A DNA stretch of 43,373 bases from a virus: positions 1-43,373 of IMG/VR virus record IMGVR_UViG_3300032770_000041; one strand, 5' to 3'. The position numbers and the translations under genes are program-made. The notes below the pieces were generated by a model that had not been told where the DNA came from, made no database searches, and was given only the letters and a program-made list of their open reading frames with translations. Of the stretch, positions 1 through 43,373 are shown in pieces. How positions within the stretch are numbered: position 1 is the stretch's first letter; the number at the start of each line of letters is the position of its first letter.

Positions 1-127
1 GGTCCGGCTTACTCAGCTTGTCCCAGAACACCAGCTCCCCCTTGGATCCGCGCCGCACACCCGGCGCACAGCCGCGTGCCGGCGACCGAGGTGTGGACGA
101 TCTTCTTCAGGTTCCCACACTCGCTGC
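1..127. repeat. Terminal direct repeat, left copy (circular join)
   Basis: Identical base for base to 43247-43373. A 127-base exact overlap at contig ends is the usual signature of a circular molecule assembled with a k-mer of 127, so I read it as assembly redundancy and not a phage terminal repeat. It lies inside two overlapping genes that read smoothly across the join. Confidence 0.9.
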
Positions 128-287
128 AGCAGCGGGCCGCGACCGACTCGAGCGTGGTCTGGGCCGCAAGCAGCGCTTCCTCGAGGTAGGGGCCGGCGAG
201 CGGCGCGCCGTCAAGGTCGCGCTCGCCGTGCGTGGCCCGGCGCACGAGCTCGAGGATTCGCTCGCGGCGATCGCTCAGGTCGCTCAT
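9..287 (-). CDS. Small zinc-ribbon protein (92 aa)
   Basis: Unknown function. The N-terminal half is helical and charged. The C-terminal third has two CxxC pairs about 19 residues apart (CSEC near residue 55, CAGC near residue 75), the spacing of a treble-clef or zinc-ribbon knuckle. The ATG overlaps the stop of the YqaJ exonuclease gene as ATGA. The last 23 bases overlap the start of the next gene across the join. Position between the recombination and replication genes suggests a DNA- or protein-binding accessory role, which is inference only. Confidence 0.8.
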   Translation of the reverse strand: MSDLSDRRERILELVRRATHGERDLDGAPLAGPYLEEALLAAQTTLESVAARCCSECGNLKKIVHTSVAGTRLCAGCAARIQGGAGVLGQAE

Positions 288-979
288 GTGTTCAGGTTGC
301 CGGTCATCACGGCTGACGACAGCTTCGTGCCGCCCGGTGCCGCGGCCTCGATCGCCGGCACGACGCCGCGCTTCAGCAGATCCGCCTTGGCCGCGGCGAG
401 CTCGGCGTTGAACGCGCCGATCGCGGCGGCCAGTGCGGCGATGAACTTCTCGTCCCGGGCCACCGTCACCACCTCCGGCGGCAGCGTTGGGTGGAAGCCG
501 AGCCACGTCCACGTCTTCCGGCCGCTGATCCAGAGCGCCCCCTGCATCTGCGCCATGTAGGGGCTCAGGTCGCCGCTCCCGAGCGCCCGCAGGAACCCGA
601 TGTGCTTGGCGGCCTTCAGGCACTTCACCTCGAGGCCGCGATCCTCGCCCATCAGCCCGTCCGGCGAGCAGCCCACGGTGCCGGCGTCGTCGGTGATGAA
701 CCCCACCCGCTCGACCTCGAGGCCGGTCTGGAGCTCGAACCACTCGATCGCGTCCTGCTCCATCTCGCGGCCGCGGTCCATGAAGTCCGAGCCGTCCTCG
801 CCCTCGAAGATCCCGAGGCTCCACTCCGCGAGCAGCTCGTTGAGGTAGGTCTCGGCGCCGGTGGTGCTGGGCTTCAGGGTCTTGGCCGAGATGATGCGGT
901 GGAAGCAGCTCGCGGTCGGCATCCCGGCCTGGGCCATCTTCCACTCCGGCGTGCCCTGCACGACCTCGAGGATCTTCAT
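284..979 (-). CDS. YqaJ-type recombination exonuclease
   Basis: 231 aa, the usual length for the YqaJ/lambda-exonuclease family of the PD-(D/E)XK fold. These enzymes chew 5' ends of dsDNA so that an annealing protein can pair the exposed strands. Visible landmarks are an N-terminal QGTPEWK segment (residues 8-14), SPDGL with catalytic D107, LEVKC with E117 and K119, and YMAQMQ (141-146), the family's Q-containing helix. It is the partner of the Erf-type protein two genes upstream. Its ATG overlaps the preceding stop (976-979) and its stop overlaps the next ATG. No truncation seen. Confidence 0.88.
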   Translation of the reverse strand: MKILEVVQGTPEWKMAQAGMPTASCFHRIISAKTLKPSTTGAETYLNELLAEWSLGIFEGEDGSDFMDRGREMEQDAIEWFELQTGLEVERVGFITDDAGTVGCSPDGLMGEDRGLEVKCLKAAKHIGFLRALGSGDLSPYMAQMQGALWISGRKTWTWLGFHPTLPPEVVTVARDEKFIAALAAAIGAFNAELAAAKADLLKRGVVPAIEAAAPGGTKLSSAVMTGNLNT

Positions 980-1458
980 CGGTCTTCCACCCGGAGGCCG
1001 AACGGCACGCCACCGTTGGCGAGGAACCGCCAGTGCTCGAGCACGGCATCGGCGGCCTTCTCACCGTCCGCGAGCTTCTTCGTGGCCTGCTCCTTCAGCC
1101 ACGCGAGGGAGTCTGGCGAGATGGTCGTGAACAGGCTCTCGTACTGCGGGTAGAGCGCCTCGCTGTACTTCAGGATCCGCGCCGGGCCGTCCTCGTGCAG
1201 CCAGTGCTTCCAGAACTCCCAGAAGATCGCGCCGGCCTGAAAGCCGGTGATGCCACCCTCGGGGCTCCGCTCGACTGCCCACGCCGCACCGACTGCCGCA
1301 GCCGCGCAGGCATGGCAGATCGTGCCGTAGTCGTGACCGTAGTCCTCGGTGAGTTTGCGGAGGAACTCCGGCAGCTTCTCGAGGGTCATCTCCCGGGCCT
1401 CGGCGTACCACTCCTTGTGGACGCCCTGCTCTTCGGTGATCGGCTGACGCGGGCTCAT
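976..1458 (-). CDS. Hypothetical protein (160 aa) between Erf and YqaJ
   Basis: Not recognised. The start chosen is the ATG at 1458, which overlaps the Erf stop as ATGA; a longer reading of this frame runs back into Erf. The protein is soluble and mostly helical with an acidic/aromatic composition, including WEFWKHWLHEDG near residue 85. A single CHAC-type cysteine pair sits near residue 50. Location between the annealing protein and the exonuclease suggests a recombination accessory, but no motif supports a specific function. Confidence 0.8.
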   Translation of the reverse strand: MSPRQPITEEQGVHKEWYAEAREMTLEKLPEFLRKLTEDYGHDYGTICHACAAAAVGAAWAVERSPEGGITGFQAGAIFWEFWKHWLHEDGPARILKYSEALYPQYESLFTTISPDSLAWLKEQATKKLADGEKAADAVLEHWRFLANGGVPFGLRVEDR

Positions 1459-2261
1459 TGGGCGCCTCCCGCCGGCGCGCCGCGCCGGGCCTCGAGCGCC
1501 TTGATCAGGCGCGGGTAGTGCTGCGCGAGAATCTCGCCCACCGACTGCACCTTCGCCGTCCGCAGCACCTTCTCCATCGGGACCTTCACCTCTTCGGCCA
1601 GCGCCTTGAGCGTGACCTGCTGGTCCTCGCTGATGGTCTCGGCCTGCTTCACCGCGTCGTCGTCCGAGTCGGTGGTCGAGAGGCCCAGCACCTGAATCAG
1701 CGACTGCCGGCGCGCGTAGGTGAGCGCCGCGGCGTGCCGCTGCGGGCCGCTCATGCGATCGGCGGCGTCGAGTGGGCACACGAACGTCGCGGTGGTACTG
1801 TACCCGTTCGCGTGGCGCAGCGTGCAGACGCACTTCAACGTCTGGCCCTCGATGACCGAGTCCCACGAGTAGGCCAGCCCCTCCTTGCCGAGCAGGGGGT
1901 TGATGACGCGGGCGATCTGGTCGATCTCGGCGTAGGCGTACTCGAAGTTGCTGCCACTGCGGGTGGCGATCTTCGCGGTGCTCGTCTTCGGGATCGGCGG
2001 GCAGGTGGTCTGGAACCGCGACAGGGCGCCGTTGAACTCCATCGCGGCCGCGCGATCGCCCAGCCGCTCGTAGAGCTGGGTCATCTTCTCGAGCTTCTCG
2101 AGGCTCACCCCGTCATCGAGCGCCTTCGAGAGCAGCGCGACGATCGAGCCGGGCTCCATCGTCATCACCGCGGCCTCGCCGGTCGGGGCCGGCGCTGCCG
2201 GCCTGCGACGACTCACAGCTTTCCCGGGCTGCTGCACAGCCTCTCCCTCTGGTGCCGACAT
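1455..2261 (-). CDS. Erf-family single-strand annealing protein
   Basis: 268 aa from the ATG at 2261; a GTG at 2264 is possible and would form a GTGA overlap. Resembles the ERF family (P22 Erf-like) that anneals complementary single strands in phage recombination and circularisation. Supporting features are the charged EKMTQLYERLGDR-type helix, then AAAMEFNGALSRFQ, then YAYAEIDQIARVINPLL (about residues 105-125). The SGPQRHAAALTYARR segment is followed by an acidic DSDDDA stretch, a classic end of the ERF core. AGGAGG lies just upstream. The N-terminal 40 residues are Pro/Ala-rich. It pairs with the YqaJ exonuclease. Confidence 0.87.
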   Translation of the reverse strand: MSAPEGEAVQQPGKAVSRRRPAAPAPTGEAAVMTMEPGSIVALLSKALDDGVSLEKLEKMTQLYERLGDRAAAMEFNGALSRFQTTCPPIPKTSTAKIATRSGSNFEYAYAEIDQIARVINPLLGKEGLAYSWDSVIEGQTLKCVCTLRHANGYSTTATFVCPLDAADRMSGPQRHAAALTYARRQSLIQVLGLSTTDSDDDAVKQAETISEDQQVTLKALAEEVKVPMEKVLRTAKVQSVGEILAQHYPRLIKALEARRGAPAGGAQ

Positions 2262-2413
2262 CACTCCTCCTCGCGCCGGCGGCGCTTCATGTAAACCTTC
2301 ATGTAGGCGTTGAAGCAGATCCGGCAGCGGACCCGCCTCTTTTTGCCCTTGCCCCGCGCCAGCGCATTCTTGCCGCTGATCGGGTGCCCGAACCTGCAGG
2401 TGCGTGTCGTCAT
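2261..2413 (-). CDS. Small basic Cys/His protein heading the recombination operon (50 aa)
   Basis: First gene of the recombination/replication block. Residues 6-10 read CRFGH and residues 30-33 CRIC, a zinc-knuckle arrangement seen in many tiny phage proteins related to HNH-type zinc ribbons, but no nuclease His-Asn-His core is present. The C-terminus is strongly basic (KRRRREEE). An in-frame ATG 21 bases upstream (2434) would add seven residues and place the start inside the GTTAGGC repeat array. The stop overlaps the Erf start. Probably a nucleic-acid binder; inference. Confidence 0.72.
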   Translation of the reverse strand: MTTRTCRFGHPISGKNALARGKGKKRRVRCRICFNAYMKVYMKRRRREEE

Positions 2414-2444
2414 GTTAGTCCCGAAGTTAGGCATCGCGTTAGGC
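2414..2444 (-). promoter_or_regulatory. Three heptamers with 12-base period (GTTAGGC array)
   Basis: GTTAGTC at 2414-2420, GTTAGGC at 2426-2432 and GTTAGGC at 2438-2444 start exactly 12 bases apart, with five unrelated bases between. On the transcribed (minus) strand this reads GCCTAAC repeated just ahead of the first gene of the recombination block. The layout resembles an operator or iteron set. The array could alternatively encode an N-terminal extension of the next gene. Confidence 0.5.
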
Positions 2445-2467
2445 AAGGTCAAGCCGGAAAATACTGC

Positions 2468-2504
2468 GGCCCGCCCGGAGTCCGCTAGGTGCTCCGAACG
2501 GGCC
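2468..2504 (-). terminator. Probable rho-independent terminator downstream of the tRNA
   Basis: Inverted repeat with 6 bp outer (2468-2473/2499-2504) and 5 bp inner (2476-2480/2492-2496) stems around an 11-base loop. On the minus strand it is followed within eight bases by TATTTT (complement of the A-run at 2458-2461). It would end transcription coming through the lysis genes and tRNA before the recombination block restarts. Confidence 0.6.
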
Positions 2505-2565
2505 GTTCGCACTGGGGGTCCGTGATCCCGTCCCGCTCGCGCGTTGTGGTGATCTCCCAGTGCGG

Positions 2566-2641
2566 TGGTTGCAGGCCCGGGGATTGAACCCGGATGGAGC
2601 TGGTTATGGGCCAGCCGAGGTCGCCGTCCCTCCCGCCTGCG
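2566..2641 (-). tRNA. Initiator-type tRNA-Met (CAU), 76 nt with encoded CCA
   Basis: A full cloverleaf folds from the minus strand. Acceptor CGCAGGC/GCCTGCA pairs except for C1:A72, then discriminator A and an encoded CCA (2566-2568). D stem is GAGG/CCTC with an 8-base loop. Anticodon stem GCTGG/CCAGC closes the loop CCCATAA (anticodon CAT at 2606-2608). The variable loop has five bases. T stem CCGGG/CCCGG closes loop TTCAATC. The C1:A72 mismatch and A11:U24 pair are hallmarks of bacterial initiator tRNA. Oddities: C33 instead of U33, G8 instead of U8, G14 instead of A14, and only two of the three GC pairs at 29-31/39-41. It could be a diverged functional initiator tRNA or a decaying copy. 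Confidence 0.75.
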
Positions 2642-2771
2642 TCGTCTTCTCGCCCCCGCTACCAGCCGGGATCCGGTGGCCGCGCCATCGCCTGACTCCA
2701 GCGAGCGGTATCTTCTCCACGACTCGATCCCGGCACCGCGCAATCTACGGGCGGGGTGTGACAGTGCAAGC

Positions 2772-3458
2772 CTACGGTGACCAGACGATCGCCAGCCCGA
2801 TCGAGTTCTGCGGCTTGGGCAGGAGCTGCTCCCCGAGGTAGGCCCCGACATGGACGTGCGGCAGGCAGGGGTGCCACGAGACCAGCTTGCACTCATCGGC
2901 CTTGACCACGGCCTGCCCGGCCCGCCGGAGGGTCAGCAGCGCCCGCTCGGTGGTGTCGGCCTCGAGCCGGGCGTCCCGGTAGGCCGCGAGCGCCGAGCTG
3001 GTGGCCGCCTGCTGCTCGGTCAGGGATCCCCGGAGCGAGCCCACGACGCCCGTCAGAGCCCCGACCTGCCGGAGCAGCCCTCCTATGCTGTCGGAGGCCG
3101 TCTTCGCCTGCTGGACCGCCAGCGCGGCGGCCTGCGCCAGCTTCTGAGCGGAGTCGGCTGAGATCACCCCAGCCTTGGCGGCCTGCTCGTGCTGGGCCCC
3201 CTGCTCGAGGTGGAGCTGGGCCGCCTTCTGGAGGGCCAGTACGGTGGTGTCCTGCTTCCGCAGAATCCGGAGCGTTTCGATCATCTTGGAGGTCGCCACG
3301 CTCTGGAGCTCGGCGGCGTAGTGGTCGGTCAGGTACAGGTAGCCCAGCGCGCCGGCGGCGGCCAGCAGCACGAGGTAGACCGGCCAGCGGAACCAGTTCG
3401 AGATCGGCCGGGTCAGGATGGTGACGATCGGGTGTGGATCTGGCGGTGTGCCGCTCAC
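2772..3458 (-). CDS. Membrane-anchored coiled-coil protein, spanin-like (228 aa)
   Basis: Last gene of the lysis set. One N-terminal membrane segment (about residues 24-46) follows a short cytoplasmic tail. A long Ala/Gln/Leu-rich helical region (50-185) should form a periplasmic coiled coil, followed by a C-terminal segment with two cysteines and several prolines. This is the layout of an inner-membrane spanin (Rz type), which disrupts the outer membrane after peptidoglycan cleavage, though it is longer than lambda Rz. I did not find an embedded lipoprotein (Rz1) partner. It could instead be another membrane-tethered lysis accessory. Confidence 0.7.
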   Translation of the reverse strand: MSGTPPDPHPIVTILTRPISNWFRWPVYLVLLAAAGALGYLYLTDHYAAELQSVATSKMIETLRILRKQDTTVLALQKAAQLHLEQGAQHEQAAKAGVISADSAQKLAQAAALAVQQAKTASDSIGGLLRQVGALTGVVGSLRGSLTEQQAATSSALAAYRDARLEADTTERALLTLRRAGQAVVKADECKLVSWHPCLPHVHVGAYLGEQLLPKPQNSIGLAIVWSP

Positions 3459-3470
3459 GTGCCCTCCAGC

Positions 3471-3905
3471 TCAGCGGTAGAAGCGGAAGAAGCCCTGCGG
3501 CAGTCCCTCCACGACGACTTCGGTCTTGCCAGCGACCCAGCCCGGGGCGCTGTACGGGGGGTTCATCGAGATGGGGCTGTAGTACCAGAGCGCACCCTCG
3601 GCGGCCGGCGCCGGCGCGCCACGCCACTGCGTGAGGCAGGCCCAGACGTGGTCGGGGAACCAGTGGCCGGCCATCGCCCGCTGCCAGTAGTCCTGCCCGA
3701 CGCCGCTGAACTGCTTCGGCTCGAGCACCACCAGCACCGGGTCGTTGGGGAACCGCGGGTCCTGCGCCCGCGCGCGGATCACGTTGCAGACCGCGCCGAT
3801 CGCGAGCTGGATCTCGTCCGGCGTGAGGGCCGAGCTGCCCGGCGGCGGGACCTCGGTCGCGATCACCACCGCGACGGCCCAATCCTTCCCGTCCTGCGGG
3901 ATCAC
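3471..3905 (-). CDS. SleB-type cell wall hydrolase (endolysin)
   Basis: 144 aa, close to a single Hydrolase_2 (SleB) catalytic domain that cleaves peptidoglycan glycan strands. Recognisable features are IATEV with the expected catalytic Glu (residue 18), AVCNVIRARAQDPRFPN (about 38-54), LEPKQFSG (61-68) and the ALWYYSP segment near residue 105. There is no signal peptide, so release should depend on a holin from the small membrane proteins encoded just upstream. Its ATG overlaps the stop of the preceding two-helix membrane protein. Confidence 0.82.
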   Translation of the reverse strand: MIPQDGKDWAVAVVIATEVPPPGSSALTPDEIQLAIGAVCNVIRARAQDPRFPNDPVLVVLEPKQFSGVGQDYWQRAMAGHWFPDHVWACLTQWRGAPAPAAEGALWYYSPISMNPPYSAPGWVAGKTEVVVEGLPQGFFRFYR

Positions 3906-4264
3906 GAGTCGCGCCGGCCGAAGAAGGGCAGGTGGAGATCCTGCGCGGCCCCCTCGAGCACGCCCATGAAGGCTTTGGTCTTGTCAGGGAACAGGGCGAA
4001 GCAGCCGCCGAGCACCAGACAGGCCCCGAGCACCACGAAGAGCGCCGCGACCGCGGTGGCGAGCTGCACACCCTTGAGGACGATGCCGTAGGCCACGAGC
4101 CCGACGAGCGCGAAGCCGCCGGCGATCAGCACGGTGCCGACGATGTAGCCGCCGGGCCCGGTGCGATCGGAGATCGTCGGCGCGGCGGCGAAGGCCTTGA
4201 GCCCGATCATAGTCTGGCTGGCCGAAGGCCGCGGGACCGCGGGTGGCGCGGACGGTGCGCTCAT
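3902..4264 (-). CDS. Two-helix membrane protein, holin candidate (120 aa)
   Basis: Two strong hydrophobic segments at about residues 38-61 and 66-92 are joined by a very short turn. The N-terminal tail is Pro/Ser-rich and the C-terminus polar. Class II holins have this size and topology, and it lies directly upstream of the endolysin with an ATGA overlap. Function assigned from topology and position only; no family recognised. Confidence 0.72.
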   Translation of the reverse strand: MSAPSAPPAVPRPSASQTMIGLKAFAAAPTISDRTGPGGYIVGTVLIAGGFALVGLVAYGIVLKGVQLATAVAALFVVLGACLVLGGCFALFPDKTKAFMGVLEGAAQDLHLPFFGRRDS

Positions 4265-4605
4265 CGACGTGCCTCCTTGGGGACCGTTTCGGCATCGACC
4301 GGATCCGGTGCCAATGGCCCAAAGCTGGGGTCTAACGTGCCCGGACGCAAGATCTGCTCGACCGCCATCCCGCGATCGGCCTGCTGGCAGCGGGTCTGGT
4401 TCCGGCTCCGGACGTCCGGCACTTGGCAGATCATCTGCAGCAGCTCAGTGACCTCGCTCTGCAGCCGGGCCGTGGCTTCCTCGTGATCGCGCAGGGCGAA
4501 GCCCAGCCGGATCCCACCCGCGATCAGGACCGCGGCCAGCGTGACGCCGAGGATCTCTTGGCGGCCGATCTTGATGCCGCCGCGGGGGATGTCCGGCAGG
4601 GCCAT
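4261..4605 (-). CDS. Single-pass membrane protein of the lysis set (114 aa)
   Basis: One membrane segment (about residues 18-38) is followed by a short helical stretch with alternating charges and two cysteines (C60, C73), then a proline-rich tail. Size and layout fit a small spanin-like or antiholin-like protein. It sits between two other membrane proteins and overlaps the next gene by ATGA. No specific family recognised. Confidence 0.7.
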   Translation of the reverse strand: MALPDIPRGGIKIGRQEILGVTLAAVLIAGGIRLGFALRDHEEATARLQSEVTELLQMICQVPDVRSRNQTRCQQADRGMAVEQILRPGTLDPSFGPLAPDPVDAETVPKEARR

Positions 4606-4612
4606 GGGCGCC

Positions 4613-4747
4613 TCAGAAGCCGAGTTTGACCCGGACGAGCAGGCCGACGATGAGCCCGACCACGAGGCCGAGCGCGAACTGGTGACGCCGGAAGTAGGTG
4701 ATCAGCTTGCCCGCGTCGGTGTTGGGACCGGGAACGGGGATGCTCAT
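4613..4747 (-). CDS. 44-aa single-helix membrane protein
   Basis: A tiny gene with an excellent AGGAGG site six bases before ATG. A short polar head with basic residues (YFRRH, about 19-23) precedes one glycine/valine-rich membrane helix (24-40), and the protein ends KLGF. It opens the lysis set directly after the giant virion gene. It could be a minimal pinholin-like protein or a regulator; topology is all the evidence. Confidence 0.68.
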   Translation of the reverse strand: MSIPVPGPNTDAGKLITYFRRHQFALGLVVGLIVGLLVRVKLGF

Positions 4748-4757
4748 GGAGATCCTC

Positions 4758-7700
4758 CTAGTGACCTGACGCCGCTCGCTTGAGCTGCGCGCGCCATGTC
4801 TGGCGCTGGGTTTCGCCCTGCGACAACATCTGCTCCTGCAACTTCACATCGGGCGCCTCGACGGCGGCGCGGGCGGCGTTCTCGAGGAGCTGCTGCTGGA
4901 CGAGCCGCGTGACCTCCGCGGGGTCCATCTTCGCCAGCTCCGGGTCCTGCGCCATCGCGGTCTGCGCGAGGGTCTCGGCCGCCTGATACCGCGGATCTGC
5001 CATCTCGAACTGCACCGCCTGCCGGGCCGCGTGGCCGCGGATCTGGGCCCGCTGCTGGTAGGTCTCGTCGCTCTCGTCCGGCAGCCGCTTGGTGGTCGGC
5101 ATCAGCGCACCGACGCGCACCACCTCGCGGAGCTGGGGATCCTCGTCGGTCGGATCCGGCCGCGAGCCGAAGGGATTGACGAGGGTGTTGACCGGGCTCC
5201 GCTGCTCGGGCACCGGGTCGCCCCAGATGTTGAGCCGGGGCATCGTGCCCGCGCGTGTCACCGGCAGGTTGCCGCGGACGTCCTGCCCGAGCCCGTGCGG
5301 CCGGCGCTGCAGGGTGTCGGCGGCCTCTGCGATGTGCGTGACGAGGTTCGCCCCCGGGATCAGCGCCGAGCCGAGCTGCTGGCCCCAGCGCGCGCCGGCG
5401 CCGAGCGGATCCGCCACAGCTTCGGTGGCCGACTGCGTCCCGCGCATGAAGCTTTCCTGCGCCGCCACGGCCGGCATCGAGGTCAAGGCCGCGAGCGCCT
5501 GCTGGCCGGTCGTGAGCTCCGGCTTCCGGAAGGCCTGCGCGGTCACCGCGCCGGCCGCGATCGGGAAGCCCAGCGGGCCCAGCGCCAGCAGGCTGTGCCA
5601 GCGGCCGAAGAGCTTGATCTGGAAGCTGGCCGCGTTCTGCGCGTCCCGCGCCTGCCGCTCCCGTGGATCGGTCGTCGGGCCGCCGGTCAGGATCCCGTGC
5701 TGGGCCGCCTTGAGGCCGAGGTAGTAGAGCGCCGAGCCCACGCCGAGCCGGCTCGCCCGGGTCAGGAACTGCGCCTGCAGCGCCTGCCGCTCGGCCGCCG
5801 GCGCGGCATCCTGCACGGCGCGCATCAGCCGGATCAGGCTCGCGCTCGTCGGGCCGATCCCGAGCGGGGTGGTCTCGAGACCGCGGCCGATGATGTTGGT
5901 CGAGATCTTCACGAACGGCGCCAGCGCCTCGCTCGCGAGGTACGCCCCGCGGGCCGCGAGGTTGGCGTGGCCCTTGAGCGCGCCCTCCTGCTGCGCGTTG
6001 GCGAGGAACTGCTTCAGCCGGTTCATGCCGGTCGCCAGCGCATTCTTCGCGAGGAACGTGGCGTGGTCGGCATCGCTCATCGCGCCGGCCTGCATCTCGT
6101 CGGTCGGGTTCGCCGCGAGCTCGCGGACCCGGGCGCGGTAGGCGTCCCCCACCAGCGGCTTCCCGCCGGTCACCGGCGCCGCGGCGGCGCGCGCTTCCTC
6201 ATTGGCCTGCAGGATCGCCCGCTCCCAGAGGCTCTGCTGGTAGGCCGGCTGCCAGCCGAGCCGGTGCAGGAGCCCGTGGGTCCGGCCCACCGCGTTCTCG
6301 TAGACGTCGAGCGCCTGCATCCCGTGGTAGTAGGCCTTCCCCAGCGTGCCGTCCGGCTCTTCGACCGGCACGTTGGTGACCTCGCCCCGCTCCAAGATGC
6401 CCGTCCCGCGGCCGCCGCCCGGCACCGGCTCGCCGTGCAGGATCCGCTCGCCCTCGGTGCCGATACCGCGGATCGCGGCCTTCGCCGCCTCGCCGCGGAA
6501 CTCCCCGAGCAGCGCCCGGCTCCGCACGCCGGTGTAGGTCTGCAGCATCCGATCGGCCAGCACCTCGAGCGCGCGCGTCGGGCCGGCGTGGAACATCCAC
6601 AGGTCGGCCTGCGAGCCGGTGAGGATCCGACCCGCGGTGGTGAGCGAGCTGATCAGGTTGGTCTTGAAGAACCGGGCCAGCTTCTGGGCGGCCGTGGCCT
6701 GCTTGAGGCTCGCCACATAGCGCGACAGGCCCTCGACGTCCTTCGCCTCGAGCAGCGCATTGATCCGGGTCCGCACGGTGTCGGGCAGCTTGTCGTAGTC
6801 GTCGCCCAGCAGCCGGAGCGCGCGGATGTGCCACGCGGTGGGATCCAGCGTCTGGCTCGCGAGGATCCGGTTGTACGCGAGATCGCGGCCCTGCGCGGTG
6901 CCTGAGAGCATCGCCTTCCGGGTCCGGTCGTCCACCTGATCCTGCAGCCGCCGGAGCTGGGCGTCGAGCGCGACGTTGTCGGGATCCAGCTCGGCCTGCT
7001 TTCCGAGCGCCACCAGCCGCTCGTTCTGCACGTTCAGGAGGATCCGGTGCGCGAGTCGCTCGTCGCCGGTCAGCCGGTTGAGCGGGATCCGGTCGAGCGC
7101 CGCAGGATCCGCGGCGATCTTCTGCGCGTTGGCGAGCGCGACGTCGAAGCCGCGCACCCCGCGGCCCTCGGGATAGATCCGCGCGACGGTGCGCTGGATC
7201 GCGGCCTCGAGCGAGGCACGCTCCTCCGGCGTCCGCGGATCCATCCGATCGATGTTGAGGAAGTCGGTGGGATCCACCATCCCACCGAGGTGCGCCTGCT
7301 CGGCGCTGAGCTCGGGCAGGTGCGGCGCGGCCATCGGCCGGCCGGACTCCGGCAGGCCTTCGGCTTCGGGCGCTACGGCCTCGGGGGCCGGGGCTGCAGC
7401 AGGCTCTTCCCCACCGCGGAGGGCGAGGCCCCCCGCGAGGACGCCGGCCGCCCCGCCGAGGAGTGCGTTGCGGACCCGCTCGCCGGGCGTGTCGCCGGTG
7501 GCGTAGCCCCCGGCAGCCCCAGCCCCGGCGCCAGCGAGTGCTCCGACGACTTGGCGGGCCGCGACGGCTCGCTGGGGGGATTGGGCGCCGAAGAAGGGTC
7601 GCCTACGAAGGGCCGCGGCAGCCCGTTCAGCCGGTGTAACAGGCCCAAGGTCGCGTCCAGCGAGCTCGGTGGCGTAGCGTCGGGCGAGGTCGTCGCGGGC

Positions 7701-10700
7701 GGCGCGGAGTCCGGGGTATCGGTCGAACCACGCAACATCGGCGTCCTCCAATCGCTGGATCCCGGCCTTGCGGCCGAGCTCGGCCCAGCCCTTGTTGAGC
7801 AGCTCGAACTGCGGCCGGTTGAACTTCAGCCCCTGCCCATCGGCCGTCTGCACCACGAACGTGGGGAGGCCGCTGTTGGGCTCGTAGCGCACGCCGCTCT
7901 GCCAGCTCTGGAGATCCCCGTTCAGAATCTGCAGCCCCTTGTAGGGCTCGGGCTCACCCCGCAGCAGGCGCGCGGTGCCGACCACCGGCTCGTGCTCCAC
8001 GATCTGCGAGCCCTTCAGCACCCACGACTCATAATGATACCGACTGAGGTCGCCGTCGTCGATGCCTAACGCACGGTACGCCGACCGCACATTCTCGCGG
8101 ATCCCGCGCTCGATCGCCTCGTAGATCGCGAGCCCCTTCGGCCCGTTCAGGACCGTCGAGAGCGGGCCGTACACTTCCTTGCCCTCGAGACCCGGCGTGC
8201 CGTCCCACAGGTCCCGCACCTTGATCCGGTCGAGCACCATCACGTCCGGCTTGCCCGAGAGCAGCAGCGAGAAGCTCAGCGTCTTCGTATCGAGCCCGGT
8301 GCCGCGGCCGAGGTAGCCCACCAGCAGCCGGCGCGCCTCGGCGCCGCTCAGGTTGGGATCCGAGAAGGCCTGCCGGATCTTCTCGAGCGTGCCGTTCGCG
8401 TTCATCTTCTCGAGCACGTTGCCGAAGCGCCGGGCGTTGTGCGCGATCTGCCCACCCAGCCGGCCGGTCTGGCCGCCCTTGGGATAGAGGTCGTCCACGA
8501 AGGCGTTGTACTCGCCGCGGTTGAACTTCCCCGCGGCCACGTCGTCCAGCATATCCCAGAAGCCGCGGCCGTTCACCCGGTGCTCGAGGATCTCGAGCAT
8601 CGCGGAGTCCGACAGGTAGGCCGGCGCCTGCGGCGACATCGCGACCTGCAGCAGCAGCGCCGTCACCGCGCGCTGCTGTGTCGGCACGTCGGCCTTCACG
8701 GTGGGATGGGTGCCCTCGAGGATCTGGCGGATCTCGCCCGTCAGGGCCATCGCCTTCTCGGAGGCCATCCGCTGCTCGAGCCCCTGCGGGGTGGCGTCCT
8801 GCCCGTGCATTGCGCGGAGATCCGAGAGGATCCGCTCGACGCCGCTGCCATCGGTGCGGGCCATCGCGATCGCGTGCTCCGGGGCCTTGGGCACGACGTC
8901 CGAGCGGAAGACCTGCTGCATGGTCCGGCCCCACGTCGCGTCGTCGGCCAGCGGCTGCGGCGCGACCTGCTGGAGTCGGTCGAGCTCGGCGCTCACGACC
9001 GGGATCTTCGCCTCGGTGTAGCCCTCGCCGGCGAGCGGCGCGCCGCGGCTCTCGAGGCCCAGCCGCTCCGGCGCCGGCGTGGTGAAGTCGGCCGGCAGAC
9101 CGAGTTGCTGCCGCTCAGCCTGCACGCCCAGCTTCCCCGACTCGCCCTCGGCGCCGAAGATGGTCGGCAGGAGCGCGCCGGCGGCCGCGCCCTCGACGGC
9201 GCCCAGCGCCCGGTTGTCCGGAGTCTGCGCGGCACCCACGGCCGCGCCGGCACTGGCGCTGCCGAGCGTGGTCAGCACCTGCGGGTGGATCGCGCCGGCT
9301 TCGGCGCCGGCCGGCGCGAGGAGCTGCCGGCCCGCGGGCTCAGCCACGTAGAACTCGCGGTAGCCCTTGCCCGAGAAGACCCCGCCCACGATGTCATCGA
9401 CCGGCACGTCGCGGCTCACGAGCTGCCGGCGACTGCCGGCGCCGTACATCTTCTGGAACTCGCCGGCGAAGTCGTGGTCGGTCCACCGCGAGAAGAGCCG
9501 GTTGCCCTCACCCGGAGCCGCCACCCGCCAGAGCTTCACGGTGTCGCCGTACCGCTGCCGGATCGCCTCACGCACCGGCTGCCACGCATCGTAGAACTCG
9601 CGCAGCGAGCTCGGGTCGTGCAGCGCCACGCGATCGACCGAGGGCACGGTGTTGCTCCACATCCCCTCGACGTCGGTCTGCATGGCGCGGCCGATCGGCG
9701 TATCGGTCTTCACCGAGGCCCACGTCGATCGCATCAGCCGCGCGAGCGGATCCACGATCTGCGGGCGCTCGGATCCAGCGACCGGCGCCCGCCGCCAGAG
9801 CTCGTCGGACATCTCGGCCGGCGCCGCCGGCGCGGTTTCTGCTGGCGCCGCGGCCGCCGGCTGGACGATCGTCGGAGTCTCCTCCGGGGCGAGCGGCTCG
9901 GTGGCCGGCTGGCTCGAGGGCTTGTACACGGTCCCGCGCGCCCACGCCGGCCGCGGCTCCCAGTTCTCCGGCCGCCACGGCTTTGGCGTGGCCCGCGGCC
10001 AGCCGCCGGTCTCGGGCGGCCGCACCGGAGGCACCGCGGCCGGCAGATCCTGCGAGCGCTCCGCGGGCGAGCTGGGCGGCTCCTCGGGCGCGATCGCCTC
10101 GAGGGGGTCCCCGGCCGCGCGCGCCGCCGCCTTCCGCCGCAGGTAGGCGTTGACGCCGGTCTCGAGCGCCGTGCCGACCACCTCGCCGCCGGCACCGAAC
10201 GCCACGCCCTGCCGGAAGCCGCTCGTCGCCGCCTCGTTGACTCGCTCGAGGCTGGGATCAGGACTCAGGGCTTCCTGCGCCGCCGAGAAGAGCCCGAGCT
10301 GGGATCCCGTGCGCGCGCTTGCCACCGCCGCGCGCTCAGCCAGCGGCAACGCGAGCGGCTCGCCGGCCTCGAAGAGCTTCGACGCACCGGGCAGCATCGC
10401 CATCTCGGTGCCCATCCGCATCAGGCCCTGCCCGATCTGCACGACCGGCGGGTTCTGGGATCCGAACGACTCGAGCCAGCGCCGCTCCCGCCGCTGCGCG
10501 CCCGCAGCCTCCTCGAGCTTCTCCTGTACACCCGGCAGCTTGAGGGTGCCGGCTGCGGTGGCCCCGAGCTCGGTCAGGTATTGGAGCGGCGCGCCGGCGA
10601 CGGTGCTGACCGCCTGCGCGGCCGCGCTGCCGGCGGGGCTCGCCTCGACTCGCTCGCGGAAGCTGCGCTCGGCCGGGCTCTCGGGTGCGTTCTCGGTGGC

Positions 10701-10973
10701 CGTGACCGCGGCGCGGCGCTGCTGCGCGGCGAGGTACTGGGTCGGGGAAGGCTGCTGCAGCTCGTCGGGCGCCACGCCGGCCGGCGCCGGCATCGGCGTG
10801 AACTCGCGCTCGACCTGCGCGGTCGCGTCGTCTGGGGCGGTGCCCTGCTGCGTGAGCTGGGCCCAGCGCGCGCGCTTCGCCGCGCGCACCTCCGGCGGCA
10901 CGTTCAGATTCGGCGTGACGGGCCCCGACACCGGCTCCGGGCCCGGATCCGGTTGCACCGGAGCGTCAGGCAT
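4758..10973 (-). CDS. Giant polyvalent internal virion protein (2071 aa)
   Basis: The longest gene, placed after the tail genes where podoviruses encode proteins stored in the head and ejected with the DNA. Residues 1-400 are Pro/Ala-rich with an amphipathic membrane-like stretch (120-275). Residues 475-545 resemble an ADP-ribosyltransferase core: LWRV with R483, FSRWT with S495, YREFYV with E540. Two glycine-zipper segments (571-610 and 1143-1187) look able to insert in membranes. The C-terminal part, with NIWGDP and NPFGS motifs and a helical tail, recalls LPD38-type domains of phage polyvalent proteins. No peptidase or lysozyme motif was identified. One intact frame, no frameshift. It contains one GTTAGGC (8064-8070) using a rare TTA codon. 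Confidence 0.9.
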   Translation of the reverse strand: MPDAPVQPDPGPEPVSGPVTPNLNVPPEVRAAKRARWAQLTQQGTAPDDATAQVEREFTPMPAPAGVAPDELQQPSPTQYLAAQQRRAAVTATENAPESPAERSFRERVEASPAGSAAAQAVSTVAGAPLQYLTELGATAAGTLKLPGVQEKLEEAAGAQRRERRWLESFGSQNPPVVQIGQGLMRMGTEMAMLPGASKLFEAGEPLALPLAERAAVASARTGSQLGLFSAAQEALSPDPSLERVNEAATSGFRQGVAFGAGGEVVGTALETGVNAYLRRKAAARAAGDPLEAIAPEEPPSSPAERSQDLPAAVPPVRPPETGGWPRATPKPWRPENWEPRPAWARGTVYKPSSQPATEPLAPEETPTIVQPAAAAPAETAPAAPAEMSDELWRRAPVAGSERPQIVDPLARLMRSTWASVKTDTPIGRAMQTDVEGMWSNTVPSVDRVALHDPSSLREFYDAWQPVREAIRQRYGDTVKLWRVAAPGEGNRLFSRWTDHDFAGEFQKMYGAGSRRQLVSRDVPVDDIVGGVFSGKGYREFYVAEPAGRQLLAPAGAEAGAIHPQVLTTLGSASAGAAVGAAQTPDNRALGAVEGAAAGALLPTIFGAEGESGKLGVQAERQQLGLPADFTTPAPERLGLESRGAPLAGEGYTEAKIPVVSAELDRLQQVAPQPLADDATWGRTMQQVFRSDVVPKAPEHAIAMARTDGSGVERILSDLRAMHGQDATPQGLEQRMASEKAMALTGEIRQILEGTHPTVKADVPTQQRAVTALLLQVAMSPQAPAYLSDSAMLEILEHRVNGRGFWDMLDDVAAGKFNRGEYNAFVDDLYPKGGQTGRLGGQIAHNARRFGNVLEKMNANGTLEKIRQAFSDPNLSGAEARRLLVGYLGRGTGLDTKTLSFSLLLSGKPDVMVLDRIKVRDLWDGTPGLEGKEVYGPLSTVLNGPKGLAIYEAIERGIRENVRSAYRALGIDDGDLSRYHYESWVLKGSQIVEHEPVVGTARLLRGEPEPYKGLQILNGDLQSWQSGVRYEPNSGLPTFVVQTADGQGLKFNRPQFELLNKGWAELGRKAGIQRLEDADVAWFDRYPGLRAARDDLARRYATELAGRDLGPVTPAERAAAALRRRPFFGAQSPQRAVAARQVVGALAGAGAGAAGGYATGDTPGERVRNALLGGAAGVLAGGLALRGGEEPAAAPAPEAVAPEAEGLPESGRPMAAPHLPELSAEQAHLGGMVDPTDFLNIDRMDPRTPEERASLEAAIQRTVARIYPEGRGVRGFDVALANAQKIAADPAALDRIPLNRLTGDERLAHRILLNVQNERLVALGKQAELDPDNVALDAQLRRLQDQVDDRTRKAMLSGTAQGRDLAYNRILASQTLDPTAWHIRALRLLGDDYDKLPDTVRTRINALLEAKDVEGLSRYVASLKQATAAQKLARFFKTNLISSLTTAGRILTGSQADLWMFHAGPTRALEVLADRMLQTYTGVRSRALLGEFRGEAAKAAIRGIGTEGERILHGEPVPGGGRGTGILERGEVTNVPVEEPDGTLGKAYYHGMQALDVYENAVGRTHGLLHRLGWQPAYQQSLWERAILQANEEARAAAAPVTGGKPLVGDAYRARVRELAANPTDEMQAGAMSDADHATFLAKNALATGMNRLKQFLANAQQEGALKGHANLAARGAYLASEALAPFVKISTNIIGRGLETTPLGIGPTSASLIRLMRAVQDAAPAAERQALQAQFLTRASRLGVGSALYYLGLKAAQHGILTGGPTTDPRERQARDAQNAASFQIKLFGRWHSLLALGPLGFPIAAGAVTAQAFRKPELTTGQQALAALTSMPAVAAQESFMRGTQSATEAVADPLGAGARWGQQLGSALIPGANLVTHIAEAADTLQRRPHGLGQDVRGNLPVTRAGTMPRLNIWGDPVPEQRSPVNTLVNPFGSRPDPTDEDPQLREVVRVGALMPTTKRLPDESDETYQQRAQIRGHAARQAVQFEMADPRYQAAETLAQTAMAQDPELAKMDPAEVTRLVQQQLLENAARAAVEAPDVKLQEQMLSQGETQRQTWRAQLKRAASGH

Positions 10974-10976
10974 CGG

Positions 10977-11894
10977 CTAGTACGGGTTCACGGGACCGGC
11001 CGGCTGAGCCCCGCCGCCGCTCCCGACCAGCGTGCTGGTCAGGGATCCCGCCGGCAGGCCCATCTGGCGCTCGATCGACGCCGCGGCGCGCCGCTTGGCG
11101 CCCAGCAGGGCCGCCTGCACCGCCTCGGTCGGCGCCCCGGCCGGCAGGCGGTGCGAGGCGATCTCGGTGTTCAGAGCTGTCTGGAACGCCCGCTGAGCCT
11201 GCGCGATCTGCGCGGGTGTGAGCTGGCCGGCCGGCGGCGCGCCTTTGCCGGGGGCCGGCGCCTCTCCACCAGCCGCCTGACCGCGCGGCACCCAGACCCG
11301 CTTGCCCCCGCGGATCACCTGCACCAGCGGCTCGCCGGCGCCGGAGGGGGCGGCCTTGAGCGCCATCTTGTCCGCGAGGGTCATCGGGGTGGGCGCCACC
11401 CCGCCGGTCGCCGTCGTCCCGCCCGGCTTCGGAGCCGGCAGGTCGAGGAGTGCCCTGCCCACTGCCGCCTTGGTCGGCGTCGTGCTGTAGAGCGGGGTGC
11501 CCCCGGGTGTGGTGACCGTGGGCCGCTGGAGACCGCCGGGCAGCGTCACGCCGGTCGGCCCCGCGCCCGGAATCTGCACGGTGGGCCCCGCGCCCCACTG
11601 CGGGGTCGGCGCCTGCGTCGTGAGGCCGGCGCCGCGCAGGCTCACCGCCTCCGCGATGTCCCGCGAGCGCTCGTCCGCGTTCTCCCGCGCCACGCGATCG
11701 GCTTCCTGCTCGGTCTGCAGGTTGTGCTCGAACTGGGTGTTCTTCGCGCCCTGATAGGTCTGCAGCGCGCTCCCGATCATCGCGCCGATCGGGTCCTGTT
11801 CGCCACCCAAGGGGTACGGGCTGTACGCCTGCCGCATCAGCGGGTAGGGCGCCCGGAACACGCTCGAGGATGGCATCCCCCACGAGCCGCCCAT
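10977..11894 (-). CDS. Internal virion/ejection protein candidate (305 aa)
   Basis: Rich in Gly, Pro, Ala and Thr, with a low-complexity middle (residues 90-230) and helical ends. The C-terminal third (about 230-290) is an Ala/Gln helix. It lies between a small glycine/alanine-rich protein and the giant polyvalent gene, with one-base stop/start overlaps. The context matches P22-style ejection proteins (gp7/gp20/gp16 position), but sequence alone does not assign it. It ends four bases before the giant gene. Confidence 0.75.
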   Translation of the reverse strand: MGGSWGMPSSSVFRAPYPLMRQAYSPYPLGGEQDPIGAMIGSALQTYQGAKNTQFEHNLQTEQEADRVARENADERSRDIAEAVSLRGAGLTTQAPTPQWGAGPTVQIPGAGPTGVTLPGGLQRPTVTTPGGTPLYSTTPTKAAVGRALLDLPAPKPGGTTATGGVAPTPMTLADKMALKAAPSGAGEPLVQVIRGGKRVWVPRGQAAGGEAPAPGKGAPPAGQLTPAQIAQAQRAFQTALNTEIASHRLPAGAPTEAVQAALLGAKRRAAASIERQMGLPAGSLTSTLVGSGGGAQPAGPVNPY

Positions 11895-12262
11895 CAGAGC
11901 AACATCGACGCGCCGAACCCGAGCGCGCTCCCGATCCCCGACAGCAAGCTGGCCTTCCGCTGGGCCGCCATCTGCTGCCGCATCGTGTCCTGCTCGTTGG
12001 CCGCGAGGCCCGCGCCCATCGCCTCGCCGGCGGCCTGCTTCGCGTAGCCGCCGACCTCCTTGCCGTAGGCGCTGGCGATGTCGCCGGCCGCCACGTTCGC
12101 CTGTCCGCTCCGCAGGGCGCCGGTCGAGTTGAGGCCGCCGAGCATGGTGCCGATCTGCTGGGAGAGCGGACGCTCGGCGGTGTCGGCCAGCCCCTGCGCG
12201 CCGATCTGGGCCTTCTTCTGGGCCTGATCGACATAGCCGCCGGTGCTGAAGGGGTTGCTCAT
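11894..12262 (-). CDS. Small Ala/Gly-rich internal virion protein candidate (122 aa)
   Basis: A helical, low-charge protein with a hydrophobic, glycine-containing C-terminus (about 105-122, ending GASMLL) that could contact membranes. Similar small Ala/Gly-rich proteins occur next to ejection proteins in podoviruses and act early in DNA entry; that role is inference here. The start overlaps the previous stop as ATGA and the stop overlaps the next ATG by one base. Confidence 0.72.
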   Translation of the reverse strand: MSNPFSTGGYVDQAQKKAQIGAQGLADTAERPLSQQIGTMLGGLNSTGALRSGQANVAAGDIASAYGKEVGGYAKQAAGEAMGAGLAANEQDTMRQQMAAQRKASLLSGIGSALGFGASMLL

Positions 12263-12516
12263 GTCGTACCTCCGAACTGCGCGCTCATCGGCATCGCGGT
12301 CGCCATCGAGCTCGGCGCCGCCCGCAGCAGCCGCTGGCCCACCGCGGGCACCACGCCCCGCATGGTGTTGCCCGGGAGCTGCGCCGGCGCGTTGGGGTCG
12401 GCGTTCTCGGGCCGCTCAGCCATCCGGCGCTGGAGCAGCATCTGGCCCACCGTCGCCGCCGAGGGCGCGGGCGTCTGGGGCTGCGGCTGGAAGCTGGTCA
12501 GAGATCCCATGGTCAC
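12259..12516 (-). CDS. Small Pro/Gln/Met-rich virion-region protein (85 aa)
   Basis: Start is the GTG at 12516, overlapping the preceding stop as GTGA; an ATG six bases further in is possible. The composition is disordered (many Pro, Gln, Ala, Met) with no cysteine or membrane helix. Function unknown. It belongs to the run of coupled genes between the tailspike and the internal virion proteins. Confidence 0.68.
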   Translation of the reverse strand: MTMGSLTSFQPQPQTPAPSAATVGQMLLQRRMAERPENADPNAPAQLPGNTMRGVVPAVGQRLLRAAPSSMATAMPMSAQFGGTT

Positions 12517-12995
12517 GGCTTCAGGTTAGCGGTGGCGAACTGATGATGCACGCTGTTCAGGACCACGTTGTCGCTGCCGGTGCCCACGATCCGGACCTGA
12601 AGGTTCTCGTCGCCACCGGCCGGCGTGAAGCCGGTCCACGAGCCGGCGAAGGATCCGGCCGGCGCGCCGGCCGGCATCGTGACGCTCGCCATCACCTGCC
12701 CGGTCGTCACGTTGTAGACCTGCACCGTCGCATCGTGCGCCGCGGGCGGCGTGCCGTACACCACGCACCGGCAGAGATTCCCGCCGGCGTCCGCGTGGTC
12801 CACGACGGCGCCCATCGCCGCGCAGGTGGCCGCGCCCCCCGAGAGGGCGATTGTGGTGCCGGCGTAGTTCTGGTGCAGCGGCACGGTGGCGTGGTTCGTG
12901 ACGCGGCCCAGCGCCCGCTGCAGCTCGTCCTTGAGCCCGGCGAGGTGCGGGTCGGTCGGGGAGACCCCGAACTGGATGATCTGCCCGCGGGCCAT
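12513..12995 (-). CDS. Beta-rich structural protein after the tailspike (160 aa)
   Basis: The ATG at 12995 overlaps the tailspike stop (TGATG). The N-terminal 35 residues are helical (MARGQIIQFGV start). The rest alternates small polar and hydrophobic residues typical of beta-sandwich virion proteins, for example TVQVYNVTTGQVMASVTMP (about 105-123), with two or three cysteines. Likely a tailspike accessory, carbohydrate-binding or chaperone-like protein, from position and composition only. Confidence 0.75.
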   Translation of the reverse strand: MARGQIIQFGVSPTDPHLAGLKDELQRALGRVTNHATVPLHQNYAGTTIALSGGAATCAAMGAVVDHADAGGNLCRCVVYGTPPAAHDATVQVYNVTTGQVMASVTMPAGAPAGSFAGSWTGFTPAGGDENLQVRIVGTGSDNVVLNSVHHQFATANLKP

Positions 12996-15202
12996 CAGGC
13001 GTAGGCCGCCTGCGCGCTCATCGCGTTCCAGTTGCTGCCGTCGTACAGGAACGCGATCGAGCTGCGCTTGCCGGTGGCGTTGCCCGCATCGGACCACGTG
13101 TAGCCCTTGAAGATGGCGTTCCACGTGATCGCGAAGCCGCCCGCGCCACCCTGAATGAACGTGAAGCGGATGATCTGGCCGATCATCGGGGTGGTGGGCG
13201 CGCCGACCACGCGCGCCGCGGTGAGCGTGACCTCGCAGATCCCTCCCTCCGGGCCGCCCTGCAGCGTCCGCGGATCGAAGCCCGCCACCAGCGTGGCCTC
13301 CGCGATCGCCGGCGAGCAGTTGTTATAGACCGGCCCGGAGGCGTTCCCGCTAAACTGGCCGCCGATGACCTTGCTGCCGGCGCAGTCGCCGGCGCTGTCC
13401 ACGATCGCCACGCCCCAGCGGGTGTTGTTGTTGCACCGCGGCTCCACGACCCGGCACCGCGGGCAGTTGACGCTGATGAAGATCCCGTCCTGCGTGGCCC
13501 CCGTGGCATTGTCGCAGGTCGGGTAGCGGATCGTCACATCGCTCACGTTGTTGAGCTCGATCCCGCGCGCGCCGTTCGCGTTGCACCACACCCCGTCGAT
13601 CGTGGTGAAGCTCGCGGTCGAGGTGGTGATGTAAATCCCGCGGCTGGTGTTCGCGTCGAACCGGCCGCCGACGATCCGGCTCCGGGCCTGCAGGCTCATC
13701 CCGTGCGTGCCGTTCCCAACCGCGTGGCAGTTGAGGAACTCGTTGTCCACCGACAGGGTGTCGCTCGTGTAGCCGGCGCCGCTGTTGTAGTGGCTCTGGC
13801 AGTCCACGAAGCGGTTGCGCGTCGAGCCGTTCTTCAGCTTGAAGCCGTCGCCCGAGGTGATGCCGAAGGCCCGACAGCCGATCATCAGGTTGTCGTTGTC
13901 GCCCTGATAGGAGGGATCGCCCCACTGGAAGCCGACCGCGCCGCACCCGATCGCGCTGCAGAAGGCGAAGATGTTGTGGTGGCAGAACTGGCCGTGGCCG
14001 CAGACAAAGCCGCCATCGGTGAAGTTCAGCGCCTTGCAGTCGGTCCACGTGCAGTACATCGTGCCGTTCGAGACATCGAAAGCATCCCACGTCCCGTCGC
14101 GGCTGATGCACGAGAAGAACGTGATGTCCTGACAGGACCGCGCACCGAACGTCCAGCCGTCGCCGGCGCCGGCGAGATCGTGGACCGTGGAGCTGACGAC
14201 GCGGCCACCTTGACACCGGAGCAGGTTGATGCCGGTCTGGGTCCCACCCTGCACGTCGATCCCCTCGATGTGCAGATCGATGCCGAAGCTGACGTGGATC
14301 CCCTCGCCCTGCACGTTCGAGTCCAGCAGGTTCGCGCCGGAGACCTCGAGGCCGCGCACCGGGTTCAGCTTGGTGACCGTGCAGGTGGCGACCGACTGCA
14401 GGTAGGCGTTCCGCGTCGGCCGCTTGAGGCCCAGCGTGGTGGGACCGGTGCTGGCGACCACGTTGAGCTCGATCAGGTACGGGGTGAACCCGCCGGTCCC
14501 GACCGCGGCGCTGTAGATCTCGATGACGTCACCCACCGAGAACCCGGCACCGTTGCTCACCGTCAGCGAGGTGGACCGCAGCGGGGCATCCACGGTGGTG
14601 GTGGTCGTGACGCCGGTCTCAGACCCGCGGACGTCGATCGTGCCGGTTCCCGAGACCGGGTTTTGCACCTGCAGGAAGGCGCCCGGGTCGAAGATGAACT
14701 TGACGTAGGAGGCCGTGCAGATGATCGGGTTCGTGAGGTAGGTCCCGGCCACGGTGTGGACCACGCCGCCGGTGACCGAGGCGCCAGCCACCGCGCCCAC
14801 GAAGCAGGCCGAGTCGTCGGTCGCGTTGTCGCCCGCGGCGCCATAGGCGCGCACGGCGAAGACCGCCGGATCCCCGCCCTCGCAGACCATCCGCACGCCG
14901 GTGTTGAACGTCACCGCGGATGCCGTGTAGGGCATCAGGACCCGCGGCACGAAGACCATCGTCGCGCCGTCCGCGACGGCGGCCGCGATCGCGGCGTTCA
15001 CCACCGCGGCGTTCTGGGCCGGCGTGCCCGCCGGCAGGGCGATGCTGATGAAGCTGCCGGCGTTGTAGGTCGTCGTCCCGAACGGGCTCTGCTTGACCAT
15101 GTCCTGCAGCGGCCGGTTGGTGACGTCGGTCAGCGTGGGGTGGTTGGCGCCCACCACCAGCTCGGTCGCCTGCACGTACCGGGGCGTGGTGAGTGTGCTC
15201 AT
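12995..15202 (-). CDS. Tailspike with parallel beta-helix (735 aa)
   Basis: Receptor-binding/depolymerase candidate. The start is the ATG at 15202, overlapping the previous stop; the frame is open further upstream inside that gene. After a short head-binding region (1-100), FAVRAYGAAGDNATDDS (about residues 115-131) is the typical entry of the pectate-lyase-3/glycosidase-28-like right-handed beta-helix. Many short Gly/Asn-rich rungs follow, with frequent single cysteines (residues 200-640). The C-terminal 90 residues form a separate beta-rich domain ending in SNWNAMS, a common trimerisation or tip domain. The substrate is probably a host surface polysaccharide but cannot be read from sequence. 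Confidence 0.87.
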   Translation of the reverse strand: MSTLTTPRYVQATELVVGANHPTLTDVTNRPLQDMVKQSPFGTTTYNAGSFISIALPAGTPAQNAAVVNAAIAAAVADGATMVFVPRVLMPYTASAVTFNTGVRMVCEGGDPAVFAVRAYGAAGDNATDDSACFVGAVAGASVTGGVVHTVAGTYLTNPIICTASYVKFIFDPGAFLQVQNPVSGTGTIDVRGSETGVTTTTTVDAPLRSTSLTVSNGAGFSVGDVIEIYSAAVGTGGFTPYLIELNVVASTGPTTLGLKRPTRNAYLQSVATCTVTKLNPVRGLEVSGANLLDSNVQGEGIHVSFGIDLHIEGIDVQGGTQTGINLLRCQGGRVVSSTVHDLAGAGDGWTFGARSCQDITFFSCISRDGTWDAFDVSNGTMYCTWTDCKALNFTDGGFVCGHGQFCHHNIFAFCSAIGCGAVGFQWGDPSYQGDNDNLMIGCRAFGITSGDGFKLKNGSTRNRFVDCQSHYNSGAGYTSDTLSVDNEFLNCHAVGNGTHGMSLQARSRIVGGRFDANTSRGIYITTSTASFTTIDGVWCNANGARGIELNNVSDVTIRYPTCDNATGATQDGIFISVNCPRCRVVEPRCNNNTRWGVAIVDSAGDCAGSKVIGGQFSGNASGPVYNNCSPAIAEATLVAGFDPRTLQGGPEGGICEVTLTAARVVGAPTTPMIGQIIRFTFIQGGAGGFAITWNAIFKGYTWSDAGNATGKRSSIAFLYDGSNWNAMSAQAAYA

Positions 15203-15705
15203 CTCAGGATCCCGTTGTAGGTGTAGTGCCCGTCGTAGGGGCCGAAGGCCTCGTAGACGAGGTCGGCGTTCGCCCCCGCGCCGGTGGCCCGGGTCCGGCG
15301 GCGCATCACGAACGAGCAGCTCGCGTTGCCCAGCTCGACCGGCCGGCTGTAGCCCGAGACCACCACCTGCACCTGAAAGCTCGAGCCGCTGATGAAGAAC
15401 GGGGTGCTCGTGATGTCGGTCCCGCTCACCGGGAAGACCTTGACCAGCGTCTGTGCGGTGGGCAGCCCGTCGCGCCACGGGATCACCGCGATGATCGCCT
15501 GCGACGGCGCGTCGGCCCGCTGGCGGAACTTCCGGAAGTCGTACCAGCCCAGCGTCCGGTCGAGCCGGAACAGAGTCGAGAGCACGTAGGGCGCGAAGGG
15601 CACACCGCCGCTGCCGTCCGCGGCTGCGAAGTCGTTGACGGTGGCCGGGTCGTCCATCGAGTAGATGGCGCCGCCGCTCTGGGTCACCACGTAGATCGGG
15701 ATCAT
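15199..15705 (-). CDS. Tail/head-completion protein (168 aa), unassigned
   Basis: A beta-rich soluble protein without cysteine knuckles or membrane helices. It sits between the hub-like beta-propeller protein and the tailspike and overlaps both neighbours by four bases. The MIPIYVVTQSGGAIYS start and WRDGLPTAQTLVKVFPV stretch suggest a compact structural domain. It may link hub and tailspike; no family recognised. Confidence 0.78.
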   Translation of the reverse strand: MIPIYVVTQSGGAIYSMDDPATVNDFAAADGSGGVPFAPYVLSTLFRLDRTLGWYDFRKFRQRADAPSQAIIAVIPWRDGLPTAQTLVKVFPVSGTDITSTPFFISGSSFQVQVVVSGYSRPVELGNASCSFVMRRRTRATGAGANADLVYEAFGPYDGHYTYNGILR

Positions 15706-17531
15706 CCGATCGGCGGCACGAAGCGGACGGTGTTCAGCGAGTCAGGGATCGACCAGAGCGTGTCCTCGGTGCGGGCCCGCACGTACTGGTTGTAGGCCAC
15801 ATCGACCTCGATCACCGCGCCCTGCGCGCAGTTGGCGAAGCTGCCGGCCGAGCTCCACGTGATCCCGTCCGGCGAGGTCTCCGCGATCACCGTGACGTTG
15901 CGGATCGTGGTGTTGGTGTTCACGGTGATGAAGACCTGTCGCAGGCCGCCACCCGAGTTGCCGAGGCCGATCGACACGCCGCCCAGCATCGTCTGCACCG
16001 GCGAGCTGGGGTTCCAGTACACGAAGGTGGTGTAGAGCCCATTCTTCACGTGCCGGACCCGCCACGAGTACTGCTGGTGGTCGGTCAGGCCGGAGATCGT
16101 CCCGCTCTGGATCCCGGCCGGCGCGGTGGCCCAGAGCTGCCACGTGCCGGTCAGATCGAGATACCAGACCTCGGTCGAGGCCGTGAGATCGCCACTGACC
16201 CAGACCTCGTTGAAGGATCCCGGGCCGATCGTGTTGACCGAGAGCGTGCTCGGCGGCGCCGAGGGGCCCGACACCGTGGTCGTCGGAATCGCGCTGCCGG
16301 CCGCGATCGCGAACGGGGTGGCCGGCACCAGATCCGGCTGCCAGCGCTCGCGCTCGGTGTCCCACGCCCAGAGGATCCACGGGTAGGTCTCCGGCGTGGT
16401 GCCCTGCGGGTGCATCCCGAAGAGCACCAGCCGCCGATCGGGGTGGTAGAAGCAGAAGGCCCCGAGCAGGTTGTCGATCGCGTTGAAGTCGGCCTTCCGC
16501 GGGCCGACCATCGTCTTCACGTCGAACCCATCGCTCCGGAACGGGCCGGCCGCGCCGATCCCGTACCAGTAGCCCTCGGCGTAGCAGAGTGCCGCGGGAT
16601 TCGCCACGCCCATGCCGCTGGTGTTGTCCACCTTCTCGATCGCGTACTGCCAGCCCGGGTAGGCCCGGCCGGCGCCCGAGACCCGGTAGAGCTCGTTGGC
16701 CTTCGCGACCAGCAGGTAACCGCGGCCCTGCTTCATCGCGGTGATCCGCTGGCCCTTGGCGCCGACGATGACCCATGCGTCCTTGTCGAAGCCGTCGAAG
16801 CCGTCGCCCAGTGCGACCGAGCTCGAGGGCGCCCGGCCGAGGAAGCTGTGCCGCAGGTACTCCGGGCTGTCCGGGCCGGTCTCGTCCCCGTACCCAGCGA
16901 TGAAGAGGACGTTGTTGTAGGTCTCGAGGCAGTAGGGCTGCAGCTCGCGCGCCGTCCCGCCGGCGAAAGCGAACCGCGGGACCTTGGCGTTGGGGCTGCC
17001 GCCGCCGATCTGGACGACCGGCACGGTCTGGTTCAGGGACATGAACCAGCGCCGGCTGTTGATCGCGGTGGTGGCGTCCGCGAGGTACACGCCCTCGAAG
17101 AGCTCGGTCACCTGCGGGATCGGGGGCCCGCCGGCGTCGGTCCATGCGAACGACGTCTGGTGGCCGCTCGGCAGCAGCGACAGATCGACCTGACTCACCG
17201 CCTCCGAGGTGCCCTTAAAGCCCATGTCCTGCGTCATGTACCATGCGTAGCACTTGTGCTGGGCGGTGTCGTAGCCGATCACCAGCCCGCCGATCGACGT
17301 CCACGGCCAGATCCCGCAGAGGCCGGTGACGATCGCCGGCGAGCCGGCGTCGTTGTGCAGGGTGTTGACGAGGCGCGAGCCCCCGCGCGTGACGAGCCGG
17401 GCCGCCTGCGTCGGCACCAGATTCTGGCCGTCCGCAATCGTCCCCGGATCGTTCAGCGCGATCGGGGTGTTCTTCTCGAGACCCCCGATCCAGCTCGGGA
17501 TCTCGATGGTCTCATCGCCCTTGAGCTTCAT
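15702..17531 (-). CDS. Beta-propeller tail hub / DNA-stabilisation protein (P22 gp10-like, 609 aa)
   Basis: Resembles the phage stabilisation (gp10-type) tail factor that plugs the portal channel. Start motifs are IPSWIGGLEKNTP and GQNLVPTQAARLVTRGGSR (about residues 11-53). Repeated four-stranded blades follow, with aromatic-rich strands such as YGDETGPDSPEYLRHS (about 225-240) and the WDTERERWQPDL segment (about 385-396). Unlike plain gp10, residues 415-510 look like an inserted fibronectin-III-type domain (SGLTDHQQYSWRVRHV). A beta-rich C-terminal domain (515-609) contains ETSPDGITWSS. Its place between adaptor and tailspike fits a hub. Confidence 0.82.
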   Translation of the reverse strand: MKLKGDETIEIPSWIGGLEKNTPIALNDPGTIADGQNLVPTQAARLVTRGGSRLVNTLHNDAGSPAIVTGLCGIWPWTSIGGLVIGYDTAQHKCYAWYMTQDMGFKGTSEAVSQVDLSLLPSGHQTSFAWTDAGGPPIPQVTELFEGVYLADATTAINSRRWFMSLNQTVPVVQIGGGSPNAKVPRFAFAGGTARELQPYCLETYNNVLFIAGYGDETGPDSPEYLRHSFLGRAPSSSVALGDGFDGFDKDAWVIVGAKGQRITAMKQGRGYLLVAKANELYRVSGAGRAYPGWQYAIEKVDNTSGMGVANPAALCYAEGYWYGIGAAGPFRSDGFDVKTMVGPRKADFNAIDNLLGAFCFYHPDRRLVLFGMHPQGTTPETYPWILWAWDTERERWQPDLVPATPFAIAAGSAIPTTTVSGPSAPPSTLSVNTIGPGSFNEVWVSGDLTASTEVWYLDLTGTWQLWATAPAGIQSGTISGLTDHQQYSWRVRHVKNGLYTTFVYWNPSSPVQTMLGGVSIGLGNSGGGLRQVFITVNTNTTIRNVTVIAETSPDGITWSSAGSFANCAQGAVIEVDVAYNQYVRARTEDTLWSIPDSLNTVRFVPPIG

Positions 17532-17535
17532 CCGC

Positions 17536-18264
17536 TCAGGCCGGGTACGCCGGCACTTCCCACCAGCCCATGTCGAGCTCGCAGGTGGGCGCAGTGGTGA
17601 GGTTCACGCACCAGAAGATCAGCGCGAGCGAGCTCTGCGGCGCGATCACGTGCGGGCCGAGGTTCAGCCGGTAGGCCGTGGCGGCCGAGCCGGCCTTCGC
17701 GGAGCCCGCCCCATCGACGCCGGTGCTGAAGCTGAAGTTGTACTCGTCCCCGACCACCGCGATCGCCGTCGTGGTGCCGGTCTTCATCACGCCGCGCGAG
17801 CTGTGGATCAGGTTGCCCGATGCCGCGGCCAGCGTCACCGAGCCCATGTAGACCGAGGCCTGCGGGCCGTAGGGGCCGATGTTGGGCGCCGGGCCCGCCC
17901 GGAGCGAGTTCACCGGGCCGTTGTTCGAGGCGTAGGTCTTCGGGGTGACGATCTGCGTCCCGCCCGAGCTGTAGCGCAGGGTCGGATCCAAGGTCGCCAC
18001 GAAGTCGAACTCCGAGCCCGCGCTGATCGCATCGACCACCGAGACCGACAGCCGGATGTAGTCGGGGATCAGGTACACGTTCGAGTTGGCCGGCGCGCTG
18101 TTCATCACCAGCAGCGTGGCGGCGTTGTCGCTGAACGAGGTGCGCGGGTTGAGCAGGATCCCGGTGCCCGGCGTCGGCGTGGTGGCCTTGAAGTACTGGC
18201 CTTGGGCCGCGCCCCACCGTCCGCGGGTGGCCTCGAGATACCGAAGTGCGGTGAGAGCGTCCAT
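17536..18264 (-). CDS. Structural protein between adaptor and hub (242 aa)
   Basis: The start is the ATG at 18264, overlapping the preceding adaptor stop by one base. A helical N-terminus (MDALTALRYLEATRGRWG) is followed by a beta-rich, Ala/Ser/Thr-rich body typical of virion proteins. Two or three cysteines lie near the C-terminus. Position suggests a head-tail connector or tail component. No family recognised. Confidence 0.78.
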   Translation of the reverse strand: MDALTALRYLEATRGRWGAAQGQYFKATTPTPGTGILLNPRTSFSDNAATLLVMNSAPANSNVYLIPDYIRLSVSVVDAISAGSEFDFVATLDPTLRYSSGGTQIVTPKTYASNNGPVNSLRAGPAPNIGPYGPQASVYMGSVTLAAASGNLIHSSRGVMKTGTTTAIAVVGDEYNFSFSTGVDGAGSAKAGSAATAYRLNLGPHVIAPQSSLALIFWCVNLTTAPTCELDMGWWEVPAYPA

Positions 18265-18956
18265 CAGGCGAAGTCCTCGATGTCGAAGGGGTTCACGCGC
18301 GTGCGGCTGACCTGCACGCCGCGCTTGCTGACGTGAGCGATCAACGCGGCCTTCCGGTCGATCCAGCGCTGCTTGAGGTCGGCCGGGAACTCCGACTCGC
18401 CCCCGAGGCCGAAGCCGAAGCAGGCCTCGAGCGGCAGCACGTCCTGAAATTGCACCGGGATCCCGCCGGGCGTGTCGGTGTCGAGCACCAGATCCGCCGG
18501 CCAGTAGCCGTACTTCAGGTAGAGATTGAGCCCGACCTCGGTGTCCTTCGAGACCCGGATCACCGGCGCGTCGTCGGTCCCGAGCACGCAGAAGTACCCG
18601 TTGCCGGCATCGCGCAGCTCCTCCTGCCGGCACTCCTGCATCAGGTCGCCGTCCTCGTTGGTCTTCCGCAGCTCGGACCAGTACGCGAAGTCGGTGATCG
18701 CCGGATCCTGCGTGGCGAACGTGTAGGTCTCGAGCGGCTGCGTGGCCCACGCCGGCTGCGAGCTGGCGTCGGGCGTGAGCAGCACTTCCTTGGTCAGGTA
18801 GCTGCGGTTGGTCTTGTGGATCTCATCGATCAGCCCGTGGTGGACGTCGCGCAGGAGCTGGTTCAGCACCGCCGGCGTGTAGAGCGGATCGTCGCTGGTG
18901 GTGGCGAGGTAGACGAGGAGCTGGGCCCGCAACAGCGCCAGTGGTGACCCGGCCAT
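18264..18956 (-). CDS. Head-tail adaptor protein (P22 gp4-like, 230 aa)
   Basis: The N-terminal helices with LNQLLRDVHHGLIDE (about residues 31-45) match the layout of podovirus portal-adaptor proteins that bind below the portal ring. A mixed middle with CRQEELRDA and a C-terminal KQRWIDRKAALIAHV helix follow. Length and genome order (after capsid genes, before the hub) agree. Assigned from order and helix pattern; a search against PDB gp4 structures would settle it. Confidence 0.68.
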   Translation of the reverse strand: MAGSPLALLRAQLLVYLATTSDDPLYTPAVLNQLLRDVHHGLIDEIHKTNRSYLTKEVLLTPDASSQPAWATQPLETYTFATQDPAITDFAYWSELRKTNEDGDLMQECRQEELRDAGNGYFCVLGTDDAPVIRVSKDTEVGLNLYLKYGYWPADLVLDTDTPGGIPVQFQDVLPLEACFGFGLGGESEFPADLKQRWIDRKAALIAHVSKRGVQVSRTRVNPFDIEDFA

Positions 18957-18959
18957 CGA

Positions 18960-19160
18960 CTACGCTCCCTTCGCGAGGCGCTCCCCGACCTTTGAGGCGA
19001 GACTGCGGCGCGGCAGGTCGGTGATGCCGTGACTCGCCGCGACCTTCTCCTTCCCCACGGCCTGCGGGATCCCGAGGTTCGAGTGGCCTTCAGCAGCGGC
19101 GTACATCGCACGCCGCTGCTGTTGGCTGACGACAGGATGGACCGGCCGGCCGCCGGGCAT
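18960..19160 (-). CDS. Small phage protein with AAEGHSNLGIPQAVGKE motif (66 aa)
   Basis: Short basic protein carrying QQRRAMYAAAEGHSNLGI and a following VGKE..AASHG element. This motif recurs in many unrelated phages, usually near portal or capsid genes, without known function. The downstream gene at 20174-20380 has a related architecture. Probably a small virion or assembly factor; inference. Confidence 0.75.
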   Translation of the reverse strand: MPGGRPVHPVVSQQQRRAMYAAAEGHSNLGIPQAVGKEKVAASHGITDLPRRSLASKVGERLAKGA

Positions 19161-19162
19161 GA

Positions 19163-19438
19163 CTACGGCCGGCTGATCTGCGCCGCGCGATCGCCGCTCG
19201 TGGGCTGCGGCCGCTCGGTCGTGAGCGCGCCCGGGCCCGTCATCGGCGGCTTCTCGCTGTAGCCCGCCTCATCGGTGCGGCCCTTGTTGCGCTGCTCGAG
19301 GCCAATGATCTTCGCGATCGCCGCGTCGTGCTCGTCGTGCTCGTGCCGGCCCGGCTCGTCCAGCTTCGCGAAGTGATGGTCGTTCTGGAACGGGCCGGCC
19401 GAGCTGGGCCCGCGCTTCACGCCTCCGATGCCTGCCAT
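19163..19438 (-). CDS. Hypothetical protein with HDAAIAK motif (91 aa)
   Basis: Disordered-looking, His/Pro/Gly-rich. Residues 33-44 read EHDEHDAAIAKI, which is closely matched (AEHDAAIARAM) in the neighbour at 19451-19816, so the two genes probably share an ancestor or a binding element. ATG start near a weak purine-rich site. Function unknown. Confidence 0.72.
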   Translation of the reverse strand: MAGIGGVKRGPSSAGPFQNDHHFAKLDEPGRHEHDEHDAAIAKIIGLEQRNKGRTDEAGYSEKPPMTGPGALTTERPQPTSGDRAAQISRP

Positions 19439-19450
19439 GCTGCCTCCCGC

Positions 19451-19816
19451 CTAGTGGTGCGTGGTGAACCTGTCGTCGTTGCTGCCGTCGCCCGAGAGAT
19501 CCGAGGCCGCGATATGCCGCTTCGGCGCCGCGGCGCCTTCACCGTGGACGTCGATCATGTGGTCGTCCCGCTGCGCGGCCGGCATCACGTCGGCCGCCCG
19601 GAGCCCCTCGCGGACCTGCTTCGGGACCCCGTAGAGCTCGTCGCCGTCGCCCGGGAACTCCTCGACCGGGTCGCAGCGCGAGCCGGTCTCGCCGCCGTAC
19701 AGATCCTTCATCGCCCGCGCGATCGCGGCGTCGTGCTCCGCGATCTTCATCTCGCCGGCGCCGCCCGTGACGCGCGGATCCGCCCCGAAGGGCCCGTCGC
19801 CGCCCTCAACCCGCAT
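19451..19816 (-). CDS. Hypothetical protein sharing HDAAIA motif (121 aa)
   Basis: Acidic and glycine-rich, no membrane helix. It shares the EHDAAIA element (about residues 27-33) with the next gene downstream. Its middle contains VPKQVREGLRAADVMP. The start overlaps the preceding gene by 11 bases. Found in the block of small proteins between decoration and tail genes, it may be a minor capsid or scaffold-associated protein; inference. Confidence 0.72.
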   Translation of the reverse strand: MRVEGGDGPFGADPRVTGGAGEMKIAEHDAAIARAMKDLYGGETGSRCDPVEEFPGDGDELYGVPKQVREGLRAADVMPAAQRDDHMIDVHGEGAAAPKRHIAASDLSGDGSNDDRFTTHH

Positions 19817-20177
19817 GGGACCCCTCCTTCTCGAGCTGCCGCTGCCGGTCCTTCGCCGCCTTCGCCTCGCGCGCCTTCTGGAGGTTCAGGCGGCGGGTGT
19901 GGGCGAGCTCGGCCTTCCGGATCGCGACCGGGTCGCTGTTCTCCTCGTGATGCGTGTCGGGCGGGTTGCGGTGCGCCGCCATGTCCCGCTCGAGCTGGAG
20001 GACCCGCGCCTGCACCCGCTCCGGCTCCTCGATCCAGCGCTTCGTGGTGAAGAGCCAATCGAGGAAGTCCTCGAACATCTCCGCGGGGTAGGGCTCGGCG
20101 CTGAAGTTCTGCTTGTCCCAATCCCAGCGGCGGATCTTGATCGTGCCCTGTGAGGCCTGCGCCGGCTTGGTGCTCAC
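19806..20177 (-). CDS. Hypothetical helical protein (123 aa)
   Basis: GTG start at 20177 forming a GTGA overlap. The N-terminal 60 residues have a compact aromatic-rich pattern (RRWDWDKQNF, FEDFLDWLF). The C-terminal 70 residues are a long charged helix rich in Arg, Lys, Glu and Gln, probably a coiled coil. Function unknown. Confidence 0.75.
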   Translation of the reverse strand: MSTKPAQASQGTIKIRRWDWDKQNFSAEPYPAEMFEDFLDWLFTTKRWIEEPERVQARVLQLERDMAAHRNPPDTHHEENSDPVAIRKAELAHTRRLNLQKAREAKAAKDRQRQLEKEGSHAG

Positions 20178-20380
20178 GAGCTGCCTCCACTGTGCAGGTC
20201 GCCGCCCTTCTGGAAGCGGAGGGCGAGGTTGCCGCGGCCGCGGAGGGTGGGATCCGAGCTGTGCGCCTCGCGCTCAGCTTCGGCGTGCGTCGAGATCCCG
20301 TGCCGCTTCGCGGCGTCGATCACCGGGTGGCCCTTGGCCTGAATCGCGGAGCTGATCCACTTCTTGCCCTCGCGCCTCAT
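20174..20380 (-). CDS. Small phage protein with WISSAIQ motif (68 aa)
   Basis: Begins MRREGKKWISSAIQAKGHP and contains a short helix ending LRGRGNLALRF. Many phages encode small proteins with a KKWIQKAIKKPGAL-type start near capsid genes, function unknown; this looks like a member. ATG at 20380 overlaps the previous stop as ATGA. Confidence 0.75.
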   Translation of the reverse strand: MRREGKKWISSAIQAKGHPVIDAAKRHGISTHAEAEREAHSSDPTLRGRGNLALRFQKGGDLHSGGSS

Positions 20381-20838
20381 GCGACCTTCTCCTTCGGCCG
20401 CGGCGTCAGGGTCACTGGCACCGTGATGAGCGGCCCCGCGCCGGCGTCCCGAATCTGGCGCCGGTGGTCCCACACGAAGTCTGCGATCGCTTCGCCCCGC
20501 TCGCGGTAGCGCCGCGCCTGCAGCTCGCGGTTGAACCGATACCGGCGCAGCACCTCGCGCTTCGTGGTGCCGGCGCCGTTGAACGGGTTGCCGATGAACG
20601 TCCGCTCGAGGTTCGCCAGCGCCTCGCGCATGGTGTCGTCGTTCAGCTCGCGGTAGGGCGCGAGGCCCGTGACCGGGTCCTTCGGCTGGCTGAAGTCGCA
20701 CCAGAACTGGCTGCGGATCACCCCGTCCGCGCTCGAGAGCAGGAACTCCCAGCGGCCGGCCTCGTAGTTGAAGCGGAGGTCGGCCTTGTCGTCCAGCGCC
20801 CGGAGCGCCGCGACCCACTCAGGCTTGGGATCCGGCAC
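20377..20838 (-). CDS. Hypothetical protein (153 aa)
   Basis: GTG start at 20838 with GAGGAG just upstream, overlapping the preceding gene by 20 bases. The N-terminal half is mixed alpha/beta with several Trp residues. The C-terminal half is a basic helical stretch (KREVLRRYRFNRELQARRYRERGE, cited here by its position at about residues 93-116). No family recognised. Located among small head-region genes. Confidence 0.74.
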   Translation of the reverse strand: MPDPKPEWVAALRALDDKADLRFNYEAGRWEFLLSSADGVIRSQFWCDFSQPKDPVTGLAPYRELNDDTMREALANLERTFIGNPFNGAGTTKREVLRRYRFNRELQARRYRERGEAIADFVWDHRRQIRDAGAGPLITVPVTLTPRPKEKVA

Positions 20839-21115
20839 TGGGCTCCTCGCTGGGGGCCGGCTCGGCGGCCGGCTCGCTCGTGCTGACCTGTTCCGCCTGC
20901 GGCTCCGCGGTGACCGGCTCTTCCACGGCCACCGGCGCCGCGGTCTGGGCCGGCGTCACTTCGACCGGCTCCTCGGTGTCGTAGCGCGACTGCGCCGATG
21001 GAGGCACCATCTTCGACCGGAGCAGCGCCTCGGTCTCCGGTGTCCCACGGCCTGCGAGCTCGGCCTTCACCGCCTCGAGGACCGCGAAGTCCTCGTCGTT
21101 GATCAGGTGGCTCAT
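20819..21115 (-). CDS. Acidic low-complexity protein (98 aa)
   Basis: A folded-looking helical N-terminus (MSHLINDEDFAVLEAVKAEL) is followed by an Ala/Glu/Pro/Val-rich tail (about residues 50-98), likely disordered. The tail composition resembles the N-terminal AEPA repeats of the scaffold gene, so the protein may interact with capsid or scaffold. Start at 21115 overlaps the upstream stop by ATGA. Confidence 0.7.
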   Translation of the reverse strand: MSHLINDEDFAVLEAVKAELAGRGTPETEALLRSKMVPPSAQSRYDTEEPVEVTPAQTAAPVAVEEPVTAEPQAEQVSTSEPAAEPAPSEEPSAGSQA

Positions 21116-21939
21116 GCGAACGCTCCCGTGACCACGGGGCCGAGGTTGTACTTCTGGGTGAAGTAGTTGAACAGCAGCGTCCGCTGGGCCAGCGTGAGCT
21201 GCGCGTTGAAGATGATCAGCTCGTAGAGGTCGCAGGCGCAGAAGTTCGAGCCGCCCGCGTTCTGCGCGCCGATCGTCATCACGCCCGAGAAGCCGGTGTT
21301 GCCCGAGATCGTCCCGCCGGGGTGGGTGGGCGTGGTGCTGTTGAAGTAGTCGTTGCCCGTCCCGCCGGATCCGGTGATGTCCATGCCGACGATGAACGGC
21401 ATCTGCGCGCCGGCCACGCCTGACTCCCCGAAGGGGATCAGCCTGGTGTACATCGACCCCGCGGCCAGCGTGGCCCCGTTGCCGACCGTGACGACGCCCG
21501 GCGTGGCGTTGGTCACGTAGATGATCGGGATGATGGACGCCCCGGTCGAGTTGAAGATCGTGGACTGCGCGGCCGGGGCGACCGGCAGCGAGGCCACGAG
21601 GAAGATCGAGCACGGCGCGGTCTGCGCGACGGTCGCGGTCATGTAGCTGGCCGCCCCGTCGAAGGTCACCTTCGCGTGCTGGTTGGCCCCGCGCTCGGTG
21701 TAGGTCGGCTGGTTCGCCGCGGTGTTCTGCACGAACCCGGCCGACACGTTGCCGGAGAGATCCGGCCACACGGCGAGCTTGCCGCCGCGGGCCGGGCTGG
21801 CCGTGGCCCCGGGCCCGTTGCCGATCGCGTCGGCATCGAGCCAGAGCGAAACCCCGCCGATCGCGGGCGGGCCGGCGAGTGGGGCGGCCGATTCGCCGCC
21901 CCACCCGGGCCGCGTGTGGACGCCGCCGAGGCCGCCCAT
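21112..21939 (-). CDS. LamG/concanavalin-like domain protein (275 aa)
   Basis: GVSLWLDADAIGN (about residues 28-40), AVWPDLSGN, KVTFDGAASYM and a terminal ELIIFNAQLTLAQRTLLFNY helix are the standard landmarks of a LamG/concanavalin-A-like jelly roll. Such domains bind carbohydrates and are common in phage decoration proteins. Encoded two genes after the major capsid protein, so I infer a capsid-surface decoration that may help attachment. The start overlaps the upstream stop by one base. Confidence 0.76.
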   Translation of the reverse strand: MGGLGGVHTRPGWGGESAAPLAGPPAIGGVSLWLDADAIGNGPGATASPARGGKLAVWPDLSGNVSAGFVQNTAANQPTYTERGANQHAKVTFDGAASYMTATVAQTAPCSIFLVASLPVAPAAQSTIFNSTGASIIPIIYVTNATPGVVTVGNGATLAAGSMYTRLIPFGESGVAGAQMPFIVGMDITGSGGTGNDYFNSTTPTHPGGTISGNTGFSGVMTIGAQNAGGSNFCACDLYELIIFNAQLTLAQRTLLFNYFTQKYNLGPVVTGAFA

Positions 21940-22562
21940 CAGATCAACGACCCGGAGAGCTGATACGCGCCCCAGAGGGTCGCATCGCAGCCGTCCTCGA
22001 AGGTCACGGTGACGCCGCCAGCCGTGGCGACGTTGGTGGTGCCCGGGGTGAACGTGGTCCCGGCGGTGAGCGCGATCTTGAGGACCGCGGCCACGCACAG
22101 GTCGTTGGGCATCATGTTGGCCGGCGCCGGCGTCCAGACCGTGGTCGAGCCTTGGTTGGTCGGCCCCTGAATCACCGAGGCCGCGCCGCTGCCGTCGATG
22201 CACAGAGCGTAGTGCATCGTCGCGCCCGATCCGCCGGCCGTGACCGCGGTCCCGGTCAGCGTCCAGAAGTTGTCGGTCGCGGTCTTGCTCTTGAACACCC
22301 CGTCGATCAGGTAAGTCAGGGTGTTGGTGGTCTTCACCTTCGTGGTGGTCGTCGCCTGCGCGGATCCGCACGCGGTCAGCGCGGCGTTGTTCTCCTCCAT
22401 CAGGAAGGCGTTGAAGCTCTGCATCAGCGCCCCGCCGGCCCCGGGCCGGCCGCTCAGCGCCTGCCCATCCACCGGGTAGGGGGTCAGTGCGCCGGCCGGC
22501 GAGATGCCCGAATCCAGCGGCGCCTCGAACGGCACGACGAGCACGACCTTGAGGTTTCCCAT
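21939..22562 (-). CDS. Capsid decoration/minor head protein candidate (207 aa)
   Basis: Beta-rich and Thr/Ala/Gly-rich, with strands such as TTTTKVKTTNTLTYLIDGVF (about residues 76-95), typical of virion surface proteins. It is the first gene after the major capsid protein, with AAGGGAG before the ATG, separated from it by a strong hairpin. Head decoration or cement is likely from place and composition. Confidence 0.72.
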   Translation of the reverse strand: MGNLKVVLVVPFEAPLDSGISPAGALTPYPVDGQALSGRPGAGGALMQSFNAFLMEENNAALTACGSAQATTTTKVKTTNTLTYLIDGVFKSKTATDNFWTLTGTAVTAGGSGATMHYALCIDGSGAASVIQGPTNQGSTTVWTPAPANMMPNDLCVAAVLKIALTAGTTFTPGTTNVATAGGVTVTFEDGCDATLWGAYQLSGSLI

Positions 22563-22584
22563 ACTCCGCGATCTCCCTTACCGC

Positions 22585-22614
22585 GCTGGGCCAGCTCCGG
22601 AGAGCTGGCCCAGC
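22585..22614 (-). terminator. Perfect 13-bp hairpin after the major capsid gene
   Basis: Arms 22585-22597 and 22602-22614 are exact complements (GCTGGGCCAGCTC) with a 4-base loop. There is no following T-run on the minus strand, and the next gene's ribosome site begins within about 10 bases. So it may be an RNA stability or processing element, or a partial terminator, letting capsid mRNA exceed downstream mRNA. Confidence 0.65.
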
Positions 22615-22627
22615 ATCAGGTCAGACG

Positions 22628-23935
22628 TCAGGCGACCTTGTCGATCGAGCCGACGTCGTTGAGGTCCTCGATCACACCGTTGGCGTTGCGCTGGATCCAC
22701 GCGAGGTTCCAGTACTTCCGGATGTAGCCCTCGATGGCGTCCTTGTCCACGACCCGATCGAAGACCGCGCCGTCCATGTCGGCCCAATCGGTCCCGACCA
22801 CGTCGGCCAGCTTCACGCTGGTGGTGTTGATGAAGAACAGCCGGCTGTTGGGCGCGTCGTTGTCCCCGATCACCGGGATCGCCCCGCCGGCGTGGATGAT
22901 CGCGGCCATCGGCTTGTAGCCGCCCTTGAGCTGCACGTCCTGCCCGTCGAGGCGCCGGAGCGGCAGGAAGATCTCGGAGTACTTGAGCACGATGCCCGGC
23001 CGGCAGACGGCGAGGTCCGGCGTCATGCGCGAGCGCGCCCGGATGGTCTCGATCGTCTGCATCACCAGCGAGTCGCTGATGTCGCGCAGGGTGCCGCTGT
23101 TGTTGAGGCGCACCGCCTTCCACGCCTGCCCCACCGTCGAGGGGTTGATGGTCTCGAAGGTGCCGGAGTCGTAGACGGCCACGCTCATCCCGCCGGCCTC
23201 GCCCGCGACCGAGTTGTCGGTCGTGGCCGTGGCGCGGACGACGAGGTCGCCGGTGGTGGTGTTGGGCGTGCCGCCCGTGACCGTGAAGGTCTGCGCGGCG
23301 TGGTTGACCGCGGAGATCGTGAAGGGGCCGCCCGACCGGGCCGACCCGCTCACCGTCCCACCCGAGCAGGCGTAGAACTGGACCACGTCGTTGATGTAGA
23401 GGTGCCGCGTCCCGGTCCCGCCGTTGGCCGGCGCGGAGAGCAGGCCGCCGAATCCGTAGTCGCCGTTCGTGACGGTCTGGGTGGTGGAGTTGGCGCCCGA
23501 GCTCACCTGCGCCACGCCGAGGGTCGCGCCGCAGAACATCTGGCGGTTCACCTCGAGATCGTGCGCCTGCAGTCGGTCGCTCATCACTTCCGCGAGCGCC
23601 GGCCGGAAGGAGCCGGACTGCTTCTTCGTGACTTCGATCGCGAGGCCGTCGAGCGCCATCCGGGTGTAGGTCCGGACCACGTTGATCTGGCCCTGCGAGT
23701 ACTGGCCGACCGCGGCGGCCGGCAGGTTCTGGTTGGCGCCGGCGTTGGCCGAGCCGCCACCGATCATCGTCTTGACGCCGAAGATCCAGACACGGCCCGT
23801 GAACTGCGCGTTCTCGAGCCGGCCGAACTGGGCCTTGAGCGGGACCTCGGGGTTGGCCGCTTGGACGTAGATGCTCGTCCAGTAGTCCTTCGCGAGGTTG
23901 TTCAGGTCCACGAGGGTGTTGGGTGTCGCTGCCAT
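22628..23935 (-). CDS. Major capsid protein, HK97-fold (435 aa)
   Basis: Forms the head shell. Features expected of this class include a start MAATPNTLVDLNNLAKDY, a helix with EVTKKQSGSF and EVNRQMFCGA (about residues 101-140), and a beta-rich inserted domain (about 145-250) that looks like an I-domain. The A-domain-like end has RRLDGQDVQLKGGYKPMAA (about 328-346) and a C-terminal DAIEGYIRKYW. It directly follows the scaffold and is bracketed by strong hairpins. It also has one of the largest intergenic leaders in the genome, consistent with high expression. Confidence 0.88.
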   Translation of the reverse strand: MAATPNTLVDLNNLAKDYWTSIYVQAANPEVPLKAQFGRLENAQFTGRVWIFGVKTMIGGGSANAGANQNLPAAAVGQYSQGQINVVRTYTRMALDGLAIEVTKKQSGSFRPALAEVMSDRLQAHDLEVNRQMFCGATLGVAQVSSGANSTTQTVTNGDYGFGGLLSAPANGGTGTRHLYINDVVQFYACSGGTVSGSARSGGPFTISAVNHAAQTFTVTGGTPNTTTGDLVVRATATTDNSVAGEAGGMSVAVYDSGTFETINPSTVGQAWKAVRLNNSGTLRDISDSLVMQTIETIRARSRMTPDLAVCRPGIVLKYSEIFLPLRRLDGQDVQLKGGYKPMAAIIHAGGAIPVIGDNDAPNSRLFFINTTSVKLADVVGTDWADMDGAVFDRVVDKDAIEGYIRKYWNLAWIQRNANGVIEDLNDVGSIDKVA

Positions 23936-24171
23936 GACGATTGCACTCCGAGCCGCAGCTCGTGAGGCGAGCTGCTCTGAAAGCCACCGAACTTCTCAGG
24001 GAACGGTGCCTCTCAGCGGCTGGGACTGCCTTGGCCGTGAGGTCGGCTGCGTCGAGTTGGCGGGTTCCGGCCCGGTGCGCGCAGGGGGAGCTGTGCGCTT
24101 GCCGGGCCGGTTGACAGGCTCCCGACGAGGCTATGAGTACAAGGCCTCGCCGCAAAACGCAAGAGTGAGCC
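23936..24171. promoter_or_regulatory. Structured leader between scaffold and major capsid genes
   Basis: This 236-base gap in an otherwise overlapping operon contains two strong inverted repeats. At 24067-24110 a 9-bp outer stem (CCGGCCCGG) and an 8-bp inner stem enclose a 6-base loop. At 23955-23975 an 8-bp stem (GCAGCTCG) has a 5-base loop, about 20 bases before the capsid start. No clear minus-strand promoter is seen. Likely controls capsid mRNA level or stability. Confidence 0.55.
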
Positions 24172-25323
24172 CTACTCGTCCCGCCGCTTGGTCCAATCGC
24201 TGATCAGCTTCTCGCGGCCCTCGCGATCGTTGGGGCCGACCTTCTTCGGCGGCTCGACGCTCCGCGGGCCGGGCGCGGCGCCGCCGGCCGGGGCGGTGTT
24301 GGGCGCGCGGCCGCGCTCGAGGACCCGCGCCGTGCGCGCGTTGTGATCCTCGTCGGCCTTGAGGCCCTTGAGCTCGTTGATCTGGGCCTGCAGGGTCGCG
24401 ATCTCGTCCTTCAGGGGCGAGCTCGCCCGCGTCAGATACTGCGACTCCTGCTCGAAGAGGCTCCGCACCGCGAGCGGCGAGAGCTCCATTGTGCCCTGCT
24501 GGAGGCCGATCGAGTAGAGGATCCGCACCCGATCGGGATCCACGGTGGGAAACTCCGCGGCGGCCTGCTGGATCCAGCTATACGCCTCCTCGGTGCCCGA
24601 GCGCACTTCGGCTTCGGTCGCCTGCGTGCGGTAGCTCTCGAGCTCGGCCGCGGCCTCGTGGCGCTCGAGCGCATCGGTCGCCAGCTTGGCGAACCGCGGG
24701 TTGGTCTGCATCAGCCGGATGTACTCCTGATACTGCTCCCACTTCTGCGGGTCCTTCTGGGCCTCGATCATCTCCTGCTCGCGCTCCTGCAGCCACTGCG
24801 CGCGCGCCTCGGCGCGCGCCTGCAGGGCGCGGGCCTCGGTCTGCTGGCGCTCGAAGTCGCGCCGCTGCTGGGCGAGCTCGGCGGTCTTCCGCTGGTAGTC
24901 CGACTGCATCATCCCGCCGCGCTGCAGCTCGGTGAGCGGCGTCGTCACGAACGTCTTCCCGCTCGGGAGCTTGAACATCAGGTTCTTCGGCAGGATGTAG
25001 GGCTTGCCGTCGAGCAGCGCCTCGACCCCGTCCTTGATCGGGGCCGGCGTGCTGGCCTCGGTCACCGCCCGCTGGGCGTCGTCCTTGCGCCAGCCGGCCT
25101 TGACCAGCGCCTCGACCAGCCGGTCGCTGGGGCTCGGCGCGGGCGCGCCGGCCGGTTCCGCCGCGGGCTCCGCGGCCGGCTCAGCCGCCGGCTCCGCGGC
25201 CGGCGCCGGGGGCGCGGCCGGCTCGGCCGCGGGCGCCGGCGGGGTCTCGAGGGCCGCGCCGGCACTGCCGGCGGCGACCCATCCACCCACGTCGGGTGGG
25301 TTGTTCACGTCTGGGGTTGGCAT
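24172..25323 (-). CDS. Scaffolding protein (383 aa)
   Basis: Guides capsid assembly and leaves before maturation. N-terminal 65 residues are Pro/Ala/Glu repeats (AEPA units). A helical domain (66-130) follows, then a long Gln/Arg/Glu/Ala coiled coil (about 140-330) and a basic C-terminal tail ending ISDWTKRRDE. Such a basic tail binds the capsid protein in P22-type scaffolds. It lies immediately before the major capsid gene. GAGGAG ribosome site. Confidence 0.82.
   Translation of the reverse strand: MPTPDVNNPPDVGGWVAAGSAGAALETPPAPAAEPAAPPAPAAEPAAEPAAEPAAEPAGAPAPSPSDRLVEALVKAGWRKDDAQRAVTEASTPAPIKDGVEALLDGKPYILPKNLMFKLPSGKTFVTTPLTELQRGGMMQSDYQRKTAELAQQRRDFERQQTEARALQARAEARAQWLQEREQEMIEAQKDPQKWEQYQEYIRLMQTNPRFAKLATDALERHEAAAELESYRTQATEAEVRSGTEEAYSWIQQAAAEFPTVDPDRVRILYSIGLQQGTMELSPLAVRSLFEQESQYLTRASSPLKDEIATLQAQINELKGLKADEDHNARTARVLERGRAPNTAPAGGAAPGPRSVEPPKKVGPNDREGREKLISDWTKRRDE
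25130..25240. repeat. Tandem 12-base repeats encoding AEPA units
   Basis: GGCTCCGCGGCC-like 12-mers repeat several times in the 5' part of the scaffold gene, encoding Ala-Glu-Pro-Ala units. An in-frame low-complexity expansion likely to vary in copy number between relatives. Confidence 0.7.
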
Positions 25324-25338
25324 CGGAAGGCTCCTCGC

Positions 25339-25590
25339 TTAGGGTTGGCACTCCACGGTGCGCCCCTGCATCACCGAATCCGCAAAGGCGCTGCGACCAT
25401 TGGTCTGCTCGTACTCGATCACCGGCTGGCCGTGCGGCCACGGCTCGCTGATCGTCTGGCCGAACTGCGGGGACTGCTCGTCATCGATCACGTGGATGTA
25501 GCTGCCGAGCAGGGCGCCGCAGCGGGCGCACTTCTCGCCCTTCTCGTCCGCGATGTGGGCGACGTTCACAGGCGGCATGGGCAGGCTCAC
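25339..25590 (-). CDS. Small CxxC protein between portal and scaffold (83 aa)
   Basis: GTG start at 25590 overlapping the portal stop as GTGA; an internal ATG 12 bases later is an alternative. Residues 21-24 read CARC, the only cysteine pair, with His and Asp residues nearby. The C-terminal half is acidic and ends in CQP. Unknown function; a small metal-binding structural or regulatory protein is plausible. Confidence 0.75.
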   Translation of the reverse strand: MSLPMPPVNVAHIADEKGEKCARCGALLGSYIHVIDDEQSPQFGQTISEPWPHGQPVIEYEQTNGRSAFADSVMQGRTVECQP

Positions 25591-27842
25591 GACGCGCCTC
25601 CGGGTCCGGTGGGTGAGGGCGCGGCGAGCGAGCGATCGCGCGCCGCGGCGCCGGCCGCGGCTTGCGCGCCCGGCACGTTCAGGGGCTGCGGCGGCGTCAT
25701 CGCCTGCCGGTGGTCCTCGACGTGCTCCATCAGCATCTGGCGCACCTTCCACGGCTGGTCGGTGTCGAGGATGATCTCGAGGTGGACGTCGATGTGGGTC
25801 GGGTGATCGTCGTCGTCCGGCAGGAAGACGTCGGACCCGTCCGGGTTCACGAACTTCACCGTGGGCGCCGGCTGGCCGGTCGCCGGATCCAGCTTCGGGC
25901 CGCCGGTCTGCGGATCCATGTCCGGCGGGCCCGGCATCGCCTTGATCAGCCCCTTCTGGAAGTTGATGTTCTCGAGGCGGGCCTTGGCGTAGTGCCGGGT
26001 CTGGCTGGCGAAGGCGCCCTCGATCCCGCGGCCGAGATCCATGAGCTGCAGGCCCTTCTGCGGCGTCATCCAGCCCTTCTCAGTGAAGTCCTTGATGTCG
26101 GCCCGCATCGCGGCCTGCGACTGCGGCCGGAAGCCCTCGAGGTCGATGTCGATCTCGTCGGGATCCGGCAGATCGTCGCCGGTGATCGACTCGACCATGA
26201 ACCCGAGGTCGGGCCGGTGGACCGGCAGCCAGCGCTCCTCGTCCTTGTCGTAGCCCCAGCGGGCGATCTTGAGCTGGTGGCGGCCCCACTCGATCAGCGA
26301 GGTCTTGAGTTGCTGCACCGGATCCGCGAGCTGGCCGGCTTCGGCTTCCTGCAGGAGCTGCACCGCGATCCCGCTCTCGACGCCGGGCGGGACCTGCCCG
26401 CGCTGGATCTCGTGGAACGCACCGATGTCGAACATGATCTTCTGGGCCTGCTCGATCAGGCGCCAACGGTCGGGGGTGACGGCGGTGGGACCGACCTTGT
26501 GGATGATGCCTTCGAGCGCCTTGTTCATCACGGCGGAATGGAGGGGGACCTTGATGTGCCCGCCGGCGGTGTTGGTCACCTGATCGAACAGCCCCGGCAG
26601 ATCGAAGCCGATCCACTGGCCGATGCCGGAGAGCCCCTGCTCCTGCAGGACCAAGCCGAATTGCTGGTTCAGCACCTTCTGCGGGCTCACGAGATCCCGC
26701 GTGCTCGCCCGGCCGTAGGGATCGTAAGGCCGCCGCTCGTCGTAGATCGCCACGTAGGGCACGATCCCCTGCGGCAGCGGCCCGTCGTTCATCAGCTCGT
26801 TGCCCGCGATCGTGATCAGCCGGCCCGCGGGCAGCATCTCGGTCGGCGCTTCCCAGTATTCGGTGAGCAGGGTGAGCTCCCGATCAGGGATGCGGCCACC
26901 GTCGCGTCCAGTGAGAAGGTCGTTCCCAGTAATCGTACCATAGGGCGCGGTGATGGAGCGGACGATCGACTCGTAGTTGCGGATCGTGGTGATGCCGGCG
27001 ACGGTGCTGACGTTCTTCGCGATCTCGCCATAGCGCTCCTTCACGACCGAGATCGGGATCACCTCGGTGTCGGTGAGCCAGCGGAAGCCTTCCGCGGGAT
27101 CCAGCCCCGCGGCATCGCGGTTGATCCGGATGTTGAAGAGCGAGCGCCACGCGGTGTCCACGTCGCCCGGCCGGTAGCGGTAGGCGCCCTCCTCCATCGG
27201 ATTCCCCTGCTCATCTGCCAAGAGGTGGCCGGCGGCATCGACCGGGTACTCCATCCGCTCGCCGGTCACGGGATGCGGGGCGAAGACGGTCGCCGTCGTG
27301 AGCGCGCCGATCTTGGGGTTCCAGAAACTCTTGAGCCACGTGGCCCCGCATCCGAACGCCAGCCAGAGCGAGGCGCGGACCTTGGCCTCCATGCCGCACT
27401 TGCGCCAGCGGGCCTGCAGGAAGTTCGAGCCGATCAGCGCCCGGTCCCGCTCCGCGTAGTCGTTGCTCTTCGGCGTGGCCCGCCAGCTCATCGTCGGGCT
27501 CGAGAGCCGCTGCAGCCGGCTCCGGAGAATCGGCCGGATGTAGTTCATCGTCACCCGGACCTTGCCGTCGATGTTGGGCGTGTCCATCCAGACCTTCTCG
27601 CGGAGCGCCCAATCGATGTGCTGCCGGCCGTCGATGAAGAGCAGGTGCTGGGTCGCCAGCTTGTAGCGGCCGATCGAATCGAACTGCGTGTCGTTCAGCA
27701 GCCGCTGCACCCAATCGACCTTCTTCGCCGGATCCGCGGTCCAATCCGGGTAGTCGGGGGTGCGCGAGAAAGCGAGCGAGCGGGGATCGTTGGCGTCCTG
27801 ACTCGCGCTCGGCGCGTAGCCGAGCCCAGCGGGTGAGCTCAT
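25587..27842 (-). CDS. Portal protein, P22-like (751 aa)
   Basis: Forms the dodecameric vertex ring through which DNA enters and leaves. Its length matches P22-type portals (about 725 aa). Landmarks are a helical N-terminus, VRVTMNYIRPILRSRLQRLS (about residues 94-113), the wing region with tryptophans, and IYDERRPYDPYGRASTRDLV (about 359-378). A stem/crown segment at GQVPPGVESGIAVQLLQEAE (about 480-500) and a low-complexity Pro/Ala tail (700-751) follow. Packed between terminase-side genes and scaffold. ATGA overlap with the gene upstream. Confidence 0.88.
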   Translation of the reverse strand: MSSPAGLGYAPSASQDANDPRSLAFSRTPDYPDWTADPAKKVDWVQRLLNDTQFDSIGRYKLATQHLLFIDGRQHIDWALREKVWMDTPNIDGKVRVTMNYIRPILRSRLQRLSSPTMSWRATPKSNDYAERDRALIGSNFLQARWRKCGMEAKVRASLWLAFGCGATWLKSFWNPKIGALTTATVFAPHPVTGERMEYPVDAAGHLLADEQGNPMEEGAYRYRPGDVDTAWRSLFNIRINRDAAGLDPAEGFRWLTDTEVIPISVVKERYGEIAKNVSTVAGITTIRNYESIVRSITAPYGTITGNDLLTGRDGGRIPDRELTLLTEYWEAPTEMLPAGRLITIAGNELMNDGPLPQGIVPYVAIYDERRPYDPYGRASTRDLVSPQKVLNQQFGLVLQEQGLSGIGQWIGFDLPGLFDQVTNTAGGHIKVPLHSAVMNKALEGIIHKVGPTAVTPDRWRLIEQAQKIMFDIGAFHEIQRGQVPPGVESGIAVQLLQEAEAGQLADPVQQLKTSLIEWGRHQLKIARWGYDKDEERWLPVHRPDLGFMVESITGDDLPDPDEIDIDLEGFRPQSQAAMRADIKDFTEKGWMTPQKGLQLMDLGRGIEGAFASQTRHYAKARLENINFQKGLIKAMPGPPDMDPQTGGPKLDPATGQPAPTVKFVNPDGSDVFLPDDDDHPTHIDVHLEIILDTDQPWKVRQMLMEHVEDHRQAMTPPQPLNVPGAQAAAGAAARDRSLAAPSPTGPGGAS

Positions 27843-28189
27843 GGGGCAGCCTCAAGCAGGGGACTCCCGCCGTCGCGTCGAGCCTCGATGAGCTCGATCA
27901 CGCGGTCCTCGGGATAGTGGAGGTCGTAGTGGAGGCGCCGGACCTCGGCGGCGATCTCCTGCCGCACCTCGGCCGACTCCCAGTTCTGCACGTAGCGGTC
28001 CAGCTTCTCGGGCAGCAGCTTGATCTCGACCGGCGGCCGCGGCAGCACGCTCTCGCGCGGGGGGATGATGTTCTGATCCTTCCACGCGGCGTAGAGCCGG
28101 TCCTCCGCGATGCGCTTGTCCTGCAGCGCCTGCGCGAGCGCCGCCTCGACGGCCTCGAGGGCGCGCCGGCTGACCCACGGCCACTTCAC
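27839..28189 (-). CDS. Hypothetical helical protein (116 aa)
   Basis: Begins MKWPWVSRRALEAVEAAL. The first 40 residues form an amphipathic helix rich in Ala, Gln and Arg, followed by a proline-rich linker (PPRESVLPRPP). The C-terminal half is charged and helical, ending in YPEDRVIELIEARR. It may be a portal-associated or head-completion protein; no family recognised. Overlaps both neighbours by four bases. Confidence 0.76.
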   Translation of the reverse strand: MKWPWVSRRALEAVEAALAQALQDKRIAEDRLYAAWKDQNIIPPRESVLPRPPVEIKLLPEKLDRYVQNWESAEVRQEIAAEVRRLHYDLHYPEDRVIELIEARRDGGSPLLEAAP

Positions 28190-28800
28190 GAGACTCGTGC
28201 CTCGGCGTTGGAGTGGTGGACGATCGCCATCGACCGCTTGCCCTCATCGACCTGTACGATGTCGCCCGGGTGCGGGCCGCCGCTGGTGGCGACACTGGTG
28301 GGCCCCGCGCCCTTCAGGAGATTCCGCAGCGCCCAGAGGTGGCGGCCATGCACCACCGCCAGCACGTCGTGCTGCTGGCCGAGCTGGCGCAGCGCCTGCT
28401 GGAGCACGCCCCACCGGCCGTAGAAGTCGGCGTAGGATTCGCCGCCCGGGGCGGGGTGCGTGCTGTGGATCCGCTGCAGCCGGTCGAGCGCCGGCTTCGC
28501 CTCGGCCACCGTCTTCCCCGAGAGCTCGCCCACGTGCCACGTCCGCATCTCGCGCATCGGCACGACGGGGATCCTCCCGCCCAGCTCCTTCGCGACGAGC
28601 TCCGCAGTCTCGTGGGCCCGCGGGAGGTCCGAGCAGAAGATCACCGCCGGCGGGTGGTCCTTCAGCGCCGCGGCGCTCGCGCGCGCGATCGCGCGGCCCT
28701 CGTCCGAGAGGCCGATCGACGCCCAGCCGCGGATCCGCTCCTTGGTGGGATCGGTGCCGTTGTGCGGCGTCGGGCCGTGGCGCATCAGCCGCAGGCTCAT
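28186..28800 (-). CDS. Histidine phosphatase family protein (204 aa)
   Basis: A complete phosphoglycerate-mutase/SixA-type histidine phosphatase, hydrolysing phosphomonoesters through a phosphohistidine. All signature positions are present: MRHGPTPHN with nucleophile H8, LSDEG (31-35), CSDLPRA with R61, acid E84 in the MREM segment, GGESY (119-123), and VVHGR with H151. Substrate unknown; such enzymes act on sugar phosphates, nucleotides, protein phosphohistidine or cobalamin precursors. Its place between large terminase and portal, with four-base overlaps on both sides, is unusual for a metabolic or signalling enzyme. Confidence 0.87.
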   Translation of the reverse strand: MSLRLMRHGPTPHNGTDPTKERIRGWASIGLSDEGRAIARASAAALKDHPPAVIFCSDLPRAHETAELVAKELGGRIPVVPMREMRTWHVGELSGKTVAEAKPALDRLQRIHSTHPAPGGESYADFYGRWGVLQQALRQLGQQHDVLAVVHGRHLWALRNLLKGAGPTSVATSGGPHPGDIVQVDEGKRSMAIVHHSNAEARVS

Positions 28801-30365
28801 GTGAGATCGGTCTCGAGGCCGATGTCGAGCTCGCGATCGATGTCGCCGCGGCTGCGGTAGCGCGGCGCCGCGGCGCGCGCCAGTTGCCGCTCACTGTCTT
28901 CGGCCTCGCGCACCGACAGGCCATCGACCCGCTCGCGCAGCCGCTGCTTCTTGGTGTCGGGCTCCGCGGGGCTGAAGGGCCGGACGAGCTCCACGTAGCG
29001 CAGCGGATCCACGAGATCGTCGTCGGCCTTGATCGGCGTCCCGGGCGGGCTCGCCGGCTTCTGGCGGTAGCGCTGCAGCTCCCAGATCAGCCGGCTGTCG
29101 TTGACGTGCCCGTCCCAGCTCGAGGTGAAGAGCGAGGGCAGGAAGTAGCAGTGGGGCGCCCCGAGCTTGCGGCGGCCACGCTCGTCCATCGCGGTCGGAT
29201 GCCAGTGGCCGGGATCGACCCACGCCACGCGGTTGACGAGATCGATCGAGGCCTTCACGCTGCCGGCGTCCTTCGGCACGTTGGCCGCGAAGAGCCCCTG
29301 CTCGGCCATGTTGATCACGGCCTGCGCGCCGGCCCCGCCGGGATCCGCGAAGACGTCCGCGTTGGGGCAGTGCCACGTCGCCAGCATCCGGAAGTAGGCC
29401 CGGGCGTGCTCGACGTCAGGCAGGCCCGTCGCGAAGTGCTCGGCCACGTAGAAGCGGTTCCCCTCGTGGTCGATCGCCGTGAGGAGGCCGCCGTGCCGCT
29501 TGTTGGGATCGATCGTCAGGATCCAGCTATAGGGCCGGCCGTCCGGCAACCCGGGCAGCAGGTAGTCGCGCCAGTTCTGGGCCCACGGGAAGAGCAGGCC
29601 CTCCACGAAGCCGTAGTCCCCGAAGAGCCGGGTGGCCTTCTCCTTGTCGTTCATCACCGGATCCGCGGCGAGCCGGGCGGCGCCGTCCTGCGCGGCGGGG
29701 TTATCCGCCATGCCCATCTGGATCAGCGTGATGTTGCCCTTCCGCCACGCGCGATCGGCGCGCAGGTTCTCCGGCTTCACCACCGGCTCGTAGAAGGCGC
29801 TGTAGGTCCAATCCATGCCGAGCAGCGGCGTGAAGGTGAAGATCAGCGCCCCGTTGGTGGTGGCGAACCGCTGCATACAGGAGCTGTAGATCCGGGGGTC
29901 CTCCGGCTCCTCGTCCAAGATGATCAGGTCCACCGGATCGCCTTCGAACGCGCGGTAGCCCTGATCCTGCGACTTCCCCCAGATCGTCCCGCCGCCGTAG
30001 GCGTCGGCCCACGTGATCACCGGGTGCGGGCTCTGGACGTAGGTCGCGCCCATCCCCGCCAGCACCGTCCCGAGGAGCGAGTCCTCCCAGTTCGACTTCC
30101 ACTTCTCGCCCGTCAGCGGGGCGATCCAGATCTTGAGCGGCCGCTCGGGCGCCCGGAGCCGCTGGTAGAGCGGCCCCTCGCGCCGGACCATCCGGCCGAC
30201 GATCCCGCGGCCGGCCTGCGTCTTCCCGCTCTGGTTGCCGCCGACGATCACGATGATGTCGGTGTGCGCCGCGAGCGCAAGCCGCTGCTGGCGGTGCCAC
30301 GGGAAGGTGGGCCACCAGAGCGACTCGAGGGCCGCCGTGAGCTCGGCTGCCGTCTGGATCTTCAG
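28797..30365 (-). CDS. terL: Terminase large subunit (522 aa, apparent CTG start)
   Basis: Motor ATPase and nuclease for DNA packaging. The Walker A loop is GGNQSGKT (residues 42-49). Walker B is LIILDEE (about 147-153), with the catalytic glutamate adjacent. The nuclease domain has ILTIDPN with D286 and a second acidic site at FADPGG (D341). The family's conserved aromatic-rich entry, WWPTFPWHRQQRLAL (17-31), lies upstream of the first GTG. No ATG, GTG or TTG exists between it and the upstream in-frame stop, so I place the start at the CTG (30363-30365) that overlaps the previous TGA as CTGA. The strict GTG start at 30251 would delete 38 residues. Confidence 0.85.
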   Translation of the reverse strand: MKIQTAAELTAALESLWWPTFPWHRQQRLALAAHTDIIVIVGGNQSGKTQAGRGIVGRMVRREGPLYQRLRAPERPLKIWIAPLTGEKWKSNWEDSLLGTVLAGMGATYVQSPHPVITWADAYGGGTIWGKSQDQGYRAFEGDPVDLIILDEEPEDPRIYSSCMQRFATTNGALIFTFTPLLGMDWTYSAFYEPVVKPENLRADRAWRKGNITLIQMGMADNPAAQDGAARLAADPVMNDKEKATRLFGDYGFVEGLLFPWAQNWRDYLLPGLPDGRPYSWILTIDPNKRHGGLLTAIDHEGNRFYVAEHFATGLPDVEHARAYFRMLATWHCPNADVFADPGGAGAQAVINMAEQGLFAANVPKDAGSVKASIDLVNRVAWVDPGHWHPTAMDERGRRKLGAPHCYFLPSLFTSSWDGHVNDSRLIWELQRYRQKPASPPGTPIKADDDLVDPLRYVELVRPFSPAEPDTKKQRLRERVDGLSVREAEDSERQLARAAAPRYRSRGDIDRELDIGLETDLT

Positions 30366-30553
30366 CCGGCCGTCACCAGCTCGGTCGTCCCGAGCTTCAG
30401 CGTCCCGGTGGGGTAGCGCTTGTCGCGCAGCGGCTCACGTTTCCACGTCACCCCCTGATCGTCGCCTTGCCCCGGATCCCAGAACATCTGCTGCGTGTGG
30501 CCGGGGAGCGGCGCCTTGCCGTCCCAGTTCCGGCCCATCTTCCGCCAGCCCAT
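30362..30553 (-). CDS. Hypothetical protein upstream of terL (63 aa)
   Basis: Strong GAGGAGG site seven bases before ATG. Begins MGWRKMGRNWDGKAPLPG, is rich in Gly, Trp and Lys, and has no cysteine or membrane helix. Its TGA overlaps the presumed CTG start of the large terminase, so terL translation may depend on it. Function unknown. Confidence 0.75.
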   Translation of the reverse strand: MGWRKMGRNWDGKAPLPGHTQQMFWDPGQGDDQGVTWKREPLRDKRYPTGTLKLGTTELVTAG

Positions 30554-30563
30554 ACCCGCCTCC

Positions 30564-31007
30564 TCAGAGCTCGAGTCCCACGCCCTGCCCGTAGAGGTAC
30601 TGCTCCGCGAACGTGATCAAGGTCGGCACCGGCATCCGCGCCACCGCCGGCGCCTCGCGCCGGATCTGCCGCTCGAGCTTTTTCCACGAGCGGGCCGCGG
30701 CCTCGCGCCGGAAGAGTTGCAGCAGCACCAGCCGCCGCAACCGATCGTAGCTCCGGATCCGGCCCTGCGGGTCGGTCGCGAGGTTCCGGTAGAATGTCCA
30801 CGCCTTGGGCGCCGGCCCCTTCAGCTTCGGCCCCTTCGACGGCAGCACCGTCCGCGTCTGGTGCTCCTCGGCCATCGCGGTCTCGCGCTGCGCGCCCGGC
30901 ACCAGCTCCTGCGCCAGCGTCGGGGCCGGCGTGCCGATCGCCAGCGCCGCCACGATCGACGCGATCGTGAACGCCGCCGGCCGCGGGGTGCCGCGGTGCT
31001 GGATCAC
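30564..31007 (-). CDS. Putative exported protein with signal peptide (147 aa)
   Basis: The GTG start at 31007 forms a GTGA overlap. The N-terminus is a textbook signal peptide: a basic head (QHRGTPR), a hydrophobic core (AAFTIASIVAALAIG), then APTLAQE with likely cleavage around residue 30. The mature part is basic and helical (RRLVLLQLFRREAAARSWKK, about 90-110). Exported phage proteins outside lysis are uncommon, so it could be a superinfection-exclusion or early envelope protein; that is speculation. Confidence 0.68.
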   Translation of the reverse strand: MIQHRGTPRPAAFTIASIVAALAIGTPAPTLAQELVPGAQRETAMAEEHQTRTVLPSKGPKLKGPAPKAWTFYRNLATDPQGRIRSYDRLRRLVLLQLFRREAAARSWKKLERQIRREAPAVARMPVPTLITFAEQYLYGQGVGLEL

Positions 31008-31309
31008 CGGGTGTCCTTCAGGTCCGCGCCCATCGTCGGCAACCCGCGCTCCATCGCCTTCACGAAGGCCCCTTCGCCGGCGCGGGCGTGCGCGCGCTCC
31101 AGCGCCGCGACCCGGGCCTCGAGGTGGTTCACCTGCCGCTCGAGCCGCGTGGTCCGCGAGCTCGTGACGTCCACCAGCCACGGCAGCGGCGTGGCGGCGC
31201 TCAGCACCCCGGTCCCCAGCCACCGGATCCAGCGCCATGGGTGGGCCCACGGGACCGGCGGCCGCGGCCGGCCCGGCTCCACGAGCGGCAGGAGCGCCGG
31301 CACCTTCAC
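31004..31309 (-). CDS. Membrane-anchored coiled-coil protein (101 aa)
   Basis: GTG start at 31309 (GTGA overlap). A proline-rich head precedes one hydrophobic segment (about residues 24-47, rich in Trp, Leu, Gly), then a coiled coil with TRLERQVNHLEARVAALERA (about 52-71). Small bitopic membrane proteins of this kind occur in lysis or exclusion roles, but it is remote from the lysis set. Unassigned. Confidence 0.68.
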   Translation of the reverse strand: MKVPALLPLVEPGRPRPPVPWAHPWRWIRWLGTGVLSAATPLPWLVDVTSSRTTRLERQVNHLEARVAALERAHARAGEGAFVKAMERGLPTMGADLKDTR

Positions 31310-31554
31310 GTCGCGATCCCCCGGCTGCAGTGGCACCGGCCCAGCCGGACCCGGCCCCGGGCCAGCCGCCGCTCGCCCTGCCGGGTCACCACCGGCCTCC
31401 CGCACCGGGCGCACATCTCGAGCAGTTCGCGCGAGGGCCGGCCCCCGTCATCGACCAGCACCACGAGCTGGCAGGGCGAAGCCGGCGGGACGTGCGCCGG
31501 CCGCAGGCCGAGCTCGGCCGCCCGGCGCGCCACCCGCCGCTGCCGCGCGCTCAT
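31306..31554 (-). CDS. Small zinc-binding protein (82 aa)
   Basis: Starts at the ATG overlapping the previous stop as ATGA. After a basic N-terminus, CARC (near residue 48) and CHC (near residue 74) bracket a basic loop, consistent with a zinc-ribbon nucleic-acid binder. Strongly cationic overall. Function unknown. Confidence 0.7.
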   Translation of the reverse strand: MSARQRRVARRAAELGLRPAHVPPASPCQLVVLVDDGGRPSRELLEMCARCGRPVVTRQGERRLARGRVRLGRCHCSRGIAT

Positions 31555-31715
31555 CGGATCTGGAACCCGTCGCTCGGCCCGCTCACCACGCGGCAGCCGA
31601 CGAGCGTGCAGGATCCCGCCACCGCGAAGCCGGCCTCGGCCGCGCACCACTCCGCGAACGTCAGGTCCCGCGGATCCGCGCACCAGCGCTCGAAGTCGTC
31701 AGTCAGGGAGGGCAT
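31551..31715 (-). CDS. Tiny cysteine-containing protein (54 aa)
   Basis: Starts ATG CCC TCC at 31715, inside the 3' end of the preceding gene (17-base overlap), and ends in the ATGA overlap with the next. It reads MPSLTDDFERWC at the N-terminus and has four cysteines (near residues 12, 24, 36, 41), three in hydrophobic context. Its only support is fit to the unbroken overlap chain; function unknown. Confidence 0.5.
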   Translation of the reverse strand: MPSLTDDFERWCADPRDLTFAEWCAAEAGFAVAGSCTLVGCRVVSGPSDGFQIR

Positions 31716-31896
31716 CGATCGCCTCCAGCAGCGCCCGCAGCGCCGGCACCGGCACCTCGTGGTAGCGGTGCAGGGACGCGGTCACCACGTGGACCCGCAC
31801 CGACCCGCCATCGTACTCGAGCGCCACCGGGTAGTCGCCATCCGCCCGCTGCCGCTCGGTCGGCTTCGGCCACGCGATCACCACCGCGGCCTTCAC
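31699..31896 (-). CDS. Hypothetical protein (65 aa)
   Basis: GTG start at 31896 forming a GTGA overlap. It begins VKAAVVIAWPKPTERQR, a small alpha/beta pattern with a C-terminal helix (PALRALLEAIDALPD). No family recognised. Part of the series of very small coupled genes ahead of terL. Confidence 0.62.
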   Translation of the reverse strand: MKAAVVIAWPKPTERQRADGDYPVALEYDGGSVRVHVVTASLHRYHEVPVPALRALLEAIDALPD

Positions 31897-32039
31897 AGGC
31901 CGTGGCCGCAGTGCCCGCACACCGCCTCGGGCTGGTAGCACGGGAGACCGAACACCAGCCGGAAGCGCATCACCACCTGCAGGCTCCCCGCGCTCGCGCT
32001 CACCAACTGGTTGCAGAACCGACACACCCACGGGCCCAT
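31893..32039 (-). CDS. Tiny zinc-knuckle protein (48 aa)
   Basis: ATG at 32039 overlaps the previous stop (TGATG) and its TGA overlaps the next GTG. CRFC at residues 6-9 and CGHCGH at 41-46 make a minimal C4-type zinc finger around a hydrophobic middle. Too short for most gene finders but fits the overlap chain exactly. Function unknown. Confidence 0.58.
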   Translation of the reverse strand: MGPWVCRFCNQLVSASAGSLQVVMRFRLVFGLPCYQPEAVCGHCGHGL

Positions 32040-32296
32040 CACCCACCCCCCACGATCTGGGTCCCGGGCAGCGGCTTCGGCCGCTGCAGCAGGACCTCCA
32101 CCGGGTTGATCCCGTGCGCCGCGAGCTGGTCCGCGAGGAAGCCGAAGGCCGTCGCCAACTGGCTCGCATCGTTCAGCCGCCGGCCCCCGATCATCGCGAC
32201 CTCGACCACCACGTCGCGGCCCGACTCCCGCCGGCTCAGCGTGCAGGAGATGAACGCATCCTGCCCCGGCCGCCAGATCCGATGAGGCTCAGGCAC
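32039..32296 (-). CDS. Hypothetical protein (85 aa)
   Basis: GTG start at 32296, overlapping the previous gene by eight bases. Two strands (ISCTLSRRES, VVVEVAMIGG) are followed by a helix (ASQLATAFGFLADQLAAHG) and a proline-rich end. Compact alpha/beta protein, unassigned. Confidence 0.66.
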   Translation of the reverse strand: MPEPHRIWRPGQDAFISCTLSRRESGRDVVVEVAMIGGRRLNDASQLATAFGFLADQLAAHGINPVEVLLQRPKPLPGTQIVGGG

Positions 32297-32399
32297 GCCG
32301 CCGGCCCATCTTCTGCCAGCGCCACCGCGCCCGCTTCCGGGCCTCGGCCGCGCTCACCTTCCGCAGCGGCCCGTACCCCTCACCCCCGATCCACGGCAT
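32289..32399 (-). CDS. Tiny basic protein (36 aa)
   Basis: ATG at 32399 overlaps the previous stop by one base. Rich in Arg, Lys and Trp in the C-terminal half (ARKRARWRWQKMGRRRA), plausibly an RNA- or DNA-binding peptide. Evidence is gene spacing only. Confidence 0.5.
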   Translation of the reverse strand: MPWIGGEGYGPLRKVSAAEARKRARWRWQKMGRRRA

Positions 32400-32599
32400 C
32401 AGCCCTCCTTCGGCGTGATCACCACGCGCAAGATCGCCTCGGTGTTGTACGCCAGCTCCACCCCCGCCGGCGTCTTGAAGAGCAGCATCCGCCCACCCGG
32501 CCAGCACACACTCTTCGCGTCGGCCTCGAAGACCGCCACCGGCGGCAGGGAGGCCGGCACGCTCGACCGGAAGTGAATGTCCACCTGCACGTTAGGCAC
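32399..32599 (-). CDS. Hypothetical protein (66 aa)
   Basis: GTG start at 32599 with GGGAG seven bases upstream. A small beta-rich protein (VQVDIHFRSSVPASLPPVAV) with one cysteine and a C-terminal ILRVVITPKEG strand. A GTTAGGC heptamer (32591-32597) overlaps its second and third codons. It is the first gene after the long non-coding gap. Function unknown. Confidence 0.66.
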   Translation of the reverse strand: MPNVQVDIHFRSSVPASLPPVAVFEADAKSVCWPGGRMLLFKTPAGVELAYNTEAILRVVITPKEG

Positions 32600-33085
32600 G
32601 ATGCTCTCCCATCAGGCGGAAACTCCAGAGCGAGACCTCGAGCGCCGACCCACCCCGGCCTCGTTCCGGGGGTCGGGGGTGCGGCCGCGGGCGCCGCGCG
32701 CACGCCGCGCGCTCTGAGGAACCGCGCGATCCACCGCCGCCCTTGCTGGACCCGATCGCGATCGCTACTGTGGGCACGCCGCACGACGCCGGCGCAACGC
32801 TCCCGCCGGCGCACGCAGCTCGAGGGCGAAGGGCACCACGTCGGGGTCGGGCGTCAGCGTCACGAGGAGCGATGGCGCGCCGACCGGGCGCAGGCCGGCG
32901 CGCCGCGTGGGGGGATCGAGGGGGGCGCCGACTGTCACGATGGTGTTGAGGAGTTAGGCCCCGACTTCGTATAAGTGGCCTTACGTTAAGCTGGGAATGG
33001 CGGCCCAGAGCCAAGATCGCCACTGTCGCCATGTTACGGCGCCCGATTCCGGTTAGATCCTGCCACTGCGGCACGTTCACTGTCA
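32600..33085. other. Non-coding region rich in palindromes and heptamers
   Basis: This 486-base gap interrupts the terminase-region operon. I see a 12-bp perfect palindrome (CGATCGCGATCG, 32753-32764), a hairpin with exact 9-bp arms (32874-32882/32896-32904), GTTAGGC (32953-32959), GTTAAGC (32985-32991) and a locally AT-rich patch (32945-33000). The patch includes TTATAC on the minus strand, a possible -10. The open frame at 32592-33086 is Arg/Pro-rich and unconvincing. Candidate packaging site, origin or promoter region. Confidence 0.5.
32953..32991. promoter_or_regulatory. GTTAGGC/GTTAAGC pair with AT-rich centre
   Basis: GTTAGGC and GTTAAGC lie 32 bases apart around ACTTCGTATAAGT, whose ACTT and AAGT can pair. 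A sigma70-like -10 (TTATAC on the minus strand, 32968-32973) lies in the centre, with a poor -35. The related pair at 34658/34700 is also arranged around CGAAGT/ACTT words. Confidence 0.4.
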
Positions 33086-33619
33086 TCAGTCCAGCACCTC
33101 GAAGTCGGCCTCGACAGCCTCGAGAGCCTTCGCCTTCGCGGCCGCCCCGCCAGCCATCGCGCCGAGGATCCGCGGCAGCGCCTCGAGCACCGCATCCGCG
33201 GTGAGCTCGCCGGCCGGCCGCGGCGTGACGTCCTCGACGCGCGCCACCGGCAGGCCCTCGGTGTAGCTGGCGGCCAGCTTCACCGCGGCGATCCGGTCGG
33301 CGTTCTTCGTGGTGCCGATGATCGGCTCACCGTTGCGATCGTGGCCCAGCTCCTCGTGAATGTCCCCGCTGATGATCTCGGCCAGCACCTCGGTCGCGCG
33401 GCTCTCCTTCAGCGCCCGCGCCAGTCCTCGCACGAACGCACTCGACTTCCGGCCACCCTGCCGGCCGCCGGTCACGAGCCGGCCGCCGTGCGGCTGCGGC
33501 CGCATCGGATACCGAGACCGTTCCGAGATTCCGCCTCCCGAGCCACTCGCGAGCGGCTCGCGAGGTTCTCGCGAGTCGGCGGGTGGCTGAGACTCTGGGG
33601 TCGGGGCGGGATCGCTCAT
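33086..33619 (-). CDS. Probable terminase small subunit (177 aa)
   Basis: The start is the ATG at 33619 overlapping the preceding stop. The N-terminal 60 residues are disordered (Pro/Ser/Arg/Gly). A helical core, RQGGRKSSAFVRGLARALKE through AADIAAVKLAASYTEGLP-like sequence (about residues 72-135), is followed by an acidic helical tail. Small terminase subunits have a similar DNA-binding helical head and oligomerisation helices. The gene precedes terL, though about ten small genes intervene. A DNA-binding accessory protein is the alternative. Confidence 0.5.
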   Translation of the reverse strand: MSDPAPTPESQPPADSREPREPLASGSGGGISERSRYPMRPQPHGGRLVTGGRQGGRKSSAFVRGLARALKESRATEVLAEIISGDIHEELGHDRNGEPIIGTTKNADRIAAVKLAASYTEGLPVARVEDVTPRPAGELTADAVLEALPRILGAMAGGAAAKAKALEAVEADFEVLD

Positions 33620-33825
33620 GCGGCTTCGGCGGCGCGATGGATGGCTTCGAGCAGGGTCCGGCCGTAGCGGAGATCGCAGCGCGGATCTCCGACGACAGCC
33701 GCCCAGCGATCGTCGGGCCCGGCGCCGGTGAGCCACTGGGTGCGGCGCTCGGGCGTGACGCGGAGGGCGCGGATGTCGCCGTGCTGCTCTGCGATCTCGG
33801 TGATCAGGGCGTCAGCGAGGTTCAC
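33616..33825 (-). CDS. Hypothetical protein (69 aa)
   Basis: GTG start at 33825 (GTGA overlap). Begins with an amphipathic helix (NLADALITEIAEQHG) and ends with another (GRTLLEAIHRAAEAA); small soluble protein. Unassigned. Confidence 0.66.
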   Translation of the reverse strand: MNLADALITEIAEQHGDIRALRVTPERRTQWLTGAGPDDRWAAVVGDPRCDLRYGRTLLEAIHRAAEAA

Positions 33826-33956
33826 GGGGCGCCCTCCGGGGTGTGGAGCGGCTCGAGCCGGCGCGTGAGTACGGTGCCGTCGAGGGTCTCGACGCGCACG
33901 TGCCAGCCGTCGTCGTGGCGGATCCAGATCTCGCGGAGCTCGATGGTGTCGGGCAT
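33822..33956 (-). CDS. Tiny hypothetical protein (44 aa)
   Basis: ATG at 33956 overlaps the preceding stop by one base. Two predicted strands (IELREIWIRHDDGWHVRVET) and a proline-rich end. Probably a small beta-hairpin protein; function unknown. Confidence 0.6.
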   Translation of the reverse strand: MPDTIELREIWIRHDDGWHVRVETLDGTVLTRRLEPLHTPEGAP

Positions 33957-34105
33957 CAGCCGGGCCAGCAGGAATGGGAGCGGCGCATCCGCTCGAGCAG
34001 GCCGCGATCGCGCCGGCGGATCCAGAGCCCGTGGGCGAGCAGACCGAAGCCGCCGAGCCATGCGCCGGCGACGAGACCGAGGAGGAACCCGTCGCCCGCG
34101 GTCAC
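33956..34105 (-). CDS. Single-pass membrane protein (49 aa)
   Basis: GTG start at 34105 forming a GTGA overlap. One Gly/Leu/Ala/Trp-rich membrane helix (about residues 6-28) is followed by a basic cytoplasmic tail (WIRRRDRGLLERMRR). It may be an early membrane effector or exclusion peptide; inference from topology. Confidence 0.6.
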   Translation of the reverse strand: MTAGDGFLLGLVAGAWLGGFGLLAHGLWIRRRDRGLLERMRRSHSCWPG

Positions 34106-34572
34106 CGGCGCACCGGCTGGCCCTGCGCGTTGACGAGCGAGCTCGGGCCGGTGGGCGCCTCGCCGGCCCGCTCGAGCGCGGCGAGCGCGGCCTGTCGGAC
34201 GACGCCGACGTCGGGCGCGCGGGTGCTGTCGAGGTAAGCCACGATGTCGCGCAGGCCGCCGGCCATGATCTCGGCGTTGAAGCCGGGCATCTGGTCGGGG
34301 TTGACGACCAGCACGGCGGGGCTGGTGCCGCCGGCGTCGAGGTGCGCGAGCAGCTCGGGCATGATCGACTCGAGCTGGCTGTCGAGCATCGCGTGCAGCG
34401 TCTGGCTCAGGCGGGCGCCGGCCTCGAGGATCGCCATCGCCCGCAGCCGCTGCTCCGGGTCCTTGATCCGGTGCAGGCGCCGCTCGAGCTGGCGGCGGGA
34501 GCGCTTGGTGGGCGCGAGGGTGCTGGGCTCGACGTCCTCGAGCTTCAGGGCAGGCCGATCGGGCTGGTCCAT
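34102..34572 (-). CDS. First gene of the packaging operon (156 aa), unassigned
   Basis: Basic helical N-terminus (KRSRRQLERRLHRIKDPEQRLRA, about residues 23-45), then a hydrophobic helical region and a C-terminal variable part. No strong ribosome site is visible before the ATG at 34572. A DNA-binding or terminase-associated role is possible given the basic helix and position, but no family is recognised. Confidence 0.72.
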   Translation of the reverse strand: MDQPDRPALKLEDVEPSTLAPTKRSRRQLERRLHRIKDPEQRLRAMAILEAGARLSQTLHAMLDSQLESIMPELLAHLDAGGTSPAVLVVNPDQMPGFNAEIMAGGLRDIVAYLDSTRAPDVGVVRQAALAALERAGEAPTGPSSLVNAQGQPVRR

Positions 34573-34805
34573 GGCGGCCGAAGGTAGGGATCAGTCTCGC
34601 ATCCTGCAAGGTTTCTGGCGTTCTGCGGGAGTCGCTCCGACACAGGCCGCGGGGGATGTTAGGCCGAAGTCCGCGCCGCGGCGCCACTTGCCGCGAACCG
34701 TTAGGCACGGCACGAATCCTGCTCACATCGCCGGGTGGCGATGTGACGCCGCAAGAGAAGACCACAGGCCCCGTCCGAAGTCGGGGCCACAGCTCAGGGG
34801 GAGCG
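34573..34805. promoter_or_regulatory. Divergent intergenic control region
   Basis: A 233-base gap between the minus-strand packaging operon and the plus-strand modification operon. It contains GTTAGGC at 34658-34664 and 34700-34706. An exact 10-bp-stem hairpin lies at 34723-34746 (TCACATCGCC, loop GGGT). A 7-bp-stem hairpin lies at 34767-34788 (GGCCCCG, 8-base loop). GGGGGAG precedes the ATG at 34806. No good sigma70 hexamer pair is visible, so a phage activator or host alternative factor may be needed. Confidence 0.6.
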
Positions 34806-35111
34806 ATGGACACACAGCAGCAAGCAGCGGGCAGCCGGCTCAACGAGCCCTCGATCACCCGGCGGGTGATGACGGCCTGCCAGCGGCTCGAGCAGCGCCA
34901 CCTCGACGCCCTCGAGGCGGCGCGCGCGGTGGTCGAGGCGATCCAGCCGTTCGCGCCGACGATCATCAAGCTGGTGCGGCAGCACAGCGAGGGCGGGCAG
35001 GCCGCGGCGGCCGATCTGGCCGACGTGCTGGCCGAGTGGGACGCCGCCAAGGCGGCGTGGCGCGAGGCCGGCGAGGAGCTCGTGCAGCTCCAGCGCGCGG
35101 TGACCGCGTGA
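34806..35111 (+). CDS. Helical leader protein of the modification operon (101 aa)
   Basis: Starts at the ATG after GGGGGAG; the frame is open further upstream but through the hairpin leader. Entirely helical in appearance, with acidic and Ala-rich heptads (EQRHLDALEAARAVVEAIQ, about 29-47, and AEWDAAKAAWREAGEEL). Probably an oligomeric small protein; no catalytic motif. Its stop overlaps the next GTG, coupling it to the TGT-like gene. Confidence 0.75.
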   Translation: MDTQQQAAGSRLNEPSITRRVMTACQRLEQRHLDALEAARAVVEAIQPFAPTIIKLVRQHSEGGQAAAADLADVLAEWDAAKAAWREAGEELVQLQRAVTA

Positions 35112-35764
35112 AGATCCTCCTCGGGGAGTTCACGGGCCGGCGGGTCGAGCGGATCCAGACCCGCGGCTGGGGCCGGATGTGGATGGCGGTGGACCGGCGG
35201 ATCTACACCTACCCGGGCGAGCCGTGGGGCTTCGACAACGCGGCCTTCCGGTACTTCCGTGCCGGCACGCCCTTCGACGGCGAGAGCTACCTCTCGCGCC
35301 TGTTCGCGAAAGCCACCCGGCACGCCGAGCTCGCCGGCGCGCCGACGCTGGCGGTGGTGCCCGACATCGTCGCCGGCGGCGAGCGGTCGCTGATCTTCTC
35401 GCGGCTGTGGGTGGACACCTGCCGCGGCGAGCTGCGGCGCACGTGGCCGTGGTTCCTCGCCGTGCAGGACGGGATGAACCCCACGCAGGTCCGGCGGCAC
35501 CTGAGCGAGTACGACGGCCTGTTCCTCGGCGGATCCGACGCCTTCAAGGCCACGGCCGCGATGTGGTGCCAGCTCGCGCACGACGAGGGCAAGCGGTTCC
35601 ACTACGGCCGCGCCGGCACGGCGGCCAAGCTCGAGCGGGCCTACGCGATCGGCGCCGACTCGCTCGACAGTGCGCTGCCCATGTGGACCGAGGCCCGGTG
35701 GACCAAGTTCGAGCAGCTCATCGACGGGCTCGAGGCGGATGAGAGCCGGAGGGCGGCGGCATGA
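35108..35764 (+). CDS. TGT/DpdA-like 7-deazaguanine transglycosylase (218 aa)
   Basis: GTG start at 35108 in a GTGA overlap. Its key positions line up with the tRNA-guanine transglycosylase barrel: GFDNAAF (D43, like the DSGGF aspartate), VVPDIV (D86, like D156 of the bacterial enzyme), VQDG (Q120, like Q203), and FLGGS (G141-G142, substrate loop). GADSLDSALP (D187) matches the nucleophile in the FDCVLP motif. It is much shorter than tRNA enzymes (about 370 aa) and lacks the CxCxxC...H zinc site. Paralogues called DpdA insert 7-deazaguanines into DNA, so I infer DNA modification with host-derived preQ0 or preQ1. No deazaguanine synthesis genes are present. It ends in an ATGA overlap with the Mom-like gene. 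Confidence 0.68.
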   Translation: MKILLGEFTGRRVERIQTRGWGRMWMAVDRRIYTYPGEPWGFDNAAFRYFRAGTPFDGESYLSRLFAKATRHAELAGAPTLAVVPDIVAGGERSLIFSRLWVDTCRGELRRTWPWFLAVQDGMNPTQVRRHLSEYDGLFLGGSDAFKATAAMWCQLAHDEGKRFHYGRAGTAAKLERAYAIGADSLDSALPMWTEARWTKFEQLIDGLEADESRRAAA

Positions 35765-36552
35765 GTGGCAACCAGCGCTGGCTCGAGGGCCGGGACAGCT
35801 ACCGGCCGCCGCTCGAGCGGATCGACCCGGCCCAGTACGAGGTCGCCCCGCTCGAGTCCGACACCGTGGCCCGCAGCTTCATCGAGCGGCACCACTACTC
35901 GCACAGCTACCCGGCGGCCCGGGTCCGCGTCGGGCTCGCGCGCCGCGGCGAGCTGGTGGGCGTGGCCGTCTTCAGCCAGCCCACCAACGACCGGGCGATC
36001 ACCAACGTCTTCGCCGGCCTCGAGGCCCAGCGGGCCGTCGAGCTCGGCCGGTTCGTGCTGCTGGACGAGGTCCCGGGCAACGGCGAGACATGGTTCCTCG
36101 CCCGCTGCTTCGAGCTGCTCAGAGCCCGCGGGATCTGCGGCGTGCTGAGCTTCTCGGATCCCGTGGCCCGCACCTCGCAGGACGGGCTCACGGTCTTCCC
36201 GGGTCACCTCGGGACGATCTATCAGGCCCACAACGCCCGCTACCTCGGCCGCTCGACGCCGCGGACGCTGGCGCTGCTGCCCGATGGCACGGTGCTGAGT
36301 CCGCGGACGATCCAGAAGATCCGGGCCGGCGAGCGCGGCTGGTGCGGCGCGGCCGACCTGCTCGCGCAGTACGGCGCGGCGCCGATCGGCGCCGACGCCG
36401 GCCGGCGCGAGCGGCTGACGTGGCTGCATCGCGAGCTCGCGCACCTGACGCGGCCGCTGCGGCACGCCGGCAACCACCGTTACGCATGGAGCCTCGTGCG
36501 CCGCCTCGAGCTGCCGGCGCCGCAGGTCTACCCCAAGCAGCTCGTCGCCTGA
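35761..36552 (+). CDS. Mom-like GNAT-fold protein, putative DNA base modifier (263 aa)
   Basis: Resembles the phage Mu Mom family, GNAT-related proteins that convert adenine in DNA to a methylcarbamoyl-type derivative and block restriction. Landmarks as I recognise them: FIERHHYSHSYP (about residues 40-51), ELVGVAVFSQPTN (about 64-76), VELGRFVLLDEVPGN (92-106) continuing into ETWFLAR, GVLSFSDPVAR (about 126-136), and HLGTIYQAHNARYLGR (about 147-162). The C-terminal 80 residues are helical and basic and could bind DNA. Length slightly exceeds Mu Mom. It is translationally coupled to the TGT-like gene, suggesting joint action. Unrelated GNAT chemistry is the alternative. Confidence 0.62.
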   Translation: MSGNQRWLEGRDSYRPPLERIDPAQYEVAPLESDTVARSFIERHHYSHSYPAARVRVGLARRGELVGVAVFSQPTNDRAITNVFAGLEAQRAVELGRFVLLDEVPGNGETWFLARCFELLRARGICGVLSFSDPVARTSQDGLTVFPGHLGTIYQAHNARYLGRSTPRTLALLPDGTVLSPRTIQKIRAGERGWCGAADLLAQYGAAPIGADAGRRERLTWLHRELAHLTRPLRHAGNHRYAWSLVRRLELPAPQVYPKQLVA

Positions 36553-36563
36553 AGGGGGAGCCG

Positions 36564-36788
36564 ATGGATCACCAGACCTCGACGTTCCGGCTGCAGGCCC
36601 GGGACATGGAAGCCAAGCTCGGCCGGGAGCAGGCAGCCAAGCAGGCCACGAAGTTCATGTTCGAGAGCGGCCGCCGCGATCCCGAAGGCCGCTGGTTCTG
36701 GTTCATGGTGCTCGCGTGCCTCGTGGGCGTTGAGCAGGCCGAAGAGCAGCGGGCCAAGCTGACCGTCATCCGTGGAGGTGCCCGATGA
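36564..36788 (+). CDS. Hypothetical protein (74 aa)
   Basis: AAGGGGGAG precedes ATG at a good distance. Helical and basic at the N-terminus (FRLQARDMEAKLGREQAAKQ), with a short hydrophobic patch (WFWFMVLACLVGV, about 46-58) too short for a confident membrane span. Function unknown; part of the modification operon. Confidence 0.7.
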   Translation: MDHQTSTFRLQARDMEAKLGREQAAKQATKFMFESGRRDPEGRWFWFMVLACLVGVEQAEEQRAKLTVIRGGAR

Positions 36789-37177
36789 TCCGCACCAGCT
36801 TCGCGCGCGAGGCGCGCTGGCACATCGTAACCGACCAGCCGGGGCAGCCACTCCTGATCGAGGACGACGGCCCGTGGTCCAGCCACCCGACGATCACCAA
36901 CGACGCCGAGGGGGTGGTGGCGAAACTGGTGGCCCGCGGGATCCTGCCGCCGGGCCGCCGGCTGTTCTACGTGGACAGTGACGGCCGCACCGACGAGCTG
37001 CTCGTCAGGGACAGCCGGTTCGCCGGCTTCGCGCCGGGCCCGATGCCGGTGATCGAGCCGCGGGTCGGCTTCTGCGCCCGGTGCCACGACAACGCGGTGG
37101 CCGAGTGGAGCGAGGAGATGCAGGCGTGGGTCTCGCCGTGCTGCGCCGAGCCGGTGCTGGTCGGAGGTGAGGCGTGA
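36785..37177 (+). CDS. Zinc-site protein of the modification operon (130 aa)
   Basis: Overlaps the previous stop as ATGA. Mixed alpha/beta N-terminal 90 residues, then CARCHD (about 97-102) and a CC pair near residue 119, a probable zinc knuckle. In Mu, the zinc-finger protein Com activates mom translation, but here the sequence is different and the gene is downstream, so that role is only a thought. Unassigned. Confidence 0.7.
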   Translation: MIRTSFAREARWHIVTDQPGQPLLIEDDGPWSSHPTITNDAEGVVAKLVARGILPPGRRLFYVDSDGRTDELLVRDSRFAGFAPGPMPVIEPRVGFCARCHDNAVAEWSEEMQAWVSPCCAEPVLVGGEA

Positions 37178-37386
37178 CCCGCGCCACGGCACGCCCGCTC
37201 CGGCGGGTCGTCGTCGGCCTCCACGGGGAGCTGGTCGCGGAGATCCGCGAGCGCACACTCACGCTGCGGCCGCTCCGGACCCGGCGCGGCGGCCGAGCCG
37301 AGCTCGTGATCCCGTGGGAGTCGATCTACATTCGGTCCTTCCCGGTGCCGCGGCGCCGGCGCACCACGCGAGGGCTCCTCCGGTGA
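37174..37386 (+). CDS. Small basic protein with VVVGLHGE start (70 aa)
   Basis: GTG start at 37174 (GTGA overlap). Reads VVVGLHGELVAEIRERTLTLRP (cited in part) with a following RRGGRAELVIPWESIY and a very basic tail. I recall similar short phage proteins from soil and freshwater phages without function. Possibly nucleic-acid binding. Confidence 0.7.
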   Translation: MTRATARPLRRVVVGLHGELVAEIRERTLTLRPLRTRRGGRAELVIPWESIYIRSFPVPRRRRTTRGLLR

Positions 37387-37583
37387 CCGACACCGAGCAC
37401 TGGCACCTGAACGCGATCGCCCGGGAGGTCCATGCGCTGGCCCGGCACGAGGCCGAGACCGGCCGGCGGCTGCAGGGCTCGACGCCGGCGACCCGCTGGA
37501 TCCTCGAGCACCCCGACACCTATCGCCAGCTCGTGGCCCTCGAGGCCCGCGGGCTCGAGCGCGGAGGCTTCGATGACGACTGA
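37383..37583 (+). CDS. Hypothetical protein (66 aa)
   Basis: GTG start at 37383 (GTGA overlap). Helical, with HLNAIAREVHALARHE and a C-terminal QLVALEARGLERGG helix. Soluble. Unassigned. Confidence 0.65.
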   Translation: MTDTEHWHLNAIAREVHALARHEAETGRRLQGSTPATRWILEHPDTYRQLVALEARGLERGGFDDD

Positions 37584-37809
37584 CACCGTGGCCCGGATCC
37601 GCGCCCAGCTCCGGCGGCACGGGGCGCGCGCAGTCGAGATCGGCTACCACGAGCACACCCTGCGCGTGGCCGCGACCGACATCCTGCTGACCGACGTGCT
37701 CAGGATCGTGGCCGAGTACGCGCCGGTGGCGCGGGTGACCTACGGGAGCTCGAGCCGGCGGGGCGGGGTGCTGGTGATCCTCGTGCTGGCCCAGTTGGCG
37801 GGGCCCTAG
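37573..37809 (+). CDS. Hypothetical protein closing the plus-strand operon (78 aa)
   Basis: GGAGG seven bases before the ATG, with an 11-base overlap onto the previous gene. Alpha/beta pattern: helix TVARIRAQLRRHG, strand AVEIGYHEHTLRV, helix LLTDVLRIVAEYA, strand ARVTYGS, hydrophobic end VLVILVLAQLAG. The stop overlaps the stop of the convergent minus-strand gene by four bases, leaving no room for a separate bidirectional terminator. Confidence 0.68.
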   Translation: MTTDTVARIRAQLRRHGARAVEIGYHEHTLRVAATDILLTDVLRIVAEYAPVARVTYGSSSRRGGVLVILVLAQLAGP

Positions 37810-37898
37810 ACGACGAGTTCGATCCAGACGCCCCAGCAGCACACCACCGGCGCCGCTCGCGATCTGCGGGGGCGCCGGCGGCGTTTCCGGGGGCTCAC
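37806..37898 (-). CDS. Tiny basic-hydrophobic peptide (30 aa)
   Basis: GTG start at 37898 in a GTGA overlap. An Arg/Lys-rich head (SPRKRRRRPRRSR) is followed by a hydrophobic segment with two cysteines (VVCCWGVWIELVV). Last gene of the recombination/replication block, overlapping the convergent gene's stop. May be a small membrane-active or RNA-binding peptide, or not expressed. Confidence 0.4.
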   Translation of the reverse strand: MSPRKRRRRPRRSRAAPVVCCWGVWIELVV

Positions 37899-38233
37899 GG
37901 CAGGCCCCGCACGTCGCAGCAGTGCAGCCGCCGCGGGTCGCTCCGGTCCTCGATGTCCCGCTGGAGCACGAAGTCGAGCGCGGTGAGCTTGCCCTTGAGC
38001 TTGCCGACCGGCTGGCACTTCCAGAGCCAGTTGGCCGAGCAGAAGGCCACGGTGTACGGCCGCCGGGTCCATGAGCAGCGCCGGATAGCGAACACCAGCG
38101 CATTGTTGCCGCTCGGTCGCACCGTGACCCGGCGCACCAGCCGGAAGTCGTTCGACGGGGTGCGGATCACGTCGCCGGCGCGGAGCTCGGAGAGCCACGC
38201 CGGCCGCTGGTTCGCCAGCTGGCCTCTAGGCAT
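37895..38233 (-). CDS. Hypothetical protein (112 aa)
   Basis: ATG at 38233 with an eight-base overlap onto the gene before. Beta-rich basic protein: AGDVIRTPSNDFRLVRRVTV (about residues 19-38) looks like an SH3-like or LbetaH strand pattern, then aromatic FCSANWLWKCQP and a C-terminal CC pair. Unassigned. Confidence 0.68.
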   Translation of the reverse strand: MPRGQLANQRPAWLSELRAGDVIRTPSNDFRLVRRVTVRPSGNNALVFAIRRCSWTRRPYTVAFCSANWLWKCQPVGKLKGKLTALDFVLQRDIEDRSDPRRLHCCDVRGLP

Positions 38234-38450
38234 CGGGCAGGTGGACGTGGACCAGCCCGCTCCACTCGTCCGAGTGCAGCTCGTGGCCCTCGCGGTGCTC
38301 CACGATCACCCCGCCGTGCGAGCCGGGGCCGATCACCCGGCCCATGGTGGTCGTGCCCGGGATGAAGAACCGGGCGCCGGCCTCGACCCGGCAGAGCGGC
38401 CGGCAGGGCATGGTGCGGACCATCGCGATCTCCGCTGCTTCCCGGCTCAT
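38226..38450 (-). CDS. Hypothetical small beta-barrel-like protein (74 aa)
   Basis: ATG at 38450 (ATGA overlap). After a short helix, the pattern RFFIPGTTTMGRVIGPGSHGGVIVEHREG (positions about 28-56) suggests a small barrel such as an SH3 or KOW-type fold, with two N-terminal cysteines (MPCRPLC). Unassigned. Confidence 0.65.
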   Translation of the reverse strand: MSREAAEIAMVRTMPCRPLCRVEAGARFFIPGTTTMGRVIGPGSHGGVIVEHREGHELHSDEWSGLVHVHLPDA

Positions 38451-38914
38451 CGTCCGGCCTCCCCGGCGCGCCCCGACGCCAGCACGGCGTCGAGTCCACA
38501 GGTGCAAACGTTCGTGTCGTGCGCCTCGCAGTCGCGCTTGTGGGCCACGTAGGCACGGAGCGGATTCTCGCTCACGAATGCATCGCAGTTGCAACCACGT
38601 TCGAGGCAGGACAGCCCGTCCACCGATTTCGCGTGTGCCGCTCGAACGTGCCCGCGCCGACAAACCAGCGTCTCGCGGTCGGTCGCGGGGGCCGCCGCCA
38701 GCGCATCGAGCACGTCCCAGATGCGCTCCAGCAACTCGCGCTCCGCTGACACGTCGCGGGCCGCCGCCAGCCGCCGCAGCAGGGCGATGAGCCAGTCGCG
38801 CTCATCCGCAGTCAGCTCGTAGGCAACGTGCCAGCCGCCCTTCCGCTTGTGGCGACGGTTGCCGATGGCGATGCGCTCGGCCAGTTCCCGCGCCCGCGCT
38901 TGGTCGTCAGACAT
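38447..38914 (-). CDS. Cysteine-rich accessory protein (155 aa)
   Basis: N-terminal 75 residues are helical (ELAERIAIGNRRHKRKGG, DWLIALLRRLAAARD). The C-terminal half contains CRRGH, CLERGCNC, C and CTCG (about residues 84-140), enough for two zinc sites. Probable nucleic-acid or protein adaptor in the replication block. Its start lies within the last bases of the gene before (eight-base overlap). Confidence 0.7.
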   Translation of the reverse strand: MSDDQARARELAERIAIGNRRHKRKGGWHVAYELTADERDWLIALLRRLAAARDVSAERELLERIWDVLDALAAAPATDRETLVCRRGHVRAAHAKSVDGLSCLERGCNCDAFVSENPLRAYVAHKRDCEAHDTNVCTCGLDAVLASGRAGEAGR

Positions 38915-39203
38915 CGCGCATCACTCCGTGTTCGATGACCACATGGAAGCCGCCTTCATGGGCGATGGAGCCGACGACCGACGCCTTGCCGTCCGCGTCG
39001 AACGACAGCTTGTGTCGAGTGCCGCTTTCCGTGTCTATCCAGTGCAACGCGTGGCCGGGACCGAGCGGCCAGTGATACGAGTATCCCCGGCCATCGGGCA
39101 GGCGCTCGAACACAAACGGCTGGCCGTGGTAATCCACGGCGAACGACTCGGGCCGCTGTGGGTCGCCCGCGCCCGGCGCGCCGCTCACCGAATCGTTGCT
39201 CAC
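38907..39203 (-). CDS. Hypothetical beta-rich protein (98 aa)
   Basis: I place the start at the GTG of 39203 because GGAG lies eight bases before it; a GTG nine bases upstream (39212) is also in frame. Strand-rich: AVDYHGQPFVFERLPDGRGY, HALHWIDTESGTRHKLSFD, GGFHVVIEHGV. Unassigned, soluble. Confidence 0.62.
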   Translation of the reverse strand: MSNDSVSGAPGAGDPQRPESFAVDYHGQPFVFERLPDGRGYSYHWPLGPGHALHWIDTESGTRHKLSFDADGKASVVGSIAHEGGFHVVIEHGVMRDV

Positions 39204-39205
39204 GG

Positions 39206-39430
39206 TCAGCACTCCAGTAGCCAGTGACGGCGGTTCGGGTCGTCGAGGCACGGCGCGGGCAACTTCGTGCCGTCGTCCAGTTTCCGGCGCTTGGCCTTCT
39301 GCCACGGCCCGACACCCGTGGGCAGTTGCGAGTTCGCCTCGCGCAGCACATTGGCGATCTTCGTCCCCTTCGGCGCGCAGGCAACCGCGTGGCAGATACC
39401 TGCCGCTCTCACCGTGATCGTGTCGCTCAT
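39206..39430 (-). CDS. Hypothetical protein (74 aa)
   Basis: ATG after GGAGGG. Begins with a strand (TITVRAAGICHAV) and has a ferredoxin-like short pattern THEN a basic middle (WQKAKRRKLDDG), with cysteines at about 13, 18, 62 and at the C-terminus. Unassigned. Confidence 0.65.
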   Translation of the reverse strand: MSDTITVRAAGICHAVACAPKGTKIANVLREANSQLPTGVGPWQKAKRRKLDDGTKLPAPCLDDPNRRHWLLEC

Positions 39431-39750
39431 CCGTCCCTCCCCGGCGGGCTCGCGCCCGCCCCGAGTGCATCGTCTAGGCCAAAGGCGCTCCGCAGCCGCG
39501 CCAGCTCCGCCTCGGCCCGCTCGGCACGGCGGAGCCATTCTGCGGGCTCACAGTCGTCAAGCGGTCGTTCCGGCGTCCGCTCTGGCTCGCGGGCCGCCGA
39601 GGCCCGCTCCAACGCCGACAGGGCTTCGTTGACCTTCATCGTATGGTCTGAGAGCGGGCGCCGATCAGGCTCCAGACAATCCCGCATCACGCACCACCGT
39701 CCCAGCGCCAGCAGCAACGCCTCGGCCTCGGCCGTGTAGCGGGCGCTCAC
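39427..39750 (-). CDS. Coiled-coil protein (107 aa)
   Basis: GTG start at 39750 (GTGA overlap). Helical throughout: AEAEALLLALGRWCVMRDC near the start and WLRRAERAEAELARLRSAFG near the end, likely a short coiled coil, with a Gly/Pro-rich tail. Unassigned. Confidence 0.65.
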   Translation of the reverse strand: MSARYTAEAEALLLALGRWCVMRDCLEPDRRPLSDHTMKVNEALSALERASAAREPERTPERPLDDCEPAEWLRRAERAEAELARLRSAFGLDDALGAGASPPGRDG

Positions 39751-39944
39751 GACACGCCTACGGCAGCGGCGAGTTTCTTGGGCATGGGCACCCGGATGAA
39801 GAACTCGGGGTTGCCACGCGAGCCGAGGCGCACCTGCACCACTCGTCGGCACGCAATGGCAGTCACCAATGAGGCGACTACTTCATCCTGCCGGTGCGCC
39901 GGATACGCGCACAGTCCGATGCTTACCCATTCCAGCTTGCTCAT
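39747..39944 (-). CDS. Hypothetical protein (65 aa)
   Basis: GGGGGAA precedes the ATG at 39944. Mixed strand/helix: EWVSIGLCAY, DEVVASLVTAIACRRVVQVRLG, FFIRVPMPKKLAAAVG. Two cysteines. Unassigned small soluble protein that follows a 38-base gap. Confidence 0.65.
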   Translation of the reverse strand: MSKLEWVSIGLCAYPAHRQDEVVASLVTAIACRRVVQVRLGSRGNPEFFIRVPMPKKLAAAVGVS

Positions 39945-39982
39945 GCGTTCCCCCGGTGGGCGCTCACCGCCCCCGCTTGCGT

Positions 39983-40357
39983 TTACCAGTCCACCTCTGA
40001 GTTCGCCGCCTCTAGTGCGTCTTTCGACGCCGCCTTGTAGTCGAATGCGGACAGGTTCTCGTTGAGCTGGTCGGCGTACAGCGCGGCCAGTTCATCGGCT
40101 GGCAGTTGTCGGATCGCCGCGAGAATGCAGGCGGGGCAGTCGTGCGCCGCACGCTGAAGCGCGGGCAGCACGGGCGACTCCGAACGCAACGCCGCGAGAA
40201 GTTCCGCCATCGGCGCCTGCGTCTCACCGAGCAACTTGCAGAACCGGCACACGCGATTCGGGTTCATTGTGCAATGGCGCTCGTGATCCGCCAGCGTGCG
40301 ACCGCTCGACTTCTTGCAAAAATCGCAGTAGTAGCGCCAGCGCATGATGCGTCTCAT
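39983..40357 (-). CDS. Zinc-finger protein (124 aa)
   Basis: WRYYCDFCKKSSGRTLADHERHC (about residues 7-29, cited in part) followed by CRFC (about 37-40) gives two metal-binding elements, the first close to a C2HC-type finger. CPAC occurs near residue 74 and an acidic helical tail follows. I recall similar YYCDFC..HERHC phage proteins of unknown function. Likely nucleic-acid binding. An internal ATG 12 bases in is an alternative start. Confidence 0.72.
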   Translation of the reverse strand: MRRIMRWRYYCDFCKKSSGRTLADHERHCTMNPNRVCRFCKLLGETQAPMAELLAALRSESPVLPALQRAAHDCPACILAAIRQLPADELAALYADQLNENLSAFDYKAASKDALEAANSEVDW

Positions 40358-40370
40358 CGCAACTCCTGGT

Positions 40371-40724
40371 TCACGGCGTGCGCGCCCGCCCCGGCCCGCG
40401 CTCCCGATGCTCGCGTACCCACGCCACCATGAAGGCGTCCGTCGCCAGCGTGGCCCCGCGATTCAGCGCCCTCGCGTGCCGCGGCGCCGTCAGGTCATAG
40501 TGCGGAAAGTCGGGCCGGTCCTGAAACCACTTGCGCTTGAGGCCAAGCACCGCCACGGCGAAGTGGTGCAACTCCTCTGGCGTGTCCGCGAACAGGTGCG
40601 CGCTCGGCCCCAAGTTCCAGCCCCATTCCCGCAGACGGTCCACGTACACGCTCATCGGGGGCGCCCGCCCGGCTCGGCCAACACGCCTGATGACCCGGCC
40701 GTTAGGATACCGGACTCGCAGCAT
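40371..40724 (-). CDS. DUF4031 domain protein (117 aa)
   Basis: After a short MLRVRYPNGRVIRRVG strand pair, VYVDRLREWGWNLGPSAHLFADT (about 27-49, cited in part), ELHHFAVAVLGLKRKWFQ and FPHYDLTAPRHARALNRGA are the landmarks of DUF4031, a small family of unknown function found in bacteria and phages. GGGGGGAG site. Start overlaps the preceding gene by 23 bases. Confidence 0.78.
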   Translation of the reverse strand: MLRVRYPNGRVIRRVGRAGRAPPMSVYVDRLREWGWNLGPSAHLFADTPEELHHFAVAVLGLKRKWFQDRPDFPHYDLTAPRHARALNRGATLATDAFMVAWVREHRERGPGRARTP

Positions 40725-41055
40725 CGCTCCCCCCTTCGGTTGCACGTGCAACAGGGCCATGCAGCTCGATCCAATCCTCGAGCCGGCAGATGACCAGCGC
40801 GCTGCGGTCATGCGTGCGCCGCGGCTTCCAGACCACGAGGCCGATCTTCGCCGGCCGGCGCTTCAGGCCGGCGGCCACGATGCCGTCGAGCCATTCCTGC
40901 AGGTAGGCCGGCATGGCGCGGCCGAGCTTGGCCTGCACCACGAAGAGCTCGTTCTCGAGGTCGGCGCCGGCCCGCTCGCCGGTCACCGGGATCCGCCGGA
41001 CTCCGAAGAGCCCGGCGACCCGGCGCTCGAACTTCTTCCAGCTCCGCTCGCTCAC
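40702..41055 (-). CDS. PD-(D/E)XK nuclease, Holliday-junction-resolvase-like (117 aa)
   Basis: GTG start at 41055 in a GTGA overlap. WKKFERRVAGLFG with E10, GADLENELFVVQAK with D32 and the Q41-x-K43 motif form the core of a small PD-(D/E)XK nuclease like archaeal Hjc or phage resolvases. The C-terminal half adds a strand/helix pair. Expected role is to resolve branched DNA before packaging or process recombination intermediates with the Erf/YqaJ pair. Nicking or restriction-like nuclease function is the alternative. Confidence 0.72.
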   Translation of the reverse strand: MSERSWKKFERRVAGLFGVRRIPVTGERAGADLENELFVVQAKLGRAMPAYLQEWLDGIVAAGLKRRPAKIGLVVWKPRRTHDRSALVICRLEDWIELHGPVARATEGGSDAASPVS

Positions 41056-41369
41056 CGGAGCCGGCGCTCCATCTGGGGCGGGGCCGGCTCGGCCCGCGGG
41101 CCCGAGCCCACCTCGAGGTCGATCGCGCGCAGGTGCTCGAGCGCGGCCTCGAGGAAGCGGTTCACCCGGTTGAGGCCGGCGATCGTCTGGCTCAGCAGGC
41201 CGCCGACGTCCTTCCCGCCTTCGGCTTCGGCTGGCGGCTCGATGTAGCCGCACAGGTCGGCCCGCAGGCTCAGGGCCCGCGTCCGAAGCTGCGAGCCGTT
41301 CTCCATCGCCCGCGCCAGCTCCATCTCGATCCGGTTGCGATCGCGCTCCTTCATCGACCCTTCGCCCAC
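41052..41369 (-). CDS. Helical hypothetical protein (105 aa)
   Basis: GTG at 41369 preceded by AAGGGGGAG; an ATG 15 bases further (41354) is possible. Almost wholly helical: RNRIEMELARAMENGSQLRT, LLSQTIAGLNRVNRFLEAAL, with a Pro-rich C-terminal end. No catalytic motif. Probably a structural or adaptor protein of the replication block. Confidence 0.66.
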   Translation of the reverse strand: MGEGSMKERDRNRIEMELARAMENGSQLRTRALSLRADLCGYIEPPAEAEGGKDVGGLLSQTIAGLNRVNRFLEAALEHLRAIDLEVGSGPRAEPAPPQMERRLR

Positions 41370-41380
41370 GGTCTCCCCCT

Positions 41381-41647
41381 TCAGGTGGTGGTGCGCTCGT
41401 CCGGCACCCGGTACTCGTACAGGCCGGCGGCGGTGCGGATCCGCCGGCGTTCGACGGTGAGCTCGTGCGGTGGCTTCCGGAGGTCGCGGATCCGCGCCGA
41501 CGCGCCGGCCTCGGAGCAGCCGCAGCGCTCCGCGAGCTCGGCCAGTGTGTGCCAGCGGTGGTCGCCCATCAGCATGAGGACCCGCTCGAGCTGGGTGCGG
41601 ATCCGCGGGGCGGCCTCGAGGAAGTCGAGCTGCACGGCGGTCTTCAT
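41381..41647 (-). CDS. Winged-helix DNA-binding protein (88 aa)
   Basis: Helix-turn-helix HTLAELAERCGCSEAGASARIRDLRK (about residues 33-58, cited in part), then a wing with TVERRRIRTAAGLYEYRVP. This small winged-helix type is frequent in phages and probably regulates transcription or assists replication. It is the only evident DNA-binding regulator in the genome and so the first candidate to bind the GTTAGGC or hairpin sites. ATGA overlap with the preceding gene. Confidence 0.72.
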   Translation of the reverse strand: MKTAVQLDFLEAAPRIRTQLERVLMLMGDHRWHTLAELAERCGCSEAGASARIRDLRKPPHELTVERRRIRTAAGLYEYRVPDERTTT

Positions 41648-41937
41648 CCCCAATCCTCGATCCCGCCGACGTTCATCCAGCGAGTCGCCCGGCCGCTGGT
41701 GTCGAACTTCAGGGGCCGCGGCCGCTGGATGGTCTTCTTCACGGTCGGCGTGTCGATCCACTCGCCCGGCCGGCGCTCGAGCTGCAGCCGCCACCAGCTC
41801 GGCCCGATCGCACTCAGGCACCGGGTGCAGGTCACGTCGGCCCGCCGCGGCGTGAGGCTCACGGTCTTCGCGCCGCACTCAGCCGTCTTGAAGCCGTCCA
41901 CCTCGTACTCGAGGTGAACTCGTCGCTCCGTTGCCAT
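41644..41937 (-). CDS. Small CxxC protein (97 aa)
   Basis: GGGGGAG precedes the ATG. CGAK (residue 21) and CTRC (37-40) form a probable zinc site in a strand-rich N-terminal half. The second half is Trp/Arg/Pro-rich (WWRLQLERRPGEWID). The start lies 58 bases inside the preceding gene, an unusually long overlap. Unassigned. Confidence 0.68.
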   Translation of the reverse strand: MATERRVHLEYEVDGFKTAECGAKTVSLTPRRADVTCTRCLSAIGPSWWRLQLERRPGEWIDTPTVKKTIQRPRPLKFDTSGRATRWMNVGGIEDWG

Positions 41938-42115
41938 CGCTCCCCCGTTGGTTGACTTCCCGCAGCAACCGCTTGCCCTCGCGCCGGCAGGCCTGCGCCG
42001 CGGCCCGCCACCCGAGCCGGTCCTCGGGCTTCAGCTCATGCCGGCTGGTCGCGTGGATCAGGTACTGGTAGGCCGCGATCAGCGCGATGCCCTTCTGGCC
42101 GGGCTGTAGCTTCAC
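41879..42115 (-). CDS. Hypothetical helical protein (78 aa)
   Basis: GTG start at 42115 (GTGA overlap with the initiator gene). Helical: KGIALIAAYQYLIHATSRHE, RLGWRAAAQACRREGKRLLRE. Basic tail. It overlaps the next gene by 59 bases in another frame, so its last 20 residues are constrained by that gene. Unassigned. Confidence 0.62.
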   Translation of the reverse strand: MKLQPGQKGIALIAAYQYLIHATSRHELKPEDRLGWRAAAQACRREGKRLLREVNQRGSDGNGATSSPRVRGGRLQDG

Positions 42116-43014
42116 GTGGCCCCCGCGGCGGCCCGCGACTCGCGGGCGATCTGCCGGACCCGCTCCATCGCCTCGGCCTGCTCGGCGCGGATCCGCTCCT
42201 GCTCCTCCGGCGACCGCGGCGGATCTGCGGCCAACTCGAGCGCCGGCGGCACCGGCCGCGGCTTCGGCGGGGCCTTCGGCACGAAGTCGAGGTAGGGCTT
42301 GTCGCGGCCGTAGAAGGTCGAGCCCCGCTGGATGAACTCCGTCCCCACCTTGTCCTCGCTGATCGCCCAGCGCTTGTAGCCCAACGTGCCTGCCAGCATC
42401 ACCTGTGGATCCTCGCCGCTCGCCACGCGCGCCAGCCACTGCCGGAGCGCCGCGAGCCGGGGATTGGATCCGGAGCGCCGCGGGTACTGGTCCCACGCCT
42501 GCATGAAGATCGGGTGGTCCTGTGTCACCGGGATGTTCTTCCGCCTCGGCTTCTCTGTCCCAGCCGGCGGCACCGCCGCCGGCGGCGTGGGGGGTTGGGG
42601 GGAAGAAGACTCTGGACTCCTAGACTCAAGACTCATAGACTCCCTGCGCGAGGGTCTCGCGAGACTCTCGCGAGGCTCTCGAGAGACTTTCGCGAGGAAG
42701 GACTGCGAGGGATGGTCTATCTTCTGATGCTTCAGGAAGTTGACGATGTGCCCGAGTGGTCCATCAGCGGTGTCGAACAGCTCGATGCGGCCGATCGACG
42801 CCAGCTCATCGAGCCACCGCACCAGTGCCGCCTCGTCCACGTCGGCGTCATGTGGGTACAGCGAGCCCGCTAGGCTCTTCGGCGTGGCGCGGAACCAGCC
42901 CTCGTCGTCGGCCTCGAGCCAGAGGTACACGAACGTCAGGCGCGCATCTCGCGAGGCCCTCGCGAGCGTGCGGTCGCTGCGGACCTCCGGCTTGATCGAG
43001 CGGATGCGCGGCAT
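42112..43014 (-). CDS. Replication initiator/replisome organiser protein (300 aa)
   Basis: Starts MPRIRSIKPEVRSD and continues DARLTFVYLWLEADDEGWFRA, with VRWLDELASIGRI and HIVNFLKHQKIDHPSQ in the first 110 residues. This is the winged-helix domain typical of phage O/DnaD-like initiators. A Ser/Pro/Arg-rich linker (110-160) follows, then a second helical domain (ALRQWLARVASGE, about 185-197) and a charged C-terminal helix that may contact the host helicase or loader. With no phage polymerase present, this protein should recruit host replication machinery. The serine-rich linker may contain origin iterons, as in lambda O; I see no obvious repeat. Confidence 0.75.
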   Translation of the reverse strand: MPRIRSIKPEVRSDRTLARASRDARLTFVYLWLEADDEGWFRATPKSLAGSLYPHDADVDEAALVRWLDELASIGRIELFDTADGPLGHIVNFLKHQKIDHPSQSFLAKVSREPRESLARPSRRESMSLESRSPESSSPQPPTPPAAVPPAGTEKPRRKNIPVTQDHPIFMQAWDQYPRRSGSNPRLAALRQWLARVASGEDPQVMLAGTLGYKRWAISEDKVGTEFIQRGSTFYGRDKPYLDFVPKAPPKPRPVPPALELAADPPRSPEEQERIRAEQAEAMERVRQIARESRAAAGAT

Positions 43015-43277
43015 CAGCGGATCCCGAGCTCGCGGATCGCGGCCTCGACCAGCCGGGCGTCCTCGTCCCGGTAGGCCTGCTCGACGTCGGCCATGCTGAG
43101 CACGGCCTCGCCCCGGATCAGCCGGCTGGCATAGAGCTGGCGCACGTCGTCGTAGGCCACCTGCGGGTAGCGCACGCCGATCTCGAGCAGGTAGTCGGTC
43201 GCCACCGTCACCCCGTAGATCACGAGGAGCCGGTCGGTGGCACTGAGGTCCGGCTTACTCAGCTTGTCCCAGAACAC
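43014..43277 (-). CDS. Hypothetical protein upstream of the initiator (87 aa)
   Basis: I choose the GTG at 43277, preceded by GGGGGAG and CTG; a GTG at 43304 would add nine residues but lacks a ribosome site. Helical: LSATDRLLVIYGVTVATDYLLEIG, VAYDDVRQLYASRLIRGE, DVEQAYRDEDARLVEAAIRELG. Spans the assembly join, with the zinc-ribbon gene ending inside it. May be a replication accessory; inference. Confidence 0.68.
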   Translation of the reverse strand: MFWDKLSKPDLSATDRLLVIYGVTVATDYLLEIGVRYPQVAYDDVRQLYASRLIRGEAVLSMADVEQAYRDEDARLVEAAIRELGIR

Positions 43278-43373
43278 CAGCTCCCCCTTGGATCCGCGCC
43301 GCACACCCGGCGCACAGCCGCGTGCCGGCGACCGAGGTGTGGACGATCTTCTTCAGGTTCCCACACTCGCTGC
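43247..43373. repeat. Terminal direct repeat, right copy
   Basis: Second copy of bases 1-127. Removing one copy gives a 43,246 bp circle. The 3' end of the zinc-ribbon gene at 9-287 is duplicated here as 43255-43373, and the next gene downstream (start at 43277) begins inside it. Confidence 0.9.
43255..43373 (-). CDS. 3' part of the 9-287 zinc-ribbon gene (repeat copy)
   Basis: The same gene as at 9-287, present again only because the contig ends overlap. It covers the cysteine-rich C-terminal 39 codons and stop. Not a separate gene. Confidence 0.85.
   Translation of the reverse strand, partial: SECGNLKKIVHTSVAGTRLCAGCAARIQGGAGVLGQAE

Follow-up and report, generated by a model that had tools for sequence, protein, structure and literature searches.

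A probable phage initiator tRNA with C33 and an altered core belongs to a covarying family of viral tRNAs

The window analyzed here is the entire IMG/VR virus record IMGVR_UViG_3300032770_000041 (43,373 bases, 70.7% G+C). It carries an initiator-type tRNA gene with anticodon CAU and an encoded CCA at 2566..2641 on the minus strand, and, as judged from sequence comparison, this gene probably specifies a working initiator tRNA of the phage that belongs to a variant class specific to viruses. The gene is called by ARAGORN and matched by a covariance model of a phage tRNA family, and the general Rfam model RF00005 is negative.

The tRNA gene and its neighborhood

The tRNA-Met(cat) gene at 2566-2641 is the single tRNA call made by ARAGORN in the whole window, and it is flanked on both sides by co-directional genes, all on the minus strand. 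On its 5' side lie a 228-aa gene of unknown function (2772..3458) and, beside it, a Hydrolase_2 lysis-type gene (3471-3905); on its 3' side lie a small Cys-rich ORF (2261..2413), a gene for an Erf-like annealing protein (1455-2264), and a gene for a YqaJ/RecE-like exonuclease (284-979). No promoter or terminator was recognized for the tRNA gene. We considered tRNA-dependent lysogeny and dropped it because no integrase was seen among the window proteins scanned, which were a subset of the ORFs.

Structure of the window tRNA

ARAGORN and a parse of the sequence both give a 76-nt cloverleaf with a CAU anticodon and encoded CCA, and the predicted fold is likewise a cloverleaf (-35.1 kcal/mol, z -1.8), confirming the complete structure described in the initial annotation. 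The positions singled out there, namely, C1 opposite A72, A11:U24, G8, G14, C33, and two G:C pairs out of three in the anticodon stem, were all read correctly. The 5' half parses as CGCAGGC / GG / GAGG-GACGGCGA-CCTC / G / GCTGG-CCCATAA-CCAGC and the 3' half as TCCAT / CCGGG-TTCAATC-CCCGG / GCCTGCA / ACCA. The 5' acceptor strand (nt 1 to 7, 2635..2641) places C1 opposite A72 and faces the 3' strand, which continues into A73 and the encoded CCA (2566..2576); the stem includes G2:C71, C3:G70, and A4:U69, and its GCAGGC/GCCTGC design is common to a set of phage tRNAs. Nucleotides 8 and 9 are GG (2633..2634), with G8 replacing U8. The D arm (2617..2632) contains A11:U24, G14, A15, and G18G19, and the anticodon arm (2599..2615), with its anticodon at 2608-2606, contains C33 and the pairs U29:A41, G30:C40, and G31:C39. 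The variable region (2594..2598) includes U48, and the T arm (2577..2593) includes U54U55C56. All 20 stem pairs across the four stems are Watson-Crick, G18G19 and U55 are retained, and U48 could pair with A15. G8 and G14 together remove the usual 8-14 contact, making the stability of the tRNA uncertain.

A phage tRNA family and its covariance model

When viral contigs were searched with the acceptor-stem pattern GCAGGC...CATAA...GCCTGCAACCA, 57 contigs matched, and most of the matches are tRNAs of the same design whose D arms and T loops differ widely. From this set and from related purine-8 tRNAs, 17 other phage tRNAs with purine 8 were aligned to give a family model from which the window tRNA was excluded. 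The window tRNA scored 72.6 bits against this model (E 8e-14, 405 kb searched), a match that, on these figures, is far beyond chance, and host initiators, searched separately with this model, scored 66 to 69 bits. Within the 17-tRNA alignment, 98.1% of the stem cells are paired, and in 13 of the 19 pairs both partners have changed; the covariation score reaches 0.55, compared with 0.16 for shuffled alignments, and slid controls collapse.

Rfam RF00005 (gathering cut-off, 29 bits) did not match the window tRNA when the whole window was scanned and gave nothing at an E value of <10 in a search of 261 nt. This result first suggested a false tRNA call, a reading that was dropped after the family model matched. 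The covariance scoring recommended in the initial annotation was therefore low with the general model, and that outcome was reversed by the phage family model. The general Rfam tRNA model is the wrong yardstick for the window tRNA. It also misses the sibling tRNA of contig L048, and it scores that of L128 at 40.1 bits; for the L048 tRNA there is instead a weak match to a plant-virus tRNA-like element. ARAGORN in turn fails to report the family members of L048, L038, L065, and L173, and CAU cloverleaves with encoded CCA that it leaves unreported lie at 4351-4425 in L048, 1527-1598 in L038, and 2863-2937 in L065. Part of the set is thus missed by standard annotation, so that its abundance is underestimated.

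Initiator identity across the viral set

Formylation is governed by an unpaired C1-A72 with A73, G2-C71, C3-G70, and G4-C69 (PMC9976931). The window tRNA has these determinants except G4:C69, a minor and not strictly defining one, which is A4:U69 here; the same A:U pair is found at 4:69 in 55 of 104 parsed phage tRNAs. A11:U24 is of the R11:Y24 type that characterizes bacterial initiators. The pairs at 29:41, 30:40, and 31:39 are G:C in two cases out of three, and this shortfall, which had been put forward as unusual, is present (U29:A41) but need not be odd in itself, because Pseudomonadota host initiators commonly have C39 C40 U41 and hence A29:U41, also leaving two G:C pairs of three (e.g., GGCTCATAACCTGA). 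A single non-G:C pair at these positions turns up again in other viral tRNAs. Compared with bacterial tRNA-fMet, the window tRNA has the same CAU, C1 opposite A72, G2:C71, C3:G70, A11:U24, A73, and CCA, as well as G30:C40, G31:C39, and AA at nt 37 and 38, whereas it differs in having C33 rather than U33, G8, G14, and A4:U69, in lacking C48, and in its T loop, UUCAAUC in place of UUCAAAU. Its similarity to an alphaproteobacterial initiator is approximately 62%.

Among 30 distinct tRNAs of the GCAGGC set, the nucleotide that faces A72 is C in 20, A in 8, G in 1, and U in 1. Pairing at 1:72 is evidently avoided in this set, because just one of these tRNAs has a U opposite A72. Among the 104 parsed phage tRNAs, 2:71 is G:C in 101, 3:70 is C:G in 100, and nt 37 and 38 are AA in every one; because both the GCAACCA end and the CATAA loop were preset in the searches, the 3' side of both pairs and the AA are determined by the query, and the 5' side is free of query constraint except in the GCAGGC set. 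Taken as sequence features, the 1:72 mismatch, the formyltransferase determinants, and the family-wide avoidance of 1:72 pairing support the initiator-type identity assigned in the initial annotation.

Coordinated changes in the tertiary core

Purine 8 is present in 44 of the 104 parsed phage tRNAs, and C48 is absent from 42 of these 44, compared with its presence in 51 of the 60 tRNAs with a pyrimidine at position 8. The window tRNA, with G8 and U48, fits this joint loss of U8 and C48 in the purine-8 class. A second exchange, seen in related tRNAs (e.g., those of L134, L149, L154, L159, L179, L191, L123, L137, and L048), links a change of U55 to G55 with a change of the D-loop GG to AG (67:0 versus 3:9, the three exceptions containing AGG), such that the G18-U55 tertiary pair has apparently been replaced by A18-G55. 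That tertiary contacts change in concert in this way points to selection acting on the L-shaped fold, with the qualification that the sequences share descent and the counts overstate independence. Because the G18-U55 to A18-G55 and U8/C48 exchanges recur across the larger set, it seems that other contacts can hold the L-shape together.

Distribution of C33

The C33 pattern GGCCCATAACC...GCAACCA matched at least 119 viral contigs, from which 62 distinct C33 tRNAs were parsed, with ordinary and unusual cores both represented. The claim that few phages carry an initiator tRNA finds no support in this number, or in the dozens retrieved with the narrow acceptor-stem pattern alone. In 299 Pseudomonadota genomes, the C33 pattern gave a single match that is no real tRNA, and the corresponding U33 pattern was found in 203 of these 299 genomes; in the phylum to which a Clostridia genome belongs, 1 of 119 genomes had a match to the C33 pattern. 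Within the groups tested, C33 is therefore nearly confined to viruses, because at least 119 viral contigs contrast with near-absence from the host genomes. When position 33 was left free by the search, C33 was found in 3 of 30 distinct tRNAs. A further pattern, GCAGGCGGGAGG...GCNCATAA, was tried on viral contigs and rejected, with the L048 tRNA its sole real tRNA and the L118 and L119 matches due to chance.

C33 is expected to harm A-site decoding. Eukaryotic Met-i pairs A1:U72. It carries C33 (PMC9023262), adjoining CAU as in the window tRNA, and has A54, whereas the window tRNA has U54 and the bacterial 1:72 mismatch (PMC9023262, PMC7566577). The presence of C33 in eukaryotic initiators makes it compatible with a tRNA that is used in the P site only. 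We found no paper in the open-licence literature that describes the purine-8/C33 tRNAs as a group.

Relatives and carriers of similar tRNAs

A search of viral contigs for relatives with the Erf protein found none, but the major head protein identified 10 related contigs (56 to 91% identity). A tRNA was found in none of the 10, including six read nearly whole, and none of the relatives gave a significant match to the family model. Because the close relatives carry no tRNA, the gene is accessory and dispensable in the phage lineage of the window. Host assignment was attempted through the head protein and terminase, and their 22 to 31% identity to proteins of Arthrobacter, Microbacterium, Vibrio, and Pseudomonas phages is too low to assign a host.

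In blastn searches, the window tRNA matched nothing in E. coli genomes, and phiM5 was the sole useful match among phages. Similar tRNAs occur in rhizobial prophages, several of them near a DnaB-like helicase or terminase gene; the one in phiM5 adjoins the capsid gene, and in Erythrobacter phage R6L a similar tRNA lies beside the terminase, where none is annotated. Phage tRNA-fMet genes were already known, for example, from phiLM21-like prophages of Sinorhizobium meliloti (PMC12429752), and phages of Shigella are reported generally to avoid a tRNA-fMet gene of their own (eLife study, PMC10264068). Like the window, the rhizobial phages and prophages (phiM5, phiLM21-like, RR1-A) have a lone stand-alone CAU tRNA, and phiM5 and many prophages share with it the acceptor GCAGGC/GCCTGC, purine 8, and a D loop like (A)ACGGUAA. 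Unlike the window tRNA, the rhizobial CAU tRNAs mostly keep U33; phiM5 has U1:A72, and phiLM21 and RR1-A differ in having another acceptor and an extra 2:71 mismatch. The tRNA-Met genes of phiLM21 (L097 2976-3052) and RR1-A (L095 2978-3053) have identical mismatches at 1:72 (G-A) and 2:71 (U-C). Mesorhizobium phage vB_MseS-P1 carries a CAU tRNA (L093 1500-1574) with A1 opposite A72 that scores 59.8 bits with Rfam; it lies inside a CDS annotated as a transcriptional repressor, so one of the two annotations is probably wrong. A Bradyrhizobium lablabi scaffold has, in addition to a GCAGGC-type CAU tRNA, approximately eight tRNA-like matches in a row (L104 1443-5928), several of them weak.

Possible function and alternative explanations

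We propose that transcription of the tRNA follows the orientation of the neighboring genes and probably yields it as part of their RNA, from which host RNases would trim it. From known identity rules, host MetRS would be expected to charge it via CAU and A73, and host formyltransferase to act on it through the unpaired C1/A72 together with G2:C71, C3:G70, and A11:U24; it would then enter the P site and start translation, supplying fMet-tRNA during infection. Purine 8, the missing C48, and C33 would all be traits common to a virus-specific initiator variant; because such a tRNA bypasses the A site, it could tolerate C33, as eukaryotic initiators do. Counting against this functional-initiator reading are A4:U69 in place of G4:C69, the missing third G:C pair, the loss of the 8-14 contact, the tRNA-less relatives, the failure to recognize a promoter or terminator, and the reported avoidance of tRNA-fMet by Shigella phages.

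Several features of the window tRNA might instead be taken as signs of decay. U8, A14, and U33 are all replaced, the Rfam model misses it, and its relatives do without a tRNA, as would be expected of a gene heading for loss. Nevertheless, none of the 20 stem pairs is broken, numerous unrelated viral tRNAs that covary also have C33 and purine 8, and the family model scores the window tRNA no lower than host initiators; the decaying gene envisaged in the initial annotation is therefore quite unlikely. An RNA that resembles a tRNA but serves a purpose other than initiation, either as a decoy for initiator-cleaving toxins or as a processing signal in the operon transcript, would be in keeping with the accessory nature of the gene and with conservation that seems limited to the acceptor end, the anticodon, and the fold while core positions drift widely, and a decoy would also need to resemble an initiator. 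We consider it unlikely, because the conserved CAU, A37 A38, encoded CCA, A73, and 1:72 mismatch fit translation better, and because the anticodon loop of a decoy would be expected to stay as it is in the host, yet U33 is changed.

CAU is common to initiator, elongator methionine, and Ile2 (lysidine) tRNAs, and the T loop of the window tRNA lacks the AAAU of host initiators, just as its anticodon stem lacks one of three G:C pairs. Elongator or Ile2 identity is, even so, highly improbable given the family-wide retention of a 1:72 mismatch with A72, the presence of G30:C40, G31:C39, and A11:U24, and a C33 that should impair decoding in the A site. The suggestion that, in infected cells, the tRNA moves the choice of start codon toward GTG or CTG drew on many GTG starts and a probable CTG start; GTG begins 11 of 32 chosen gene models, about a third. 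Homologous genes in the tRNA-less relatives, however, start with GTG or ATG interchangeably: GTG occupies the equivalent start in these relatives, in some cases opposite an ATG in the window (e.g., the major head protein and exonuclease genes). CAU is, moreover, an ordinary anticodon, and we regard such a shift as extremely improbable.

For a functional phage initiator, the likeliest reason for the sequence changes would be, as a conjecture, that the phage copy continues to function once the host initiator has been depleted or attacked, e.g., by VapC-type toxins, and the phage tRNA perhaps escapes host factors that recognize the host initiator. Phage tRNAs have been proposed to evade anticodon nucleases (PMC10264068), and replacement of a nuclease-attacked host initiator would fit both the altered loop and this published thinking. 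Like the window tRNA, mycobacteriophage tRNAs have anticodon-loop changes relative to the host tRNA, but they form large sets, among which known target tRNAs were compared (PMC10264068). More tentatively, a virus-specific initiator class, marked by C33 and a rebuilt tertiary core and partly invisible to ARAGORN and Rfam, may be spread across many unrelated phages; selection would have favored tRNAs that initiate translation yet go unrecognized by enzymes that act on the host initiator, be they anticodon nucleases, toxins, or modifying enzymes. Codon usage, the usual explanation of phage tRNAs, does not readily cover an initiator tRNA, and virus-specific covarying C33 initiators would offer a clean test of whether phage tRNAs replace host tRNAs under attack.

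Other features of the genome

A Mom-like DNA modification gene (35761-36552; phrog_1384 match, E 6.5e-31) lies on the plus strand amid mostly minus-strand genes. At 38447-40685, the window contains blocks of 30 to 50 nt that are 92 to 100% identical to the relative G006 (L023), set in a surrounding genome that is approximately 75% identical. Some of these blocks match several sites in that relative, and some contain G+C-rich hairpins beside a possible start codon.

What the first reader, a model, noticed from the sequence alone, without database searches (positions are those of the whole stretch)
34806..37809. Coupled TGT/DpdA-like and Mom-like genes: a possible two-chemistry DNA modification operon
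A minimal transglycosylase-like protein with all TGT active-site positions (D43, D86, Q120, GG141-142, D187) overlaps by ATGA with a GNAT-type protein resembling Mu Mom. The two families make unrelated base modifications (7-deazaguanine and Mom-type adenine), so one co-translated operon would produce doubly modified DNA or a novel hybrid modification. Five small flanking genes, one with a zinc site, may be accessory factors. What is seen is the motifs and overlaps; that both act on phage DNA is inference.
Basis: partly seen in the sequence, partly recalled or inferred. Interest (0 to 1): 0.85.

Follow-up and report, generated by a model that had tools for sequence, protein, structure and literature searches.

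The report
Phage DNA-modification pair: mini-transglycosylase plus Mom
A virus of bacteria carries two overlapping genes that look like two different DNA-base-modifying enzymes, and the same pairing recurs in other viruses, plasmids and bacterial genomes, some with no known supply of the modified base, so the pair probably disguises mobile DNA from bacterial defences by chemistry that is not yet known.

Summary
Genes 35108-35764 (GTG start, 218 aa) and 35761-36552 (263 aa) overlap by 4 nt in an eight-gene plus-strand block (34806-37809). The second is a Mom-family GNAT (Pfam Mom, 88 bits against a cut-off of 27; model closest to the Mu Mom crystal structure). The first is a minimal TGT/DpdA-like barrel: below Pfam's TGT cut-off, but D43, D86, Q120, G141-G142 and D187 are invariant in its relatives, and profile alignment puts D187 on the TGT catalytic Asp.

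The pairing is no accident of this phage. 21 of 105 distinct Mom loci have a TGT-superfamily gene within 6 kb, always on Mom's strand, from three TGT subfamilies; an actinobacterial contig repeats the window's 4-nt overlap. Eleven plasmids have DpdA less than 200 bp before Mom. Mom relatives also occur without TGT and the reverse, which favours two stacked modifications over an obligate hybrid.

Caveats: neither the phage nor eight actinobacterial genomes with the pair have a recognisable 7-deazaguanine supply (no QueC or VUT/YhhQ), so the inserted base is unknown. The small flanking genes are not conserved. A GNAT-TGT module is already reported in BREX-related capture systems. Chemistry untested.

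The parts
35108..35764 (+). minimal TGT/DpdA-like (beta/alpha) barrel, 218 aa, GTG start; phrog_15826 family
   Evidence: phrog_15826 1.3e-22; Pfam TGT 15 bits, below the 26.3 cut-off; active-site motifs invariant in relatives; hhalign to tRNA TGT P 3.2e-5 with D187 on the TGT catalytic Asp; model pLDDT 84.6, best Foldseek match TGT 1wkf
35761..36552 (+). Mom-family GNAT DNA-modification enzyme, 263 aa
   Evidence: Pfam Mom PF25680 7.8e-25, 88.2 bits against cut-off 27.1; phrog_1384 Mom-like 6.5e-31; model pLDDT 88.8, best Foldseek match 8bv8 phage Mu Mom, E 1.9e-10
35761..35764 (+). ATGA stop/start overlap of the two genes (possible translational coupling)
   Evidence: read directly in the sequence; a 4-nt overlap also in L265 and L295 and in Streptomyces plasmid NZ_CP107915
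34806..35111 (+). small gene upstream (101 aa), overlapping the TGT-like gene by GTGA; function unknown, not conserved
   Evidence: gene model; no family; no homologue in fetched loci
36564..37809 (+). five small downstream genes (36564-36788, 36785-37177 with CxxC...CC, 37174-37386, 37383-37583, 37573-37809); same transcription block, no evidence that they belong to the module
   Evidence: gene model; no significant family matches; no homologues in fetched loci

Best explanation
The pair is a DNA-disguise (anti-restriction) cassette that phages and plasmids assemble repeatedly. The small TGT-like enzyme exchanges a guanine of the phage DNA for another purine-like base, most likely a 7-deazaguanine scavenged from the host. 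The Mom enzyme independently acylates adenines (N6-carbamoylmethyl type). Together they put two unrelated marks on the DNA and so block a wider range of host nucleases than either alone. Shown here: the families, the intact active-site motifs, the two folds, the recurrent same-strand pairing and the company of DNA methyltransferases, ParB-like and PAPS-reductase-like genes. Inferred: that both act on phage DNA, that the inserted base is a 7-deazaguanine, and that the two marks are independent.
For: Mom identity by profile and fold. TGT-superfamily identity by motifs, by profile alignment placing D187 on the TGT catalytic Asp, and by TGT as top Foldseek match. Pairing with TGT-superfamily genes in 21 of 105 distinct Mom loci, 21 of 21 on Mom's strand, from three TGT subfamilies; at least 15 label changes on the Mom tree, 6 forced by well-supported branches. 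In 13 phage contigs with both genes, 7 have them within 2 kb where 1.7 are expected, P about 1e-4. Plasmids with DpdA immediately before Mom. Independence: close Mom relatives without TGT and small TGTs without Mom. 7-deazaguanine link of the TGT side: mycophage relatives of the window's TGT, and a plasmid DpdA, sit directly after a VUT/YhhQ queuosine-precursor transporter gene.
Against: No gene for 7-deazaguanine synthesis or import was found in the phage. Eight actinobacterial genomes with the pair lack full-length QueC, tRNA TGT and VUT/YhhQ. A mycophage that encodes DpdA without a preQ0 supply (Orion) had no 7-deazaguanine in its DNA (PMC6884629). The protein fails the Pfam TGT cut-off and shows no PF23859 DpdA match. 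No activity was tested.
Confidence: 0.5

Rival explanations
1. Sequential hybrid: the TGT-like enzyme places a base that carries an amine or other handle into DNA, and the Mom-like GNAT then acylates that base rather than adenine, giving one hypermodified base.
For: Recurrent adjacency and 4-nt overlaps with more than one TGT subfamily. GNATs acylate amines (established knowledge). A GNAT occasionally fused to a TGT is reported in BREX-related capture loci (PMC12839542).
Against: A Mom relative 65% identical occurs on a contig where no TGT relative was found. Paired and unpaired Moms interleave on the tree. No residue clearly separates them: the best column only modestly exceeds label shuffles, which ignore relatedness. 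Mu Mom modifies adenine without such a partner gene (established knowledge).
Confidence: 0.22
2. The TGT-like enzyme uses a base other than a 7-deazaguanine (another purine analogue, or a plain guanine/adenine exchange), which is why the DpdA-Mom pair occurs in genomes with no 7-deazaguanine supply.
For: Eight actinobacterial genomes with the pair, five of them Streptomyces isolates, lack QueC, TGT and VUT/YhhQ, although the DpdA active-site motifs are intact. Phage Orion DNA is unmodified.
Against: Transporter genes next to TGT relatives point to a 7-deazaguanine. Unknown importers or salvage from the surroundings cannot be excluded. A PTPS/QueD-like gene is present in most of these genomes, so an early intermediate could exist.
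Confidence: 0.2
3. The TGT-like protein does not act on DNA but on tRNA or on protein, as in Cap10 of type IV CBASS, and sits beside Mom only because phage anti-defence genes cluster.
For: A TGT-family enzyme remodelled for protein deazaguanylation exists (PMC11996544 abstract). Small TGTs occur without Mom on phages and Pseudomonas plasmids.
Against: Recurrent immediate same-strand pairing with Mom, and shared neighbourhoods with DNA methyltransferases.
Confidence: 0.13
4. Chance neighbours of no joint meaning in this phage.
For: Nearly all genes of the block overlap, so the overlap carries little weight. Most small-TGT contigs have no Mom.
Against: 21 of 105 Mom loci, 21 of 21 same strand, repeated in plasmids and chromosomes; L265 repeats exactly this arrangement.
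Confidence: 0.06

Closest known systems
Phage Mu Mom (PDB 8bv8; Pfam PF25680)
   Same: GNAT fold, profile match far above cut-off, conserved HHY, NGE(S/T), DP and GHxGxIYQA-type motifs
   Different: Sequence identity low (22% in the Foldseek alignment); no com gene recognised beside it; paired with a TGT-like gene; target base untested
DpdA of phages and bacteria (Pfam PF23859, phrog_887, phrog_1279)
   Same: Same superfamily and order of active-site motifs; DpdA proper takes the same place beside Mom in Streptomyces, Sphingomonas and phages
   Different: The window protein is a shorter, separate family (phrog_15826) that PF23859 does not detect; no preQ0 synthesis genes in the phage
'DpdA-like tRNA-guanine transglycosylase' of Fishburnevirus mycophages (GreaseLightnin gp55)
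   Same: Same phrog_15826 family, about 200 aa, about 32% identical
   Different: Preceded by a VUT/YhhQ transporter gene, with no Mom match in the genome
GNAT-TGT module of BREX-Related Capture (BRC) systems (PMC12839542, 2026)
   Same: A GNAT and a TGT together, proposed to mark DNA; a DUF4007 gene lies near the DpdA-Mom pair of plasmid NZ_CP107915
   Different: BRC is a defence locus with PglZ, DUF6079 and HerA; the paper's main text does not contain the word Mom; no such genes were found in the window
Dpd restriction-modification islands (dpdA-K)
   Same: DpdA-type base exchange, ParB-like neighbours in some pairs
   Different: No DpdC or restriction genes seen with the pair; Mom is an extra enzyme

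Membership tests
Mom (PF25680) | profile score above the curated cut-off | tested here: met
   88.2 bits against 27.1
Mom (PF25680) | fold of the solved Mu Mom | tested here: met
   Foldseek rank 1 is 8bv8, E 1.9e-10, TM 0.59/0.69
Mom (PF25680) | catalytic Ser (Mu S124) or equivalent | tested here: inconclusive
   T110 lies in the NGE(S/T) motif and is Ser or Thr in 104 of 105 relatives (where row numbering is 3 lower); that it is Mu S124 rests on an inferred numbering offset of the PDB chain
Mom (PF25680) | makes N6-carbamoylmethyl adenine in DNA | not testable with these tools
   needs LC-MS
TGT (PF01702) | Pfam gathering score | tested here: not met
   15 bits against 26.3 for the window protein; 25.6 bits for relative G011
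TGT/DpdA superfamily | active-site set (TGT D102, D156, Q203, GG229-230, D280 equivalents) | tested here: met
   D43, D86, Q120, G141-G142, D187 invariant; profile alignment covers Q120, GG and D187 and puts D187 on the Asp of GxDMFDC; TGT residue numbers are from general knowledge, and D43/D86 are matched by motif order only
TGT/DpdA superfamily | (beta/alpha)8 barrel most like TGT | tested here: inconclusive
   A barrel; Foldseek ranks TGT first (E 2e-4, TMq 0.57), but VIA-align prefers pyruvate kinase barrels, so the fold alone does not decide
TGT (tRNA type) | C-terminal zinc site CxCxxC...H | tested here: not met
   present in the tRNA TGTs, absent from the 218-aa protein
DpdA (PF23859) | profile match | tested here: not met
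   no PF23859 match at E up to 5; the DpdA next to Mom in L272 matches at 5e-79; profile-profile P 6.6e-4 to the DpdA alignment
phage 7-deazaguanine modification systems | genes for preQ0 synthesis or uptake in the phage | tested here: not met
   none found in the window; host supply unknown
TGT/DpdA superfamily | base exchange on DNA | not testable with these tools
   needs enzyme assay

The most novel reading that the evidence does not exclude
The DpdA/TGT-Mom pair is a joint enzyme system whose product is neither a known 7-deazaguanine nor the known Mom adenine: a base is placed by transglycosylation and then, or alongside, acylated by the Mom-like GNAT, and in QueC-less actinobacteria and their mobile elements the exchanged base is not a 7-deazaguanine at all.
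Probability: 0.25. Interest if true: 0.87.

Novelty: new variant of a known kind. Interest (0 to 1): 0.6.

Why it matters
Each family is known, but in the literature held here I found no report of Mom proper with DpdA/TGT; the nearest is the 2026 GNAT-TGT note in BRC systems. The pairing recurs in phages, linear and circular plasmids and other bacterial genome contigs, and includes Streptomyces isolates with no known preQ0 source. That makes two open questions testable in cultivable organisms: what singleton DpdA-like enzymes insert into DNA, and what Mom relatives modify. It also supplies a compact two-gene candidate for doubly protected DNA.

Tried and rejected
Small flanking genes as accessory factors: no homologues in any fetched locus, no families. 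Horizontal insertion of the block judged by base composition: GC not unusual. Promoter and terminator scan: nothing found, but the consensus may not suit a 71% GC phage. Repeats around the block: only chance-like imperfect repeats. A Mom residue that separates paired from unpaired proteins: none clear, top column 0.31 bit against a 95% shuffle limit of 0.26 without correction for relatedness (the script stopped with an index error after printing these results). PTPS/QueD as a test of 7-deazaguanine supply: not discriminating, since it is absent in Sphingomonas genomes that have QueC and present in most of the QueC-less Streptomyces. Solved structures by sequence for the TGT side: no relative. 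PF23859-type DpdA against tRNA TGT by hhalign: no useful alignment. Defence-protein library: no match for the pair. The BRC paper's supplement, which would show whether its GNATs are Mom, could not be read; several key papers (Cui 2023, Iyer 2009 and 2013, the 2024 7-deazaguanine review) are not in the library.
Full report
What is there. The window is a 43,373-base viral contig with recognisable phage genes: terminase large subunit, portal, major head protein, Erf-like annealing protein, YqaJ/RecE-type exonuclease, replication initiation. A codon-usage gene model puts eight plus-strand genes at 34806-37809 between minus-strand genes. Gene 35108-35764 (GTG start) ends with ATGA shared with gene 35761-36552. 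Because nearly every gene of the block overlaps its neighbour in this way, the overlap by itself says little.

The Mom side. The 263-aa protein scores 88.2 bits with Pfam Mom (cut-off 27.1) and matches phrog_1384, 'Mom-like DNA modification protein'. A profile of 16 sequences finds one solved structure, phage Mu Mom 8bv8, E 9e-16. The AlphaFold model (pLDDT 88.8) also has 8bv8 as its best Foldseek match, E 1.9e-10, ahead of ordinary GNATs. Motifs HHY, NGE(S/T), DP and GHxGxIYQA are conserved. T110 in NGET is Ser or Thr in 104 of 105 relatives; I take it as the counterpart of Mu S124, but the numbering offset is inferred.

The TGT side. The 218-aa protein belongs to phrog_15826 (unknown function, 1.3e-22) and gets only 15 bits from Pfam TGT; a relative on contig G011 reaches 25.6 bits, just under the cut-off. 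In an alignment with six relatives the invariant residues include D43, D86, Q120, G141, G142, H165, R168, D184 and D187. Profile-profile alignment with four tRNA TGTs (P 3.2e-5) lays VQDGM on VQGGM, LGG on IGG, and GADSLDSALP on GVDMFDCVMP, so D187 falls on the catalytic Asp. The model is a barrel (pLDDT 84.6). Foldseek ranks TGTs first, but with modest scores among other barrels, and VIA-align prefers pyruvate kinases, so the fold is compatible, not decisive. The C-terminal zinc site of tRNA TGTs is missing. In the phage collection the same family is annotated 'DpdA-like' in Fishburnevirus mycophages, where it directly follows a gene matching PF02592 (VUT/YhhQ, queuosine-precursor transporter). 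A Nocardia plasmid shows a VUT gene directly before a PF23859-type DpdA. These two contexts link the superfamily in mobile elements to 7-deazaguanine uptake.

Does the pair recur? I collected Mom relatives from viral contigs and from bacterial and archaeal genomes, removed near-copies, and searched their surroundings with profiles of three TGT-superfamily types: the window's small type; DpdA proper (PF23859/phrog_1279); and a canonical phage type (phrog_887). 21 of 105 distinct Mom loci (a long-branch viral group left out) carry one within 6 kb, and all 21 are on Mom's strand. Eleven of these are at most 154 nt away. L265, from an actinobacterial metagenome assembly, repeats the window's arrangement exactly: small TGT 5237-5989, Mom 5986-6879. 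L295 has the 4-nt overlap with a PF23859-type DpdA. L180 has a three-gene plus-strand cassette, DpdA / 219-aa gene (methyltransferase-like by eye, no Pfam match) / Mom, in a minus-strand stretch. In phage contigs searched whole, 13 have both genes and 7 have them within 2 kb, against 1.7 expected if the TGT lay anywhere on its contig (P about 1e-4, or 2e-4 without the 9-kb contig). Some of these contigs were fetched through a TGT or Mom match, so the estimate is rough. On the Mom tree the pairing needs at least 15 changes, 6 forced by well-supported branches.

Plasmids. Comparing hit coordinates, eleven plasmid records have DpdA less than 200 bp before Mom on the same strand: six of Streptomyces/Kitasatospora (NZ_CP108586, NZ_CP109105, NZ_CP107915, AP028456, NZ_CP109456, NZ_CP109462) and five of sphingomonads (NZ_CP101723, NZ_CP037914, NZ_CP117026, NZ_CP060123, NZ_CP033227). 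In NZ_CP108586 the neighbourhood holds ParB, SSB and DprA genes, and the gene after Mom is 39% identical to the PAPS-reductase-like protein that follows Mom in Streptomyces locus L272. In the four regions read, the pair is annotated 'hypothetical protein'.

Is the pair obligate? No. Of 24 other contigs with the small TGT none has a Mom match anywhere on the contig, and of about 25 contigs with PF23859-type DpdA only one has. Contig G012 (L174) carries a Mom 65% identical to the window's with no TGT-superfamily match by four searches (identity). The window's close Mom relative on L178 (62%) is paired with a different TGT family. This is what modular stacking of protections predicts; an obligate hybrid would predict loyal pairs. 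DNA methyltransferases and PAPS-reductase-like genes are comparably common Mom neighbours, so Mom sits in mixed DNA-modification clusters.

The missing substrate. The phage carries no match to VUT/YhhQ or PTPS/QueD, and no QueC, QueE, FolE or QueF family appeared in the family scans of its genes. Among 21 host genomes, eight actinobacterial ones with the pair (five Streptomyces, one Asanoa, one Micromonospora, one actinobacterial MAG) have no full-length QueC (only N-terminal fragments near the cut-off in long frames), no tRNA TGT and no VUT/YhhQ, while the proteobacterial ones mostly have QueC and TGT. PTPS/QueD is not discriminating. Yet the DpdA motifs of L272 are intact. Hutinet et al. found no 7-deazaguanine in DNA of mycophage Orion, which has DpdA but no preQ0 supply (PMC6884629). 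So for these pairs either an unknown supply exists or the exchanged base is something else.

What is known. A 2026 survey of BREX relatives (PMC12839542) describes a defence system, BRC, in which some loci carry a GNAT and a TGT, 'occasionally fused', proposed to mark DNA. Its main text does not contain the word Mom. In plasmid NZ_CP107915 a DUF4007 gene, one of the BRC components, lies about 2 kb before the DpdA-Mom pair, which hints that the two findings meet. Jumbo-phage work describes Mom domains fused to nucleases (PMC7824862). I found no paper describing Mom with DpdA, but several relevant papers are not in the library.

Verdict. The chemistry, the base, the target DNA and the order of action remain untested. 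I rate the two-independent-marks reading at 0.5, a sequential hybrid at 0.22, and a non-7-deazaguanine base at 0.2 (it overlaps with the first two).

Noticed in passing
L004:4373-5534 and L005:3373-4534 (Fishburnevirus mycophages): A VUT/YhhQ-family transporter gene directly precedes the small TGT gene, suggesting a two-gene uptake-and-insertion unit for a 7-deazaguanine base.
   Followed up: partly
L343:4818-5708 (plasmid pND6-1) and about 146 Pseudomonas plasmid records: Relatives of the window's small TGT are widespread on Pseudomonas plasmids, annotated as hypothetical proteins; in pND6-1 no Mom or transporter gene is annotated next to it.
   Followed up: partly
L272:938-9480 and four similar Streptomyces loci (L278, L282, L288, L295): Conserved Streptomyces cluster of DpdA, Mom and a PAPS-reductase-like protein (39% identical homologue on plasmid NZ_CP108586), with a ParB-like gene upstream.
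   Followed up: partly
L347:1214-5703 (plasmid NZ_CP107915): A DUF4007 gene, a component of BREX-related capture systems, lies about 2 kb before an overlapping DpdA-Mom pair; possible link between the phage/plasmid pair and the defence system.
   Followed up: no
window:28186-28800: A histidine phosphatase (PF00300, 2e-32) gene next to the terminase gene, an unusual phage gene.
   Followed up: no
window:2566-2641: tRNA-Met (CAT) gene on the minus strand.
   Followed up: no
L239-L249 (viral contigs with remote Mom relatives): A separate long-branch Mom group with a fixed neighbourhood that includes a chaperonin-like protein and an FKBP-type isomerase-like protein (both by eye); no TGT nearby.
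   Followed up: no
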